This document shows positions 1-54,415 of a DNA stretch of 54,415 nucleotides, piece by piece. The stretch is from Cnuella takakiae. Lineage in GTDB: Bacteria > Bacteroidota > Bacteroidia > Chitinophagales > Chitinophagaceae. The notes under the pieces are model-generated. The model was given only the letters and a program-made list of their open reading frames with translations, was not told where the DNA came from and made no database searches. The translations under genes and the position numbers were made by a program. The stretch's first letter is position 1. The number at the start of each line of letters is the position of its first letter. The DNA is taken from positions 4,229,845 to 4,284,259 of the forward strand of contig NZ_MTFE01000010.1 in assembly GCF_001953305.1 (NCBI RefSeq). The letters run 5' to 3'.

Positions 1-3
1 CAA

Positions 4-615
4 TCACTTCACCTCCAGCGCCAGCAACTGCGCATCCTCGAGGTAGCCTTCAACTTCATCGCCCACCACCAGTTCGCCTACACCTGCGGGCGTACCGGTG
101 AAAATAAGGTCGCCGATATTAATGGAGAAGAATTGCGAGATATAGCTTACCAGGAAATCGAAGGAAAAGATCATTTGAGAAGAGGCGCCTTTCTGTACCT
201 GCTCCTTGTTTTTGAACAGGCGGAAAGGAATATCCTTACGATTCTTGATTTCGGCAATGGGTACCCATTTGCCGATGGCGGCCGAGTTGTCCCAGCTTTT
301 CGCTTTCTCCCAGGGCAGGCCTTTTTCTTTTAATTGCGCCTGAATGTCGCGGGCAGTGAAATCGATGCCAACGGTAATGGCATCGTAATATTTATTGGCG
401 AACTTCTCCTGGATGTATTTACCGTTTTTGCAGATGCGCAAAACCAGTTCACATTCGTAGTGCAGTTCGTTGGTAAATTCGGGGTAGTAAAAAGGCGTAT
501 GCGGTTGCAGCAACGCGCTTTTTGGTTTCATAAAAATAACGGGTTCTTCGGGTACGGCATTACCAAGCTCTTTGGCATGCTCCGTATAGTTTCGTCCTAC
601 GCAGAAAATTTTCAT
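4..615 (-). CDS. Fumarylacetoacetate hydrolase (FAH) family protein
   Basis: The 203-residue protein has the compact single-domain FAH fold used by hydrolases, decarboxylases and isomerases acting on beta-keto or oxaloacetate-like acids. The metal-binding acidic residues are visible as E54 and E56 (HYECELVL) and D85 (GIDFTARD), followed by K104 (EKAKSWD) and a C-terminal FTGTPAGVG loop. Short FAH proteins of this size are often oxaloacetate decarboxylases or acylpyruvases, but the substrate cannot be read from the sequence. The ATG at 613-615 begins the conserved MKIFCVGRNY segment, so the start is secure. The stop lies three bases inside the window, so anything downstream is not visible. pth follows on the same strand upstream with a 130-base gap. 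Confidence 0.88.
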   Translation of the reverse strand: MKIFCVGRNYTEHAKELGNAVPEEPVIFMKPKSALLQPHTPFYYPEFTNELHYECELVLRICKNGKYIQEKFANKYYDAITVGIDFTARDIQAQLKEKGLPWEKAKSWDNSAAIGKWVPIAEIKNRKDIPFRLFKNKEQVQKGASSQMIFSFDFLVSYISQFFSINIGDLIFTGTPAGVGELVVGDEVEGYLEDAQLLALEVK

Positions 616-745
616 TACAGTAGTGGTTTAGAGTAAATACATTGGATACCAACTAGGTTAGGGTCGTTAATCCTATATATTCAATGGTTCGTCTGCTCAC
701 CAGTATTGGTGTTGGCACGCTAAAGTAAGTATTTACACTCACTTG

Positions 746-1321
746 TCATACCGCAAACTCAACATTATTGATCCGGTTCATAGTGGCGGGCAAACCCACC
801 GTAGCTAAGCTTTCTATGGTTTCTACAGCCTTCCCGATCTTCAGTTTTACCAACGGCTGCTCTTCAGCCGTCCATTTGCCCAACACAAAATCTACCTGTC
901 TGCCTTTGGCAAATTCATTGCCGATGCCAAAACGGAGCTTGGGGTAATTGGTGGTACCCAAACTTTCCTGGATGCTCTTCAGGCCATTGTGTCCGCCATC
1001 CGAACCGCCGGGCCGCAGCCGCAACTTGTTCAGCGGAATAGCCAGGTCGTCAAAAATCACCAGGAGGTTTTCAAGGGCGATCTTTTCCTTGTCCATCCAG
1101 TACTTCACTGCCTTTCCGCTCAGGTTCATAAAGGTAGTGGGACAGATGACGATGAAAATACGTCCTTTCCACCGTATTTCGGCTACCGATGCCAGGCGGT
1201 CGGAGCGAAACTGGCCGCCGTGCTTTTGTACAAATGCTTCGGCTACATCAAAACCAATATTGTGGCGGGTATGAGCATACTCGGCGCCGATATTACCGAG
1301 GCAGGCGATGAGGTATTTCAT
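746..1321 (-). CDS. pth: Peptidyl-tRNA hydrolase
   Basis: This cytoplasmic enzyme recycles tRNA by hydrolysing the ester bond of peptidyl-tRNA released from stalled ribosomes. The 191 residues match the usual bacterial Pth length. Catalytic positions known from the family are present: N10 (CLGNIG), H20 (HTRHNIG), N66 (TFMNLSG), the aspartate of FDDLAIP near residue 91, and N112 (GGHNGLKS). The ATG at 1319-1321 precedes the typical N-terminal strand MKYLIACLGN. It lies downstream of rplY on the same strand, and the order prs-rplY-pth is common in Bacteroidota. A hairpin with a T-rich tail between rplY and pth suggests at least partly separate transcription. Confidence 0.96.
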   Translation of the reverse strand: MKYLIACLGNIGAEYAHTRHNIGFDVAEAFVQKHGGQFRSDRLASVAEIRWKGRIFIVICPTTFMNLSGKAVKYWMDKEKIALENLLVIFDDLAIPLNKLRLRPGGSDGGHNGLKSIQESLGTTNYPKLRFGIGNEFAKGRQVDFVLGKWTAEEQPLVKLKIGKAVETIESLATVGLPATMNRINNVEFAV

Positions 1322-1410
1322 AAAACGGTTTTTGGTTGGTGGTTTTTAGTTTTTTGTTTTTAGTAAACCAGGCTCATGTACAAAAACAAAAAAACCAATA
1401 ACTAGAAACA

Positions 1411-1435
1411 GAAAAGGCCCACCATAGGCGGGCCC
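1411..1435 (-). terminator. Intrinsic terminator downstream of rplY
   Basis: GGCCCACC (1416-1423) pairs with GGCGGGCC (1427-1434) around a short loop. On the minus strand the hairpin is followed by TTTTC, 20 bases after the rplY stop. Confidence 0.6.
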
Positions 1436-1454
1436 TCTCATAAAATAGCATCAC

Positions 1455-2045
1455 TTACTTCTTGCCTTTGGCAGGAGCGGCGGCCGCTTCTTCCTGACGG
1501 AGGGCACGGGTAGTAACTACAGAAGCGATGGGAATACGGGGGGAGTTCAACACCTCGTAGTTCTCAGATTTCACATCTTCCACGCGGATGTTGTCGCCAA
1601 CATTCAGGTGTTCGATATTCACTTCGAGTTGTGCTTTCAGGTACTTGGGGAAGGTTTTCACCTTCAGGGTCTTCATTTTGGTTTCCAGACGACCACCGGC
1701 ACGTACACCAGCAGGGGTACCTACGTAAGCCAGGGGAATGTCGGCTACTACTTTCTTATCTTCAACCAGTTCCAGCAGATCTACGTGGATCAGTACGTCG
1801 GTTACTTTGTCAAACTGAAGGTCTTTCAGGATGGTACGGTAAGTTTTACCGTCCAGGGTAACTTCAGCGATCTGGAAGTTAGAAGTGTAAACCAGGCTAC
1901 GAAATGCTTTTGCAGGAGCAGCAAAGCTGATTTCCTGGGCACCGCCATAAATTACACCAGGCACCAGTTCCTGAGAGCGCAGTTGGCGGGTGGCTGATTT
2001 GCCAAAGGCGGTCCTCAGTTGTCCTTCGATTGTAATTGTTTTCAT
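1455..2045 (-). CDS. rplY: 50S ribosomal protein L25 / general stress protein Ctc
   Basis: The 196-residue protein is the long (TL5/Ctc) form of L25, which binds 5S rRNA in the large ribosomal subunit. The N-terminal L25 domain covers roughly residues 1-95 (EGQLRTAFGKSATRQLR, VPGVIYGG, and LKDLQFD..LIHVDLLEL near 80-92). The C-terminal beta domain follows to about residue 180 (PLAYVGTPAGVRAGGRLE). The tail ends in an alanine- and lysine-rich stretch. The ATG at 2043-2045 is followed by MKTITIEGQLR, a normal family start. The gene lies between prs and pth on the same strand. A palindromic repeat (2081-2113) sits about 35 bases upstream of the start. Confidence 0.95.
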   Translation of the reverse strand: MKTITIEGQLRTAFGKSATRQLRSQELVPGVIYGGAQEISFAAPAKAFRSLVYTSNFQIAEVTLDGKTYRTILKDLQFDKVTDVLIHVDLLELVEDKKVVADIPLAYVGTPAGVRAGGRLETKMKTLKVKTFPKYLKAQLEVNIEHLNVGDNIRVEDVKSENYEVLNSPRIPIASVVTTRALRQEEAAAAPAKGKK

Positions 2046-2080
2046 TGTTTGTTATTGAAATAGAAAATAAAAAAACTCGT

Positions 2081-2113
2081 ACCCCTATCCCCCTAATGGG
2101 GAGACTTAGGTCC
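2081..2113 (-). repeat. CCCCCTAAAGGGGG-type palindromic repeat, copy A
   Basis: This is a degenerate reverse-orientation copy of a roughly 35-bp element whose parts are CACCCCCTGT, CCCCCTAAAGGGGG and AACCTAGGTC. Copy B faces it 120 bp downstream. The pair brackets the rplY upstream region. Confidence 0.75.
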
Positions 2114-2235
2114 AACAAACCGGTTTGTTTTGAAGCTATTCAAAGCATCCGGTTGCTGAAAATATTTTAAGTAAAAGCTATCAAGCTTAAACCGCATTGT
2201 TTGTAAAAGAACATATCCCCTTCCAAAGTAACTCA

Positions 2236-2270
2236 GACCTAGGTTCCCCCTTTAGGGGGACAGGGGGTGT
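2236..2270 (+). repeat. CCCCCTAAAGGGGG-type palindromic repeat, copy B
   Basis: Forward-orientation copy: GACCTAGGTT, then CCCCCTTTAGGGGG, then ACAGGGGGTG. It ends one base before the prs stop codon (2272-2274) and is the inverted partner of copy A. Confidence 0.85.
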
Positions 2271-2271
2271 G

Positions 2272-3225
2272 CTATTTATCTCTGCGCTGCGAATGAATAA
2301 AGAGGTTGTTGATGCTCTTGTTTTCATGCGCATTGCGGATAGCTACTGCAAAAAGGTCAGCGATATTCAGCACTTTAACCTTTTCGGGGGCGCCGGGTTT
2401 CAGCGGAATGGTATCGCACACCACCAGTTCTTCCAGCACGCTGCCCGCGATGTTTTCGTAGGCCTTGCCGCTCAGTACGGGGTGGGTTACCAGGGCACGC
2501 ACACTGCGGGCACCTTTTTCCTTCAGCAGTCCGGCTGCTTTTGCCAGGGTTCCGGCCGTATCGGCAATGTCGTCGATGATCACAATGTCTTTATTGGTCA
2601 CATCGCCAATCACCACCATGGAGGCGATCTCGTTGGCACGCTTGCGGTGCTTGTCGCAGATCACCATTTCGGCGTTAAAATAGCTGGCAATTTCCCTGAT
2701 GCGGTTGGTAGCACCCACGTCAGGGGCCGCAAAGGTAAGGTTTTCCAGCTTTAGTTGCTGGATATAAGGAATAAAAACGGCAGACGAGTCGAGGTGATCC
2801 ACCGGGATGTCGAAATAACCCTGGATCTGGGGGGCGTGCAGGTCCATGGTGATGACCCTGTCGGCGCCCGCGGCGGTAAGCATATTGGCTACCAATTTGG
2901 AGCCAATGGCTACACGGGGTTTGTCTTTTCGGTCCTGGCGCGAGTAGCCGTAGTAAGGCAAAACAGCCACGATCTTGTAAGCCGATGCCCGGCGGGCGGC
3001 ATCAATCATCAGGAGCAGCTCCATCAGGTTGTCGGCAGGAGCGCAGGTGCTTTGCACCAGGAAAACCATGCTGCCCCGGATGCTTTCTTCAAAAGTGGTC
3101 TGAATTTCACCGTCGCTGAAACGTTGAATTTTAATGCGGCCGGGTTCGCAACCATACCTTTCGCAGATCTGCTGGGTAAGATGTTGGGAGCCGGTTCCGG
3201 AGAAGATTTTAAGGGAAGGCTGCAT
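2272..3225 (-). CDS. prs: Ribose-phosphate pyrophosphokinase (PRPP synthetase)
   Basis: This enzyme makes PRPP from ribose 5-phosphate and ATP for purine, pyrimidine, histidine, tryptophan and NAD synthesis. Family signatures in order are the N-terminal FSGTGSQHL segment, the flexible ATP-binding loop LPYYGYSRQDRKDKPR, the metal/ATP motif MDLHAPQIQGYFDIPVDHL, and the PRPP-binding loop IVIIDDIADTAGTL. The 317-residue length is normal. An in-frame upstream start at 3267 would add 14 residues, but those codons overlap a TATCTTCG promoter-like element (3244-3251). The ATG at 3223-3225 (MQPSLKIFSG) is therefore preferred. The last codon abuts a palindromic repeat. rplY follows 226 bases downstream on the same strand. 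Confidence 0.95.
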   Translation of the reverse strand: MQPSLKIFSGTGSQHLTQQICERYGCEPGRIKIQRFSDGEIQTTFEESIRGSMVFLVQSTCAPADNLMELLLMIDAARRASAYKIVAVLPYYGYSRQDRKDKPRVAIGSKLVANMLTAAGADRVITMDLHAPQIQGYFDIPVDHLDSSAVFIPYIQQLKLENLTFAAPDVGATNRIREIASYFNAEMVICDKHRKRANEIASMVVIGDVTNKDIVIIDDIADTAGTLAKAAGLLKEKGARSVRALVTHPVLSGKAYENIAGSVLEELVVCDTIPLKPGAPEKVKVLNIADLFAVAIRNAHENKSINNLFIHSQRRDK

Positions 3226-3236
3226 GACAGGTTGAA

Positions 3237-3266
3237 TGTGCGGCGAAGATATGGCTTCACCGCACA
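3237..3266 (-). promoter_or_regulatory. prs promoter -7 element inside an imperfect dyad
   Basis: On the minus strand TATCTTCG (3244-3251) fits the Bacteroidota -7 consensus TAnnTTTG with a C in the third T position. It lies 18 bases before the prs ATG. The dyad TGTGCGG-c-GAAG (3237-3248) and CTTC-a-CCGCACA (3255-3266) surrounds it, with 11 of 12 arm positions paired. It could be an operator or a leader hairpin. Confidence 0.5.
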
Positions 3267-3289
3267 TGATGGTTCAGCCTTTGCCATTT

Positions 3290-3499
3290 TCAATGGCTGC
3301 TAACCGGCAGGCTTGCATGCGCAATATCGGTAGCCGCACGCCCCTGTGCTACCAGCATGCTACCGCTGCCTGGATTGAGGTGCGCATAAAGGGCGTTGCC
3401 TATAAAAAAAGCCATAAAAAGGGTGATGACACAAACAACGAGGAAGAATAATACGGGGTGCATAGCGCCCATAAAGGACCGGCGTGAGTAATAGCTCAT
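3290..3499 (-). CDS. Small single-pass membrane protein of unknown function
   Basis: This 69-residue reading frame starts at the ATG at 3497-3499 (MSYYSRRSFMG). It contains one strongly hydrophobic segment of about 20 residues (HPVLFFLVVCVITLFMAFFIG), preceded by basic residues, and a short polar tail. That predicts one membrane helix with the N terminus inside. I do not recognise a family. The open frame extends upstream to 3607 but runs into the divergent radC start, so the internal ATG is preferred. It ends 64 bases upstream of the prs ATG on the same strand and could share a transcript with prs. The call rests on the membrane segment and the compact spacing only. Confidence 0.5.
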   Translation of the reverse strand: MSYYSRRSFMGAMHPVLFFLVVCVITLFMAFFIGNALYAHLNPGSGSMLVAQGRAATDIAHASLPVSSH

Positions 3500-3577
3500 A
3501 GGGATTGGGTTTGGACGGTTTTGAAATAGGATTAGGGACGTATTGACAAGCCTAAAATTATTGCTTAGTATTAGCGC

Positions 3578-4270
3578 ATGCAAGCGCAGAACTACTCTAT
3601 TAAGCAATGGGCAAAAGACGACCGGCCACGCGAAAAACTACGTACCAAGGGTGCCACGGCCCTCTCCGACTCCGAGCTGCTGGCCATCCTGCTGCACCAC
3701 GGCACCCGTGAAAAAAGCGCGGTGGACCTCGCTAAAGACATACTGCTGCTGGGTAAAAACAACCTCTCTGAACTGGGCCGCCTGTCCATTGCCGACCTTT
3801 CGCGCATCAAAGGTATTGGCGAAGCTAAGGCCATCACCATTATGGCCGCACTGGAACTGGGCCGCCGAAGGCAGGCCAGTGCCTCGCTCGATAAACCCAT
3901 CATCGCCTCTTCGGGCGATGTAGCCCGCTATCTGCAAAGCCTCCTGCGCGACCACCGGCACGAAGTGTTTGCCGTGCTTTTTCTCAACCGCGCCAACAAG
4001 ATCAACCACTTCCAGGTGGTGAGCCAGGGCGGCATTACCGGCACCGTTGCCGACCCGCGCATTATTTTGAAAAGAGCTTTGGAAGAAGATGCCGTCTCCA
4101 TCATCCTCTGCCACAACCACCCCTCCGGCGCCCTGAAGCCCAGCCGCGCCGATGAAGAGCTGACCCTTAAAATAAAAGAGGCAGCCCGCTACTTCGATAT
4201 CAAAGTACTGGACCACCTGATTGTAAGTGAAGAGGGGTATTTCAGTTTTGCGGATGAGGGGTTAATATAA
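3578..4270 (+). CDS. radC: RadC family protein (JAB/MPN-domain, DNA-associated)
   Basis: The 230-residue protein has the RadC layout. An N-terminal helix-hairpin-helix region at about residues 66-97 (LGRLSIADLSRIKGIGEAKAITIMAALELGRR) precedes a C-terminal JAB/MPN domain. The JAB metal motif is intact as ILCHNHPSGALKPSRAD, with H179, H181 and D192. The biochemical role of RadC is unsettled; the historical DNA-repair assignment is doubtful and links to mobile elements and competence have been proposed. The ATG at 3578 is divergent from the small membrane protein. The stop codon is followed immediately (4271) by a palindromic repeat that opens the DUF559 bracket. Confidence 0.92.
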   Translation: MQAQNYSIKQWAKDDRPREKLRTKGATALSDSELLAILLHHGTREKSAVDLAKDILLLGKNNLSELGRLSIADLSRIKGIGEAKAITIMAALELGRRRQASASLDKPIIASSGDVARYLQSLLRDHRHEVFAVLFLNRANKINHFQVVSQGGITGTVADPRIILKRALEEDAVSIILCHNHPSGALKPSRADEELTLKIKEAARYFDIKVLDHLIVSEEGYFSFADEGLI

Positions 4271-4303
4271 ACCCCCTGTCCCCCTGGAGGGGGAACTTAG
4301 GCC
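4271..4303 (-). repeat. CCCCCTAAAGGGGG-type palindromic repeat, copy C
   Basis: Reverse-orientation copy (ACCCCCTGTCCCCCTGGAGG followed by GGGAACTTAGGCC). It starts at the base after the radC stop codon. It faces copy D across the DUF559 gene. Confidence 0.85.
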
Positions 4304-4350
4304 GGAAAGCATGATTATGAATAAAATCTCTTTAGCACAAAGCTTTTTGT

Positions 4351-4745
4351 ATGAAAAGGAATATGTTTTCGGGGGCAGAAAGAGGCATATTTGAAAGGGC
4401 TAAAGCGTTGCGAAAACAGCAAACACCGGCCAAGGAAATCTTATGGTCCTTTTACGGCAAAAGCTACTGGGCTGCAAGTTCAGCAGGCAACATCCTTTTG
4501 GTATTTACATTTTGGATTTTTATTGCCATCAACTTCATTTAGCAATAGAAGTTGATGGCAATATTCATTTACTGGAATCGGTACAGAAAAACGACAAAAT
4601 GAGGGAAGAGACTTTGTCAAAGCTGGGGCTGCAAATCCTGCGATTCACAAACGAAGAACCTACCCATAAACAAGCAACAGTTTTCCAGTCCATCACCCAC
4701 TTCATCCTCCAACAGCTTCCAACCTCACCAGGTATCCCGACCTAA
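4351..4745 (+). pseudogene. DUF559 endonuclease-domain protein, frameshifted
   Basis: Two overlapping frames together give one DUF559 protein of about 130 residues. The first frame (4351 to about 4455) reads RAKALRKQQTPAKEILW. The second (from about 4456 to 4745) reads LRQKLLGCKFSRQHPFG, then YILDFYCHQLHLAIEVDG, NIH and LRFTNEE. DUF559 belongs to the PD-(D/E)XK/Vsr-like nuclease superfamily, and the D of ILDF and the E and D of EVDG are the expected acidic residues. Adding one T to the T run at about 4450-4453 restores a continuous frame (LWSFLRQKLLGCKF). The break is therefore a one-base loss, real or from sequencing. Inverted copies of a palindromic repeat lie on both sides. The function of such DUF559 proteins is not established. 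Confidence 0.82.
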
Positions 4746-4775
4746 ATCCCCCCTTTAGGGGGACAGGGGGTGGGT
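4739..4775 (+). repeat. CCCCCTAAAGGGGG-type palindromic repeat, copy D
   Basis: Forward-orientation copy (GACCTAAATCCCCCCTTTAG followed by GGGGACAGGGGGTG). It ends at the stop codon of the minus-strand DUF3467 gene (4776) and closes the bracket around the DUF559 gene. Confidence 0.85.
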
Positions 4776-5084
4776 TTACGCCTGACCCGCCGGCCCAAAA
4801 GTAAGCGGCAGTGCAATCTCCTCCAGGTCTTTGATGGGGCCGTTGGCGGCTTCGTAGCGCTGTACGTTTTCGGCCAGGGCATTCATGAAGCGCTTGGCGT
4901 GTTGGGGGGTAACAATGATGCGGCTCTTTACCTTGCTTTTAGGGGTGCCGGGCATCACGTTTACAAAGTCGATCACAAACTCGGCGTGCGAATGGGTAAT
5001 GATAGCCAGGTTGGCATACTGTCCTTCGGCCACTTCTTCCGATATTTCAATATTGAGTTGATTCTGTTGTTGCTGGTCGCTCAT
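4776..5084 (-). CDS. DUF3467 domain-containing protein
   Basis: This 102-residue protein matches DUF3467, a short conserved family of unknown function. The recognisable segments are LNIEISEEVAEGQYANLAIITHS, AEFVIDFVNVMPG, and VKSRIIVTPQHAKRFMNALAENV. There is no signal peptide or membrane segment, so it is likely cytoplasmic. The open frame continues six codons upstream. The ATG at 5082-5084 (MSDQQQQNQ) is chosen because a TACATTTG promoter element (5100-5107 on the minus strand) would place transcription start inside the longer version. It runs convergently to the DUF559 gene, and its stop codon directly abuts repeat copy D. In many Bacteroidota DUF3467 genes lie near RNA polymerase genes, but that neighbourhood is not seen here. 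Confidence 0.85.
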   Translation of the reverse strand: MSDQQQQNQLNIEISEEVAEGQYANLAIITHSHAEFVIDFVNVMPGTPKSKVKSRIIVTPQHAKRFMNALAENVQRYEAANGPIKDLEEIALPLTFGPAGQA

Positions 5085-5099
5085 CGTTTTGTTTTGTAA

Positions 5100-5107
5100 C
5101 AAATGTA
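5100..5107 (-). promoter_or_regulatory. TAnnTTTG promoter element for the DUF3467 gene
   Basis: TACATTTG on the minus strand matches the Bacteroidota -7 consensus exactly, 15 bases upstream of the chosen ATG. It overlaps the longer possible start and so argues for the shorter protein. Confidence 0.5.
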
Positions 5108-5159
5108 AACGGAAAAAGGCAGCGCCTGCTGCCTGCCGCCCTATTTACCCGTTCCAGGT

Positions 5160-5834
5160 TTAGCGTTGCGCATCGGCTTTTGCCACCACCTGTAACAATG
5201 CACGCATATCGGCTGCCTGCGTAAAGTTCACAGGATGGCTGTCAAGGTAAGCCTGCACCGAGGGGCGCAACTCCGATCGAACGGCCTTGAGCAACTGCTT
5301 GCGCGAATCTATTTCTGCCAGGCTTCCCTTATGCTCGATCCAGAAGTGCGGCATGGCCTGCATTTGGGTGCGGCTTTTATAATTGCGGCTTACGTAAACA
5401 CCGGTAACCGTATTGCTTACTTCGTTGTTGGCTTTTTGCACGATGCCTCCATGATCAGCAGTTGCGGTAAGGGGTACCAATTTGCCGGCATAGGTGGCCA
5501 GCAAATGGTAAGGGCCCTCGGTGGCTACCAGTTCGCACACCCTGGTACCAACAGGCAGAAACCTGCGGCCCTGCAGGTAAACGGTATCTACAAGTTCCAG
5601 CCCGGTGAGCAGGAGGTACTGCCTGTTCTGGATAAAGACAATATTCTGCTGTTCGATATTATAGTTCAAAGGAGTCGTTTCCATTGCCCCATTTTTCATC
5701 AATACTTTACCGGTAACAAATTCAGGGAATAAAAGCATCTCGCGGTTGATGCTATCAGAGGTGGATTGGGCATTGGCACTGTGCAAAAAAGAGCCGAAAA
5801 ACAGCAGGATTCCGATACGTAAGAAAGCAGTCAT
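5160..5834 (-). CDS. Secreted protein of unknown function
   Basis: The 224-residue protein begins with a signal peptide (MTAFLRIGILLFFGSFLHSANAQ, cleavage after about residue 23). It is therefore exported to the periplasm or surface; there is no lipobox. The mature part is a mix of predicted strands (FVTGKVLMKNGAMETTPLNYN, NRQYLLLTGLELVDTVYLQGRRFLPVG) followed by a more helical end. I do not recognise a family. It stands alone: a strong bidirectional terminator lies upstream of its start, separating it from the first SusC/SusD operon, and the DUF3467 gene is downstream on the same strand. Confidence 0.6.
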   Translation of the reverse strand: MTAFLRIGILLFFGSFLHSANAQSTSDSINREMLLFPEFVTGKVLMKNGAMETTPLNYNIEQQNIVFIQNRQYLLLTGLELVDTVYLQGRRFLPVGTRVCELVATEGPYHLLATYAGKLVPLTATADHGGIVQKANNEVSNTVTGVYVSRNYKSRTQMQAMPHFWIEHKGSLAEIDSRKQLLKAVRSELRPSVQAYLDSHPVNFTQAADMRALLQVVAKADAQR

Positions 5835-5855
5835 GAGCTTGGTTTGTGTATTGAA

Positions 5856-5896
5856 AATAACAAAGGCCGCTGATTAACTCAGCGGCCTTTGTTATT
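5856..5896. terminator. Strong bidirectional terminator after the first Sus operon
   Basis: An 18-bp perfect stem (AATAACAAAGGCCGCTGA, 5856-5873) pairs across a 5-base loop with 5879-5896. A/T-rich flanks on both sides allow function in both directions. It ends the lipoprotein-SusD-SusC transcript coming from 11697. Confidence 0.85.
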
Positions 5897-5907
5897 TGAA
5901 AATTAAA

Positions 5908-6906
5908 TCAGCGTTGCCCTTTATAGGTAAACTTCTCTTTAAAATAAGTGCGGGGAGCGAAAGGGCTCGCTACACTTTGTGTCATGATATAGCTCACTTC
6001 AATCTGTTTAACCGAACCATCAGCGTTGAAGGTAATTTTGTTTACGCCTGTTGGATCCAGCATGCCGGAACGCTTATTACCACCTGACTCCTGACCATAG
6101 TAGTTGCTTACGCTGGTTACTTTGCCACTTGCATCAAAGGTAAAAATTGGCGAAAAGCTACCATAGGCAGATACGCTTGTACCACCACTTACAATTGGAT
6201 GGAAGTAGTTTTTAGAGTAAACACCATCGGCATCAAACAAAGCCACTGAATTTCCCGAATAAGTAATCAAATACATATTCAAGGGATAATAGCCGGTGAG
6301 TGCAGCACTGGTCACATCAACCATAGGTCCAGTTGCTTCCATTACGTACAAACCATCATACTGGTTACGTGCAGAAAAAGAATACACTGCTTTACCCAAG
6401 TTGGAGCTGATAGCACCACTCGAAGCACTGGTTATCTTCAGGGGAAGCGCGTAGTTTTTGTTGAAATCAAAGCTGGCGTTATTGGTAACTTCAACTTTAA
6501 CCTGTGTAGTACGCGTTCCTTTTTTAATTACAGCTGTTGCTGGCAATTTGAAAATAGAAGCATCAGGCACAACATAGTTGGTTCCATTTTCTGAATTGAA
6601 TTGGGTTAACACCTCAGTATCTACCGCCAGGTTAAGTGTAATATCTGCAGGTGCCTCATTTTGCCCCATATAGCTCACATTTACAGGGAAGCTTACCGTC
6701 TGATTTGCTTTAAGAGATCCAAGGTCAGAGGTAAAACGAGAGTAAACAGAAGAGCTACCTGCTACATCATCGCCGCTGTAGGTAAAACCCAACATGTTGG
6801 CCACGCCTTTTGCAGGGTCGATGTTCATATCACGCTCTTTGATACAGGATACCAACGTAGTGGCAACTGCAGCAAAAAGGAATAGAGATTTTATTGTTCT
6901 TTTCAT
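5908..6906 (-). CDS. DUF1735-type surface lipoprotein of the first SusC/SusD locus
   Basis: The 332-residue lipoprotein starts MKRTIKSLFLFAAVATTLVSC, a signal peptide with lipobox cysteine at residue 21. It contains the DUF1735 pattern (FNSENGTNYVVPDASIFKLP, then strands ending in YALPLKI) followed by a C-terminal domain with NQYDGLYVMEATG and VTSVSNYYGQ. The frame is open further upstream, but the ATG at 6904-6906 is required for the signal peptide. It lies 20 bases after the SusD stop, so it is the third gene of the operon. Proteins in this position often help SusC/SusD bind substrate at the cell surface; that role is inferred. It is paralogous to the lipoprotein at 18636-19616. Confidence 0.85.
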   Translation of the reverse strand: MKRTIKSLFLFAAVATTLVSCIKERDMNIDPAKGVANMLGFTYSGDDVAGSSSVYSRFTSDLGSLKANQTVSFPVNVSYMGQNEAPADITLNLAVDTEVLTQFNSENGTNYVVPDASIFKLPATAVIKKGTRTTQVKVEVTNNASFDFNKNYALPLKITSASSGAISSNLGKAVYSFSARNQYDGLYVMEATGPMVDVTSAALTGYYPLNMYLITYSGNSVALFDADGVYSKNYFHPIVSGGTSVSAYGSFSPIFTFDASGKVTSVSNYYGQESGGNKRSGMLDPTGVNKITFNADGSVKQIEVSYIMTQSVASPFAPRTYFKEKFTYKGQR

Positions 6907-6925
6907 TGCTTGTATAGTTTGGTAA

Positions 6926-8488
6926 TTAGCGAGCCCAGAAGATCTTGGAAGTGTACACATTGATGTTCTGCGGAACATTAGCAGTGTTGTACGAAGCTTC
7001 TGTTGTTGGATACAGAATACGGGTAGGCAGCTTATCTGGTGCGGTAGACTGCGAAACAGACGAAGCGAAGGTTTGTGTGCCAGTAGCACCAGCAGTGTTA
7101 ACAATAGAAGGATAGCCGGTACGCCGGTAATCGTTCCATGCCTGATCTGCATTCACCATATTCAAGGCGATGTACTTCTGGGTGACGATTGCTTCAATTT
7201 GAGCCTCGGTTGAAGCAGCCAATGCAAAGTTTACCAACGGGCTGGTAGCATTGTCGGTAAGATACAATGCAGCATCGGCAGCAGGCGTACCTATAACAGA
7301 GCCATCAGGCTTGGTATATAAATAGGTAAACGAAGCTTCGATGCCCTTGTTGAACAAGGTAGCAGCACTACCACCAGTAATGATACCACGCACAGCAGCT
7401 TCAGCCTGCAGGAAGAAGCTTTCAGCAGCTGTGATCAGCGGGAAACCGGCATTGGGTCCTTTCAGCACACCGGTGGCATCGCCAGCCGATTTACCATCGC
7501 GGTTGGTGCTTGGATACCAGAAGCTACCCGAAGGGCTCGAAGCAATGTTGTTGCTTTCTACACCCAAACGGTTGGTGGGTGTGCTGGGGTATTGATAGTA
7601 GATGGCTGCACCACGCTTGGGATCACTCAACTTTTCACCATGATAAAAACCAAAAACAAAAGTGTTGGGCATCCAGCTTTTGGTTGCATCCGAACCAGTG
7701 TAGCTAAAGCCCCAGTTGCTCCACTTTGGGTTCTGGCGGTTGTTGTCGCGGGTATAACCAGGATTGATGAGCGCGTCTTCGGTAAGGAAGCCGGCAGCAT
7801 CAAAGGTTTGGTTGCTGAACTGTACTTTACCATTACCACGTACCAGAACACGTAGTTTAATGGTGTTAGCCAGTTGTTTCCACTTGGTCATGTTGCCTTT
7901 AAATACCACATCGGAGTTGCCTATAGGAGTGATACCGGGAGTAGTAGCACCTGTGTTGATAGCAGCAATAGCCTTATCCAGCTCGTCGGCCAGGCTCTTG
8001 TAAATAGCTTTTGCGTCATCATAAACGGGCGTCAGGTTATCGGCGCCTTTCAGTGCCTGTGTGTAGGGCACATCGTTGTAGGTATCTACCAGCAGCTGAT
8101 AGCTATGTGCTTTCATAATGCGGGCAGCTGCATTGAAGTAAGCCAGCTCGGGTTTTCCTTCGGAGCTGTTCAGGATGGTCTGGTAGTCTTCAAGGTTATC
8201 GAAAGTGGAAGACCAGCGGCCCGAAAAATCACCAGCAGAAAAATTGTAGGTGATAGAGGTACCGAAACCACCAAATCCTCCGGCATTGGCCATATAACCT
8301 ACCAGCTGTGCTCCGTAGGAGTTGAAGCCGTTGAGGTTGGAAGCGGTAGTAGTAAGCGCCTGCGGCAAAATGAGCGCCGGCGTTGCGGAGGTGGCCGAGT
8401 TGGGGTTCTGGTTGATATCCAGATATTTCTCGCAGGAGGTACCCAAAAGCGTTACCCCCAGTAATAAAAAGGATGTTATCTTTTTCAT
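6926..8488 (-). CDS. SusD/RagB-family nutrient-binding outer-membrane lipoprotein (locus 1)
   Basis: The 520-residue lipoprotein has a signal peptide and lipobox (MKKITSFLLLGVTLLGTSCEKYLD). The N-terminal hallmark of the SusD-like_2 type is DINQNPNSATSATPALILPQAL. The helical TPR-like body follows (DNLEDYQTILNSSEG, DTYNDVPYTQALKG, YDDAKAIYKSLADELDKAIAAI), and the C terminus is NVYTSKIFWAR. SusD caps the SusC barrel and captures the ligand at the surface. The substrate is not apparent, because no glycoside hydrolase or peptidase is encoded nearby. The ATG at 8486-8488 is preferred over an in-frame TTG two codons upstream. It is 71 bases downstream of its SusC partner. Confidence 0.93.
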   Translation of the reverse strand: MKKITSFLLLGVTLLGTSCEKYLDINQNPNSATSATPALILPQALTTTASNLNGFNSYGAQLVGYMANAGGFGGFGTSITYNFSAGDFSGRWSSTFDNLEDYQTILNSSEGKPELAYFNAAARIMKAHSYQLLVDTYNDVPYTQALKGADNLTPVYDDAKAIYKSLADELDKAIAAINTGATTPGITPIGNSDVVFKGNMTKWKQLANTIKLRVLVRGNGKVQFSNQTFDAAGFLTEDALINPGYTRDNNRQNPKWSNWGFSYTGSDATKSWMPNTFVFGFYHGEKLSDPKRGAAIYYQYPSTPTNRLGVESNNIASSPSGSFWYPSTNRDGKSAGDATGVLKGPNAGFPLITAAESFFLQAEAAVRGIITGGSAATLFNKGIEASFTYLYTKPDGSVIGTPAADAALYLTDNATSPLVNFALAASTEAQIEAIVTQKYIALNMVNADQAWNDYRRTGYPSIVNTAGATGTQTFASSVSQSTAPDKLPTRILYPTTEASYNTANVPQNINVYTSKIFWAR

Positions 8489-8559
8489 GTTCAATTATTT
8501 GTGGATGCTGTTGGCACCAGGTGCTGCTACAGCATTTCAATGTTTAGTTCAGCCGATCA

Positions 8560-11500
8560 TTAAAACTTCAAAGACAGGGTAGCACCATAAAAACGCGAAG
8601 GAGGCGTTTGGCCAATACCGGTCAAACCAATACCGTTGCTGTCGTTACCGGCATCACTGTACTCAGGATCGGTGTAGTAGTTATCCTTAGCCATCCACAT
8701 AAACAGGTTACGACCCTGTACGCTGATGCGTGCACCTTTCAGGAACTTGGTTTTTGCAACCAGTGCCGTGGGCAGCTGGTAGCTAAGCGACAGTTCGCGG
8801 AGCTTCCAGAAAGCACCAGAAGTAACATAGTTCGAAGTAACATCGCGGTTGATACCATCGGTCCAGAAACCGTTGTTACCATTACCATTTTTGATCATTA
8901 CGTCTTTGTTCTCTACGTACTTATCACCTTCTTTATACACAGAATTGGGGAATACAAAAGACTGGCGATTGTATACGGCAGTACGGTAGCCAGTACCCGA
9001 CCAGTCGAGTTCAGAACCCATAGCATTGAACACCTGGTAGCCACCGCGGTATTCGAACAGGCCACTCAGGGTCAGCCCCTTGTAGCTTACCGAAGCGTCG
9101 AGGCTCAAACGGTGCTTGGGGGTAGCGGTACCAAGTATAGAAAGGGTATCGCTCTTAGTAGGCAAACCGGTCAGCTTGTCAACAATTACACGGCCTTGGG
9201 GGTCGCGCTGGTAATCGAAGCCAAGGATGGCGGGAAACACCTGGCCAGGTACTGCATAAGAACCAACACCGCTACCATAAGTAGCCAGCGACAGGCGGGG
9301 CAGTGCGGCAGAGATGAAGTTTACTTTGTTGTCCAGGTAAGTATAGTTACCACCAAAGGTTACGTTCCAATCGCGGCTGCGGAGGGGTGTAACGTGAGCG
9401 GTAACTTCCAGGCCTTGGCTCTGTGTTTGACCAGTGTTGGTACGCAGGGTAGTATAACCGGTAGTGCTGGATACGCTGGTAGCTACAGTCTGGTTGTCCG
9501 TCTTGGTGCTGAACAGGGTAACAGTAGAAGTAAAGCGGTCCTTGAACAGGTTCAGGTCAAAACCACCTTCGTAACCTTTGGTGATCTCAGGACGCAAGTT
9601 GTTCGACACCAGGGTATTGTCCACAGTGTAACCGGGCAGGCTGCCGTAAGGGAAACCGCTGGCTGAAGCACTGTAGGTAGGCAGCAGGTAGTAGGCACCA
9701 AAGTCGCCGGAGCCACCCAGGTTCACCTGGCCAACTTTCGACCAGCCGCCACGGAGCTTCAGGTAGCTGATTACATTGCTGCTCTTGATAGCAGAAACGG
9801 CGTCGCTGGCAATAAAGCTCAGGTCAACAGCGGGATAGAAGAAAGAACGGTTGGCAGTAGACAGTATAGAAACCCAGTCGTTGCGACCCTGAACGGTCAG
9901 GTAAACAAAATCTCTGTAACCAAAGGTGGCTTTACCATAAGCACCAATGGAGCGGCTCTTGTAGTTGCTTTCGCTTACCGAAGGCGTACCTACACCGTTG
10001 CTAACGTTGTACAGGTCGGGAACAACAAGGCCGTTGGCAGTTACACCCAGGTACTTGGCCTGGTTTTGTGTCCACTGGCCACCGCCAATTGCGTTTACGC
10101 TAAATCTGCCGAACCTGTTGATGTACTGTGCAAAAAGGTCGCTCAGCAGCTGGGTCTTGTAGTTGGAACCATCCGATACAGAAGCAGCGATATCCGACTT
10201 GGAGCTGGCTTCGGTATGCTTGGCATATTCTGTAAAGTTAAAGGCACCCACGGTATTCTTATTCGAATAGTTACGGGTGGTAATACCCTGGCGGGCAACC
10301 AGGTCCAAGCCTTTCAAAGGCGAGAAGTGCAGTTCCACGTTACCGGTCAGGTAATCGTTGCGCTGGAGGCTGCGGTAGTTATCAGCAGTGAAATAGGGGT
10401 TCTGGTACCAGGGGTTGTAATAACCGTTGGGGTTAGCCATGGGGTCAGTACGCCAGTTCTTGTACCGGGTAATATCTACGTTGGAGGGCATGTTCAGCAT
10501 ATTGGCGTACATGCTGCCTGTTTGGGTAGTAGTGTTGTAACGGTTTTGGGTGTAGCCCAAGGAGTAGGTGGCGTTGATCTTTTGATTGAACTTACGGGTA
10601 CCGTTTACACGCATAGAAGTACGGTTGTACTTATCGCCAGGAGTGGTACCGGTAACATCGGCATACTGAGCCGACATGTACAGGGTTGAGTTATCGTCAC
10701 CGCTCGACAGGTTGATGTCGGTTTGGTTGGTCAAACCTTTTTCCCAAAACTTGAAGTGACCGTCGTTATAAGCATAAACGGCAGAGTCCTGAGTGCCATC
10801 TTCCAGGGGCGCACCCAAGGGGCGCTTGGTACCGTCGAAAGCAGGACCATAGCTCTGGTTCTCGAGGTAAGAGAACGGTGCCTGGCCATTGACATCCATG
10901 CCATAAGCCGAACCACCCGCACCAAAACGCTTTTGAATTTTGGGGAAGAAAGCTACGCTTTCCAGGGTAGTGGTATGCGAAATACCAATATTGGTTTGTC
11001 CACGGCGGCCTTTCTTGGTAGTAACAATCAGGGCTCCGTTGGAAGCCTGCGAACCGTAGAGGGCGGCAGCACCAGCACCATTAAGTACTACTACTTCTTC
11101 AACATCTTCGGGGTTGAGGTTACCCAATACGTCGTTAGGAACGATTACGTTGTCCAGAACCAGCAAAGCCTGGTTGTTACCGGTGAGCGAACGCTGACCA
11201 CGCAGTACCACGCGGAAGTTGGGGTTCACACCGCCTGAGGTAGCATTGATCTGCATACCGGCAACTTTGCCTTGCAGGCCACCGGCCACGTTTACGGCAC
11301 GGCCAGTAGTGAGGGCTTCCGCCTTGATCACAGAGTTGGCAGTACCCAGTTCTTTACGCTTAGCCTTGATACCACCTGCAGTAACAATCACTTCATCCAT
11401 GCTCGATACGGTGCTTTCAAGTGCGATGTCGTAAGCAACACGGTCATTGATGGATACTTCCTGCTTTTTAAAGTTAACGGCGGAGACCACCAGGATGGCG

Positions 11501-11697
11501 CCCTGGTTGGTGTTCAGGGTAAAACGGCCATTCTGATCGGTAGTAGTACCGGTTTTCTTGCCAGCCTCGCTGATGGAGGCAAAAGGAACAGGATTACCAT
11601 TCGAATCCCGGATCACACCCGAAACCGTACGGGCCTGACCAAATGCCAATGCACTGGTGAGCATCAGCACTGGAAGCAGTGACGCGACTTTTCTCAT
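8560..11697 (-). CDS. SusC/RagA-family TonB-dependent outer-membrane transporter (locus 1)
   Basis: The 1045-residue protein has the complete SusC layout. A signal peptide (MRKVASLLPVLMLTSALAFGQ) is followed by a carboxypeptidase-regulatory-like beta-sandwich at about 24-100. The TonB plug spans about 100-230 (VAGGLQGKVAGMQI, VLRGQRSLTGNNQALLVLDN, ALYGSQASNGALIVTTKKGR), and the 22-stranded barrel ends with an aromatic-rich strand at RFYGATLSLKF. It imports a ligand captured by the SusD encoded downstream, using TonB energy. Its first 73 bases, including the signal peptide codons, are almost identical to those of the SusC at 14921-18136. No sigma/anti-sigma gene lies beside it. An IS3 element sits 411 bases upstream of the start. 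Confidence 0.95.
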   Translation of the reverse strand: MRKVASLLPVLMLTSALAFGQARTVSGVIRDSNGNPVPFASISEAGKKTGTTTDQNGRFTLNTNQGAILVVSAVNFKKQEVSINDRVAYDIALESTVSSMDEVIVTAGGIKAKRKELGTANSVIKAEALTTGRAVNVAGGLQGKVAGMQINATSGGVNPNFRVVLRGQRSLTGNNQALLVLDNVIVPNDVLGNLNPEDVEEVVVLNGAGAAALYGSQASNGALIVTTKKGRRGQTNIGISHTTTLESVAFFPKIQKRFGAGGSAYGMDVNGQAPFSYLENQSYGPAFDGTKRPLGAPLEDGTQDSAVYAYNDGHFKFWEKGLTNQTDINLSSGDDNSTLYMSAQYADVTGTTPGDKYNRTSMRVNGTRKFNQKINATYSLGYTQNRYNTTTQTGSMYANMLNMPSNVDITRYKNWRTDPMANPNGYYNPWYQNPYFTADNYRSLQRNDYLTGNVELHFSPLKGLDLVARQGITTRNYSNKNTVGAFNFTEYAKHTEASSKSDIAASVSDGSNYKTQLLSDLFAQYINRFGRFSVNAIGGGQWTQNQAKYLGVTANGLVVPDLYNVSNGVGTPSVSESNYKSRSIGAYGKATFGYRDFVYLTVQGRNDWVSILSTANRSFFYPAVDLSFIASDAVSAIKSSNVISYLKLRGGWSKVGQVNLGGSGDFGAYYLLPTYSASASGFPYGSLPGYTVDNTLVSNNLRPEITKGYEGGFDLNLFKDRFTSTVTLFSTKTDNQTVATSVSSTTGYTTLRTNTGQTQSQGLEVTAHVTPLRSRDWNVTFGGNYTYLDNKVNFISAALPRLSLATYGSGVGSYAVPGQVFPAILGFDYQRDPQGRVIVDKLTGLPTKSDTLSILGTATPKHRLSLDASVSYKGLTLSGLFEYRGGYQVFNAMGSELDWSGTGYRTAVYNRQSFVFPNSVYKEGDKYVENKDVMIKNGNGNNGFWTDGINRDVTSNYVTSGAFWKLRELSLSYQLPTALVAKTKFLKGARISVQGRNLFMWMAKDNYYTDPEYSDAGNDSNGIGLTGIGQTPPSRFYGATLSLKF

Positions 11698-12107
11698 GTA
11701 AACAAAAAAGGTTTAAATAAATAAAAAAGCTTCGGGCTCATTTTTAAGAGCAGGTCTCTCTGGGAAAGAAAACACCCTTAAAGCAGAGCTTAAGCCCGGC
11801 TAATTTAACTTTCTTTTTTGTTAAGTGCCAACCTTTGTTTTACGCATCAATACAAGTATTCATACAAATAACTTCTTATTTCACCACTTTTTTGGGAATG
11901 AGTTGATTATCAATCAAATTTTCTTTCAGCTTGGCCATTACTTATAGCCATAAACACAATAATTACTACATATATATTTTAATATAATAAAATTTTTTTG
12001 CTTCATATTAGCGTTTAAACATTGTATGGGCAAATTTCTGCACACTCCTCCCCTAACCATAGCTGCCATTTTCGCAGCATTGCAGGATTTTCTCTTCAGA
12101 ATGAATA
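11698..12107. other. AT-rich leader and promoter region of SusC locus 1
   Basis: No gene is visible in these 410 bases between the SusC start and the IS element. On the minus strand a box CTTAAG-like (11789-11807) resembles the one before the second SusC (18223-18241). CGGGCT upstream can pair with AGCCCG followed by AAGCTTTTTT near 11727-11737, a possible leader hairpin. The part from 11840 to 12050 is very AT-rich, and I see no exact TAnnTTTG element in the expected orientation. Confidence 0.45.
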
Positions 12108-12151
12108 GTCCTAAAATAAGTTGACAGTTTTTAGAAGAAGTCCCGGTTGCC

Positions 12152-13033
12152 TCAGGTGGCCGGGATTTTTGTTTTATGCACCTGATCCGGTGTTTTCATT
12201 TTCAGGGCCAAGTGTGGACGTTTGCTGTTGTATAAAGCTATGGATTCTGAGAGCAGGTGGCGCAACTGCTCCTTGCTATTCAGGGTTCGGTCCATACCAA
12301 ACTCCTCCTTGATGGTGCGGTTCATGCGCTCAGCCAGTGCGTTTTCATATGGATCACCGTTTTGAGTCATGGACAGCAAGACATTGTTTGTACTACTCAT
12401 AGCCACATACTCCTTGCAACAGTACTGTACCCCCCTGTCGGAGTGGTGGATGGTTGGCTTTTGCGGGTTCCTGCGCTGCGCAAGGGCCATCTGCAAAGCT
12501 TTGATCATGGAATTGGTTTCCATGTTCTCAGCAACTGCATAGCCTACAATACGGCGCGAAAAAGCATCGGTAACCATGTTCAGATACATCGTGCCTTCTT
12601 TTGTTCTCAGGTAAGTAATGTCGCTAACCCAGACTTCATCAGGACCCTGCACCGCTTTGTCCTTCACGAGGTTGGGCCACTTGTGCAGCCAGTGTTTGCT
12701 ATTGGTGGTTTGTACATACCTGCGCCGGGGTTTGATCAGCAGCCCGTAGTGCCGCAGGAGCGAAAACAAACCATCTCTGCCCATCTTCAACCCTGTACAC
12801 TGCAACTCCTTTGCAATAAGATGGTGCAGCTTACGGGTGCCCACTTTAGGCAGTACCTTACGCTGCTGGTCCACCAGGGCTTTTACCCTTTGCTGCCTGT
12901 GCCGCTGTGCGGCCTCGCGTTTGGGTAGTTTGTAGGCGTACTGGCGGCTGTAACCCAGCGTAGCTGCTATTGTTCCGACTGGCTGCCTGCTTGCCCCTGG
13001 CCTGCGGAAGCTGCTTGTGACAGGGGCAAGTAC
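12152..13033 (-). CDS. IS3-family transposase OrfB (catalytic part, reached by -1 frameshift)
   Basis: OrfB carries the HTH_21 and integrase (rve) core. Counted from the GTG at 12874, the catalytic residues are D85 (VWVSDITYL), D146 (HHSDRGVQY) and E182 (NALAERMNR), spaced as DD(35)E. The frame is open upstream to the slippery site at 13033-13039 and reads GTIAATLGYSRQYAYKLPKRE before the GTG. The natural product is therefore an OrfAB fusion made by -1 frameshifting rather than a separate protein. The coordinate 13033 is the first base of the shifted frame, not a start codon. The C terminus is complete (SKRPHLALKMKTPDQV). Confidence 0.9.
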   Translation of the reverse strand, partial: VLAPVTSSFRRPGASRQPVGTIAATLGYSRQYAYKLPKREAAQRHRQQRVKALVDQQRKVLPKVGTRKLHHLIAKELQCTGLKMGRDGLFSLLRHYGLLIKPRRRYVQTTNSKHWLHKWPNLVKDKAVQGPDEVWVSDITYLRTKEGTMYLNMVTDAFSRRIVGYAVAENMETNSMIKALQMALAQRRNPQKPTIHHSDRGVQYCCKEYVAMSSTNNVLLSMTQNGDPYENALAERMNRTIKEEFGMDRTLNSKEQLRHLLSESIALYNSKRPHLALKMKTPDQVHKTKIPAT

Positions 13034-13374
13034 TTTTTTCTGATCTCGGTTTGCAGCATGCCATCAGCAATGTCAATGGCACGGTTGAAGATATCCTTTT
13101 CCGCTTCCAGACGCCTGATCTTTGCCTCCAGTTGCTGAATCTGTGTTTTAGGCGGTGCTTTCTTCTTCATGGGTGCTTTGCTCCTCCAGTCCAAAGATCC
13201 GTGTTTACGTAACCACACCAAAACAGTGCTTCTGCCCTGGATGCCGTACTTGACCTGCGACTGCTTCCAGGTGAGCTGCCCTTTTTCGACTTCATCTACT
13301 ACCTGCAACTTGAAGGCTAAACTATAATCCTTCTGAGTCCGCCTGCGATAATCCTTAACACCAGTGTTACTCAT
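12967..13374 (-). CDS. IS3-family transposase OrfA (DNA-binding part)
   Basis: The 135-residue protein starts at ATG 13372-13374 (MSNTGVKDYRRRTQKDYS); an upstream TTG lies inside the inverted repeat and is disregarded. It has an N-terminal helix-turn-helix (FKLQVVDEVEKGQLTWKQSQVKYGIQGRSTVLVWLRKHG) that should recognise the IS ends. A leucine-zipper-like coiled coil follows (IQQLEAKIRRLEAEKDIFNRAIDIAD). Near its end lies the frameshift signal that joins it to OrfB. Confidence 0.92.
   Translation of the reverse strand: MSNTGVKDYRRRTQKDYSLAFKLQVVDEVEKGQLTWKQSQVKYGIQGRSTVLVWLRKHGSLDWRSKAPMKKKAPPKTQIQQLEAKIRRLEAEKDIFNRAIDIADGMLQTEIRKKYLPLSQAASAGQGQAGSQSEQ
12991..13039 (-). promoter_or_regulatory. 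Programmed -1 ribosomal frameshift signal of the IS
   Basis: The minus strand reads A-AAA-AAG (13039-13033) in the correct zero frame for tandem -1 slippage. After 3 bases a perfect 9-bp stem follows: TTGCCCCTG (13029-13021) with CAGGGGCAA (12999-12991). Shifting by -1 leads straight into the OrfB frame. Confidence 0.88.
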
Positions 13375-13421
13375 ATAAGTCAACTTTTGTGTCAACTTAT
13401 TTTAGGACGAGGCAGAATAGT

Positions 13422-13463
13422 GCATAAAAAAAGGGCCTCTTTGCAGAGGCCCTTTTTTTATGC
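13422..13463. terminator. Bidirectional terminator of the second Sus operon
   Basis: A 19-bp perfect stem (GCATAAAAAAAGGGCCTCT, 13422-13440) pairs with 13445-13463 around a 4-base loop. It lies 13 bases after the SusD stop and 13 bases from the IS end. Confidence 0.88.
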
Positions 13464-13475
13464 TGTATCAACTGT

Positions 13476-14906
13476 TTAAAACTTATCCCAGAACAGCTTT
13501 GTTTCCACCACATCGCCACCAATTTTGGAAGAGGCAGCTGTATAGTTGGTACCGTTCAGCTGTTGCTCGTTGGCAGGATAGGTAAGGCGGTTGGGAAAAC
13601 CCGATTTAGCCAGCGTGGGTGCAGGCAGTGCCGGGTAATCGTAGCGGCGTACTGCTGTCCAGGCATCATAAGGACGGTTGTACAGCGCAATCCAGGATTG
13701 TAGCCCGATTTTCTGCTTGAAGGTGCCGGGAGCAGTAGCATAAGCCACTGCAGGCTGGGCCAGGTAAGCAGTAGCCTGTGCATCGGTACCACCCCAATAC
13801 AGGATGGAAGCACGAACGGCATTGTTGTAATGATCGGCAGCAGTACCAGCCACATTGAATCCACGTTCTTTTGCTTCGGCACGCAACAGCTCCAGTTCAT
13901 CGTAGCTCAGCAACAGCGCTGGCAAGGCGGGATCTTCCAGCTTGGTGCCAGGCTTTGCAAACAGAGAATAAGTGTTGGTAGAGCCAGCTTCACCACCCAC
14001 ATACACACCGGCATCATTAGCCTTGAAGTACTGCGCTGTGCGGGGATCGTTCAATCCGTTAAGCGTATTGACAAAAGTGGCAGCGGCCACAAAGTCCTGG
14101 CGCTTGCTCTGGATCAGATCGGCCCAGATGGGGTTGTTGTTGGGCGTAGTAGCAAAGTACTTGATCACGGCATTATCCGCAGCGGAGCTAAATGAACCCG
14201 CATCGGCTGCCTCAACAATAGCCTTGCTCTTGGCAGCATCAGCATCGGCCAGGATGATACCCAGCTTAAACTTCAGGGTATTGGCAAACTTTACCCATTT
14301 GGCCACACTGCCGCCGTACAGGATATCGGCATTGGCCGTAAAACCTGCTGAAACAGGATTAAGGGCTGCAATGTCCGCATCGATACGGGTGAGCAGGTCG
14401 TTATAGATGGTTGCCGCATCATCGTACTTGGGAAACAGCTTGTTGTAATCGAGCGCCTCGGAATAAGGCACGTCACCAAAACTATTCACCAGCACGCTAT
14501 AAGTATACACCTCCATCAGGTCGGCAATGGCGATCTGGTTTTTCTTTACGTCCTCCGCAATGGTGTTATCTGTTGGAATGAGCCGCTTCGACTCTTCCAG
14601 ATTGGCCAGCACATCGCGGTACAAACGGGTCCAAAAGGTTTGGGGAATGTTGCGGGTGGTAAAATCATAACGGGGCTCATCCGTATACGTGGTGGTAGTC
14701 CAGTGCTGAACGGTGAGGCGCAGCACGTTTACGTTTACGCTGGGGCTTGCCAGGGCATCGCTCAGGTTGCGCACACCGTTGGAAAACAAGGTGCTTGCGG
14801 GCACTTTGGCGGCAGCCTTGGTTTGCTCGTTGAGCGTTTCAATATCCTTGGTGCAGCTGGTAAGGGCCAACAGTGCCAGGGATGGTATAATCAGAAACTT
14901 CTTCAT
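13476..14906 (-). CDS. SusD/RagB-family nutrient-binding outer-membrane lipoprotein (locus 2)
   Basis: The 476-residue SusD-like lipoprotein starts MKKFLIIPSLALLALTSCTKD, with lipobox cysteine at residue 18. Helical SusD features include VLRLTVQHWTTTTYTDEPRYD, DLMEVYTYSVLVNSFGDVPYSEALD, YDDAATIYNDLLTRIDADIAAL, and a C-terminal ETKLFWDKF comparable to other SusD ends. The ATG at 14904-14906 is preferred over the TTG two codons upstream. It follows its SusC by 14 bases. A terminator closes the operon directly after it, so unlike loci 1 and 3 this operon has no third lipoprotein gene. Confidence 0.92.
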   Translation of the reverse strand: MKKFLIIPSLALLALTSCTKDIETLNEQTKAAAKVPASTLFSNGVRNLSDALASPSVNVNVLRLTVQHWTTTTYTDEPRYDFTTRNIPQTFWTRLYRDVLANLEESKRLIPTDNTIAEDVKKNQIAIADLMEVYTYSVLVNSFGDVPYSEALDYNKLFPKYDDAATIYNDLLTRIDADIAALNPVSAGFTANADILYGGSVAKWVKFANTLKFKLGIILADADAAKSKAIVEAADAGSFSSAADNAVIKYFATTPNNNPIWADLIQSKRQDFVAAATFVNTLNGLNDPRTAQYFKANDAGVYVGGEAGSTNTYSLFAKPGTKLEDPALPALLLSYDELELLRAEAKERGFNVAGTAADHYNNAVRASILYWGGTDAQATAYLAQPAVAYATAPGTFKQKIGLQSWIALYNRPYDAWTAVRRYDYPALPAPTLAKSGFPNRLTYPANEQQLNGTNYTAASSKIGGDVVETKLFWDKF

Positions 14907-14920
14907 GTTCAATTTCCAGT

Positions 14921-17900
14921 TTAGAATCTAAGTTTAAGGTTAACACCCATACTGCGGGTAGTAGGGTAAGCACCACTCTGGTAGCCCTGGGCATTGCCCG
15001 AGCTCAGGTTTTCTTCGGGATCGGCAAAAGGCAGGTTCTTGTGGATGATCCACAGGTTGCGGCCAACTACCGAAAGGTCGATCCCCTTGAATGCACGCAG
15101 TTTGCTTACAATGGACTGGGGCAGCGAGTAGCTGAGGTTCAGTTCGCGCAGCTTTACATAGCTGGCATCGTACACAAAAGCGGCTGCGGGGTTGTAGGCA
15201 TAGCCATAAGTACCGTAAATATTCTCTACACGGATCGTGTTGGGTTTACCATCGGCAGTAACACCGGGCATGATCACACCGCCGCCATTGGCAATGGTAT
15301 TGCGCGAAGGATTGCCTTTATCGTTGAGGGCAACGGTTTCGGGCGACACACCGGTAGCCAGGCCGTAGTAACGGTCGAGCGAGAACACATCGCCACCCTG
15401 CCTGATGTCAACCAGGAAGTTGAGGCTAATGCTTTTGTACTTCAGGGTATTGGCGACACCACCAATCCAGTCAGGGTTCATATTACCGATCACGTTGTTG
15501 GTAGTGGTAGAAATGGCATAGCGGCCATCGGCATTTACCAGTTTCTCACCGTTCTGCATTACCCATGTTTTACCCTGGATGGTGCCATAAGGCTGGCCCA
15601 CGGTAGCGTTAACTGAAACACCACCCTGGTAAGAGGCGATCTGCAGGTTCTTAGAACCTTCGTACAGCGACAACACCTCGTTGCGGTTGCGGGTCCAGTT
15701 TACGTTTACATCCCACGAGAAGTCGCGGGTACGTACCGGGGTTGCATACAGCGATACCTCAAAACCTTTGTTCTGGATGGTACCGGCGTTTACAAACTTG
15801 CTGCTGTAACCGGTAGCAGTAGAAACGGCTACGGGGAAGATCTGGTCGTAGCTATTGGTGTGGTAGTAGCTCACGTCAAAACCCAGGCGGTTCTTCAGGA
15901 AAGCCATTTCCAGGCCCAGCTCCTTGGAGCGGGTACGCTCAGGACGCAGGTCGGGGTTGTTCTTGGTGGTAGGCAGCGAGAACAGGTTGGCTGTTCCAAA
16001 AGGAGTAGGCTTGCTGTAAATATCGCTGGTAGCACCAAAAGGCGCACTGTTACCCACTTCGGCGTAGTTGGCGCGGATCTTACCACTGCTCAGCCAGCCA
16101 TACTGGGGCAGGAACTTGGAGAACAGGAAGCTGGTAGAAACCGAAGGATAGCCAAAAGCATTATTGCTCTTGGGCAGCGTAGAGCTGCGGTCCAGGCGGT
16201 AAGTACCGTCCAGTGTCAGAAACTCCTTGTAAGTAAGGGTAGCACCGGTGAAGTAACCGTCAACCGCTACCTTCTGGGCAGTTTCGGTAGGTGCGTTGAT
16301 GGGGTTTACCGAGTTGGAGATGGCGTACAAACCGGGAACCACCAGGCCACCGTTGGTTTCCGCATAAATAGCGTTGATGGTGGTGCGGCGCAGGTTGGTA
16401 CCCACAAGGGCACGCAGGTTCAGGTCGTTGGACAGATCCTTGGTAACCGAAGCGATCAGGTCGTAGTTCAGCTCGCGGAAGGTGCGGTTGAAACGTGAGT
16501 AGGCAGAAACACGGTTGCTGCCCACTGCAATACGCTCTTCCTGCAGTTCGTCGTAGGAGTCGAGTGAAATACGGCCCAGGATGTTCAGCCAGGATGTGGG
16601 ATTGTATACCAGCGACGCATTGCCGAAATACCGGTTGCGGCTGTCGTTCTGGTAATTTTGGTAGCGGGTCCAGTAAGGGTTGTCGGTGTAAATAGGATAC
16701 AGGCCCGACTCCTTGCTGGGATCAGCCCAGTTCCAGGTCATGTTCTGGCCGCTACGGAAATAAGCTTCCTTCAGTTCCTGCATGTCTACGTTTACAGGCC
16801 ACCACTGGCGGAAGCCCTGGTTTACGTTGCCACCGCTGTAACCCGTACCATAACGGCCCAGGCCAGTGATGCCGGAGAAATTGATGCTCGCATTGGCGGT
16901 CAGCTTCTCGGTGATCTTGTGGGTAGCACCAAAGTTCACCAGGTTCTTGATCAGTTTTGAGTTGGGCAGAATGCCACGCTCATCGCTGCGGGTATAACCT
17001 AGTTTAAAGGTGCTCTGTTCGTTGCCTCCATCCAGCATAATGCTGTTGTTGGTAGAAACAGCAGTTTCAAAAAATGAAACCGGCGTATTGGCAGCAGCCA
17101 CCCAGGGGCGGGCAGTTTTATAATAAGGCGAAGTGCGGTCAAACGCATCCCAATGGTAAACCATCAGGCTGGGGTCGAACTTCTGGCCATAAGAGGCATC
17201 CTCAGTTGTAGGCGTTACCAGGTCTTTTACACCATCACCATTCACGTCGAAATACATAAACCCGTTATTGGGCGCAGGGGCACCATAGCTGGAAGAGTAG
17301 CCCATACCATACTGGTTCTGGTACTTCACATAAGTGCTCTTGTCAATTTTACCAACGGTTACACCCGAGTTAACGGTAACACCCAGGCCTTTGCGCCCTC
17401 TTTTGGTGGTAATTACCACCACACCATTGGCGGCACGGCTACCATACAGGGCCGAAGCGGCAGCGCCCTTCAGCACAGTGATAGAAGCAACATCATCGGG
17501 GTTGATATCAGCGGCGGCATTACCATAGTCGTAACCACCCCTACCCGTTTGCTGGTTGGCGCTGTTGGTATTGGAGTTGTCCACCGGCACACCATCCACC
17601 ACAAAAAGGGCCTGATTACTGTAAGAAAGCGATTTGTTACCCCGGATTACCAGGTTGGTAGAAGCACCCAAAGCATTACCTGTTTGTACCTGCACACCCG
17701 AGAGTTTGCCCGACAGGGCGCCCACCAGGTTGTTGGTACGGCTTTGGGTAACGGCATCGCCGCTGATGGTTTGTGCGGCATAGGGCAGGGTATTTTTTTT
17801 ACGTTGAATACCCAGGGCCGTAGTTACGGTAACCTCGCTGAGGCTACCCTGGCCACTTAAAGAAACTGCAACTGAGGATTGATTTCCGGCAGCAACTTCA

Positions 17901-18136
17901 TAATTCTGAAAACCGGCGGCACTTACCACCAGTACGGAATTGGGTTCTGCCTGAATACTGAAATTACCATTCTGATCGGCGGAAACGCCTTTGCGGGCGC
18001 CTTTTAAAGAAACCGAAGCATAAGGAACGGGATTGCCCTGAGCATCGGTTACACGGCCGGTAATGGTCCGGGCCTGACCAAATGCCAATGCACTGGTAAG
18101 CATCAGCACTGGCAGCAGTGACGCGACTTTTCTCAT
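14921..18136 (-). CDS. SusC/RagA-family TonB-dependent outer-membrane transporter (locus 2)
   Basis: The 1071-residue protein has a signal peptide (MRKVASLLPVLMLTSALAFGQ), a carboxypeptidase-regulatory-like domain (GRVTDAQGNPVPYASVSLKG) and a plug (LVGALSGKLSGVQVQ, VIRGNKSLSYSNQALFVVDG, ALYGSRAANGVVVITTKRGR). The long barrel ends in TTRSMGVNLKLRF. It forms the channel for the SusD encoded 14 bases downstream. Beyond the near-identical signal-peptide region it is clearly diverged from the locus 1 SusC, so its ligand is probably different. The ligand itself is unknown. Confidence 0.95.
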   Translation of the reverse strand: MRKVASLLPVLMLTSALAFGQARTITGRVTDAQGNPVPYASVSLKGARKGVSADQNGNFSIQAEPNSVLVVSAAGFQNYEVAAGNQSSVAVSLSGQGSLSEVTVTTALGIQRKKNTLPYAAQTISGDAVTQSRTNNLVGALSGKLSGVQVQTGNALGASTNLVIRGNKSLSYSNQALFVVDGVPVDNSNTNSANQQTGRGGYDYGNAAADINPDDVASITVLKGAAASALYGSRAANGVVVITTKRGRKGLGVTVNSGVTVGKIDKSTYVKYQNQYGMGYSSSYGAPAPNNGFMYFDVNGDGVKDLVTPTTEDASYGQKFDPSLMVYHWDAFDRTSPYYKTARPWVAAANTPVSFFETAVSTNNSIMLDGGNEQSTFKLGYTRSDERGILPNSKLIKNLVNFGATHKITEKLTANASINFSGITGLGRYGTGYSGGNVNQGFRQWWPVNVDMQELKEAYFRSGQNMTWNWADPSKESGLYPIYTDNPYWTRYQNYQNDSRNRYFGNASLVYNPTSWLNILGRISLDSYDELQEERIAVGSNRVSAYSRFNRTFRELNYDLIASVTKDLSNDLNLRALVGTNLRRTTINAIYAETNGGLVVPGLYAISNSVNPINAPTETAQKVAVDGYFTGATLTYKEFLTLDGTYRLDRSSTLPKSNNAFGYPSVSTSFLFSKFLPQYGWLSSGKIRANYAEVGNSAPFGATSDIYSKPTPFGTANLFSLPTTKNNPDLRPERTRSKELGLEMAFLKNRLGFDVSYYHTNSYDQIFPVAVSTATGYSSKFVNAGTIQNKGFEVSLYATPVRTRDFSWDVNVNWTRNRNEVLSLYEGSKNLQIASYQGGVSVNATVGQPYGTIQGKTWVMQNGEKLVNADGRYAISTTTNNVIGNMNPDWIGGVANTLKYKSISLNFLVDIRQGGDVFSLDRYYGLATGVSPETVALNDKGNPSRNTIANGGGVIMPGVTADGKPNTIRVENIYGTYGYAYNPAAAFVYDASYVKLRELNLSYSLPQSIVSKLRAFKGIDLSVVGRNLWIIHKNLPFADPEENLSSGNAQGYQSGAYPTTRSMGVNLKLRF

Positions 18137-18557
18137 GTAAACTTTTGTGTTTTAAAAATGTAAGGCGCTACCCGGCAGTAAGCACCATTGATTATTAATC
18201 TATAAGTAGAAATACTGCCGAACTTAAGCTCCGCTAATATATGGCTTTCGTATTATTTAAATAATAAATAGATAATATAAATCATACACAATAAAGTACT
18301 ATTCATTCCTGTAAATGGATCGAAAACCATTGCGTATCAGCCAAAACGATGCAAGTCAAATCTTATTTTGGCCTTTACCTTATAACTTAAAAAAATATAC
18401 TACAAAGATTTACCGGTTTCAGCCCCCTGCACAATGACCAGTTGATCCCACTTGCATACCTGACAAAACATAAATAGTATCACCAACCTGGAATGTTCGG
18501 GTACTGCCTGAGCAATTTTCAATGAGCAAGGATCACATTCAAAACGAGCAGCTGCCA
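18137..18557. other. AT-rich leader region of SusC locus 2
   Basis: No gene is visible. CGGCAGTA (18175-18182) can pair with TACTGCCG (18213-18220) across about 30 bases, giving a leader hairpin 40-90 bases before the SusC start. The adjacent box CTTAAGCTCCGCTAATATA (18223-18241) resembles 11789-11807. The remaining sequence to the terminator is AT-rich and unremarkable. Confidence 0.45.
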
Positions 18558-18558
18558 T

Positions 18559-18590
18559 AAAAAAAGGCTGTCGCAAGGACAGCCTTTAAA
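18559..18590 (-). terminator. Terminator of the third Sus operon
   Basis: AAAGGCTGTC (18563-18572) pairs with GACAGCCTTT (18578-18587). On the minus strand the stem is followed by a run of seven T. It ends the operon running from 24388 to 18636. Confidence 0.85.
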
Positions 18591-18635
18591 AGTACAATCA
18601 AGAAGTTGGGTAATCAACAAGATACCTTGCCGGTA

Positions 18636-19616
18636 TTACCGGTCCTTTACAAAACGCCAGGTTTCGTTAAAGCTTGCCCTGATGTTTGGCGGTGCAGGTA
18701 CAGCACTAGGCTGCAACATGAAGTATTTGATATTGATGGTCTTGGAGCTGGCATCATACTGGTTTGCACCGGTAGGATCCAGTTGTGCAGAACGGGTATT
18801 AGATGCGGGCTGTCCGTAATAATTGGTAACGCTTACGATCTTATCCGTTACCGGGTCAAAATTCACCAGAAGGCCGAAATTGCCGTAATAAGAAAAGGAA
18901 CCAGAACCAGCTGCGGTTTCAAACAAAAACCCGGGAAAACCAAGATTTACATTATCCACTACCATACACTGGTTAGGGCCTGTTGTTTGCAGTTCCCATT
19001 CATAAGGGTATGCGGCAACAAAGGCACCGTTGGTTGCATCCACATAACTTCCGGTTACCTCGTAAATACCATCATACTTGTTTTTAACCGCCAGGAACAC
19101 CATCACATCGCGCTTGCCTTCGGTAATGTTCAGGCCGGCAGAATCTGCAATGGTAAAGGCCATGGCATAAGAATGCGACAGGTCCCATTTAGCGCCGTTC
19201 AGCTTAATGGAAAACTCCTTGGCCGCCTGGCCTGCAGCCAGGTCAAACTTATACTCAGTGGCCGACACCTTTGTTGCGGGGTCTACCAGGGTGTACAAAG
19301 AGTCGGGCAGCACTTCGAAATGGGTGCCGTTTTCAGCATTGTAATCTTCAATGGCTGTAGGATTCATGGTAACCTTAACCGAAGAAGCGGTATTTAGGCT
19401 TGCACTGTTAGCCGCATCTTTTCTCAGGCTGAAAAGGTCCACTGTACGCACATCGGTAAATGGCGAAAAGAACAGTTTCTTTTCGGGCGACTCCAGGATC
19501 TTCACGAAGGAGTCACCTTCCGTGGTCAGGTCATCCACATCATCCTTGATACAGGAGGTCAGCGCCAGGGAAGCCGCCAACAGGATGGAAAAAGTATTTA
19601 AGAGTTTGTATTTCAT
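18636..19616 (-). CDS. DUF1735-type surface lipoprotein of the third SusC/SusD locus
   Basis: The 326-residue lipoprotein starts MKYKLLNTFSILLAASLALTSC, with lipobox cysteine at about residue 22. It carries the DUF1735 signature (IEDYNAENGTHFEVLPDSLYTL) and ends with a domain sharing KYDGIYEVTGSYVD, VTNYYGQ and LDPTGANQ with the 5908-6906 lipoprotein. The two are therefore paralogues serving different Sus pairs. It sits 26 bases after the SusD stop and is the last gene before a terminator. Likely role: accessory ligand binding at the outer surface, inferred from position. Confidence 0.85.
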   Translation of the reverse strand: MKYKLLNTFSILLAASLALTSCIKDDVDDLTTEGDSFVKILESPEKKLFFSPFTDVRTVDLFSLRKDAANSASLNTASSVKVTMNPTAIEDYNAENGTHFEVLPDSLYTLVDPATKVSATEYKFDLAAGQAAKEFSIKLNGAKWDLSHSYAMAFTIADSAGLNITEGKRDVMVFLAVKNKYDGIYEVTGSYVDATNGAFVAAYPYEWELQTTGPNQCMVVDNVNLGFPGFLFETAAGSGSFSYYGNFGLLVNFDPVTDKIVSVTNYYGQPASNTRSAQLDPTGANQYDASSKTINIKYFMLQPSAVPAPPNIRASFNETWRFVKDR

Positions 19617-19642
19617 GTTATCTGTTTTTTACGAATGGTCAA

Positions 19643-21127
19643 TTATGGGCGGTCCCACCATACACGGGCATCCTGAACATCACCACCCTGGAACCGGCCG
19701 GCAGCTTCCGTGGTAGCGGCATTGTTGGTGCCATACTCCGATTGGCCATAAGTATAGCGGCGGGGAATCTGCTTGGTAGCATTGGTGGCATCGGGTGCGG
19801 GGGTGAGCACGGGAAAACCCGTTTTACGCCAAACACTCCAACCTTGGATGCCATCGGGGTAAAAAGCGATATAACGCTGGGTAGCGATCTTCTGCAGGTT
19901 GGCACCTGTACCGGGAGTGGCACTAACTGCTACAGCAGCCTGGGCGAGGTAAGCATTGCTGGGTGCAGGCAAACCCCACTGGGCAAAAGACTGCTCGATA
20001 CCGAGGCGGTAAACAGCAGCCAGGTTATCGGCAGTCCAGCCATAATCGGCAGCTTCGGCGCGTGCCAGAGAAATATGGGCAGCACCCAGTATTACCTGTG
20101 CACTGTTCTCCAGGCGGAAATCGCCACGCAGGATACGTGCCCAGCCGGCATTGCCATTAGTGAAAGCCTCTGTACGGGCACGTGTGAGGCCATAGGGCAC
20201 ACCCAGGTTAGAGCTTTGCAAATAGTCGGGGCTGGTGGGGTCTTCGCTTCTGCCACCAAATGCCTGCTGGCGGGGATCGGAAAGGTTGGAAGCCAGGTCG
20301 GTCATGGTCTTGCTTTCAGCATAGTCCCTACGACCATTGTACAGGTCATACCAGGGATTGCGGAAATTACCACCGGGGTAACGGAGCACCATGTTCTCGC
20401 TGTTTTCATCAATATAACCAGCGGGGTCGTTGAGGGCAGCCTTGAACTGGGTGGCGGCATAGTCATTGGCGCCACGGAATACCTTCGACATGCGCAGTGC
20501 TACCAGCATCCGGATAGAGTTGGCAGCCTTTTTCCAGGCAGCCACATTGCCATTGTAAATAATATCACCGGTAATGGGTGAGGCATTATCCATTTTCGCA
20601 ACTGCGTCGGTAAGGGTGGTCAGAATGCCGCGGTAAACCTCCTCCTGGGTGTCAAACTTAGGCGTGGTATTACCCTGAAGCGCTTGTGAGTAAGGAATAT
20701 CCCCCCAACGATCGGTGATGGTCCAGAAGGAATACTGCAACAGGATGCGGGCTACCTGCGTTTGGTTATTGCTGGAGTTGGTATTGATAATAGTTTGCAG
20801 GTCAATCAAACCGGCACCATTATAACCAGTAGCATCGGCGTTGCCACCAGCAAACTCGCCACTAAATGCCAATTGAGGTGTTGCATACAAGGAAGCGTCA
20901 GTGTATTGGGTTTCAGAAAAGTATTGAGCATACAATCCTGAGCGGGGATTAGCAGCCAGGTCACCAATATAATTAGCTTCCACGTTGGTGAGCAGGGCAC
21001 CTACCGAGGGGGTTGATGCACCATTCGGATTCTGGTTGGTATCACCAAAATCGTCGATTTTATCGCAACCTGTTGCCGCAAAAACCAAGGGCATCAGGAG
21101 CATGGGAACATATTTTCTAAGCTTCAT
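19643..21127 (-). CDS. SusD/RagB-family nutrient-binding outer-membrane lipoprotein (locus 3)
   Basis: The 494-residue lipoprotein has a signal peptide with lipobox (MKLRKYVPMLLMPLVFAATGCDKIDDFG). The SusD-like_2 N-terminal motif is DTNQNPNGASTPSVGALLTNVEANY. The body contains FWTITDRWGDIPYSQALQG and FDTQEEVYRGILTTLTDAVAKM, and the C terminus is GGDVQDARVWWDRP. It should bind the ligand delivered to the SusC encoded 24 bases upstream. It contains more tryptophan and tyrosine in the late region (QRYIAFYPDGIQGWSVWRKTGFP) than the other two, which is normal for this subfamily. Confidence 0.93.
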   Translation of the reverse strand: MKLRKYVPMLLMPLVFAATGCDKIDDFGDTNQNPNGASTPSVGALLTNVEANYIGDLAANPRSGLYAQYFSETQYTDASLYATPQLAFSGEFAGGNADATGYNGAGLIDLQTIINTNSSNNQTQVARILLQYSFWTITDRWGDIPYSQALQGNTTPKFDTQEEVYRGILTTLTDAVAKMDNASPITGDIIYNGNVAAWKKAANSIRMLVALRMSKVFRGANDYAATQFKAALNDPAGYIDENSENMVLRYPGGNFRNPWYDLYNGRRDYAESKTMTDLASNLSDPRQQAFGGRSEDPTSPDYLQSSNLGVPYGLTRARTEAFTNGNAGWARILRGDFRLENSAQVILGAAHISLARAEAADYGWTADNLAAVYRLGIEQSFAQWGLPAPSNAYLAQAAVAVSATPGTGANLQKIATQRYIAFYPDGIQGWSVWRKTGFPVLTPAPDATNATKQIPRRYTYGQSEYGTNNAATTEAAGRFQGGDVQDARVWWDRP

Positions 21128-21151
21128 TATAATTCTTTTTGAATTAGGTAA

Positions 21152-24100
21152 TTAGAATCCTACACGCAGGTTGAAACCCAAACCACGGGTACCAGGCAAC
21201 TGACCAGTCTCACCACTTAGGTTGCTGATTTCAGAAGGGTCGAAATCCGGGGTTTTGGCGTAGATCAACAGCGGGTTGCGGGCAACTACCGAGAAAGTAG
21301 CACGGTTTGCAAAGCTTGCCCACTTACCGATTTTGTTCAGCGGGATATTGTACCCAATCGAAAGTTCACGCAGTTTGATAAATGTGAGGTCGTACACATA
21401 ATCATCAAATGCAAGCTTGTTGTATAGGCCATGGAAATAATCTTGTGCCTCTACATAATATTCAACAGGTTTGCCATCAGCATCTACACCGGCAACACGC
21501 ACCCCACCGCCATCGGCAACGGCATCCCTGATGGGATTACCCTTGGGGTTGGTCGTAGCGGTACGGGCAGTAAGGCCTGAGTAAGATCCCCACATATTAG
21601 ACAGGGAGAAGAATTTACCACCAAACTGGTAGTCAATATTGGCCTGAACGTTAAAGTCTTTGAAGATGTTGAAATTGTTCTGGATACCACCGGTGTACTT
21701 AGGCAGAACACTACCGAAGTAAGTATTAGGATCGTTCACATACAAACCATCTTCGTCAAGTACAGGCTGGCCGTTGATGCGTTTGATGCCATTACCAAAC
21801 AACTGACCCCACTCGCGGCCTTCGGCATGCACCATGTAAGGACCTGTGGTTCCCCAAGCAGCATCCACACCGGTTGTACGTTCTACACCAGGTGCCAGGC
21901 GAACCACCTTGTTCTGGATCAACCAGCCCAGGGTACCACTGAATTCCCAGCGAACATTCTCGCTCCACACAGGACGCACATTCAGTTGGATATCCAAACC
22001 TTTCTTAGCCAACTCGCCGGTGTTGATCAACTTGGAAGTAAAACCGCTGGCACCGTTGATGGGCACGGAACGGGGAATATCCCTTTCGGTACCATCCCAG
22101 TATGTAGCGGCAATACCGAGGCGGCTTTTAAGGAAGCGGAGTTCCAGGCCCACTTCACGCTGGGTTTTCACGGCACCACGGATGGCGCTGTCTACCAGTT
22201 CGTTGGGAGCACCCATCATAAAGTTGCCGTTCCACTGGAACTGGTTTACACCATATATAAATCCAGGATAGCGATACGCACCAAAGGTAGTAGAACTGGT
22301 ACCGAGGGCCTGTGGAATCTCACCCCAGGAAGCACGCAGTTTACCATAGCTCAGCCAGGGCTGCTTTACAATATCGCTGAACACAAAGGATGCACCGAAC
22401 GACTTGGACAGTACATCGTTATCAGCTGTAGGCAGGGTTGAAAACCAGTCGTTGCGGATGGTAAAATCGGCAAACAAGAAATTGCGATAGCCTACATCAC
22501 CACGGGTAAGAATTGCGCGGTATTTTTCTTCCAGGCGGTTGTTCACCGAACTGGCCGGGTTTTTAGAGTTGGACAGGGTAAATACGTTGGGCAGGTTGAG
22601 GCCCTGGTTGGTATTACCACCTGTTTCTTTCGACAACCAGCGGAAGAAGTCGGTACCTGCGTTCAGGTTTACATTGAAGTCACCGAATTTCTGGGTATAG
22701 GTAGCCAGCACTTCTACGTTCTCGCGGTTGCTGTTGCTCTGACGGGTAGAGTAGTAACCAAATGCACGGGGCTCGTTACCGGTAGTCTGGGTAGCGCTTT
22801 CTGCCAGTTCCGAACGGAACTTTTCTTCAAACCACAAGTTGTTCTGCTGTTTGCGATAAGTACCACGAACGCTGAAATTGTCGTTTAGGCGGTAGGTAAG
22901 CGATACATCCCCAAAAAGACGGTCGCGGTTGGTAACACTCTTGGCCAGGTCAAACCAGGTGAAGAAGTTGTACCAGTAGTTACCGGCATAAAATCCACGT
23001 GGGTTGTTGGGATCGTAAGTCTCCGGATCTGAGTGGTTCCAGCTGGCATAAAGGCCCTGGGGCGTGCGGTAATCCTTCAGTTCCTTCATTACATTCATAT
23101 CAATGTTGCGGTGAAACCACTGGTTGAATGAACCCGAAGACTGGTTGGAATAGGCATCCGAAATCTCACCATTAATAATCTGGTTGATATAGTTGATGTT
23201 GGCACCAACAGTAAAGTGCTCATTCAGGTTTACCGAACCATTGATATTAAAGGTATTGCGCTTCAGGCTGGAAGTAGGCAGCAAACCCCTTATATCCACA
23301 TTACCATACGAGAAGCGAATATTCATGTTCTCGGTGGCCTTATTGAAGCTGATGGTATTGTTGAGCGTCAAACCGGTTTGGAAAAAATCGCGGGAGTTGT
23401 CGGGCTGGGGCAACAGGCGCTCGGTAGTAAAGGAGCGTTTGTGGCCGGGATACCAGCTGTACCAGGGAACGTACTCCTGTCCTACCATTCGGGGACCCCA
23501 GGAGGCATCATCCGAATAGTTGTGGTAGTATTTTCCATCCAGCGCTTTCCACTCTTCTGGATGGCCTTCACGCCAGGTATACTTCTTCAGGTCGGCGGAG
23601 CTACCACCGGCATAAGAGTTCTGATAGTTGGGCAGCACGTATACTTTATCCCACTGTGCACCAATGTTCAGGTCAACACCAATACCACGGCTGCGGGTGC
23701 CTTTTTTGAGGCTGATGACAATGGCACCATTAGCACCCTGCGGACCGAATTGAGCGGCAGCGGCGGGGCCCTGCAGCACAGTAACATCGGCTATATCATC
23801 CAGGTTAATGTCCTGGATATTGGGCAGGATGGTACCATCTACTACATAGATCAGGTTTTCATCACCACCCAAACCAGAGGCGCCACGGAGGCGGATGGTG
23901 CCTTCGCGGCCAAGTGCTGCTGCCGACTGGCTGCGCACCTGCAAGCCCGAAACCTTACCGGCAAGAGCGTTGTTGAGGTTGGTTTGGCGAATGGTGTTCA
24001 TCTGGTCGCCGGTAACCACCTGGGCATTGTAGGAAGTACTACGGGCGGTACGGCGGGTGTTGTAGGCACCGGTAACCACCACTTCCTGCAGTTGGTTTTC

Positions 24101-24388
24101 GGCACGGCGCAGCACTAAGTTGAGGGCATCGCCGCTGAGGGACACCCCGCTTTGTGCAGTAAAGCCGTTTGCAGAAACCGACACGGTGTTGTTTCCGGTA
24201 ACATTGAGGCGGAAATTACCATTGATATCAGCGGTGGTACCATTACGGGTGCCGCTTTCGGTAATACTTGCAAAAGGAACGGGATTCCCGTTTTCGTCAC
24301 GAACAGTTCCCGTAACTGTACGGGCCTGTCCAAATGCCAACGTGCACAATAGCAAGAGCACGGGCATCAAGGATGCGACTTTTCTCAT
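21152..24388 (-). CDS. SusC/RagA-family TonB-dependent outer-membrane transporter (locus 3)
   Basis: The 1078-residue protein has a signal peptide (MRKVASLMPVLLLLCTLAFGQ), a regulatory-like domain (GTVRDENGNPVPFASITESG) and a plug (NALAGKVSGLQVRSQ, RLRGASGLGGDENLIYVVDG, AAAQFGPQGANGAIVISLKKG). The barrel ends GTRGLGFNLRVGF. The plug motif QFGPQGANGAIVIS replaces the usual LYGS.AANGVI, typical of one SusC subgroup. It is the first gene of a three-gene operon (SusC, SusD, DUF1735 lipoprotein). Its signal-peptide codons are related to, but less similar than, those of loci 1 and 2. Confidence 0.95.
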   Translation of the reverse strand: MRKVASLMPVLLLLCTLAFGQARTVTGTVRDENGNPVPFASITESGTRNGTTADINGNFRLNVTGNNTVSVSANGFTAQSGVSLSGDALNLVLRRAENQLQEVVVTGAYNTRRTARSTSYNAQVVTGDQMNTIRQTNLNNALAGKVSGLQVRSQSAAALGREGTIRLRGASGLGGDENLIYVVDGTILPNIQDINLDDIADVTVLQGPAAAAQFGPQGANGAIVISLKKGTRSRGIGVDLNIGAQWDKVYVLPNYQNSYAGGSSADLKKYTWREGHPEEWKALDGKYYHNYSDDASWGPRMVGQEYVPWYSWYPGHKRSFTTERLLPQPDNSRDFFQTGLTLNNTISFNKATENMNIRFSYGNVDIRGLLPTSSLKRNTFNINGSVNLNEHFTVGANINYINQIINGEISDAYSNQSSGSFNQWFHRNIDMNVMKELKDYRTPQGLYASWNHSDPETYDPNNPRGFYAGNYWYNFFTWFDLAKSVTNRDRLFGDVSLTYRLNDNFSVRGTYRKQQNNLWFEEKFRSELAESATQTTGNEPRAFGYYSTRQSNSNRENVEVLATYTQKFGDFNVNLNAGTDFFRWLSKETGGNTNQGLNLPNVFTLSNSKNPASSVNNRLEEKYRAILTRGDVGYRNFLFADFTIRNDWFSTLPTADNDVLSKSFGASFVFSDIVKQPWLSYGKLRASWGEIPQALGTSSTTFGAYRYPGFIYGVNQFQWNGNFMMGAPNELVDSAIRGAVKTQREVGLELRFLKSRLGIAATYWDGTERDIPRSVPINGASGFTSKLINTGELAKKGLDIQLNVRPVWSENVRWEFSGTLGWLIQNKVVRLAPGVERTTGVDAAWGTTGPYMVHAEGREWGQLFGNGIKRINGQPVLDEDGLYVNDPNTYFGSVLPKYTGGIQNNFNIFKDFNVQANIDYQFGGKFFSLSNMWGSYSGLTARTATTNPKGNPIRDAVADGGGVRVAGVDADGKPVEYYVEAQDYFHGLYNKLAFDDYVYDLTFIKLRELSIGYNIPLNKIGKWASFANRATFSVVARNPLLIYAKTPDFDPSEISNLSGETGQLPGTRGLGFNLRVGF

Positions 24389-24881
24389 GTGGACTCCTGG
24401 TTTTATAGTTAAAGCGTTAAAGCAAAATCAGCACAACGTCCTTGAGGGCTGCAGCACTGTTTATTGTTGCGCCGGGTGGCCGCAACATTGTGTTCAAGAA
24501 TAAAAGGCAATTTTAAAGGGCGGATTGCTGCATGGCCCGTAACTCCTACTACCACCTCCGGAGGTAGCAAGACATAATACAGGCAGGTTCATGCGTTCGT
24601 TAAGTGGGAAAAAAGGAATGGCGGCAATGCAATCGAGGTGCGCTTCAATGTCATACGGATGTTTCGGGTAGGCTTTTAGTTTCATGTAAACTACTTCTTT
24701 TGTAGTCCCTAGCCCTGTTTAAAACCACCAATTCGTAGAGGTGAATTCAAACCTGACCCATGGGTTAAAGGTCACCAAATATATTTTTTTCTTAAGACAA
24801 ACAAAAAATTGTTTACAAATATTGGTTTTTAACAATATAAAACGGTATGGGAAATTAGGCTATTATAACAACCCCGGTGTT
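24389..24881. other. Leader region of SusC locus 3 with a possible small peptide frame
   Basis: On the minus strand TGTTGCG and CGCAACA form a hairpin around 24461-24486 in the SusC leader. A 63-codon frame occupies 24494-24685. From 24700 to 24881 the sequence is AT-rich with no gene and separates the Sus cluster from the HhH protein gene. Confidence 0.4.
24494..24685 (-). CDS. Possible small peptide upstream of SusC locus 3
   Basis: This 63-residue frame starts with ATG preceded by GTTTAC, the same context as the SusC starts at 11697 and 18136. It reads MKLKAYPKHPYDIEAHLDCI and later LATSGGGSRSYGPCSNPPFK. It has no signal peptide or membrane segment and no family I recognise. It lies about 105 bases upstream of the SusC start on the same strand. 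It may be a chance frame; the glycine/serine/cysteine-rich tail is the only feature of note. Confidence 0.22.
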   Translation of the reverse strand: MKLKAYPKHPYDIEAHLDCIAAIPFFPLNERMNLPVLCLATSGGGSRSYGPCSNPPFKIAFYS

Positions 24882-26897
24882 TTACCATTGCCACACCAAC
24901 TGGAGCTTCAGATCCGTCCGGCTTTCCCTGCCAAGGTCATTGGCTGACATGGGCTTACCTGCATTTTTCAGGGTATGTGCCACCCGCATCCAAACATCCA
25001 AGTCCTTACCCGCCTTCAGGCGCATATTTATATATCCACGCCAACCTTTACCCACAAAACCCGGAATGGAGTAGCTATACAGCACATCCTGTTCGTAAGC
25101 GAAAATACGGGCATTGGCATCGGCGGCATCAAACCAGCATAGCCGCAGATCGGCCGTAACCCAGCGCGGAGGACGGTATTGCAGGTCGGAGAAAAATAGG
25201 AAGCCATGGGTTGGCGCAAAAGAACCCAACCTTGCAGCAACCCCTTCGGCACGGCAGCGCAACTGCCAGCGGTTGCTGAGCGCATGGCTCCACTGCAGCC
25301 TTGCCGACTGGCGGTGCCGGCCAAGTACAATAGGAACAGCAGCATCTGCGGGCAAATAATTGGCAGGCTTGTTTTCACTGCGCAACAGCAGAAGTCCTTC
25401 CGAGCCACGCTGTGGTTGCACCTGCACCTGCAATAAATAATCGCTTCCCGCGCCAGGTGCCGCCACCCGGAAGCGCAGCCAGGGCCACCGATACAGGTCG
25501 GCATAGGCCTGCATCCTGATGCGGTGAGGCAGGCGTACCTGCATGCCCATGTACCATCCCTGTTCGTTGGTTGCACTGCCGGTTTCGGCAAAAACATTGG
25601 GAACCAGTGCCGTATACCCGGCGGGCAGGTGGCGGGCCAGCAGGGATAGATCTACCTGCGGGCGCAAGGACAATACAGCACCCTGCACCAGTGCTATGTT
25701 CCTTTTATAATCAAGTGCGGCTTCGCCAAAAAGGTGGAGGTTCCGAAAAGTATAGCTAAAGTCGGTACCGGCATTTCCAAAACGGGTGCCTGCCGGCGCA
25801 TACAGGTTGTAAGGCTCGGCCTGCTTTTCAATGGGCAGGGCATACCCATACAGCAGGCCATTCAGGCCGGCATAGAAAGCCCCCGACCGATACTGTACGA
25901 CCGCTCCCGCAACCGTTTGCCGCACCGATCGGCGGCTGGCATACTCGCTGGCAGTGCGGTGCAACCCAGAGGTTGGGAAACTGGTAATTACGGCAGTTCC
26001 TTCGTTACCCATACCGGTGATGGCATCGGTTTTTTGACGGGCACCAAAAAAGGTTGCCTCCCAATGCCCCCTACCTATGGTAAGACCGGCGCCCCGGAGA
26101 AAATACAATTCGCCTGCAGAGGCATAAGGCCTTAAAACCGGCCCCTGCCTTTTGATGGCCAGCACCTCGGGACCCTTACCAAAAGCAAGCGCCTGCCATT
26201 GTACCAGGCCCTGCCCTATGTTTGTGGTAAAATCACCCAGCGCCAGGGCTTTGAGCCATCCTTTGGGCCGGGCAAATAAATGAAAGGAAGTAAAGTCGGG
26301 GCTGCTCCTGCCCTTCTTTGCCAGGGTTTCACCGGCATCTTTATCTGCCACTACTCCATACTGAAGGCCTTGAGGATGCCGGTACAGGTAACGCACCAGC
26401 AACTGGTTGGGGTCGCCGGCAAAACTGCCTGCTTCGCTTTGCCCATAATCTTCCGTTTTAGGAAAACTGCGGCCCCAACGTATTTGCAGTAAATGTGCAC
26501 CCGATGCCAAACGCTGCCGCCAGCTGGCCCAGCTTTCCGGAGCGGTTACCGTAATATATGGCAGCAGGCTGCGGATCAGGGATGGCTCCCATCCGGGTAC
26601 CGCTTGCAATTCATGAACAGCTACCAACGGACCTGCAAGGCTGCGGTAGCGCAACAACTGCTCGATGAGTAAGGGCGAAAGAAATGGGAACAATTTGAGT
26701 TCATCAGCACTTGCTGTATTCAGGTTGAGTGGGTGGCGCTGCCGGTACTGGAGTTGGAGCAGGAGGGTTTCATCGGGAGCTACATCCGACAGTGCAGCTA
26801 AATTTTCCAACTGCTGCCCCAGGTTGGGTGGCACCTCCTGTGCAGCAAGCGACAGGCAAGCCAGCCCCAGCATCAGTATGATGTACCAACGCTTCAT
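24882..26897 (-). CDS. Helix-hairpin-helix domain outer-membrane beta-barrel protein
   Basis: The 671-residue protein has a signal peptide (MKRWYIILMLGLACLSLAAQ). A ComEA-like helix-hairpin-helix repeat follows at about 55-115 (LNLNTASADELKLFPFLSPLLIEQLL, then VHELQAVPGWEPSLIRSLLPYI). The rest is about 550 residues of alternating strands typical of an outer-membrane barrel (LLQIRWGRSFPKTEDYG, YGVVADKDAGE, ending LKLQLVWQW). HhH modules usually bind DNA, so a surface or periplasmic role in DNA handling is conceivable, but this is inference. Its start overlaps the end of the upstream barrel gene by 4 bases, so the two are cotranscribed and perhaps act together. Confidence 0.8.
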   Translation of the reverse strand: MKRWYIILMLGLACLSLAAQEVPPNLGQQLENLAALSDVAPDETLLLQLQYRQRHPLNLNTASADELKLFPFLSPLLIEQLLRYRSLAGPLVAVHELQAVPGWEPSLIRSLLPYITVTAPESWASWRQRLASGAHLLQIRWGRSFPKTEDYGQSEAGSFAGDPNQLLVRYLYRHPQGLQYGVVADKDAGETLAKKGRSSPDFTSFHLFARPKGWLKALALGDFTTNIGQGLVQWQALAFGKGPEVLAIKRQGPVLRPYASAGELYFLRGAGLTIGRGHWEATFFGARQKTDAITGMGNEGTAVITSFPTSGLHRTASEYASRRSVRQTVAGAVVQYRSGAFYAGLNGLLYGYALPIEKQAEPYNLYAPAGTRFGNAGTDFSYTFRNLHLFGEAALDYKRNIALVQGAVLSLRPQVDLSLLARHLPAGYTALVPNVFAETGSATNEQGWYMGMQVRLPHRIRMQAYADLYRWPWLRFRVAAPGAGSDYLLQVQVQPQRGSEGLLLLRSENKPANYLPADAAVPIVLGRHRQSARLQWSHALSNRWQLRCRAEGVAARLGSFAPTHGFLFFSDLQYRPPRWVTADLRLCWFDAADANARIFAYEQDVLYSYSIPGFVGKGWRGYINMRLKAGKDLDVWMRVAHTLKNAGKPMSANDLGRESRTDLKLQLVWQW

Positions 26898-27697
26898 TTC
26901 TTTTGTATTGGCTGGTACACTAACTGCAAGCCGGGGCTCAATCCAAGTTGTGTATGCAGGCTGCTGTAAACATCAAGCCGCAGGGGACCGAAGAAATAAC
27001 CAATGCCCAACACCACCTGGCTGCTGCCGCTGCCCAGGCCTGCCCGGAGGAGCGCTTTGCCGCCAAACTGGTACTGCAGGGCCGCCAGCACTTCAGGGCT
27101 TGCGTCCTCCGTTTTACCCAAATTAAATCCAAGAAATAGAGCATCGGAAACATCCGCAGCAATCCCCAATTGGTAACGGGCAACCTGTCTATCCAATCCT
27201 CGCTTACCGGTACCTAGGTTTGTAAGACTGGCCAGTGCCTGTACACCCGTAGCCAGCTGCAGTTGGCTGCTGAGCGTATATCCCATTGTTCCTGCAGCGT
27301 CATACCCCTGTGCCAGCTGCCCAAGGTATTGCACCTGCAAACCCAGGCTGGCAGCCGGGCCCAGTTGCTGTGCAAAGCACATTGCATAACAGGTTTGCCG
27401 CAGGCTTTCTCCTCCCTGTTGTTGGATAAAGAACCCTGCTGCCTGCTTACCAAAACCAAAGGCTGCCGCCATACCGGCACTATGCAGGGAAGGAATCATA
27501 AATGGCCGGGCGCCATACATGCCGGCACTAAACCCGTTCATGTTGGACAGGGTAGCCGGCTGGTAAAAAATACCCAGCACTTAAGGCTGTTTGCGGCTTC
27601 CGGCAATGAGATTTTGGTAAAAAGTTTCGGGAGACGCTTGCTGCCCCCAGACAATGACAGTGTATAAAACCAGGAAGCCACTAAAGAGGGACCGCAT
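26894..27697 (-). pseudogene. PorQ/PorV-like barrel protein gene interrupted by a stop codon
   Basis: The frame from ATG 27695-27697 encodes a good signal peptide (MRSLFSGFLVLYTVIVWGQ) and a conserved-looking mature start. It hits a TAA at 27581-27583 after 38 codons and then continues open in the same frame for 228 codons. The downstream part (FYQPATLSNMNGFSAGMYGARPF and further strands) resembles the start of PorV/PorQ-type barrels (NPAxLA..xxAGxYxExRF). A GTG right after the stop could start a leaderless-secretion product, but it would lack a signal peptide. A single nonsense change in a formerly intact 267-residue gene is the simplest reading. The 3' end overlaps the HhH-barrel gene by 4 bases. 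Confidence 0.7.
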
Positions 27698-27850
27698 GGC
27701 AGTTAGTTTTACTTAATGTACGCTTATTGCAGTGCTTATGCAAGCGCCTGCAGTAAAGGACCATGGCGTTCTGAAAAAAAGGTGTTTTTGCCTGTACCCT
27801 GCCCGCTCAATCCTTAACGTTTAAACTTTGTGCGGTACGGGGCACACCGT

Positions 27851-27858
27851 TACCTTTG
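27851..27858 (+). promoter_or_regulatory. TAnnTTTG promoter element of folD
   Basis: TACCTTTG matches the Bacteroidota -7 consensus and ends 4 bases before the folD ATG. The transcript would begin at or next to the start codon, i.e. leaderless. Confidence 0.55.
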
Positions 27859-27862
27859 CGCC

Positions 27863-28753
27863 ATGCAAATTTTAAACGGCAAAGAAGCCGCTCAGGCCAT
27901 CAAGGATTCCCTGAAATTAAATGTTGCCCAGCTCTCCGCACAGGGCAAGGAAGTACCCCATCTTGCCGCCATCCTGGTGGGTAATAATGGTGCCTCTGAA
28001 ACCTATGTAGCCGCCAAGGTGAAAGCCTGCGAAGAAGTGGGCTTCAAAAGTACCCTGGTACGCGCCGAAGAAAATATCTCTTCGCTGAAGCTGCTGGATA
28101 TGATCCGCGAGCTCAACCTTGACCCTGATGTGGACGGCATCCTGGTGCAACTGCCCTTGCCCAAGCACATCTCCGAAGAGGAAGTGATCAATACCATTGA
28201 CCCCGCCAAAGACGTGGATGGTTTTCACCCCAGCAATGTAGGCCGCATGGTACTGGGCCAGAGCACCTTTGTGCCGGCAACGCCTTATGGCATCATGCTG
28301 CTGCTGGAACACTACAAGGTAGAAACCAAGGGCAAGCATGCCGTAGTGATCGGCCGCAGCCATATTGTGGGCCGCCCCATGAGCATCCTGCTGAGCGGCA
28401 GTGGCAACCCCGGCAACTGCACCGTTACCATTTGCCACTCGCATACGCACAACCTGAAAGAAATCTGCCAGAGCGCCGATATCATTGTTGCAGCCCTAGG
28501 CCGACCCGAATTTGTAACCGCCGACATGGTGAAAGACGGTGCCGTGGTGATCGACGTAGGCATCACCCGTGTGGAAGACCCCACCAAAAAATCGGGCTTC
28601 AAGCTGAAGGGCGATGTAGACTACGAAAATGTTGCGCCTAAATGTTCGTACATCACACCCGTACCGGGTGGCGTAGGCCCCATGACTATTGCAGCGCTGA
28701 TGAAAAACACATTTAAAAGCTGCGCATTGAAGCACTACGAAGAGAGCCAGTGA
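27863..28753 (+). CDS. folD: Bifunctional methylenetetrahydrofolate dehydrogenase / cyclohydrolase
   Basis: FolD interconverts 5,10-methylene-THF, methenyl-THF and 10-formyl-THF in the cytoplasm, supplying one-carbon units for purines and initiator tRNA. The 296 residues carry the family signatures: [17 protein letters not shown] with the catalytic lysine, [23 protein letters not shown], the NADP-binding [10 protein letters not shown] and the C-terminal [10 protein letters not shown]. The frame extends 11 codons upstream, but the ATG at 27863 is chosen because a TACCTTTG element ends 4 bases before it. The gene stands alone with its own terminator hairpin after the stop. Confidence 0.96.
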
Positions 28754-28780
28754 TCTGAACGCAGTCGCATTCATCGATAG

Positions 28781-28866
28781 GAAAAGAGCAGGCCGGTAGT
28801 TCTGAGCTGGAAAACCCAACGGTTTTATTTAATGAACAGCCCCGAACTGCCGGCTCTTTTCTTTAT
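28781..28866 (+). terminator. Terminator-like long hairpin downstream of folD
   Basis: GAAAAGAGC-GGCCGGTAGTTC (28781-28802) pairs imperfectly with GAACTGCCGG-CTCTTTTC (28844-28861) over a 40-base loop. A T-rich tail follows. Confidence 0.6.
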
Positions 28867-28944
28867 TTGCCATAAAAAAAGATTTCGAAGCAACCCCAAT
28901 TTCCCACAGTAAGGGTTGGTTTTGTTCTGTTCCAATTTGCAACA

Positions 28945-29472
28945 ATGGAAAATATCATTACCCGGAAAGTAACACCTGAGGATGTAGCCCAATTACAACA
29001 GATTGGCCGGTCAACATTTGCAGAAACCTTTGCTGCCAGCAACAGCGAGGAGAACATGAACAAATACCTGGAAGCGGGTTTTGCTACCGAAAAGCTGGCG
29101 GCAGAAATAAACAATCCTCATTCGCAATTTTACTTTGCGGAAGTGGATGGCAGGGTGATTGGTTATTTAAAACTCAACACCGGCCAGTCGCAAACCGAAC
29201 TCCAGGACCTTGGAGCACTGGAAATAGAGCGGATCTACGTGCTGCAGGAGTTCCAGGGCAAAAAAGTAGGCCAGTTGCTGTACGATAAAGCCATTGAAGT
29301 GGCCCGGCAAACCGGTGCCAGATATGTATGGCTGGGCGTGTGGGAAGAAAACCCCAGGGCCATCCGCTTTTACCAGAAAAATGGTTTTGTTGCTTTCGAC
29401 AAACACATTTTCAAACTGGGTGATGACGAACAGACCGACATTATGATGAAACTTGAACTGGCAGGCAACTGA
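28945..29472 (+). CDS. GNAT-family N-acetyltransferase
   Basis: The 175-residue cytoplasmic protein has the GNAT fold. An N-terminal TPEDVAQLQQIGRSTFAETF leads to the acetyl-CoA pyrophosphate-binding loop (IYVLQEFQGKKVGQLLYDKAIEVA) and the C-terminal signature LGVWEENPRAIRFYQKNGF. The acceptor is not predictable. The closest general resemblance is to polyamine/ribosomal-protein type acetyltransferases of the PaiA sort, with low certainty. The ATG at 28945 is preceded by AATTTG, a weak -7-like sequence. queE starts 139 bases after its stop on the same strand. Confidence 0.88.
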   Translation: MENIITRKVTPEDVAQLQQIGRSTFAETFAASNSEENMNKYLEAGFATEKLAAEINNPHSQFYFAEVDGRVIGYLKLNTGQSQTELQDLGALEIERIYVLQEFQGKKVGQLLYDKAIEVARQTGARYVWLGVWEENPRAIRFYQKNGFVAFDKHIFKLGDDEQTDIMMKLELAGN

Positions 29473-29611
29473 AACCGAAAGGAGCATTGCGCCAGTTTCA
29501 AGAGCACAAATCGAAACTCTTTACCAACCATACCTGTTTCCAGGCAAAAGCGATCAAACTAAAATGGCAGCTTTTGTACAAATCCAATTAAGCACCTGTG
29601 AACAATCCGAT

Positions 29612-30232
29612 ATGACTGAATTAGCAACAAAGACGACCACCCTTCCTGTTATGGAGCACTTTTACACCCTGCAGGGTGAGGGTGCCTATATGGGTAAGGC
29701 AGCCTACTTTATCCGCCTGGGCGGGTGCGATGTGGGCTGCGTGTGGTGTGATGTAAAGGAAAGCTGGGATGCGGCAAAGCATCCGCAGTGGGCTATCGCA
29801 GACCTGGTAGCTACCGTTAAAGCAACCCCCACAGAAATAGTAGTGATTACGGGCGGCGAACCACTGATGCACGACCTTACCGAGCTTACCGGGCAACTGA
29901 AAGCCGCCGGTCTGCGCACCCACATTGAAACTTCGGGCTCTTCGCCCCTTTCGGGTACGCTGGATTGGATTACCCTTTCGCCCAAAAAATTCAAGCAACC
30001 CCTTCGCGGGGTATTGCCCCATGCACACGAACTCAAGATCGTGGTGTTTAATAAATCTGATTTTGATTGGGCCCGCCAGTGGGCTGCCCAGGTAGGTCCG
30101 CACTGCCGCCTGTACATCCAGCCCGAATGGAGCAAGGCCGCGCAGATAACGCCCCTGATCATCGAGTTTATTAAAGAGAATCCCCAATGGCAACTGTCGT
30201 TGCAGGTACATAAGTATATCAATGTGCCCTAG
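29612..30232 (+). CDS. queE: 7-carboxy-7-deazaguanine synthase (radical SAM)
   Basis: QueE converts 6-carboxytetrahydropterin to 7-carboxy-7-deazaguanine in queuosine/preQ0 synthesis. The radical-SAM cluster motif is CDVGCVWC (C39, C43, C46), preceded by the substrate loop FYTLQGEGAYMGKAAYFIRLGG and followed by VVITGGEPLMH. This is the compact 206-residue form. The frame is open back to 29453, but that would overlap the acetyltransferase gene and gives an unconserved extension. The ATG at 29612 (MTELATKTT) is therefore preferred. No queC, queD or queF lies in the window, and I see no preQ1 riboswitch-like structure upstream. Confidence 0.92.
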   Translation: MTELATKTTTLPVMEHFYTLQGEGAYMGKAAYFIRLGGCDVGCVWCDVKESWDAAKHPQWAIADLVATVKATPTEIVVITGGEPLMHDLTELTGQLKAAGLRTHIETSGSSPLSGTLDWITLSPKKFKQPLRGVLPHAHELKIVVFNKSDFDWARQWAAQVGPHCRLYIQPEWSKAAQITPLIIEFIKENPQWQLSLQVHKYINVP

Positions 30233-30236
30233 GCCA

Positions 30237-30291
30237 ACACCTAACAGGTTTTGGTTCTACACCTAACAGGTTTTTAAAACCTGTTAGGTGT
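30237..30291. repeat. ACACCTAACAGGTTTT repeat, palindromic pair plus one direct copy
   Basis: The unit ACACCTAACAGGTTTT occurs at 30237-30252 and again at 30259-30274. It is followed by its perfect inverse at 30276-30291. The 33-base palindrome can form a 16-bp hairpin after the queE stop and may serve as a terminator. Confidence 0.8.
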
Positions 30292-30348
30292 CACCTTCTC
30301 CAAGCAGGTTTTACCATCCCCTTAGCGCTTTAGCACTCCCCATCTTGG

Positions 30349-30356
30349 TATCTTCA
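30349..30356 (+). promoter_or_regulatory. -7-like element before the OmpA-family gene
   Basis: TATCTTCA, close to TAnnTTTG, ends 4 bases before the ATG at 30361. The same spacing is seen at folD and guaB. Confidence 0.35.
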
Positions 30357-30360
30357 TTTT

Positions 30361-32268
30361 ATGAAGCGACTCTGCGCCCTGCTGCTTTGCAGCGCCCTGC
30401 TTTTTGGCGGAGCAAGCCATGCCCAATACAATCCCGAAAAGATCAATAAAAAAGCGGTTGCGGCCTACAACCAGGCCATGCAACTTGCCGAAGGTGGCTC
30501 CTTTACTGCCGCCGTTCAACAACTTCAGGAAGCCATTAAAAGAGACCCCGCCTATGTGGAGGCTTACCTTTCGCTGGGTGGTGTGTACGGCCAGATAAAA
30601 GCACACGAACAAAGTGTTGCCGCCTACGAAAAAGCGTTGGCCCTTGACTCCAATTACAGTTCCGATTTCCGCCTCCCCTACTCCATTAACCTGGCTGGAA
30701 TGGGGCAGTTTGAAAAAGCAGCACAAACCATTGAAGCCCTGCTGGCCCGCCCCGCCCTGGGCGCCAATACCCGCAAGGCTGCCGAATACCGCCGCAAGTC
30801 GTACCAGTTTGCACTTGATTATGCCCGCACCCATGCAGGCGGCAACTACGTGTTTCGGCCCGAAAACCTGGGCGATGCCATCAACAGCCCATATTCTGAG
30901 TACTGGCCTTCGATGAGTGTGGAAGGCACGGAGTTGATCTTTACCCGTAAAGAGCGGGACGAAGATTTTTTTATCAGTGAAAAAGGAGCCAGCGGCTGGC
31001 AGCCTGCCTTCCGCATCAACGGCAGCCTCAACACCCCCGATAACGAAGGCGCCCAGATCCTATCCCAGGATGGCCAATGGCTGGTATTTGCCGGCAAAGA
31101 CCGCCCCGGTGGCTATGGCGGCTTCGACCTGTTTATTGCCTACAAAACACTCGATGGCTGGAGCCAGGCCATCAACCTGGGTAGCAAGGTCAATTCGGAG
31201 CATTGGGAATCGCAGCCCTGCCTGTCGCCCGACAAACGCAGTATTTATTTCTCCAGCAACCGCCCGGGTGGTTTTGGCGGCGAAGACCTATGGGTTTCGC
31301 ACCTGCAGCCCAATGGCCGTTTTGGCGAGCCGGTCAACCTGGGACCAACCATCAATACCACGGGTAATGAATCCTGTCCTTTCCTGCACGCCGATAACCA
31401 AACGCTTTATTTCTCTTCGGATGGCCACCCCGGCTATGGTGCCGGCGACCTGTACCTGGCACGCCGCACCGATAGTGCATGGAGCAAACCCGAAAACCTG
31501 GGCTATCCCATCAACACCATCAACAACGAAGCAACCCTTTTTGTAGCTGCCGATGGCCAGACGGCTTATTACGCATCTGATAGGGCTGATGGCAAGGGCC
31601 GCCTGGACATTTACCGCTTCGAATTACGCCCCGATGTTCGTCCGGTTAAAACCCTGTGGGTAAAAGGCAAGGTGTATGATGTAAAAACCAGCAAGGGCCT
31701 GCCTTCGGGTGTAGAACTGATAGATCTTGCCACCGGCCGCCCGGTATCACGGGTACAGACAAACGAAAACGGTGAGTACCTGGTAACCCTGCCTATTGGT
31801 AAGGACTATGCATTTAACGTGGCTCGCAGAGGGTACCTGTTTTTCTCGGATAACTTTTCACTCAAACAAAAACCTTCCGACGCTACTTACCGAAAAGATA
31901 TTCCCCTGCAACCCATAGAAGTTAATGCTTCGGTGGTGCTCCGGAACATTTTCTTCGACACCAACAAGTTTGACCTGGAGCCGGAGTCGGCAGCCGAACT
32001 GGACAAACTGGTACAACTGCTCCAGGAAAACCCGACGGTTAAAATCCTGATTGAAGGACATACCGATAATGTGGGCAATGCAGCAGACAATGCAACGCTG
32101 TCGCAAAACAGGGCAAAGTCGGTAGTGGCCTACCTTACCGGCAAAGGCATTGCAACTGCCCGCCTGCAGGCAAAAGGCTTTGGCGCCAGCAAGCCCATTG
32201 CCGATAACAACACAGAGGCAGGCAGGGCGCAAAACCGCCGGACGGAAGTGAAGATTATTGAACGATAG
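30361..32268 (+). CDS. TPR-PD40-OmpA family envelope protein
   Basis: The 635-residue exported protein starts MKRLCALLLCSALLFGGASHAQ. In order it has TPR repeats (about 30-120, NQAMQLAEGGSFTAAVQQLQEAI) and several WD40-like PD40 repeats (about 165-410; YFSSNRPGGFGGEDLWVS, YFSSDGHPGYGAGDLYLA). A carboxypeptidase-regulatory-like sandwich follows (about 425-500), then a C-terminal OmpA domain (about 520-635; ILIEGHTDNVG, LSQNRAKSVVAYL, NRRTEV). OmpA domains bind peptidoglycan. This architecture is that of PorE-like proteins of the type IX secretion/gliding apparatus and many Bacteroidota paralogues. Whether this one serves the SprA encoded later in the window is inference. Confidence 0.9.
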   Translation: MKRLCALLLCSALLFGGASHAQYNPEKINKKAVAAYNQAMQLAEGGSFTAAVQQLQEAIKRDPAYVEAYLSLGGVYGQIKAHEQSVAAYEKALALDSNYSSDFRLPYSINLAGMGQFEKAAQTIEALLARPALGANTRKAAEYRRKSYQFALDYARTHAGGNYVFRPENLGDAINSPYSEYWPSMSVEGTELIFTRKERDEDFFISEKGASGWQPAFRINGSLNTPDNEGAQILSQDGQWLVFAGKDRPGGYGGFDLFIAYKTLDGWSQAINLGSKVNSEHWESQPCLSPDKRSIYFSSNRPGGFGGEDLWVSHLQPNGRFGEPVNLGPTINTTGNESCPFLHADNQTLYFSSDGHPGYGAGDLYLARRTDSAWSKPENLGYPINTINNEATLFVAADGQTAYYASDRADGKGRLDIYRFELRPDVRPVKTLWVKGKVYDVKTSKGLPSGVELIDLATGRPVSRVQTNENGEYLVTLPIGKDYAFNVARRGYLFFSDNFSLKQKPSDATYRKDIPLQPIEVNASVVLRNIFFDTNKFDLEPESAAELDKLVQLLQENPTVKILIEGHTDNVGNAADNATLSQNRAKSVVAYLTGKGIATARLQAKGFGASKPIADNNTEAGRAQNRRTEVKIIER

Positions 32269-32436
32269 TTTGAGCGGAGGGTTGAGAGTTTGGAGTTGAG
32301 AGTTTGGGGTTACTAAAGACGCAATGTGAAACGAAAAGAACTGCAAGGAACAATCACCCAGGATAAAATACCTGTGCAATAAGGCCTGCACATTTGGTCT
32401 TGGGTTGATAATAATAAGCGCTTGCAACACCCAATG

Positions 32437-32482
32437 CGCTAACTGAAAAAACCAGGCAGCCGCCTGGTTTTTTCAGTTAGCG
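32437..32482. terminator. Bidirectional terminator after the OmpA-family gene
   Basis: A 21-bp perfect stem (CGCTAACTGAAAAAACCAGGC, arms 32437-32457 and 32462-32482) with a 4-base loop and internal A6/T6 tracts. Confidence 0.85.
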
Positions 32483-32535
32483 GAGCAACCTTGTATAAAG
32501 ACAACCAGAACTAATTTTTATTATTTTCAAAACGG

Positions 32536-33644
32536 ATGTTTACCAATGATCTGTTATACCAACTGGCCCTAACGCAGGTACCACAGGTAGGGGATATACA
32601 AGCCCGCCTGCTGGTACAGCGCTTTGGCTCAGCCGAAGCCGTATTTAAAGCCCGGAAACACCAACTGGAAACCATGGAAGGCATTGGCAGCATCCGGGCG
32701 GAAAACATCTGCCGGTTCAGCAACTTTGCGCCCGCAGCAGCCGAAATCAACTTCCTGGAGCGCTACCAGATCCAGCCGCTTTTTTTACCGAGGCCTGCTA
32801 CCCGCAAAGGCTGCTGCAATGTCCCGATGCACCCCTGCTGCTTTTTTACAAAGGCACAGCCAACCTCAATGCACCCAAGGTTCTGGCCATAGTGGGCACT
32901 CGTTTTCATACCGATTATGGCAAACGTTTTACCGAAACACTGCTCAACGACCTGGCCGCCCATGGCGTGGTCATCGTTAGTGGGCTGGCCTTTGGCATTG
33001 ATGCCATTGCCCACAAAGCAGCCCTTAAATCGGGCTTGCCTACGGTAGGCGTAGTTGGTCATGGACTGGACCGCATCTATCCCAAAGCACACAGCGCTTT
33101 GGCTAAAGAAATGATTCTTGAAGGTGGCGGCCTGCTTTCAGAATTTTGGAGCGGCACCGAACCCGATCGCTTTAATTTCCCGTTACGCAACCGCATAGTG
33201 GCAGGTATGGCCGATGCCACCCTGGTGATAGAAACCGATGTCCGTGGGGGCAGCATGATCACGGCCCAACTGGCTGATGGCTACAACCGCGATGTGTATG
33301 CCCTGCCGGGCAGGGTGAGCGACCCAAAGAGCAGGGGTTGCAACTACCTGATCCAGTACAACCGGGCTGCGATGCTTACCGATGCCCGCCAACTCATGCA
33401 AAGCCTGGGTTGGGATGTAGCGCCCCAAAAGAAAAAACAGGTACAGGCTTCCTTATTTGCCGACCTTTCTGATGAAGAGAAAATGGTGGTGGATATGCTC
33501 CGTGAAAAAGAAGTCCTCCACATCGACGAACTCAATTTGCGCAGCACCCTCAGCAGCAGCGCCATGGCGGCAGCCATCCTCAACCTCGAGCTCAGTAACT
33601 TGGTGCTAAGCATGCCGGGAAAGATGTACAAATTGAACCAGTAA
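32536..33644 (+). pseudogene. dprA: DNA-processing protein DprA, frameshifted
   Basis: DprA protects incoming single-stranded DNA and loads RecA during natural transformation. The first frame (32536 to about 32786) gives the N-terminal helical/HhH region (MFTNDLLYQLALTQVPQVGD, METMEGIGSIRAENI-type). A frame one base away then gives FFTEACYPQRLLQCPDAPLL, VLAIVGTRFHTDYG, SGLAFGIDAIAHKAAL, EPDRFNFPLRNRIVAGMAD, ETDVRGGSMITA and ALPGRVSDP, the Rossmann-fold signatures. The C terminus is a winged-helix-like domain ending at 33644. The shift falls at a run of seven T (32780-32786), and eight T would restore a normal protein of about 370 residues. Either the gene is inactive or phase variable, or the read is wrong by one base. 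Confidence 0.88.
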
Positions 33645-33646
33645 AG

Positions 33647-33905
33647 ACCGCAGATTTGTATGATTGGAAATGATTTGTATGATCAAAGGACATGCACTTA
33701 CTCTTTAATGACTGATGTTGAAATAATTTCTTCATCTGGCTTAAAACTATGGATGATCCATATTTCCGATTAATCATCAAACATACAAGAACATCATAGG
33801 TGCCAACTTATGTATTAAAACTTCAAGCTGACATATTCCGCAGTACCATCTCTTTGTTATTACAACACATCATACAAATCATTCTAAATCTTACAAATCT
33901 GCGGT
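33647..33905. repeat. Inverted-arm element (ATTTGTATGAT family) between dprA and guaB
   Basis: The left arm 33647-33683 (ACCGCAGATTTGTATGATT, then GGAAATGATTTGTATGAT) is the inverse of the right arm 33869-33905 at 33 of 37 positions. The 185-base AT-rich centre has no convincing gene. The left arm starts 3 bases after the dprA stop; the right arm ends 11 bases before the guaB -7 element. Confidence 0.85.
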
Positions 33906-33916
33906 TCCTGTTCCCT

Positions 33917-33924
33917 TATCTTTG
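33917..33924 (+). promoter_or_regulatory. TAnnTTTG promoter element of guaB
   Basis: TATCTTTG matches the Bacteroidota -7 consensus exactly and ends 3 bases before the guaB ATG, implying a leaderless or almost leaderless mRNA. It also argues against the TTG at 33922 as a start. Confidence 0.55.
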
Positions 33925-33927
33925 CGC

Positions 33928-35409
33928 ATGGCAGTAAACTCCAACCCCTCCCAACGTAATTTCCTGGAAGGTCTCACCTTCGACGACGTACTGCTGGTAC
34001 CGGCATACTCGGAGATCCTCCCCCGCGATGTAGAAATCAAAACGCGCCTCACCAAAGACATTACCCTCAACATTCCCATGCTTTCGGCAGCGATGGATAC
34101 CGTTACCGAAGCTTCGCTGGCTATTGCACTGGCACGTGAAGGCGGCATTGGCATCCTGCACAAGAACATGACCATCGAGCGTCAGGCCGAGCAGGTGCGT
34201 AAAGTAAAGCGTAGTGAAAGCGCCATGATCATCGACCCCATCACCCTGTTGCACGACGCCACCATTGGCGATGCCAAAAGGCTGATGCGCGAAAACAGGA
34301 TCGGCGGCATTCCCGTAGTGGATGGCAATGGCAAGCTTACCGGTATCCTCACCAGCCGCGACCTGCGTTTTGAAGACAATATGCAGCGACCCGTAAGCGA
34401 GGTGATGACCACCGAAAACCTCATTACCGCACCCGAAGGCACCGACCTGAAAAAGGCGGAGAGCATCTTCCGGAACAACCGCATTGAAAAGCTGCCGGTA
34501 GTAGATAACAATGGTAAACTCATTGGCCTCATTACCTACCGCGATATCCAACAGGTAACTTCTTTCCCCAACGCCAATAAAGACAGCAAGGGCCGCCTGC
34601 TGGTAGGCGCCGCAGTAGGCGTTACCCGCGACCTGCTGGACCGCGTAGCCGCACTGCAAAGTGTAGGTGTGGATGTGATCTGCCTCGATAGTGCACATGG
34701 CCACTCCAAGGGCATCCTTGATTCGGTACGTGCCGTGAAACAAAACTTCAAAGACATCAACGTTATTGCAGGCAATATCGCCACCGCCGAAGGTGCACAG
34801 GCACTGGTAGACGCCGGCGCCGATTGCGTGAAAGTAGGTATTGGACCGGGCTCCATTTGTACCACCCGCATTGTTGCCGGCGCAGGTGTGCCCCAGCTCA
34901 CCGCCATCATGCAGGCACACAGCGTGCTGAAGAAAGCAGGCATTCCCCTCATTGCTGATGGCGGTATCCGGTATACAGGTGATATGGTAAAGGCACTGGC
35001 TGCCGGCGCCGACTGCGTGATGATGGGTTCCATCTTTGCCGGCACCGAAGAAAGCCCTGGTGAAACCATCATCTATGAAGGCCGCAAGTTCAAGGAATAC
35101 CGCGGCATGGGCTCGCTGGGTGCCATGGCCACCGGCTCTTCGGACCGCTATTTCCAGGACCCCGAAGCCGATGTAAAGAAATATGTACCCGAAGGCATTG
35201 AAGGCCGCGTGGCTTACAAGGGCTCTCTGCGTGAGATCGTGTACCAATACGTTGGTGGCCTGCGTGCCGGCATGGGTTACTGCGGTGCCAAAAACATCGA
35301 AGAACTGAAGACCGCCACCTTTGTAAAAATTACCAATGCCGGTATGCGCGAAAGCCATGCCCACGATGTGGAGATCACAAGGGAAGCGCCGAACTATAGC
35401 AGGAAGTAA
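33928..35409 (+). CDS. guaB: Inosine-5'-monophosphate dehydrogenase
   Basis: GuaB oxidises IMP to XMP with NAD, the committed step of GTP synthesis. The 493-residue protein has the N-terminal barrel strand [18 protein letters not shown] and two CBS domains at about 95-210 ([42 protein letters not shown]). The catalytic loop is [18 protein letters not shown] with the active cysteine. The flap and mobile region follow ([30 protein letters not shown]). All catalytic elements are intact. The ATG at 33928 is preferred over an upstream TTG that lies inside the promoter element. A terminator lies about 90 bases after the stop, within a repeat bracket. Confidence 0.97.
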
Positions 35410-35444
35410 AAAACAGCCACACCCCTGTTCACACCCCCTTTTCA

Positions 35445-35478
35445 CACCCCCTGTCCCCCTAAAAGGGGAACTTAGGTC
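35445..35478 (-). repeat. CCCCCTAAAGGGGG-type palindromic repeat, copy E
   Basis: Reverse-orientation copy (CACCCCCTGTCCCCCTAAAA then GGGGAACTTAGGTC). It is preceded by two partial copies of its outer end, CACCCC(C)TGT or CACCCCCTTT (35419-35444). It faces copy F. Confidence 0.85.
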
Positions 35479-35499
35479 AGGGTATATCTTGATAGCAAC

Positions 35500-35530
35500 G
35501 CCACCCAGTAACAGGGTGGCTTTTTTTTTA
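35500..35530 (+). terminator. Intrinsic terminator of guaB
   Basis: GCCACCC (35500-35506) and GGGTGGC (35514-35520) form a hairpin followed by ten T, inside the E-F repeat bracket. Confidence 0.85.
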
Positions 35531-35723
35531 CAAAGATGTCGGTTATTAAAGGCAATCTTAGCCCACGGTTTCAACCGTGGGGATATAGCAATAGGAGATT
35601 GTTGGAGCAACCGTTTCAACGGTTTCCCTGCAACTTACTTACTGGTATAATAAGAGCAGCATAAGGATCAATATTTGCACGTCTTAATATCTCTTCAAAA
35701 CATTCCTTTAAAAAAAACATATC

Positions 35724-36437
35724 ATGAAAGCAATAGAGAACGCTGACCTAGGTTCCCCCTTAAGGGGGACAGGGGTTGTGGGTACTCGCGTAGAACACCG
35801 TTTTATCCTCCGCGATGGCTTTACTCCTGCAGGTGCAACGGCCATGCTCCTGGGCACTTTTCCCTCTGTGTTGATCCGGGAGGCTTTTGGCAGGGTGCGG
35901 CAAACGGACGTTGATTTCTTTTACGGTAGCGCCGATAATAATTTCTGGAGAGACCTTTCGATCGTTTACAACCGGCCATTATCCTTTACCCGCACCGAAA
36001 CAGCTATTGAAGAACGCAAGCAACTGCTCACCGATCTGAACCTGGCCTTATCTGACGCCATCTTTGCCTGCACCACTTCGGGCAGTGCCATGGATACAGC
36101 TTTACAAAATATTGAACTGAACGAATACATCATTGCCACGCTTGACCAACACCCGACTATTTCCAGGTTGTACTTTACCAGTTCGTCCGGCAAGGTGAAT
36201 GCAGAAAGCCTCACCCTCAAACTATTGAAAGAAAAAGGCCGGATCAGCGGTATGCGCATCATCCAGCAAAGCGGCCCGAGACGCCGCAATTTCCAATACC
36301 GCGATGCGGCAGGCAGCATGCGGATGATGGATACCGTTACCCTCATCTCTCCATCACCCCTTGCCGAGCAAATGGCTGGTATCAAGCCGGAACAAAGAAG
36401 GGCATTGTACCAGCAGTGGCTGCCAATAATGGCTTAA
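35724..36437 (+). CDS. Uracil-DNA-glycosylase-superfamily protein with repeat-derived N terminus
   Basis: The 237-residue protein resembles the UDG superfamily (Mug/hypoxanthine-DNA-glycosylase-like). The first motif is LLGTFPSVL in place of GxxPG, then DFFYGSADNNFWRDL corresponding to the YY..PRNxFW motif, and VTLISPSPLAEQ corresponding to the C-terminal LPSPSPA loop. It would remove deaminated or mismatched bases, but the exact substrate is not predictable. Residues 7-19 (ADLGSPLRGTGVV) are encoded by palindromic repeat copy F. The conserved part starts at about residue 24, so a GTG at 35778 is an alternative start. The neighbours are guaB upstream and a convergent DUF2339 gene downstream. 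Confidence 0.75.
   Translation: MKAIENADLGSPLRGTGVVGTRVEHRFILRDGFTPAGATAMLLGTFPSVLIREAFGRVRQTDVDFFYGSADNNFWRDLSIVYNRPLSFTRTETAIEERKQLLTDLNLALSDAIFACTTSGSAMDTALQNIELNEYIIATLDQHPTISRLYFTSSSGKVNAESLTLKLLKEKGRISGMRIIQQSGPRRRNFQYRDAAGSMRMMDTVTLISPSPLAEQMAGIKPEQRRALYQQWLPIMA
35745..35779 (+). repeat. CCCCCTAAAGGGGG-type palindromic repeat, copy F, inside a coding frame
   Basis: Forward-orientation copy (GACCTAGGTTCCCCCTTAAG then GGGGACAGGGGTTGTG). It is read in frame as part of the N terminus of the UDG-like protein. Inverted partner of copy E. Confidence 0.85.
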
Positions 36438-36526
36438 CACACTCCACCAATAATTATATGCACCCAAAAGCGCAAACCCTAATATCCTATCACCATAATA
36501 TCCCAATACCCAATACCCCCTCTCTC

Positions 36527-37852
36527 CTACTCCTCAAACCATTTTTGCCGGAACTTCTGGTAAAAGAAAGAAACCACCAGCAACAGCAATCCTAAGGTGA
36601 TATAAGCTGCTACCTTTTGCCCGGCAGTAAACCTTTGGCTGTCCAATAGCAGCAACTTTAATAATGTAAGGGCCATCAGGCCCAGGGAAGCCAGCCGCCA
36701 CCATTTATCTTTCAGCGTTACACCCAGGAGGAACAATCCTACCGAAAGCAGCAGCCATATAAAGGTTACCTGCAGGCCATCAAAATACCAGGCTATGGCC
36801 ATTACCAGCAACCCGGTTGCCAGCAAGTAATGGGTATTTGCCAGGGAAGGTGCCTGGCTGAAACGTTTTTGAAAAAAGAAACCCTGCACCGCTGCCACCA
36901 GGGAAAATACCAGGGCTACCGGCGCCAACTTTTCCACTTGTAACGCTGGGCTTACCACAAAAAGCGCGGACCAGAAAGCAGCCAGGTTATTTGCCAGTTG
37001 CGTGTAGATCACCAGTCGGTCCATAGGCTGCTGCTGCCTGCGCGGTCCAAGATTTACCAGGGAAAAAAGCAGGAAGAAAGCCGTGAGATAAAGGAAAGCA
37101 ACGCCTGCCTGTTCGGTACGGTAACGGGTACTGGCCCATCCCAGGAACAAAAGCCAGGTAAGCAGTTGCGCCACCTGCCCCACCAGGTTCCAGCCCTTGC
37201 GGTAACTGAGAAACCACACCCCGGAGTTGATCAGCAACATGTAAGCGAAAAACAGGTCGGCACGTTCGGCATTGCGGCTGATGAGGAAAGGAATGGCATA
37301 AGCACCCACCATACCCAGCAAGGCAATTTCACGCCGGTTGTAGCGCAGGGCCTGGTAGGCGGTAAATACGGTAAACAGCACCATCACGGCAAACACCACC
37401 CCAAAGGACAGGAAGCCATAGTAAACATGTGCCGCATAAGTGGTAAAATAAAGCGTAGCCATAGCGCCGCTAAACAGGATGGCGCTAAAGCCCTGGTACT
37501 TTTCTTTTAGCCGGAAGCTCAGTCCACCCAGCACCAAACCTGCGGCATAGGCCAGCAGGATGCGGGTGGTTTCAGAAATCAGGTTTTGATCGAACGCATA
37601 TTTTACGCCAATGGACAGGCCGATTACCAGCACAACAATCCCTACCAGGTGAATCAGCTTCAGCCCGATAAAGTTCTCCACCGAACGGCTGGCAGGCGCT
37701 TTACCCGGAGCCTTCCATTGATTGGCCCCCTGTGGGTCTATTTGTTCCAATTGCTGCTGCACCTGCTGGAGCCGGGCATATTGCTGGCGCAGTTCCTGCT
37801 CTATTGACACCAGTTCGCTCCGCAACTGCCGAACCATATCCTGTTGATCCAT
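36527..37852 (-). CDS. DUF2339 multi-pass membrane protein
   Basis: The 441-residue protein begins with a glutamine-rich coiled coil (residues 1-45, VRQLRSELVSIEQELRQQYARLQQVQQQL). It is followed by about a dozen hydrophobic helices starting at FIGLKLIHLVGIVVLVIGLSIGVKYAFDQ. This is the DUF2339 layout: a predicted inner-membrane protein of unknown function. The family is often about 600-900 residues, so this is a short member. The ATG at 37850-37852 starts MDQQDMVRQ. It is convergent with the UDG-like gene and divergent from the DUF4105 gene, so it is transcribed alone. Confidence 0.85.
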   Translation of the reverse strand: MDQQDMVRQLRSELVSIEQELRQQYARLQQVQQQLEQIDPQGANQWKAPGKAPASRSVENFIGLKLIHLVGIVVLVIGLSIGVKYAFDQNLISETTRILLAYAAGLVLGGLSFRLKEKYQGFSAILFSGAMATLYFTTYAAHVYYGFLSFGVVFAVMVLFTVFTAYQALRYNRREIALLGMVGAYAIPFLISRNAERADLFFAYMLLINSGVWFLSYRKGWNLVGQVAQLLTWLLFLGWASTRYRTEQAGVAFLYLTAFFLLFSLVNLGPRRQQQPMDRLVIYTQLANNLAAFWSALFVVSPALQVEKLAPVALVFSLVAAVQGFFFQKRFSQAPSLANTHYLLATGLLVMAIAWYFDGLQVTFIWLLLSVGLFLLGVTLKDKWWRLASLGLMALTLLKLLLLDSQRFTAGQKVAAYITLGLLLLVVSFFYQKFRQKWFEE

Positions 37853-37913
37853 GAGTGAAAGTTAAACAATCAGGCATTTCTCCATAGCACCTGCCTTACA
37901 GGGCAACTCCCTT

Positions 37914-39107
37914 TTGCCTATATTGCCCACAAATCCCGCAGTTTTGATTCGCTTTCTCCTGGCTATTGTTTTCCTGTTTGTAGCGCCAGCCTCATTTGCA
38001 CAGTCCGACTCCTGCGGGTTGCGCATCACCCTGCTTACCTGCAACCCCGGCGAGGAACTGTATTCCACTTTTGGCCATACCGCCATCAGGGTGCAGCACG
38101 GGCCCAGCGGCACCGACGAAGTGTACAATTACGGCATGTTTGAATTTGCTCCCGACTTTTACCTCAAGTTCATCAGGGGCAAACTCCTATACTCGCTTAC
38201 CATTGAAACCTACCCCGATTTCCTGTACACCTACCAGTACGAAAGCCGCAGCGTGGTGGAACAGGAGGTACTGCTCGGCTGCAGCCAGAAACAAAATCTT
38301 TGGGCTGCCCTGCGGGAAAATGCAAGACCTGAAAACCGTAACTACCGATACGATTTTTTATTCGACAACTGTACTACCCGGGCACGTGATATGATTGCCC
38401 GTTATGCCGGCAAGGGCCTGCAATGGCGCAACATACTGCCTGCCGAATCCCCCACCTTTCGCGAAATGCTGCACACCTACCTGGATGGCGGCGGCCAGTA
38501 CTGGAGCAAGTTGGGCATCGACCTGCTGCTGGGTGCCCGCCTGGACCGTACGGTAAGCAACCAGCAAGCAATGTTTCTGCCCGACTACCTGCTGAAAGGG
38601 GTGGACAGTGCCCGCCTGAACGGACAAAGGCTCGTGAGCCCGCCCCGCCCTATTTTGCAATTGCCTTCTCCCATCAAAGGCGCATCCGCATTGCAGCCAA
38701 TGGTGGTGTTAAGCATCCTTTTGCTGATCGTTGGGGCACTTTCCTTCCTGCCCCAAACCCGTGCCTTGCTGAAGATCTTTGACCGGCTCTTTTTCCTGCT
38801 ATTGGGGCTTGCCGGCTTTTTATTGCTGTTTATGTGGCTGGGCACCGATCATAAGGTTTGCCGCGACAACCTCAACCTGCTGTGGGCCCTTCCAACACAT
38901 GCCGTTGCAGCCTGGTACACCGGTCGCAATACCGACCGCACCCTAACCTATTTCCGCATGGTTTGCTGGGGTATGGTGGCCCTGGTTGGCGCATGGTTTT
39001 TTATGCCACAGGCACTTAACCCCGCATTGCTGCCCCTGGTAGCCCTGGTAGCGCTACGCAGCTGGCGGCTTTCCCAACCCAATGCTTATGCACACAAAAA
39101 ATATTGA
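37914..39107 (+). CDS. DUF4105 (Lnb-type protease-like) membrane-anchored protein
   Basis: The 397-residue protein has a signal peptide (LIRFLLAIVFLFVAPASFAQ), a DUF4105 domain at about 35-235 and four or five hydrophobic segments in the last 150 residues. DUF4105 is related to papain/NlpC-like hydrolases. The expected histidine is in YSTFGHTAIRV and the nucleophile cysteine in LFDNCTTRARD. It faces the periplasm; the substrate is unknown. No ATG fits: the frame opens at a TTG (37914), and a second TTG at 37944 right before the signal peptide is equally possible. The end overlaps the next gene by 26 bases, so the two are coupled. Confidence 0.83.
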   Translation: MPILPTNPAVLIRFLLAIVFLFVAPASFAQSDSCGLRITLLTCNPGEELYSTFGHTAIRVQHGPSGTDEVYNYGMFEFAPDFYLKFIRGKLLYSLTIETYPDFLYTYQYESRSVVEQEVLLGCSQKQNLWAALRENARPENRNYRYDFLFDNCTTRARDMIARYAGKGLQWRNILPAESPTFREMLHTYLDGGGQYWSKLGIDLLLGARLDRTVSNQQAMFLPDYLLKGVDSARLNGQRLVSPPRPILQLPSPIKGASALQPMVVLSILLLIVGALSFLPQTRALLKIFDRLFFLLLGLAGFLLLFMWLGTDHKVCRDNLNLLWALPTHAVAAWYTGRNTDRTLTYFRMVCWGMVALVGAWFFMPQALNPALLPLVALVALRSWRLSQPNAYAHKKY

Positions 39108-39888
39108 GCGCAACAGCGCTTCCCTTTACCTCCGTACCATTGGCGAAGGACCTGAAGTAGTACTGCTTCACGGCTTTGGCGAAACCGGTGACATCTGGCA
39201 AAACCAATGGCCTGCGCTGCCGGGGTTCCGCCTGCTGATACCCGACCTGCCCGGCAGCGGCCGCTCAGCGGCAACGCCTGACTTGAGTATGGACGGCATG
39301 GCAGCAACCATCTGGCAAATGCTTGCCGCCGAAGGGGTGCAGCGTTGTACCATCATCGGCCACAGCATGGGAGGTTATATTGCCCTGGCTATGCTGGAAC
39401 AGCAGCCTCAAAATATTGCAGGCCTTGGCCTGTTCCACTCCTCGGCATTTGCCGATACCGAAGCCAAAAAGGAAACCCGCACCAAGGGCATCGCCTTTAT
39501 GCAACAACATGGCGCCCCGCTCTTTTTACAAACTGCCACACCCAACCTGTACGCACCCGCCTCGCTGGAAACAAAAAAGGAACTGATCACGCAACATATC
39601 GATAGCGTAAATGCCGCCGATACCCCTGCACATGTGGCATACTACCGGGCAATGATGGACCGGCCCGACCGCACCCACCTGCTGCGGCAAACCGACCTTC
39701 CCTGGTTGTTTGTGCTGGGAAAATACGACCAGGCCGTACCGCTGGATGATGGGTTGAAACAGGCACATTTGCCCCGGCAAAGTTTTGTGCACCTGCTGCA
39801 AAATTCAGGGCATATGGGAATGGTTGAAGAACGGGAAATATGCAATAAATTGTTACTTCAATACCTGCAAACAGGTACGGTAACTTAA
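39082..39888 (+). CDS. Alpha/beta hydrolase
   Basis: The 268-residue protein has the alpha/beta hydrolase fold with a complete triad: nucleophile S95 in GHSMGG, D216 in LGKYDQAVP and H244 in NSGHMGM. The oxyanion loop is HGFGETGDIW. No signal peptide is seen, so it is probably a cytoplasmic esterase or hydrolase of unknown substrate, of the 3-oxoadipate-enol-lactonase/esterase type. The start is either 39082 or the ATG two codons later. It overlaps the DUF4105 gene by 26 bases and precedes the PKD protein by 9 bases, so the three genes form an operon-like run. Confidence 0.9.
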   Translation: MLMHTKNIERNSASLYLRTIGEGPEVVLLHGFGETGDIWQNQWPALPGFRLLIPDLPGSGRSAATPDLSMDGMAATIWQMLAAEGVQRCTIIGHSMGGYIALAMLEQQPQNIAGLGLFHSSAFADTEAKKETRTKGIAFMQQHGAPLFLQTATPNLYAPASLETKKELITQHIDSVNAADTPAHVAYYRAMMDRPDRTHLLRQTDLPWLFVLGKYDQAVPLDDGLKQAHLPRQSFVHLLQNSGHMGMVEEREICNKLLLQYLQTGTVT

Positions 39889-39897
39889 CCCTGGTCT

Positions 39898-42489
39898 ATG
39901 CGCAAACTGTTGGCCTTTGTGCTCTTGCTCTTGTTGGGATTGGAAGGTTTTGCCTCGCACATTGTAGGCGGCGAAATGATCTATCGATACAAAGGACCCG
40001 GCGCTGCTCCCAATACAAGCCAGTATACCATCACACTGCGTCTTTTCCGCGACGAGCTTTGTCCGCCACCCTGTGCGCCCATGCCTAACGAGGTTTTAAT
40101 CGGCATTTTTGATAATGATGAGGGTAGCCAGTACCTGGCTACCGAAGTACGCCGAACATCCGTGGACCGGGCCAATACGGGGCAGCCGCCACTTTGCGTG
40201 GTCAACCCGCCTACCCTTTTGTACAATATTGCCGAATACACCCAAACCTTCGAACTGCCCAACAATGCAAAAGGCTATACTGCAGCCTACCAAACCTGTT
40301 GCCGCGTAAGCCCGCTTACCAATGTTTTCAGCACAGGGGCACCCAATTCGGGCACAGGCTCTACCTACTCCTGCAACATACCGGGCTCCGATGCCATTGG
40401 CACCAAATTCAACAACAGCCCGGAGTTCACCAAGGCCGTTTCGCCTATTTGCGAGGGTAAGCCTTTTACCATGGACTTCAGTGTGCAGGATCCCGACGAA
40501 GGCGATTCCATCGTATATACTTTTTGCGAGGCCCACGATGGCGGCAGGGCGCTCAGTTCGGCTCCCATCAACCCCGATCCGCCGCCCTACAAATCCGTTC
40601 CCTATATCAGCGGGTTTTCGGCTGGCAGTCCCATGGGTTCCGCTGTCACCATCAACGAAAGTACAGGCATCATCACCGGCGTTGCGCCGCAGTTGGGCCG
40701 CTACGTAGTGTGCGTGTGCGCCTACGAATACCGTAATGGCCAACTCATTTCCATCCACCGCAAAGACTTTATCGTAAACGTTGCCAGTTGCGACTTTGCC
40801 GGCGCCCAGCTCGACCCCGAATACAACTTTTGCAACAGCCTGACGGTAGCTTTTCAAAACCTGAACAGCTCCACGCTCAACCAATCATTTTTCTGGGATT
40901 TTGGTGATGGACAAACCTCTACCGAAGCAGCACCCAGCCATACCTATAGCGACACCGGCACTTATGTGCTGAAACTGATGGTAAACAAAGGCCAGCCTTG
41001 CGTTGACTCCACACAGGCCATAGTGCGGGTTTATCCAACCATGTCGGCCGACTTTTCATTTGCCGGTGGCTGTGTAGGAAAGCCCACCCAGTTTACCGAC
41101 CGGTCGGTGACCACCCACGGCAGCATTGCCGCATGGCAGTGGAATTTTGGTGACACCACTTCCACTGATCCCAATCCAAGAATCACCTTCCGCAACATGG
41201 GTGCACGCAATGTGCAACTGATTGTAACCAACTCGAAAGGGTGCCAGGAAACCATTGTCAAAGCCATCGATATCACCAACAAACCCACCATGGACCTGCG
41301 CTTCCGCGACACCCTTATTTGCCGAAACGACCAGGTACAACTGGAAGCATTTGGCCTGGGCAAATTCAGCTGGACGCCCAACATTAATATATCAGGTGCC
41401 AATACCGCCACGCCCATTGTAAGCCCTGCCAGTACAACCACCTATACCGTTCTACTGGATATTGATGGTTGTATCAACACCGATTCCGTAAAGATCAGGG
41501 TTACCGATGGCGTTACCGTCAGTGCCATGGCCGATACCCTTATCTGCGCTACCGACAGCATCCGGTTGATGGCCACCACCAATGGGTTAAAATACCAGTG
41601 GTCGCCGGCACCCAGCCTCAGTGCCTCCGACATACTGATGCCCAATGCCGCTCCCACTGAAAATACCACTTACCGCATCACCGCATCTGTTGGCAGTTGC
41701 AGCGCCTTTGATGAAGTAGAGGTTCGGGTTGCGCCTTATCCCCTTGTATCCGCAGGCCGCGATACGCTGATTTGCTATGGAACAGAAGCGCAGCTAAACG
41801 GCAGCACAAACGCCAGCCGGTATTCCTGGACCCCTGTTGCCCCTGCACAGGCCGGCAATCTTAACCCAAGGGTGCGTCCTTTTTCAAGCCAGCAGTACAT
41901 CCTTACGGGCAGCAATGCTATAGGCTGCACTAAAGGTGTAAGAGATACGGTGTCGGTGGTAGTGCTCCCGCCTGTAGAAGCATTTGCAGGCAATGATACC
42001 GCGGTGGTAGTAGGACAAAACCTGCAACTACAGGCCACTGGTGGTATCACCTACCAGTGGCAGCCGGCTACGGGTTTGAGCAATGCGAATATCGCCAACC
42101 CGATTGTACAATTTGCTGCGCCTACAGACAGCATCAGGTATACCGTGCTGGTGGCAAATGAGGCGGGTTGTATCGATTCAGCCAGTATGATGGTTCGGGT
42201 ATTCCGTGCCGACCTGCGCTTTTTTGTCCCCACCGCTTTTACCCCCAATGGCGACGGGCTCAACGACCTGTTCAGGATCACACCTGCAGGTATAGCCAAT
42301 GTTACCGCACTGCGGGTATTCAACCGTTGGGGCCAGCTGGTATTTCAAACCAGTGATGTGCGGAAAGGATGGGATGGCCGCATCAACGGCGAACTGCAAA
42401 AAACAGGCACCTATGTATGGACGGTGCAGGGTGTGGATTATACCGGTAAACAGTTTGCAGAAAAAGGTACGATTACGTTGATCAGGTAG
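39898..42489 (+). CDS. Large PKD/Ig-like surface protein with T9SS C-terminal sorting domain
   Basis: The 863-residue exported protein has a signal peptide (MRKLLAFVLLLLLGLEGFAS) and then the HIVGGEMIYRYKG N-terminal domain found in many gliding-motility-associated proteins. Two PKD domains follow at about 305-465 (FFWDFGDGQTSTEAAPSHTY; WQWNFGDTTSTDPN), then Ig-like repeats (ITYQWQPATGLSNANIANP). The C-terminal type B sorting domain reads VPTAFTPNGDGLNDLFRI, LRVFNRWGQLVFQ, GWDGRINGELQKTGTYVW and ends ITLIR. It should be exported by the type IX system, whose translocon sprA is 1.2 kb further on. Likely role: adhesin or surface structural protein. Confidence 0.92.
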   Translation: MRKLLAFVLLLLLGLEGFASHIVGGEMIYRYKGPGAAPNTSQYTITLRLFRDELCPPPCAPMPNEVLIGIFDNDEGSQYLATEVRRTSVDRANTGQPPLCVVNPPTLLYNIAEYTQTFELPNNAKGYTAAYQTCCRVSPLTNVFSTGAPNSGTGSTYSCNIPGSDAIGTKFNNSPEFTKAVSPICEGKPFTMDFSVQDPDEGDSIVYTFCEAHDGGRALSSAPINPDPPPYKSVPYISGFSAGSPMGSAVTINESTGIITGVAPQLGRYVVCVCAYEYRNGQLISIHRKDFIVNVASCDFAGAQLDPEYNFCNSLTVAFQNLNSSTLNQSFFWDFGDGQTSTEAAPSHTYSDTGTYVLKLMVNKGQPCVDSTQAIVRVYPTMSADFSFAGGCVGKPTQFTDRSVTTHGSIAAWQWNFGDTTSTDPNPRITFRNMGARNVQLIVTNSKGCQETIVKAIDITNKPTMDLRFRDTLICRNDQVQLEAFGLGKFSWTPNINISGANTATPIVSPASTTTYTVLLDIDGCINTDSVKIRVTDGVTVSAMADTLICATDSIRLMATTNGLKYQWSPAPSLSASDILMPNAAPTENTTYRITASVGSCSAFDEVEVRVAPYPLVSAGRDTLICYGTEAQLNGSTNASRYSWTPVAPAQAGNLNPRVRPFSSQQYILTGSNAIGCTKGVRDTVSVVVLPPVEAFAGNDTAVVVGQNLQLQATGGITYQWQPATGLSNANIANPIVQFAAPTDSIRYTVLVANEAGCIDSASMMVRVFRADLRFFVPTAFTPNGDGLNDLFRITPAGIANVTALRVFNRWGQLVFQTSDVRKGWDGRINGELQKTGTYVWTVQGVDYTGKQFAEKGTITLIR

Positions 42490-42725
42490 TTAGAGAGCTA
42501 TTAGCTTTTAGCTGCTAGCTGGTTACTTAGGTAAAAAGCAACATAAGGTTTCCGCACCTTTTTACACATTCAATAAAATTCCTACAATAAAAAACACCGG
42601 CATGCCTGGTGTTTTTTATTGTAGGAATGGTCTAAAAAATGAGAAACAAATTATGTATATCCAGCTGTCAAAAGCTTGCAGCTTGCAGCTATAGGCTTGC
42701 AGCTATCACCTTGCGGCTCCTCCCT
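42490..42725. repeat. AGCT-rich low-complexity arms around a long terminator hairpin
   Basis: Between the convergent PKD and SDR genes, AGCT-rich tracts lie at 42493-42525 (AGCTATTAGCTTTTAGCTGC) and 42661-42715 (AGCTTGCAGCTTGCAGCT). They flank a perfect palindrome at 42578-42628 (ATTCCTACAATAAAAAACAC and its inverse) that should terminate both genes. Confidence 0.7.
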
Positions 42726-43484
42726 TTATCCCTTAAAAAAATGGCTCGCATTGGCCTGTGCCGTGCAGGTTACCACCAGGTCGTTGATACACACATGTGC
42801 GGGCAGGGTGGCAGTATAGTAAATAATTTCAGCAATGTCTTCGCCCACCAGCGGCTCGTACCCATCATATACTTTACCGGCAGCTTCTGCATCACCTTTA
42901 AACCGCACAAGCGAAAACTCCGTTTCGGCAGCACCTGGATGAATAGCTGTAACCTTGATTTTATGCCGTAGCAAATCGATGCGCATACCACGGGAAAGAG
43001 CGTCTACGGCATACTTGCTGGCGCAATAGGCATTACCCCTTTCGTATACTTCCTTTCCGGCAATAGAACCCAGGTTGATGATGTGACCGCCGCCCTGTTT
43101 TACCATGTAGGGCACAACCGCTTTGGATACATACAACAGCCCTTTCACATTGGTATCGATCATGGTATCCCAGTCATCCAGCGAAGCTTCATCGAAGAGG
43201 TCGCGGCCAAGGGCCAGGCCGGCATTGTTGATCAGGAAATCGATCTGCTGCCATGCTTCGGGCAGGTTTTCGATAGCCTCGGTAGCGGTGGCACGGTCGC
43301 GTACATCAAAGGGCAGCAGGAGGCTTTCCGTTCCGTACTGGTCTTGCAGTTCTTTTTGCAATTGCTCCAGCCTTTCTACCCTGCGGCCGTTAAGGATGAG
43401 GCGGTAATTATTGGCGGCAAATTTCCGGGCACAGGCTTCGCCAAAACCTGCAGTGGCTCCGGTGATGAATACAGTTTTTTTCAC
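42726..43484 (-). CDS. Short-chain dehydrogenase/reductase (YdfG-like)
   Basis: The 252-residue classical SDR has the cofactor motif TGATAGFG (residues 9-16) with R34/R35 favouring NADP, and NNAG (86-89). The catalytic set is S140, Y153 and K157 (YCASK), with HPGAAETEF after it. It most resembles the 3-hydroxy-acid dehydrogenase YdfG type acting on serine, allo-threonine or malonic semialdehyde reduction; the substrate remains uncertain. The start codon is GTG at 43482-43484, directly preceded by a TACATTTG promoter element ending 4 bases upstream. It is transcribed toward the PKD gene. Confidence 0.92.
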   Translation of the reverse strand: MKKTVFITGATAGFGEACARKFAANNYRLILNGRRVERLEQLQKELQDQYGTESLLLPFDVRDRATATEAIENLPEAWQQIDFLINNAGLALGRDLFDEASLDDWDTMIDTNVKGLLYVSKAVVPYMVKQGGGHIINLGSIAGKEVYERGNAYCASKYAVDALSRGMRIDLLRHKIKVTAIHPGAAETEFSLVRFKGDAEAAGKVYDGYEPLVGEDIAEIIYYTATLPAHVCINDLVVTCTAQANASHFFKG

Positions 43485-43488
43485 TGGG

Positions 43489-43496
43489 CAAATGTA
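43489..43496 (-). promoter_or_regulatory. TAnnTTTG promoter element of the SDR gene
   Basis: TACATTTG on the minus strand ends 4 bases before the GTG start. Same short spacing as at folD and guaB, so the mRNA would be leaderless. Confidence 0.55.
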
Positions 43497-43497
43497 A

Positions 43498-43744
43498 GGT
43501 TTGGAGTTAAGGGTTTGGGGTTTGGAGTTTGGGGTTAGGAGTTTGGAGTTCAGGGGGAAGTTTTTGGTTTTTTGTTTTTGGTTTTTTGTTGGAGAGAGCT
43601 AGCTCCTATATCAATAATCTATAAAAGCATTGGTTTAAAACAAACGGCGTGCACCTGCCTGGTACACGCCGTTTGTTTTAAACCAACTAAAAACCAAAAA
43701 CTAAAAACACCCAACACCAAACTCCTAAACCTAAACTCCAAACC
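43498..43744. repeat. G-rich/C-rich inverted-arm element (GTTTGGAGTT family) between SDR and sprA
   Basis: The left arm (43498-43594) is built of GGTTTGGAGTT, GTTTGGGG and GTTTTTGGTTTTTTG units. The right arm (43681-43744) consists of the inverse units and ends AACTCCAAACC. Terminal 11 bases are perfect inverts. The right arm ends 2 bases before the sprA stop codon. Confidence 0.8.
43632..43684. terminator. Long-hairpin terminator downstream of sprA
   Basis: GGTTTAAAACAAACGGCGTG (43632-43651) pairs with its inverse ending at 43684. One mismatch lies near a 5-base loop. It sits at the centre of the G/C-rich inverted-arm element. Confidence 0.8.
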
Positions 43745-43746
43745 GT

Positions 43747-46700
43747 TTATTGCGCCAACGAAATACGCACCTGCGCACCCGCCCTTGTAGTGGTAATGGG
43801 CGCAGAAGTAGCAATCTTGGGAATGCTGCGGTTCTGCTCGAAGAAAAGGCGGAAGTTGATGCGGTTGTTGATCACGTAATCGATGGCAGGCGCAATACGC
43901 ACCACCTTTTGGCCTGCAGTACCAAAAGCGGTATTCTGGTCGAGGCGGCTGTTGGCAGTGGCATCATCCCGCAGGCTGAAGTCGAAGCGGAAGGTAACAT
44001 CGTTGTTGAGGGTTCGTTCCTTTTTGCCAATCTTCAGGTTCTGCAGGAAAGGCACACCGCGGCGGCGCCAGTTTAATCCCAGCGTGTATTCGGTGCTCCG
44101 GTTTTCGGCCAGCTGGTAATCTACCAGGCTCAGGCTCAGCTGCCTGCTCTTGCGGTATTCGAAGCGGGTGCTCAGCTGGTTGGTAAAGGTCATATCCAAC
44201 TCGATGAGCGGATTGAACTGCTCCGAAATGGTGATGTTGGGCACCAGGAAATAAGGCACATAGTTACCTGTGAGCGTATCGCGGAAATAGGGCATCCCGA
44301 TGCGCAAAGGATCCTGGAAGAGCAGGGCCGTATTGAACGAGTTCATGCTCAGCGTGCTGCTATAACCATGACGGATGCTGAAGTTGGTAAATATCTTTTC
44401 CATACCCGGTATCCGCGACAGGCCATTATAGGTCACGTTCCAGTTGGGCCGCGGCAGGAATCCTTTGAACGGGTTGCTGCGGAGGCTGGGGTTCGAATTG
44501 GCTACCAGCTTCACACTCGAGGGGTCCTTCTTGGTATAAGCTGCAATGAAAGATGGAATTAACACATCCTGCGCATAGCGGCCATAGCCTTCCACATAAC
44601 CATCCGTCCCCGGGGTATTGCCAGCATAATCGTTCAATTTGCCCAGCCTATCCGACAGCACCGTGCGGTTGGCTTCAAACTGGCGGAAGGTTTCCGACAC
44701 TTCGTTGGGATTGAACTTGGTGAACATGGTCTGGTAAGAAATGTAGCTAACGCTGAACGATCCCATTGCATAAGGGTTGTAGCGGCGCAGCATATCGGTA
44801 CCGCTGGTATCCTTGTACAATTCGGAGTACTGCTTTTCGTAGGTCTTGTCAATATTCACGTCGATGTTCAGGTCGCGGATGGGACTGAGCTGCGCCGTGA
44901 TATTGAGCTTCTGGCTGTATCGCTGTTGGATCAAGGCATTGAACAGGGCACTGCGCGTAAGCAGGCCTTGCTGACCAAAGCGGTTGATATCCGAAGTATC
45001 GGGCTGGTAGCCCATGATGTACTTCCAATTCGGATTTTGGCTGCGCAGGTTCATGCCCAGGAACTGGGTGCTGTCGAGGTAGCCAGGCAGCAGGGTACCG
45101 AGGTCTTCGGTGTACTGCACCCCTACCCTTTTCAGCGAAGTGGCCAATTGCAACAAAGCCTTAGGCAATGCACCCAGTTGGGCGGGCTCACCGGGCTGGC
45201 GCTGCTTTTTCACTTTCGTTGTATCGCCGGGCTGCTGCGGCTGTTGCTGCTGCGCGCCTCCACCTGCATTGGCATTTGCCAGTAGCCGCCATTTGTTATA
45301 CAACTGGTCGAAGTTGAACTCACCGGTAAGGTTGCGGGTCTGGCCGTTGGTGAGCGTGTTACCCAGCTCGCGGGCCAGCAAGGAGGCCGCCACCCAATCG
45401 TACCGTGCCGTGAAGTTTGCCCGCACCGATGTCCAGTCCAGCAGGGGCAGCTTGGCCGTTGGCAGGGTATACGACAGCGTAATATCATGGTGATAGCGCG
45501 TGGTTCGACCACCATTCAGCAGGTTGGTCCGAATAGAGTCCTTCTCTCCTTTTGTATCCAGGCGGCCTGCGGGTTCATCCACACGGCCGTTGTTTACCGC
45601 GTTAAAGTCCAGCGTCAGCGAACGGGTAAGATCCCAGCGCATGGTATAGTAGCGGTCGAAGTAGAAGAACTTGTTATAGGTCTCCGGGACCTTGTAGGGA
45701 CCGCCACCCACATTGCGGCTTTGCAGGGCACCAAACTGGCGGAACAGGTCGGCCTTTAAGGAAATGAGCGAAGGCTTATAGTTGAAATTAAAATCACGGA
45801 TCAGGGCCAGCCAGGGCGATTGCGATTTTACCAACCTTTTCAAGGGCTCCACAAACTTAGGCTGCGGTGCAAAATTGTACCCCAAGGCGGCCCTTGTGCT
45901 GGTGAGCTCATCGCGTTCGATGATGGGGTTGGTACGCACCTGCTGGGTCATGCTATAGTTCAGGTCCAGGTTGGAAATATCCCAGGGCTGTGCCGGCTTA
46001 TTATTGGTCTTGATCTTTTTTACATTGGTAAAATTCACCGTCTTGATGGTGAGCTCGTCCACCGCGTTCAGGCGGATGGAGTCGCGGTCTTTGGCAGCAG
46101 CGGCGGCCAGCTTGGCATCCAATTCGATGTCGAGGTCGTACGGATCGTACTCCGGCGTGCTGGTAGTTTTACTCACTCCCGCGTATACCGGCACCTGCAG
46201 TCCCGCCTGCTTGGGCAGCAGTTTGCCCAAGTCCAGGTTGGCACTGATATCATACTGGGTGAGGTCTTCGCGGCTGCGTTCGTTTACCCTTTGCTCCAGG
46301 GTACCAAAGCCCCGGCTGCGCTTGCTGCCGGCAAAGGTCACATTACCCAGGTCGGCCAGGCGCAGGTCCACCCGCCCGATGGCCGCATACCCGCCCTTTT
46401 CATCCAGTCGCGAGAGGCGCAATTCGTTGAACCACACTTCGGTATTCACCTTTTGGGCACGGGCATTTTGCACCGCCAGCAGCATACCCCGCACTTCTCC
46501 CAGGTTGGGATTACCCAAAATGGAAATCTGCTTTCCTTCAATAAGTTCACTATAATATACCGATGGCTGGGCACCGCTGGAGTTGCGGCGCAGCTTGACA
46601 TCGGTCAAAAGGTTCATGTCGAAATCAAAGTAGTTTGCCGCAGGCCAGATATCGGCGGAGTCGATGGCACCCCAAGGCGTCATCTTCAGCGGAATCTTGA

Positions 46701-49700
46701 TTTCATAATAGTTGGAAACAAAGTCGTTACCCAAACGCATGATGCCATACACTTCACCATCCTTTATATCGGTAGGCGTGGTCACCGATTCGGCGTGTAC
46801 AAACATCTGCATGCGGCCATACTGGCGCAGGTCGAGGTTGAGGGTTTTGAACACCCCACGCGACTGCTTCGATTCCAAGTTGGCCACCTTGAGGCTCAGC
46901 GACTGCTCGTTCAACAGCAGTTGGATATTGTTATTCGAAATCTGCTGCTGGCGCTCGATGCCGGGCGGTTGTACATATTTAACCGGCTGGCGTTGGTCGT
47001 TTTCTTCCAGGTTCACCGCCAGTATCTCGGTAATGGTAGGATCGTTGGTGGGCAGGGGCTTGTAGTTGCCGGTAGTATCGGTTTCGTAGGCAAACTTGCG
47101 CCACTGGTTGCGCACCAGTTCCAGTTTACCAAAACGCAGCACCGCGGTATCCTCGAAATTGGTGAGGAACATCCGGATAAAACGCACCGACTTGAAATCG
47201 GGGATATTGCCCACCTTGGCATCGTAGTTCTGCACGGGAATGCGGAAGAGGTACCAGGTTTCATCGCGGCGGCTGCCATCGGCGAGGTCAACGGTTACCG
47301 TACGCTTATCGGTAATCAGTCGGTTGGTGAGCGGATCCATGTTGGGACGCAGGTCAACACGGTACTGGAAATACTCCTCTGTTTCGTTGAGGGTATTGTC
47401 GCGGTTCAGTTCTTCCTGGTCGGGGTAAAGCGTAAAGGCCGAAGTAAACTGGTCGGTATTGTTGGCCACCGGCGAGTTGCCGTGCGGGTTGTTGATGTTC
47501 TTATAACGGGCCAGGATGCCTGCTCCGGTCTTATCAAACTCACCGTTTCTGTATCCAATAAAATTATCATTAGAAGGATCGGTAGCAGCACTTTGGTAAA
47601 ATTCCGATCCCGCACCAAAGTTGCGCTGGATGTCCGCCAGGTATGGGGCAAACTTCCGCACTTCAGCAGTATCGGTCAAACCATCAAAGCCAACGTCCTG
47701 CGAGGAGCGGTCGGCAGGGTCGTTACTAAATGCATTGGTTACCTGTACCGGGTTGCTGGGTACCACGCCCCACACCGAAGGATCGATGGGCAGTGAAGGA
47801 CTGCTGGGTGCAGGCAGGCCATTTTCGTACAGGCGCTTGCCGTCTTTCACTACGTCTTCCGACACATTACCCAGGTTGAAATACAGCTCACCACCGCGGC
47901 TGCCCGGCTTATTGATAAAGGGGTCCTGCAGCCAGAACTCGATGAACTCAATATTGCTGGTTTCAAAATCGGTCTGGTCGATGCCGCGCATGATACCGCC
48001 CCAAGCCCTGCGGGGGTTTACCAGCTGACCCTTACTATTAACGGCGCTGGGCAGCGCGTTGAAGTTGTAAGGCCCTTTTTCGTTGGGGTAATAGGCCATG
48101 TCAAACGTAGTGAGCAGGGCTTGTCCCAGGTCGTTGGTGCGCTTGGGGAAAATCTCGCGTTGGAACACCTGGCGGGTTTGCGGCTTTGACAGTTCGGCAC
48201 GGTTGCTCGCCAGCGGGTTGTTGGGGTTGTTTCGTTCCTGTAGTTGCGGCTCAATATTATACCAGGCCAGCTTGCCCCGGTTGTACCCGCTTTGGAGGTT
48301 GTTGTTCAGGTCGGCTTCGGGGAAAAGCACCTGCCCGTTGGCATCCACGGCCCCCTTGGGCACCGAAGCCAGCGTCCAGCTCACCAGCGGGAAACGCAGG
48401 TCGATGGAAGAACGGGTACCTTCAAAATCATCTATATATATAACACCGGTATTGCCCTTGCCAATTTGTGGCGCATGTCCAGGCTTGAGCATGGCAGCTT
48501 CGCCATAGGCGGTGATATTGGAGACGGCATTGGTTTGGTAAAACGGCAGCTTGTCCAATAGGCGCGTCAGGCGGGGAATGTCTCTGCGGTAGTCGAAGTC
48601 CACGCCATACATGGTATTGCGGATGGGATCATCGCCATAGCTCTGCTTGGTAAAAAACGGCCTTTCGCCCAGGCGCACCATGGTAGCACCTACCGTCAGG
48701 TTCCTGTTCCACAGGTAGTCGGCGCGAAAAGCCATATAGTTCCGCATCTGCATGCCGAAAGTCGCGTTGTTCTCGTACTGGATTTGTACCGGCAGGCCTG
48801 CACTAACAATGGCAGGGTTGATCACCCGAAGGGTACCCAGGTCGTAGTTGATCTCGTAGTCGATATTTTCTTTCAGGATCTGTCCGCCGGCGGTAACGCT
48901 TACCGAACCCCGGGGAATATTGAAGCCCAGCTGGTAATCGGTATTGTTGGCCGAGCGGCTGCGGCCCGAAATCTCAAAGCGGTTCAGGTTGGCATAGGTC
49001 TGCGCAATGGCCTTGATGGTATCGTAAAGCGGATAGAACAGGTACTGCGAAGAAGTGGCACTATCGGGATACACATATTGCAGGTCGCGGCCGAAAGGCT
49101 CCAGCAGCGGGAAAATGATCCGGCTTTGGTTGGACAGTACCGTATAGCCTTCCAGGTAGTCGAACAAACCATCCGGCTGGGGGTCGTTCTGGTTGTTGAG
49201 GCGGTCGAGGTTTTGCAGGGTGATTATGGGTACACCTTTATATTCCTGCTTTACGCTTTCCTCGGGCAGGTAGCGCTTTTCGCCTTTGCTGGGCTCTTCG
49301 TAGGTAACATTCAACTGGAAATCCTGGCGCTCCAGCTGGCCATAGCCTACGCTGTACACGTTCTTCATCATCAGGTCCCAGATGGGCAGGTTAGGGCGTT
49401 GCGAAGTAGCCTTGAGCAATTTCAGGAATAGGATATTCTGGGTATTGCCGGTGCTGTCGGGCGGCACGTCCTGCGAAAATTCACCCACCTGGTACACCTG
49501 ACCGTTATAAGTATACTGGTATGCCACACCCAGCACTTCATCGGGCTGAAGCGGCTGGTTCAGCGACAGGAAACCAATCTGGGGATTATAATAGAAGTCG
49601 GTAGGCTGCAGCTTGCGGGCAAAGGTTTTTTCAAATTCCTGCACAGGCTGCATACCCAGGCCGGTCAGCACGCTTTGGATTTGCGTAGCGTTCCGGGCAC

Positions 49701-50886
49701 CCGGTGTGTTGATCAGGGTGCGGTACAAATCGTTCGACCCGTTGTTGGGATACAGGATGGGCGATGCACCCCAACGGGGATTGAACGGCTGGTTTTCGCC
49801 CAGGTCCATAAGGCCCACCACGTTGCGGGTTTCGGTAGTGGCACCGGTGCGGTTGGTCACCCACACTTCCACACGCAGCACCTGCACATTGCTGTTTACA
49901 ATGGGCAGGTTGCTCATGGCTTTATTATAGTTATTCCGGAAGTATTGCGCTAAAAGGAAGTGACGGTTTTCCTCGTACTCGTCGGCCTTGAGGTTGAACT
50001 GTTGCGAAGCGCTGCCGCCCTGCAATCCAAGGGTCTGGCGCTGCGAACGCTGGTTGGCCAGCATGGCAGTGAGGTATAATTTCCCAAACTGCAGTTGTGT
50101 TTTTACCCCAAACAAGGACTGGGCACCCGGGATAAGGGTACCCTTGGAAGCAAAAGATATATTACCCGCCTGCAATTGCTTGAGCACCTCATCGTCCTTG
50201 CCCTGGTAATCGAGCTTGAGTTGGTTCTCGAAATCAAAATTGGCAAGGGTATTATAGTTAATGGGCAGCTTGATCTTATCCCCGATATTGGCATTAAGCT
50301 GCAGCTGCGCATTCATGGGAAAATCAAGACCGCCAAACTTCCTTGCCCTTTCGGGCAGGGTAGGATTCTTGATGTTCTGCCCCTGGTAGCCCAGGCCGAC
50401 ATCCACATACCCTGAAGGCTTGATATCAATTTTTCCGTTGCCGGTAATGCGGTTGACCCAGTCGTTACTGAACCCAAATGCCGGCCGCACATTGCGCCGG
50501 TTAAGGTTGGTGAGCAAGTTGGCCCTTTGTTTGAAGTATTCCTGTTCGTCCCTTTTGCCCTGAAGGTCCACAAACTCGCGCATCGAAAAGGTCATGGGCG
50601 TGCGGTAATCGCGGCTACCCAGCTTTTCAATCACATAGTATTGTTTTGTTTGGGGATCGTACTCGATGCGGCGTTTGACAAAACCGGTATCCTTCAGGTC
50701 GAAGCTATTTCGGGAAGGATAGGTATAAGGATCACCCCTGCGGTCGCGAAGGGGATAACGGCTGGTATCGGTTGTTGCATTAGCAGGCTGAGGTGCAGTA
50801 CTTTGCGCCTGCGCCCCCAGTGTTGCAGCAGCCAACAAGAGGGCCGCTACCAACGTACGGAATGTATGGGTAGAATGATGTGCCAA
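43747..50886 (-). CDS. sprA: T9SS outer-membrane translocon protein SprA/Sov
   Basis: The 2379-residue protein is SprA (Sov in Porphyromonas), the very large 36-stranded barrel that forms the type IX secretion channel. A signal peptide (FRTLVAALLLAAATLGAQAQ) is followed by the Sov N-terminal region (MTFSMREFVDLQGKRDEQEYFKQR) and conserved segments such as IYIDDFEGTRSSIDLRFPLVSW and RGIDQTDFETSNIEFIEFWL. Strand-rich sequence continues to IRFLAQ-like ends (RAGAQVRISLAQ). No ATG fits; the start is TTG at 50884-50886, with an in-frame stop 15 bases earlier. ruvA lies 39 bases upstream on the same strand, the same neighbour as in Flavobacterium, which supports the assignment. Confidence 0.96.
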   Translation of the reverse strand: MAHHSTHTFRTLVAALLLAAATLGAQAQSTAPQPANATTDTSRYPLRDRRGDPYTYPSRNSFDLKDTGFVKRRIEYDPQTKQYYVIEKLGSRDYRTPMTFSMREFVDLQGKRDEQEYFKQRANLLTNLNRRNVRPAFGFSNDWVNRITGNGKIDIKPSGYVDVGLGYQGQNIKNPTLPERARKFGGLDFPMNAQLQLNANIGDKIKLPINYNTLANFDFENQLKLDYQGKDDEVLKQLQAGNISFASKGTLIPGAQSLFGVKTQLQFGKLYLTAMLANQRSQRQTLGLQGGSASQQFNLKADEYEENRHFLLAQYFRNNYNKAMSNLPIVNSNVQVLRVEVWVTNRTGATTETRNVVGLMDLGENQPFNPRWGASPILYPNNGSNDLYRTLINTPGARNATQIQSVLTGLGMQPVQEFEKTFARKLQPTDFYYNPQIGFLSLNQPLQPDEVLGVAYQYTYNGQVYQVGEFSQDVPPDSTGNTQNILFLKLLKATSQRPNLPIWDLMMKNVYSVGYGQLERQDFQLNVTYEEPSKGEKRYLPEESVKQEYKGVPIITLQNLDRLNNQNDPQPDGLFDYLEGYTVLSNQSRIIFPLLEPFGRDLQYVYPDSATSSQYLFYPLYDTIKAIAQTYANLNRFEISGRSRSANNTDYQLGFNIPRGSVSVTAGGQILKENIDYEINYDLGTLRVINPAIVSAGLPVQIQYENNATFGMQMRNYMAFRADYLWNRNLTVGATMVRLGERPFFTKQSYGDDPIRNTMYGVDFDYRRDIPRLTRLLDKLPFYQTNAVSNITAYGEAAMLKPGHAPQIGKGNTGVIYIDDFEGTRSSIDLRFPLVSWTLASVPKGAVDANGQVLFPEADLNNNLQSGYNRGKLAWYNIEPQLQERNNPNNPLASNRAELSKPQTRQVFQREIFPKRTNDLGQALLTTFDMAYYPNEKGPYNFNALPSAVNSKGQLVNPRRAWGGIMRGIDQTDFETSNIEFIEFWLQDPFINKPGSRGGELYFNLGNVSEDVVKDGKRLYENGLPAPSSPSLPIDPSVWGVVPSNPVQVTNAFSNDPADRSSQDVGFDGLTDTAEVRKFAPYLADIQRNFGAGSEFYQSAATDPSNDNFIGYRNGEFDKTGAGILARYKNINNPHGNSPVANNTDQFTSAFTLYPDQEELNRDNTLNETEEYFQYRVDLRPNMDPLTNRLITDKRTVTVDLADGSRRDETWYLFRIPVQNYDAKVGNIPDFKSVRFIRMFLTNFEDTAVLRFGKLELVRNQWRKFAYETDTTGNYKPLPTNDPTITEILAVNLEENDQRQPVKYVQPPGIERQQQISNNNIQLLLNEQSLSLKVANLESKQSRGVFKTLNLDLRQYGRMQMFVHAESVTTPTDIKDGEVYGIMRLGNDFVSNYYEIKIPLKMTPWGAIDSADIWPAANYFDFDMNLLTDVKLRRNSSGAQPSVYYSELIEGKQISILGNPNLGEVRGMLLAVQNARAQKVNTEVWFNELRLSRLDEKGGYAAIGRVDLRLADLGNVTFAGSKRSRGFGTLEQRVNERSREDLTQYDISANLDLGKLLPKQAGLQVPVYAGVSKTTSTPEYDPYDLDIELDAKLAAAAAKDRDSIRLNAVDELTIKTVNFTNVKKIKTNNKPAQPWDISNLDLNYSMTQQVRTNPIIERDELTSTRAALGYNFAPQPKFVEPLKRLVKSQSPWLALIRDFNFNYKPSLISLKADLFRQFGALQSRNVGGGPYKVPETYNKFFYFDRYYTMRWDLTRSLTLDFNAVNNGRVDEPAGRLDTKGEKDSIRTNLLNGGRTTRYHHDITLSYTLPTAKLPLLDWTSVRANFTARYDWVAASLLARELGNTLTNGQTRNLTGEFNFDQLYNKWRLLANANAGGGAQQQQPQQPGDTTKVKKQRQPGEPAQLGALPKALLQLATSLKRVGVQYTEDLGTLLPGYLDSTQFLGMNLRSQNPNWKYIMGYQPDTSDINRFGQQGLLTRSALFNALIQQRYSQKLNITAQLSPIRDLNIDVNIDKTYEKQYSELYKDTSGTDMLRRYNPYAMGSFSVSYISYQTMFTKFNPNEVSETFRQFEANRTVLSDRLGKLNDYAGNTPGTDGYVEGYGRYAQDVLIPSFIAAYTKKDPSSVKLVANSNPSLRSNPFKGFLPRPNWNVTYNGLSRIPGMEKIFTNFSIRHGYSSTLSMNSFNTALLFQDPLRIGMPYFRDTLTGNYVPYFLVPNITISEQFNPLIELDMTFTNQLSTRFEYRKSRQLSLSLVDYQLAENRSTEYTLGLNWRRRGVPFLQNLKIGKKERTLNNDVTFRFDFSLRDDATANSRLDQNTAFGTAGQKVVRIAPAIDYVINNRINFRLFFEQNRSIPKIATSAPITTTRAGAQVRISLAQ

Positions 50887-50925
50887 AGTCAGATTTCCTC
50901 AACTAACAGGGTTTCCAAGGGGTAA

Positions 50926-51507
50926 TTACAGATTCTTCAGTGCGGATTTGATCAAATCCTCCACCGACAGGTCGGGGTGCTGCGCCGAAGACTTCTTGAT
51001 GGCGCCTTCAGCAGCGGCCCGGTTAATGCCGAGCGCTATCAGGGCATTTAACGCATCTGTTTGCAGTGTATTGCTTTGCGGCAGCGAAATATTTAGGTCG
51101 ATGGGATGCTTCGACAATTTGTCTTTGAGCTCCACGATAATGCGTTCTGCGGTTTTTTTACCAATACCCTTGATGGCCTCCAGGCTGCGGGCATTGCCCC
51201 CGGTAATGGCGGCTGCAATTTCCTCGGGTTTCATATACGACAACATCACCCGGGCTGTGGAAGCGCCCACACCGGATACACCAATCAACTGGAGAAACAT
51301 CTCCTTTTCTACGGCATCAAAAAAACCGAACAGGATGTGGGCGTCCTCGCGCACCAGCATATGGGTGAGCAGGGTACCGGCTTCGCTGCTTTGAATGCGG
51401 CTATAGGTGTTGAGGCTGATGTGCACATCGTAGCCAACACCGTTTACATCAACAATAACGGAGGCAGGCGTTTTATGGGTGAATTTACCCCTGAGGTATG
51501 CGATCAT
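50926..51507 (-). CDS. ruvA: Holliday junction DNA helicase subunit RuvA
   Basis: RuvA binds four-way junctions and loads the RuvB motor for branch migration. The 193 residues show domain I (MIAYLRGKFTHKTPASVIVDVNGVGYDVHISL) and the tandem helix-hairpin-helix domain II (LQLIGVSGVGASTARVMLS; LEAIKGIGKKTAERIIVELKDKL). Domain III is the small C-terminal RuvB-binding domain (TDALNALIALGINRAAAEGAIKK). The frame is open back to 51561, but MIAYLRGKF at 51507 is the universal start. sprA follows 39 bases downstream, so the two probably share a transcript. Confidence 0.96.
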   Translation of the reverse strand: MIAYLRGKFTHKTPASVIVDVNGVGYDVHISLNTYSRIQSSEAGTLLTHMLVREDAHILFGFFDAVEKEMFLQLIGVSGVGASTARVMLSYMKPEEIAAAITGGNARSLEAIKGIGKKTAERIIVELKDKLSKHPIDLNISLPQSNTLQTDALNALIALGINRAAAEGAIKKSSAQHPDLSVEDLIKSALKNL

Positions 51508-51608
51508 GTGCACGAAGATAAGCGCACAGGGGAAAGCCCTTATTACGATAACGATGGACAAGGAACCAAAGCCGGCGGAAGGGTTTATATATAAGATAAA
51601 TAAACCAG

Positions 51609-51812
51609 GTGACGAGGTTTGGAGTTAGGGGTTCAGAGTTAGGGGGTTTTGGTTTTCGGTTTTTAGTTTTTGGTTGGGATGAGCACCCGGACCGTTTTGG
51701 AGCCTTTGACAAATGATTGCCCAACAACTCCAAACTCCTAACCCCTAACTCCTAACCCTAAACGCCCAACCAAAAACTAAAAACCAAAAACCCCTCCCCC
51801 AAACCTCGTCAC
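51609..51812. repeat. G-rich/C-rich inverted-arm element between ruvA and fabH
   Basis: Outer ends GTGACGAGGTTTGG (51609-51622) and its perfect inverse (51799-51812) bound a 204-bp element. Inner arm parts GGTTTTTAGTTTTTGGTTGG (51658-51678) and the inverse (51768-51788) also pair. Units GAGTTAGGGGTT and CCTAACCCCTAACTCC are telomere-like and could form G-quadruplexes. The short centre holds no gene. Confidence 0.85.
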
Positions 51813-51823
51813 TCAGTCTTTCC

Positions 51824-51831
51824 TATCTTCG
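51824..51831 (+). promoter_or_regulatory. -7-like element upstream of fabH
   Basis: TATCTTCG, one base off TAnnTTTG, 28 bases before the fabH ATG and 11 bases after the inverted-arm element. The identical octamer occurs upstream of prs. Confidence 0.4.
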
Positions 51832-51859
51832 CAGCCGTTTTCTGAAAAAACCGCAGTAC

Positions 51860-52855
51860 ATGATCGAGAAAAAAATAACCGCCGCCATCACCGCCGTGGG
51901 TGGCTATGTGCCCGAATACCGACTCACCAATGCCGAACTGGAAACACTGGTGGATACCAACGACGAATGGATCCGCAGCCGCACCGGTATTGAAGAGCGC
52001 CGCATCCTCAAAGGCGAAGGATTGGCTACTTCCGACATGGTAGTGCCGGCAGTAAAACAGTTGCTGGAAAAACGCGGCATTGGTGCCGAAGAAATAGACT
52101 GCATCATTGTGGCCACCGTTACCCCCGATATGGTGTTTCCGGCCACAGCCAATATCGTTGCCGATAAAATTGGCGCCAAGAACGCCTGGGGTTTTGACGT
52201 GAGCGCCGCCTGCTCGGGTTTCCTCTATAGCCTTACCCTAGGTGCTTCGCTCATCGAAAGCCGCCGCTACAAAAAAGTGGTAGTGGTAGGCGCCGATAAA
52301 ATGAGCGCTATCGTTGATTACACCGACCGCACTACCTGTATCATCTTTGGCGATGGTGCCGGCGCCGTACTGCTGGAACCCAACCATGATGGTTTTGGCG
52401 TGCTGGACAGCATCCTGAAAAGTGATGGCAGCGGCCGCGAGTTCCTGCACATGAAGGCCGGTGGTTCGCTGCGCCCGGCTAGCAATGAAACCATTGCCAA
52501 TAAACAGCACTTTATTTTCCAGGACGGCCAGCCTGTATTCAAGGCCGCTGTTAAGAGCATGGCCGACGCCAGCGCCGACCTGCTGGAGCGAAACAACCTG
52601 ACTGGCGATGATATTGCCTGGCTGGTACCCCACCAGGCCAACAAGCGTATCATCGATGCCACAGCCAACCGCATGGGCCTGTCGCACGACAAGGTGATGC
52701 TCAACATTCACAAATACGGTAATACCACCGCAGCCACCATTCCCCTATGCCTGTGGGAGTGGCGCCACGAACTGAACAAAGGCGACCTGATTGTGCTGGC
52801 TGCTTTCGGCGGCGGCTTTACCTGGGGCGCTACCCTCGTGAAGTGGGAGTATTAA
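51860..52855 (+). CDS. fabH: 3-oxoacyl-ACP synthase III (KAS III)
   Basis: FabH condenses an acyl-CoA primer with malonyl-ACP to start fatty acid synthesis. The 331-residue protein has the full catalytic triad: C118 in [14 protein letters not shown]258 in VPHQANKRI and N288 in [12 protein letters not shown]. It also has the family [15 protein letters not shown] and [10 protein letters not shown] segments. Intact throughout, cytoplasmic. In Bacteroidota such enzymes often prefer branched-chain primers, which cannot be judged here. The ATG at 51860 starts [22 protein letters not shown], although many homologues start nearer [11 protein letters not shown]. No other fab gene lies in the window. 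Confidence 0.96.
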
Positions 52856-52880
52856 GACAGTTAGTAGTTAATAGTTTATA

Positions 52881-52909
52881 GTAGCCCTTGCACTTAGTGC
52901 AGGGGCTAC
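52881..52909. terminator. Hairpin downstream of fabH
   Basis: GTAGCCCTTGCAC (52881-52893) pairs with GTGCAGGGGCTAC (52897-52909) around a 3-base loop; a moderately T-rich tail follows. Likely the fabH terminator. Confidence 0.65.
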
Positions 52910-53450
52910 TTATTTATAGTAATAATGGGTGTAAAAAACCATAACAAACCTCTTACCTGTTATAATTATACGGGACGGTATTACCGGTGTTAACGACAGA
53001 CTACTTGTGACAGACAACTCATCGCTTTTTGTCCGTAACCATTTTTTGAAATCGCGTTCGGATTGACACAAAAGCCCTTAGGGCTTTAATTTAAATAGCC
53101 GCCGGTGAAACCGGCGGTTACGAATCCCCGACGATTTCTTCATCCAACCCTGTAGGGGTTGAACCTTCTACTTCCTAGAGATTCTACCCCTACACATTTT
53201 ATGATCGGGTTCGCTTTGCTTACCACCGGTTGCACCGGCGGCTATTTAAATTAAAGCCCTAAGGGCTCCTAACCAAGACATCCCTTGTGCAGCTATCAAA
53301 ACATGGAAAACCCAATGCGCAGAGTACGGGAAAAAGCACTGCATCCGGCTTATTAACCTTCCTTAAGAAAGGCCGTGTTAATTAGCTAAAACCCACTGCT
53401 CCTTAACAGGTTACGGCACAACATTAGCGCTAAGTGAAACACCAATCAAC
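52910..53450. other. Gene-free region holding the GCCGCCGGTG inverted-arm element
   Basis: No coding frame is convincing in these 540 bases between fabH and the M48-like gene. The main content is the inverted-arm element at 53073-53267. After it, GCTTATTAACCTTCCTTAAG (from 53348) and TTAGCGCTAA (near 53424) are small palindromic stretches that could be regulatory. Confidence 0.5.
53073..53267. repeat. Inverted-arm element with GCCGCCGGTG hairpins
   Basis: The left arm 53073-53120 (AGCCCTTAGGGCTTTAATTT, then AAATAGCCGCCGGTGAAACC, then GGCGGTTA) is the inverse of the right arm 53221-53267 with about two mismatches. Each arm is itself palindromic at both ends (AGCCCTTAGGGCT and CCGCCGGTG...CCGGCGG). 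The 100-bp centre contains the short inverse pair CTGTAGGGGTTG / ACCCCTACA. Confidence 0.88.
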
Positions 53451-53456
53451 AAGGAG
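53451..53456 (+). promoter_or_regulatory. Shine-Dalgarno-like ribosome binding site of the M48-like gene
   Basis: AAGGAG seven bases before the ATG at 53464. This is unusual in this window, where almost no other gene has a Shine-Dalgarno sequence. Confidence 0.5.
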
Positions 53457-53463
53457 CTAACAA

Positions 53464-54387
53464 ATGAAAAACTTACTTTTTTTACTACTTAATCTTTGCC
53501 TCGTTGCAGGTGCCAGTGCACAGCAAACAAGGCCGGTAGGCAGCCACCAGGCACCTGCCAACTGGACACCAAACACCCAAACCAATTTTGCCTCAGCGTC
53601 GGATGCAAAACTGTACGCACAGCAGATTGTGGATGTGGTGGGCCTGAAAGCCAATTTTGAACTGATGCCTGCAAGGGTGGACAATGCCGCCGCCGTAACC
53701 TATGGCGGCAGGCGTTATGTTTTATACAACCCCAATTTCATCAATGCACTGGTACAAAAAACCGGCAATAAATGGGCAGCTATTTCAGTGCTGGCGCACG
53801 AAATTGGCCATCATCTGAATGGCCATACGGTAACTATGAACGGCAGCCACCCTGCTACCGAACTGGAAGCCGATGAGTTCTCGGGTTTTGTGCTGCGCAA
53901 AATGGGCGCTTCTCTAACCGATGCACAGGCAGCCATGCAGCTTTTGGCCAGCCAGACTGCCAGCCGTACCCACCCTGCCCGCCAGGACCGGTTGGCCTAT
54001 ATTGCCAAGGGCTGGCAGAACGCCGGCGGCAATGCCATGCGGGATGTAGCCGTTCAGCGTACACCGCAGTCCGCACCCGTTCAGGAGCCTGTTTACCAGC
54101 AGGCACCCATTGAGCGGCAGCCGGCAACTGCCAGCCGCAGCATCATTGGCACCGTGCGCTTCGACGCCAGCCCAAACAGCCGGTATTTTGTTACCGACAA
54201 CTACCAGGTGGTGCAGGTGCAAAACCAGGTTGCCAAGCCTGTTGCCAAAGTGGCGCGGATGAACGATAGCCGCTTCCCCTATGTTATTTACGACGAACAG
54301 AACACCAAACTGATTGTAAGCGCTACTGGCGCCATCTATACCACCAATGGCCGCCAGGTAGGCAGCATGCGTGCTTACAACGGATAG
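53464..54387 (+). CDS. Secreted M48-like zinc metalloprotease with a novel C-terminal domain
   Basis: The 307-residue protein has a signal peptide (MKNLLFLLLNLCLVAGASAQ). A gluzincin-type protease core at about 45-185 carries the zinc motif HEIGHH at 112-117 and the downstream ELEADEF at 133-139 that supplies the third ligand. A proline/glutamine-rich linker (about 205-230) follows, then an 80-residue beta-rich C-terminal region (IIGTVRFDASPNSRYFVTDN to the end) that I do not recognise. It should act in the periplasm or at the surface. Unlike HtpX-type M48 proteins it has no membrane helices. The ATG at 53464 follows an AAGGAG site. The contig ends 28 bases after the stop. Confidence 0.85.
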   Translation: MKNLLFLLLNLCLVAGASAQQTRPVGSHQAPANWTPNTQTNFASASDAKLYAQQIVDVVGLKANFELMPARVDNAAAVTYGGRRYVLYNPNFINALVQKTGNKWAAISVLAHEIGHHLNGHTVTMNGSHPATELEADEFSGFVLRKMGASLTDAQAAMQLLASQTASRTHPARQDRLAYIAKGWQNAGGNAMRDVAVQRTPQSAPVQEPVYQQAPIERQPATASRSIIGTVRFDASPNSRYFVTDNYQVVQVQNQVAKPVAKVARMNDSRFPYVIYDEQNTKLIVSATGAIYTTNGRQVGSMRAYNG

Positions 54388-54415
54388 TCCCTTTTACAAG
54401 CCCCGAAAAAAAAAA

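Follow-up and report, generated by a model that had tools for sequence, protein, structure and literature searches.

A frameshifted DUF559 nuclease gene between inverted C-rich palindromes in Cnuella takakiae: a candidate mobile element with gene-free derivatives

A gene for a nuclease of the DUF559 family lies between two inverted copies of a palindrome in Cnuella takakiae, which raises the question of whether the gene and its repeats are a mobile element and, if so, whether the nuclease drives its movement. The locus was analysed in a window of 54,415 nucleotides, the whole stretch of DNA under study, and was compared with other loci of the same genome and of its relatives.

The palindrome-flanked nuclease locus

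The pair of palindromes (4272/4757) occupies the whole interval of 4271-4775 between the stop codons of radC (3578..4270, plus strand; PF04002 and PF20582), the left neighbor at the insertion junction, and of a DUF3467 gene (4776..5102, minus strand; PF11950) that is convergent with radC on the right. The left palindromic arm (4271..4303, plus strand), whose end was judged as type A by its inner bases, adjoins the radC stop codon, and the inverted right arm (4739..4775, minus strand), for which a simple end-type score was ambiguous, adjoins the stop codon of the DUF3467 gene. The preliminary description of a DUF559 gene between two inverted palindrome copies that abut both stop codons was thereby confirmed, as radC ends at 4270, the left arm starts at 4271 and the DUF3467 gene on the minus strand ends at 4776. 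The start of the left arm reads AACCCCC, and not CACCCCC as had been given.

The nuclease matches PF04480 in Pfam with an E value of 7.6e-21, but the gene is broken by a frameshift. The N-terminal part (4351..4455, plus strand), assigned by eye from its likeness to the N-terminus of a related nuclease, L045, is in a different frame from the C-terminal part (4443..4745, plus strand), which matches positions 26-107 of PF04480 and includes the conserved D..ExDGxxH residues. The family given in the preliminary description was confirmed, and the break in the gene is a correction to it. The modelled DUF559 fold resembles those of the homing endonuclease I-Bth0305I and of Vsr, and its predicted catalytic fold is of the EDxHD/Vsr-like type. 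Among units in other species that carry the same palindrome, L045 (G003) has an open nuclease frame and the nuclease genes of L052 (G001) and L053 (G007) contain a stop codon, and no intact DUF559 gene between CCCCCTGTCCCCCT-type arms was seen in the genome of the window. Elsewhere in that genome, a partial DUF559 match (L003, G000:C1:3657859-3658089) is enclosed by the arms of a different, long inverted repeat (CCTCCCCCTTTGTAAAAGGGGG), and a DUF559 unit with other arms (L001, G000:C1:794292-794615; N bases are included on its upstream side) is in-frame upstream of part of a MetH activation domain. Assignment to a defence system was rejected: PADLOC gave weak matches only, and one of the matched families is a homing endonuclease.

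The window holds six copies of CCCCCTGTCCCCCT with at most two mismatches, whereas shuffled sequences gave a mean of 0.45 and none of 100 shuffles reached six. The copies form three inverted pairs (2081/2254, 4272/4757 and 35447/35763), in agreement with the earlier claim that four copies beyond the nuclease locus are arranged as two inverted pairs without a nuclease gene. The shorter of these, at 2080..2268 with no strand assigned, is flanked by two minus-strand genes, one of ribosomal L25p type and the other for ribose-phosphate pyrophosphokinase. The other, at 35446..35777 and likewise without a strand, is located 3′ of an IMP dehydrogenase gene and overlaps the start of an ORF (35724-36437) that has no Pfam match. 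In hairpin energy the six window arms fold no better than shuffles of equal composition, and a scan of positions 4200-4850 produced no terminator-like or promoter-like consensus site.

Gene-free units, their placement and empty sites

The six copies noted originally represent a fraction of a much wider distribution. In the genome of the window the core repeat has 71 exact copies, 34 on one strand and 37 on the other, compared to a single copy of a reversed control pattern. Pairing was analysed in the window and 40 fetched stretches that together cover 69 of the 71 exact copies, with one further listed pair outside. As many as 64 of the 69 copies fall in 43 inverted pairs, with arms differing by at most two mismatches and in one outward orientation, and five are unpaired; the question of whether the repeat occurs in inverted pairs thus was answered positively. 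Gene-free units of 142-330 bp make up 41 of the 43 pairs. In length, 24 pairs are of 140-172 bp, 29 do not exceed 200 bp and 12 are of 201-335 bp, with the DUF559 unit at 499 bp and one pair at 589 bp. The latter contains a 103-aa hydrophobic ORF (L065:3768-4079) in place of the nuclease, possibly a captured gene.

The two ends of a unit differ inside the hairpin. A crude score on the inner bases, by which the DUF559 unit of the window scores as two type A ends, assigned one end of each type to 33 pairs and two of one type to five pairs, with five unclear (33/38 with unlike ends, binomial p 2e-6). Over their full length, 20 units of 140-172 bp can be aligned. By eye, 17 of these possess a terminator-type hairpin whose distance from end B is nearly constant, and the single gene-free unit that was scanned passes a terminator scan. 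The unlike ends and the end-to-end alignment indicate that most pairs derive by copying from a single two-ended unit, instead of from repeats that met by chance. Short length, absence of a gene, inverted ends and many copies are traits that the units share with MITEs, and a constant target-site duplication was not evident on plain inspection of the 5-bp flanks of the pairs. Seven gene-free units (L054, L055, L063, L072, L073, L079 and L093) have an extra nested palindrome, by eye of CGGATGAAACGGAT...ATCCGTTTCATCCG type, which possibly is another small element inside.

Placement was assessed against open frames of at least 80 codons, stop to stop, irrespective of gene status. Convergent open frames are present on both sides of 37 of the 43 pairs compared to 52 of 491 random stretches of equal lengths, and 24 of 86 pair ends are within 3 bp of the stop codon of such a frame compared to 12 of 564 random points (p 1e-14). 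The pair at 2080-2268 sits between co-directional genes. In 14 cases the palindrome contains the stop codon of the host frame at a depth of 16 or 29 bases, and therefore the unit itself terminates the host frame.

The radC/DUF3467 junction was compared in 18 genomes of the genus, including that of the window. The gap of 505 bp in the latter contrasts with 1 bp in G001 (stop, one base, stop) and 14 bp in G002, and spans 54, 72, 107 and 135 bp in four further genomes. The 256-bp gap in G015 holds, by eye, a different C-rich palindrome pair, and 266-1131 bp of other DNA occupies the junction in G003, G008, G009, G010, G013 and G014; the junction neighbor was not found with the motif used in G004, G005, G012 and G016. 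As the two stop codons are 1 bp apart in G001, the unit of the window most simply is an insertion. The empty sites that the preliminary description proposed should be sought in close strains were found at this junction and at a leuS site, in species of the genus instead of strains.

DUF559 genes, their arms and their host genes in relatives

Inverted arms were scored as the best inverted repeat between the 300-bp flanks of a gene, with a score of at least 16 denoting an armed locus. By this measure 31 of 48 DUF559 genes of the genus and order, with the genome of the window included, are armed compared to 2 of 600 random positions, as are 13 of 30 and 17 of 40 (30/70) in further Bacteroidota compared to 4 of 1000 random positions, and 41 of 80 named loci, again compared to 4 of 1000. 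Thus, the suggested enrichment of DUF559 genes within inverted pairs beyond random expectation was borne out. The set of 48 comprises 59 PF04480 matches less 11 weak ones (E above 1e-8, mostly large frames or partial matches), one of which (L004) was scored by eye and has no arms. The sets of 30, 40 and 80 consist of high-scoring matches instead of an even sample, and some of the 80 overlap the other sets. A few members of the set of 80 are from other phyla, with arms in Ignavibacteria, Myxococcota and Magasanikbacteria and without arms in Anaerolineales. No arms at the threshold were detected at 17 of 48 genus and order genes, 40 of 70 and 39 of 80.

The arms at the 31 armed loci include CCCC in 27 cases and CCCCC in 18. 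Control sets in relatives consisted of 30 loci each, among the matches listed, for RAYT, GIY-YIG and 23S-IVP families. Eighteen RAYT loci are armed, 7 with CCCC and none with CCCCC. Five GIY-YIG loci are armed, none with CCCC; 16 of the 30 are in frames >450 aa, so that the value for small genes is 5 of 14. Thirteen 23S-IVP loci are armed, one with CCCC and none with CCCCC. Overall, CCCCC arms are present at 0 of 36 armed control loci. Since small GIY-YIG genes and RAYTs also are bracketed, by other repeats, bracketing alone cannot single out DUF559. The 23S-IVP genes were dismissed as a comparable system despite the 13 armed loci as their arms look by eye to be of a simple tandem type, and the GIY-YIG genes were set aside as most of the armed small ones are bracketed by a repeat of their own. 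Four of the small GIY-YIG genes (L131, L125, L129 and L133) lie between inverted TGTCATGCTGA / GGCATGACA-type repeats, and may represent a third class of nuclease that has palindromes of its own. Separately, tandem GIY-YIG frames with a 351-bp spacing and equal score and length are present at G010:C2:497531-499150 and C43:112246-113163.

The relationship between arms and nuclease was examined with a tree of 114 rows and 108 columns, in which many forks are weak and from which L003, L047, L052 and L053 were excluded as short or containing stops. An arm score of at least 13 was obtained for 76 of the 114 rows, and the 74 with CCC or GGG in the arm were used for comparison; a stem of at least 6 within the arm is present in 63 of the 74 units thus chosen. 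Arm similarity between genomes rises with nuclease identity, a moderate effect (rho 0.23, 0 of 2000 permutations). With orthologous places left out, 9 of the 20 pairs with ≥60% identity had alike arms, as did 33 of the 200 with 50-60% identity; among all pairs at <40% identity the count was 21 of 804. Arms are shared by 3 of 33 pairs of units within one genome, and by 1 of 20 at under 50% nuclease identity. The palindrome and the enzyme of DUF559 units therefore co-diversify, as is characteristic of RAYT-REP systems. The nuclease of the window is sister to L045 of G003 (support 99/90). L045, L052 and L053 carry the same palindrome as the window and none of the three adjoins radC.

Repeat abundance also was related to the presence of DUF559. 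At least two repeat copies are found in 9 of 14 genus genomes with a small DUF559 gene compared to 0 of 4 without (p 0.04; hand-sorted), and another palindrome, CTCACCCCNNNCCCTCTCC, is found in 21 of 162 genomes of the phylum with a strong DUF559 match compared to 9 of 233 without (p 8e-4; hand-sorted at DUF559 E below 1e-15, with kinship uncorrected). It had been proposed that equal abundance of the repeat in genomes with no DUF559 gene would speak against the association. The association withstood this condition only in part: both comparisons are contrary to such equality, and G059 has 20 copies of the CTCACCCCNNNCCCTCTCC palindrome and no DUF559. The palindrome of the window is present in 17 copies in G015 and in 10 in G006, and no DUF559 was seen there between exactly this pair of arms.

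A DUF559 domain is part of an open frame of at least 300 aa in 17 of 48, 30 of 70 and 28 of 80 cases. Pfam matches identified nine host frames with DUF559 inside or at the edge: LeuRS, tryptophan dioxygenase, IspG/GcpE, a DEAD/RecQ-type helicase, an amino acid kinase that by eye is argB, URO-D (HemE), HsdR, an M23 peptidase and a MetH activation domain. Additional cases by eye are metH, leuS, methylmalonyl-CoA mutase, hisF, ispF and metG. Translation of the palindromes yields linkers, for example LTPGPSPKERG. At one leuS site in the 18 genus genomes, a full unit is present in 4, a shorter insert that is palindrome-like by eye in 2, and neither in 12. The seven leuS units found in the genus and class do not form a single clade (AU p 0.004), which disfavours strict homing to one allele. 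A single clade is possible for eight metH units (p 0.27), and inheritance thus may account for some units. In the tree, the unit in leuS of G011 and the recQ-type unit of G001 are sisters (100/99), which indicates that units change host genes. No intron or structured RNA was matched by Rfam in 9 loci, and no splicing domain of an intein was among the Pfam matches of the nine host frames. Further insertions were observed in leuS. In G012 and G001 (L190 and L193) a second long LeuRS insertion, which by eye resembles a further domain of PD-(D/E)XK type (IDF...IAIEV), follows QGMIQG.SRF, and in G011 (L184) a second short palindrome-like pair is in-frame between IPEW and ETNTMPG.

Origin of the units and comparison with known systems

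Comparison of sequences established the bracketing, multiplicity, two distinguishable ends, empty sites, convergent-stop placement, in-frame placement in conserved genes of relatives and lineage link of the units. Mobility of the palindrome unit is well supported on these comparative grounds, and DUF559 may be the driver of this mobility and the enzyme behind the repeat family. Insertion in-frame, a gene-free unit that has two ends and a terminator, and the frameshift go beyond the preliminary description. The unit in the window probably is a decayed full-length mobile element in which inverted C-rich hairpin palindromes surround a Vsr/EDxHD-type PD-(D/E)XK nuclease (DUF559), the gene-free units being its MITE/REPIN-like derivatives. 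The broader proposal has slightly better than an even chance: a separate, Bacteroidota-wide class of transposable element may exist whose sole protein is a Vsr/EDxHD-like PD-(D/E)XK nuclease, whose hairpin ends co-diversify with it, which is placed between convergent stop codons or unspliced and in-frame in essential enzymes, and which floods genomes with terminator-bearing gene-free derivatives.

The nuclease would recognize the palindromic ends, as hairpins or at the hairpin foot, and would nick or cut the ends and/or the target, with the hairpins probably exposed during replication or transcription. Repair or replication then would copy the stretch between the two ends to a new place, and gene-free units would be served in trans. 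Surviving insertions would be those at low-harm sites, either right after stop codons, where the unit can bring its own stop codon and terminator, or in-frame at loops of host proteins that tolerate them; placement at convergent stops and in protein loops may be what selection leaves.

A rather unlikely alternative is that DUF559 is a passenger, often caught between repeats, and that host repair or a different enzyme that has escaped notice moves the palindrome pairs. The 41 of 43 pairs that, at 142-330 bp, have no room for a nuclease gene, the 589-bp pair with its hydrophobic ORF in place of the nuclease, and the richness of G059 in one palindrome without DUF559 accord with such a passenger. 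However, chance capture would not explain why 43-65% of DUF559 genes, across three sets, are armed, arm sequences that follow nuclease lineage are unexpected under it, and armed RAYT, GIY-YIG and IVP loci of relatives do not have CCCCC arms. Movement of the palindromes as ordinary REPs by RAYT (Y1 HUH) transposases of the same genomes is disfavoured and very unlikely indeed: PF01797 matches are present in 12 of 17 genomes searched, with two in the genome of the window, and PMC2817692 proposes that RAYTs spread REPs, yet the 18 armed RAYT loci have palindromes of their own that lack CCCCC, with CCCC in 7, and the arms of the window have no GTAG or CGTC tag.

Immobile structures also were weighed. 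If the pairs were bidirectional terminators or REP-like gene-end structures selected by the host, with DUF559 a chance neighbor, then the location of 37 of 43 pairs between convergent frames and the terminator-type hairpin in 17 of 20 aligned units by eye, with the one scanned example passing, would be readily accommodated. The conservation of ~160-bp units end to end at many loci, the empty junctions in relatives and the DUF559 units within coding frames nevertheless make this explanation very unlikely. Least probable of all is that the in-frame units are domain fusions with a function, such as a defence or repair nuclease joined to a restriction enzyme, and have no relation to the unit of the window. 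Several hosts are HsdR- or restriction-type proteins (one HsdR by Pfam, others by eye) that an added nuclease could help, but many are housekeeping enzymes, including LeuRS, IspG, tryptophan dioxygenase and HemE. Moreover, the unit splits some host domains, often with translated palindromes at both ends, and the leuS unit is missing from most orthologues in the genus.

The preferred reading, a mobile element with a nuclease as its only protein, invites comparison with four systems. MITEs are similar in that they are short, gene-free, have inverted ends and exist in many copies. The parent of a MITE usually encodes a DDE transposase, whereas the presumed parent here encodes a nuclease, and no target duplication is evident. 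RAYT-REP systems (also BIME and REPIN) have a gene for a small DNA-cutting enzyme between two inverted palindromes, often extragenic gene-free derivatives and a palindrome that follows the enzyme lineage, all of which resemble the DUF559 units (compare PMC2817692). In contrast, the enzyme of the window is PF04480, Vsr/EDxHD-like PD-(D/E)XK, and not Y1 HUH (PF01797), the six window arms are without a GTAG or CGTC tag, and DUF559 units also are in-frame inside genes. With both the Y1 domain and the tag lacking, the element is not a RAYT. If correct, DUF559 would be a second, unrelated enzyme class for the REP/RAYT way of life, a mobile role would be gained for a domain of 'unknown function' by Pfam name, and the question of what moves abundant palindromes where no RAYT matches them would become testable.

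The predicted Vsr-like fold is shared with EDxHD homing endonucleases such as I-Bth0305I, the families of which are treated in PMC3943268. Unlike I-Bth0305I, the DUF559 units showed no intron or intein in the tested loci (9 loci with Rfam, 9 host frames with Pfam), have palindromic ends and gene-free derivatives, and include several unit lineages at one leuS site; if mobile, they would exemplify a selfish nuclease that can remain in essential enzymes with neither intron nor intein. Rickettsia palindromic elements, according to PMC10969869, are palindromic, ~150 bp with a short peptide, and in-frame in unrelated metabolic genes. The DUF559 palindromic inserts in leuS, ispG, recQ-like, tryptophan dioxygenase and other genes, and the short inserts in leuS, are alike in being in-frame. 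Compared with these elements as described in that source, full-length DUF559 units differ in encoding a nuclease and in belonging to another phylum, and would be a nuclease-encoding counterpart of such in-frame palindromic elements. No report of DUF559 with palindromes was found among the matches listed from the open-licence literature. The individual parts are known as the RAYT/REP logic (PMC2817692), the in-frame habit of Rickettsia palindromic elements (PMC10969869) and the Vsr-like homing endonuclease fold (PMC3943268), and their combination with DUF559 is, as far as was found, new.
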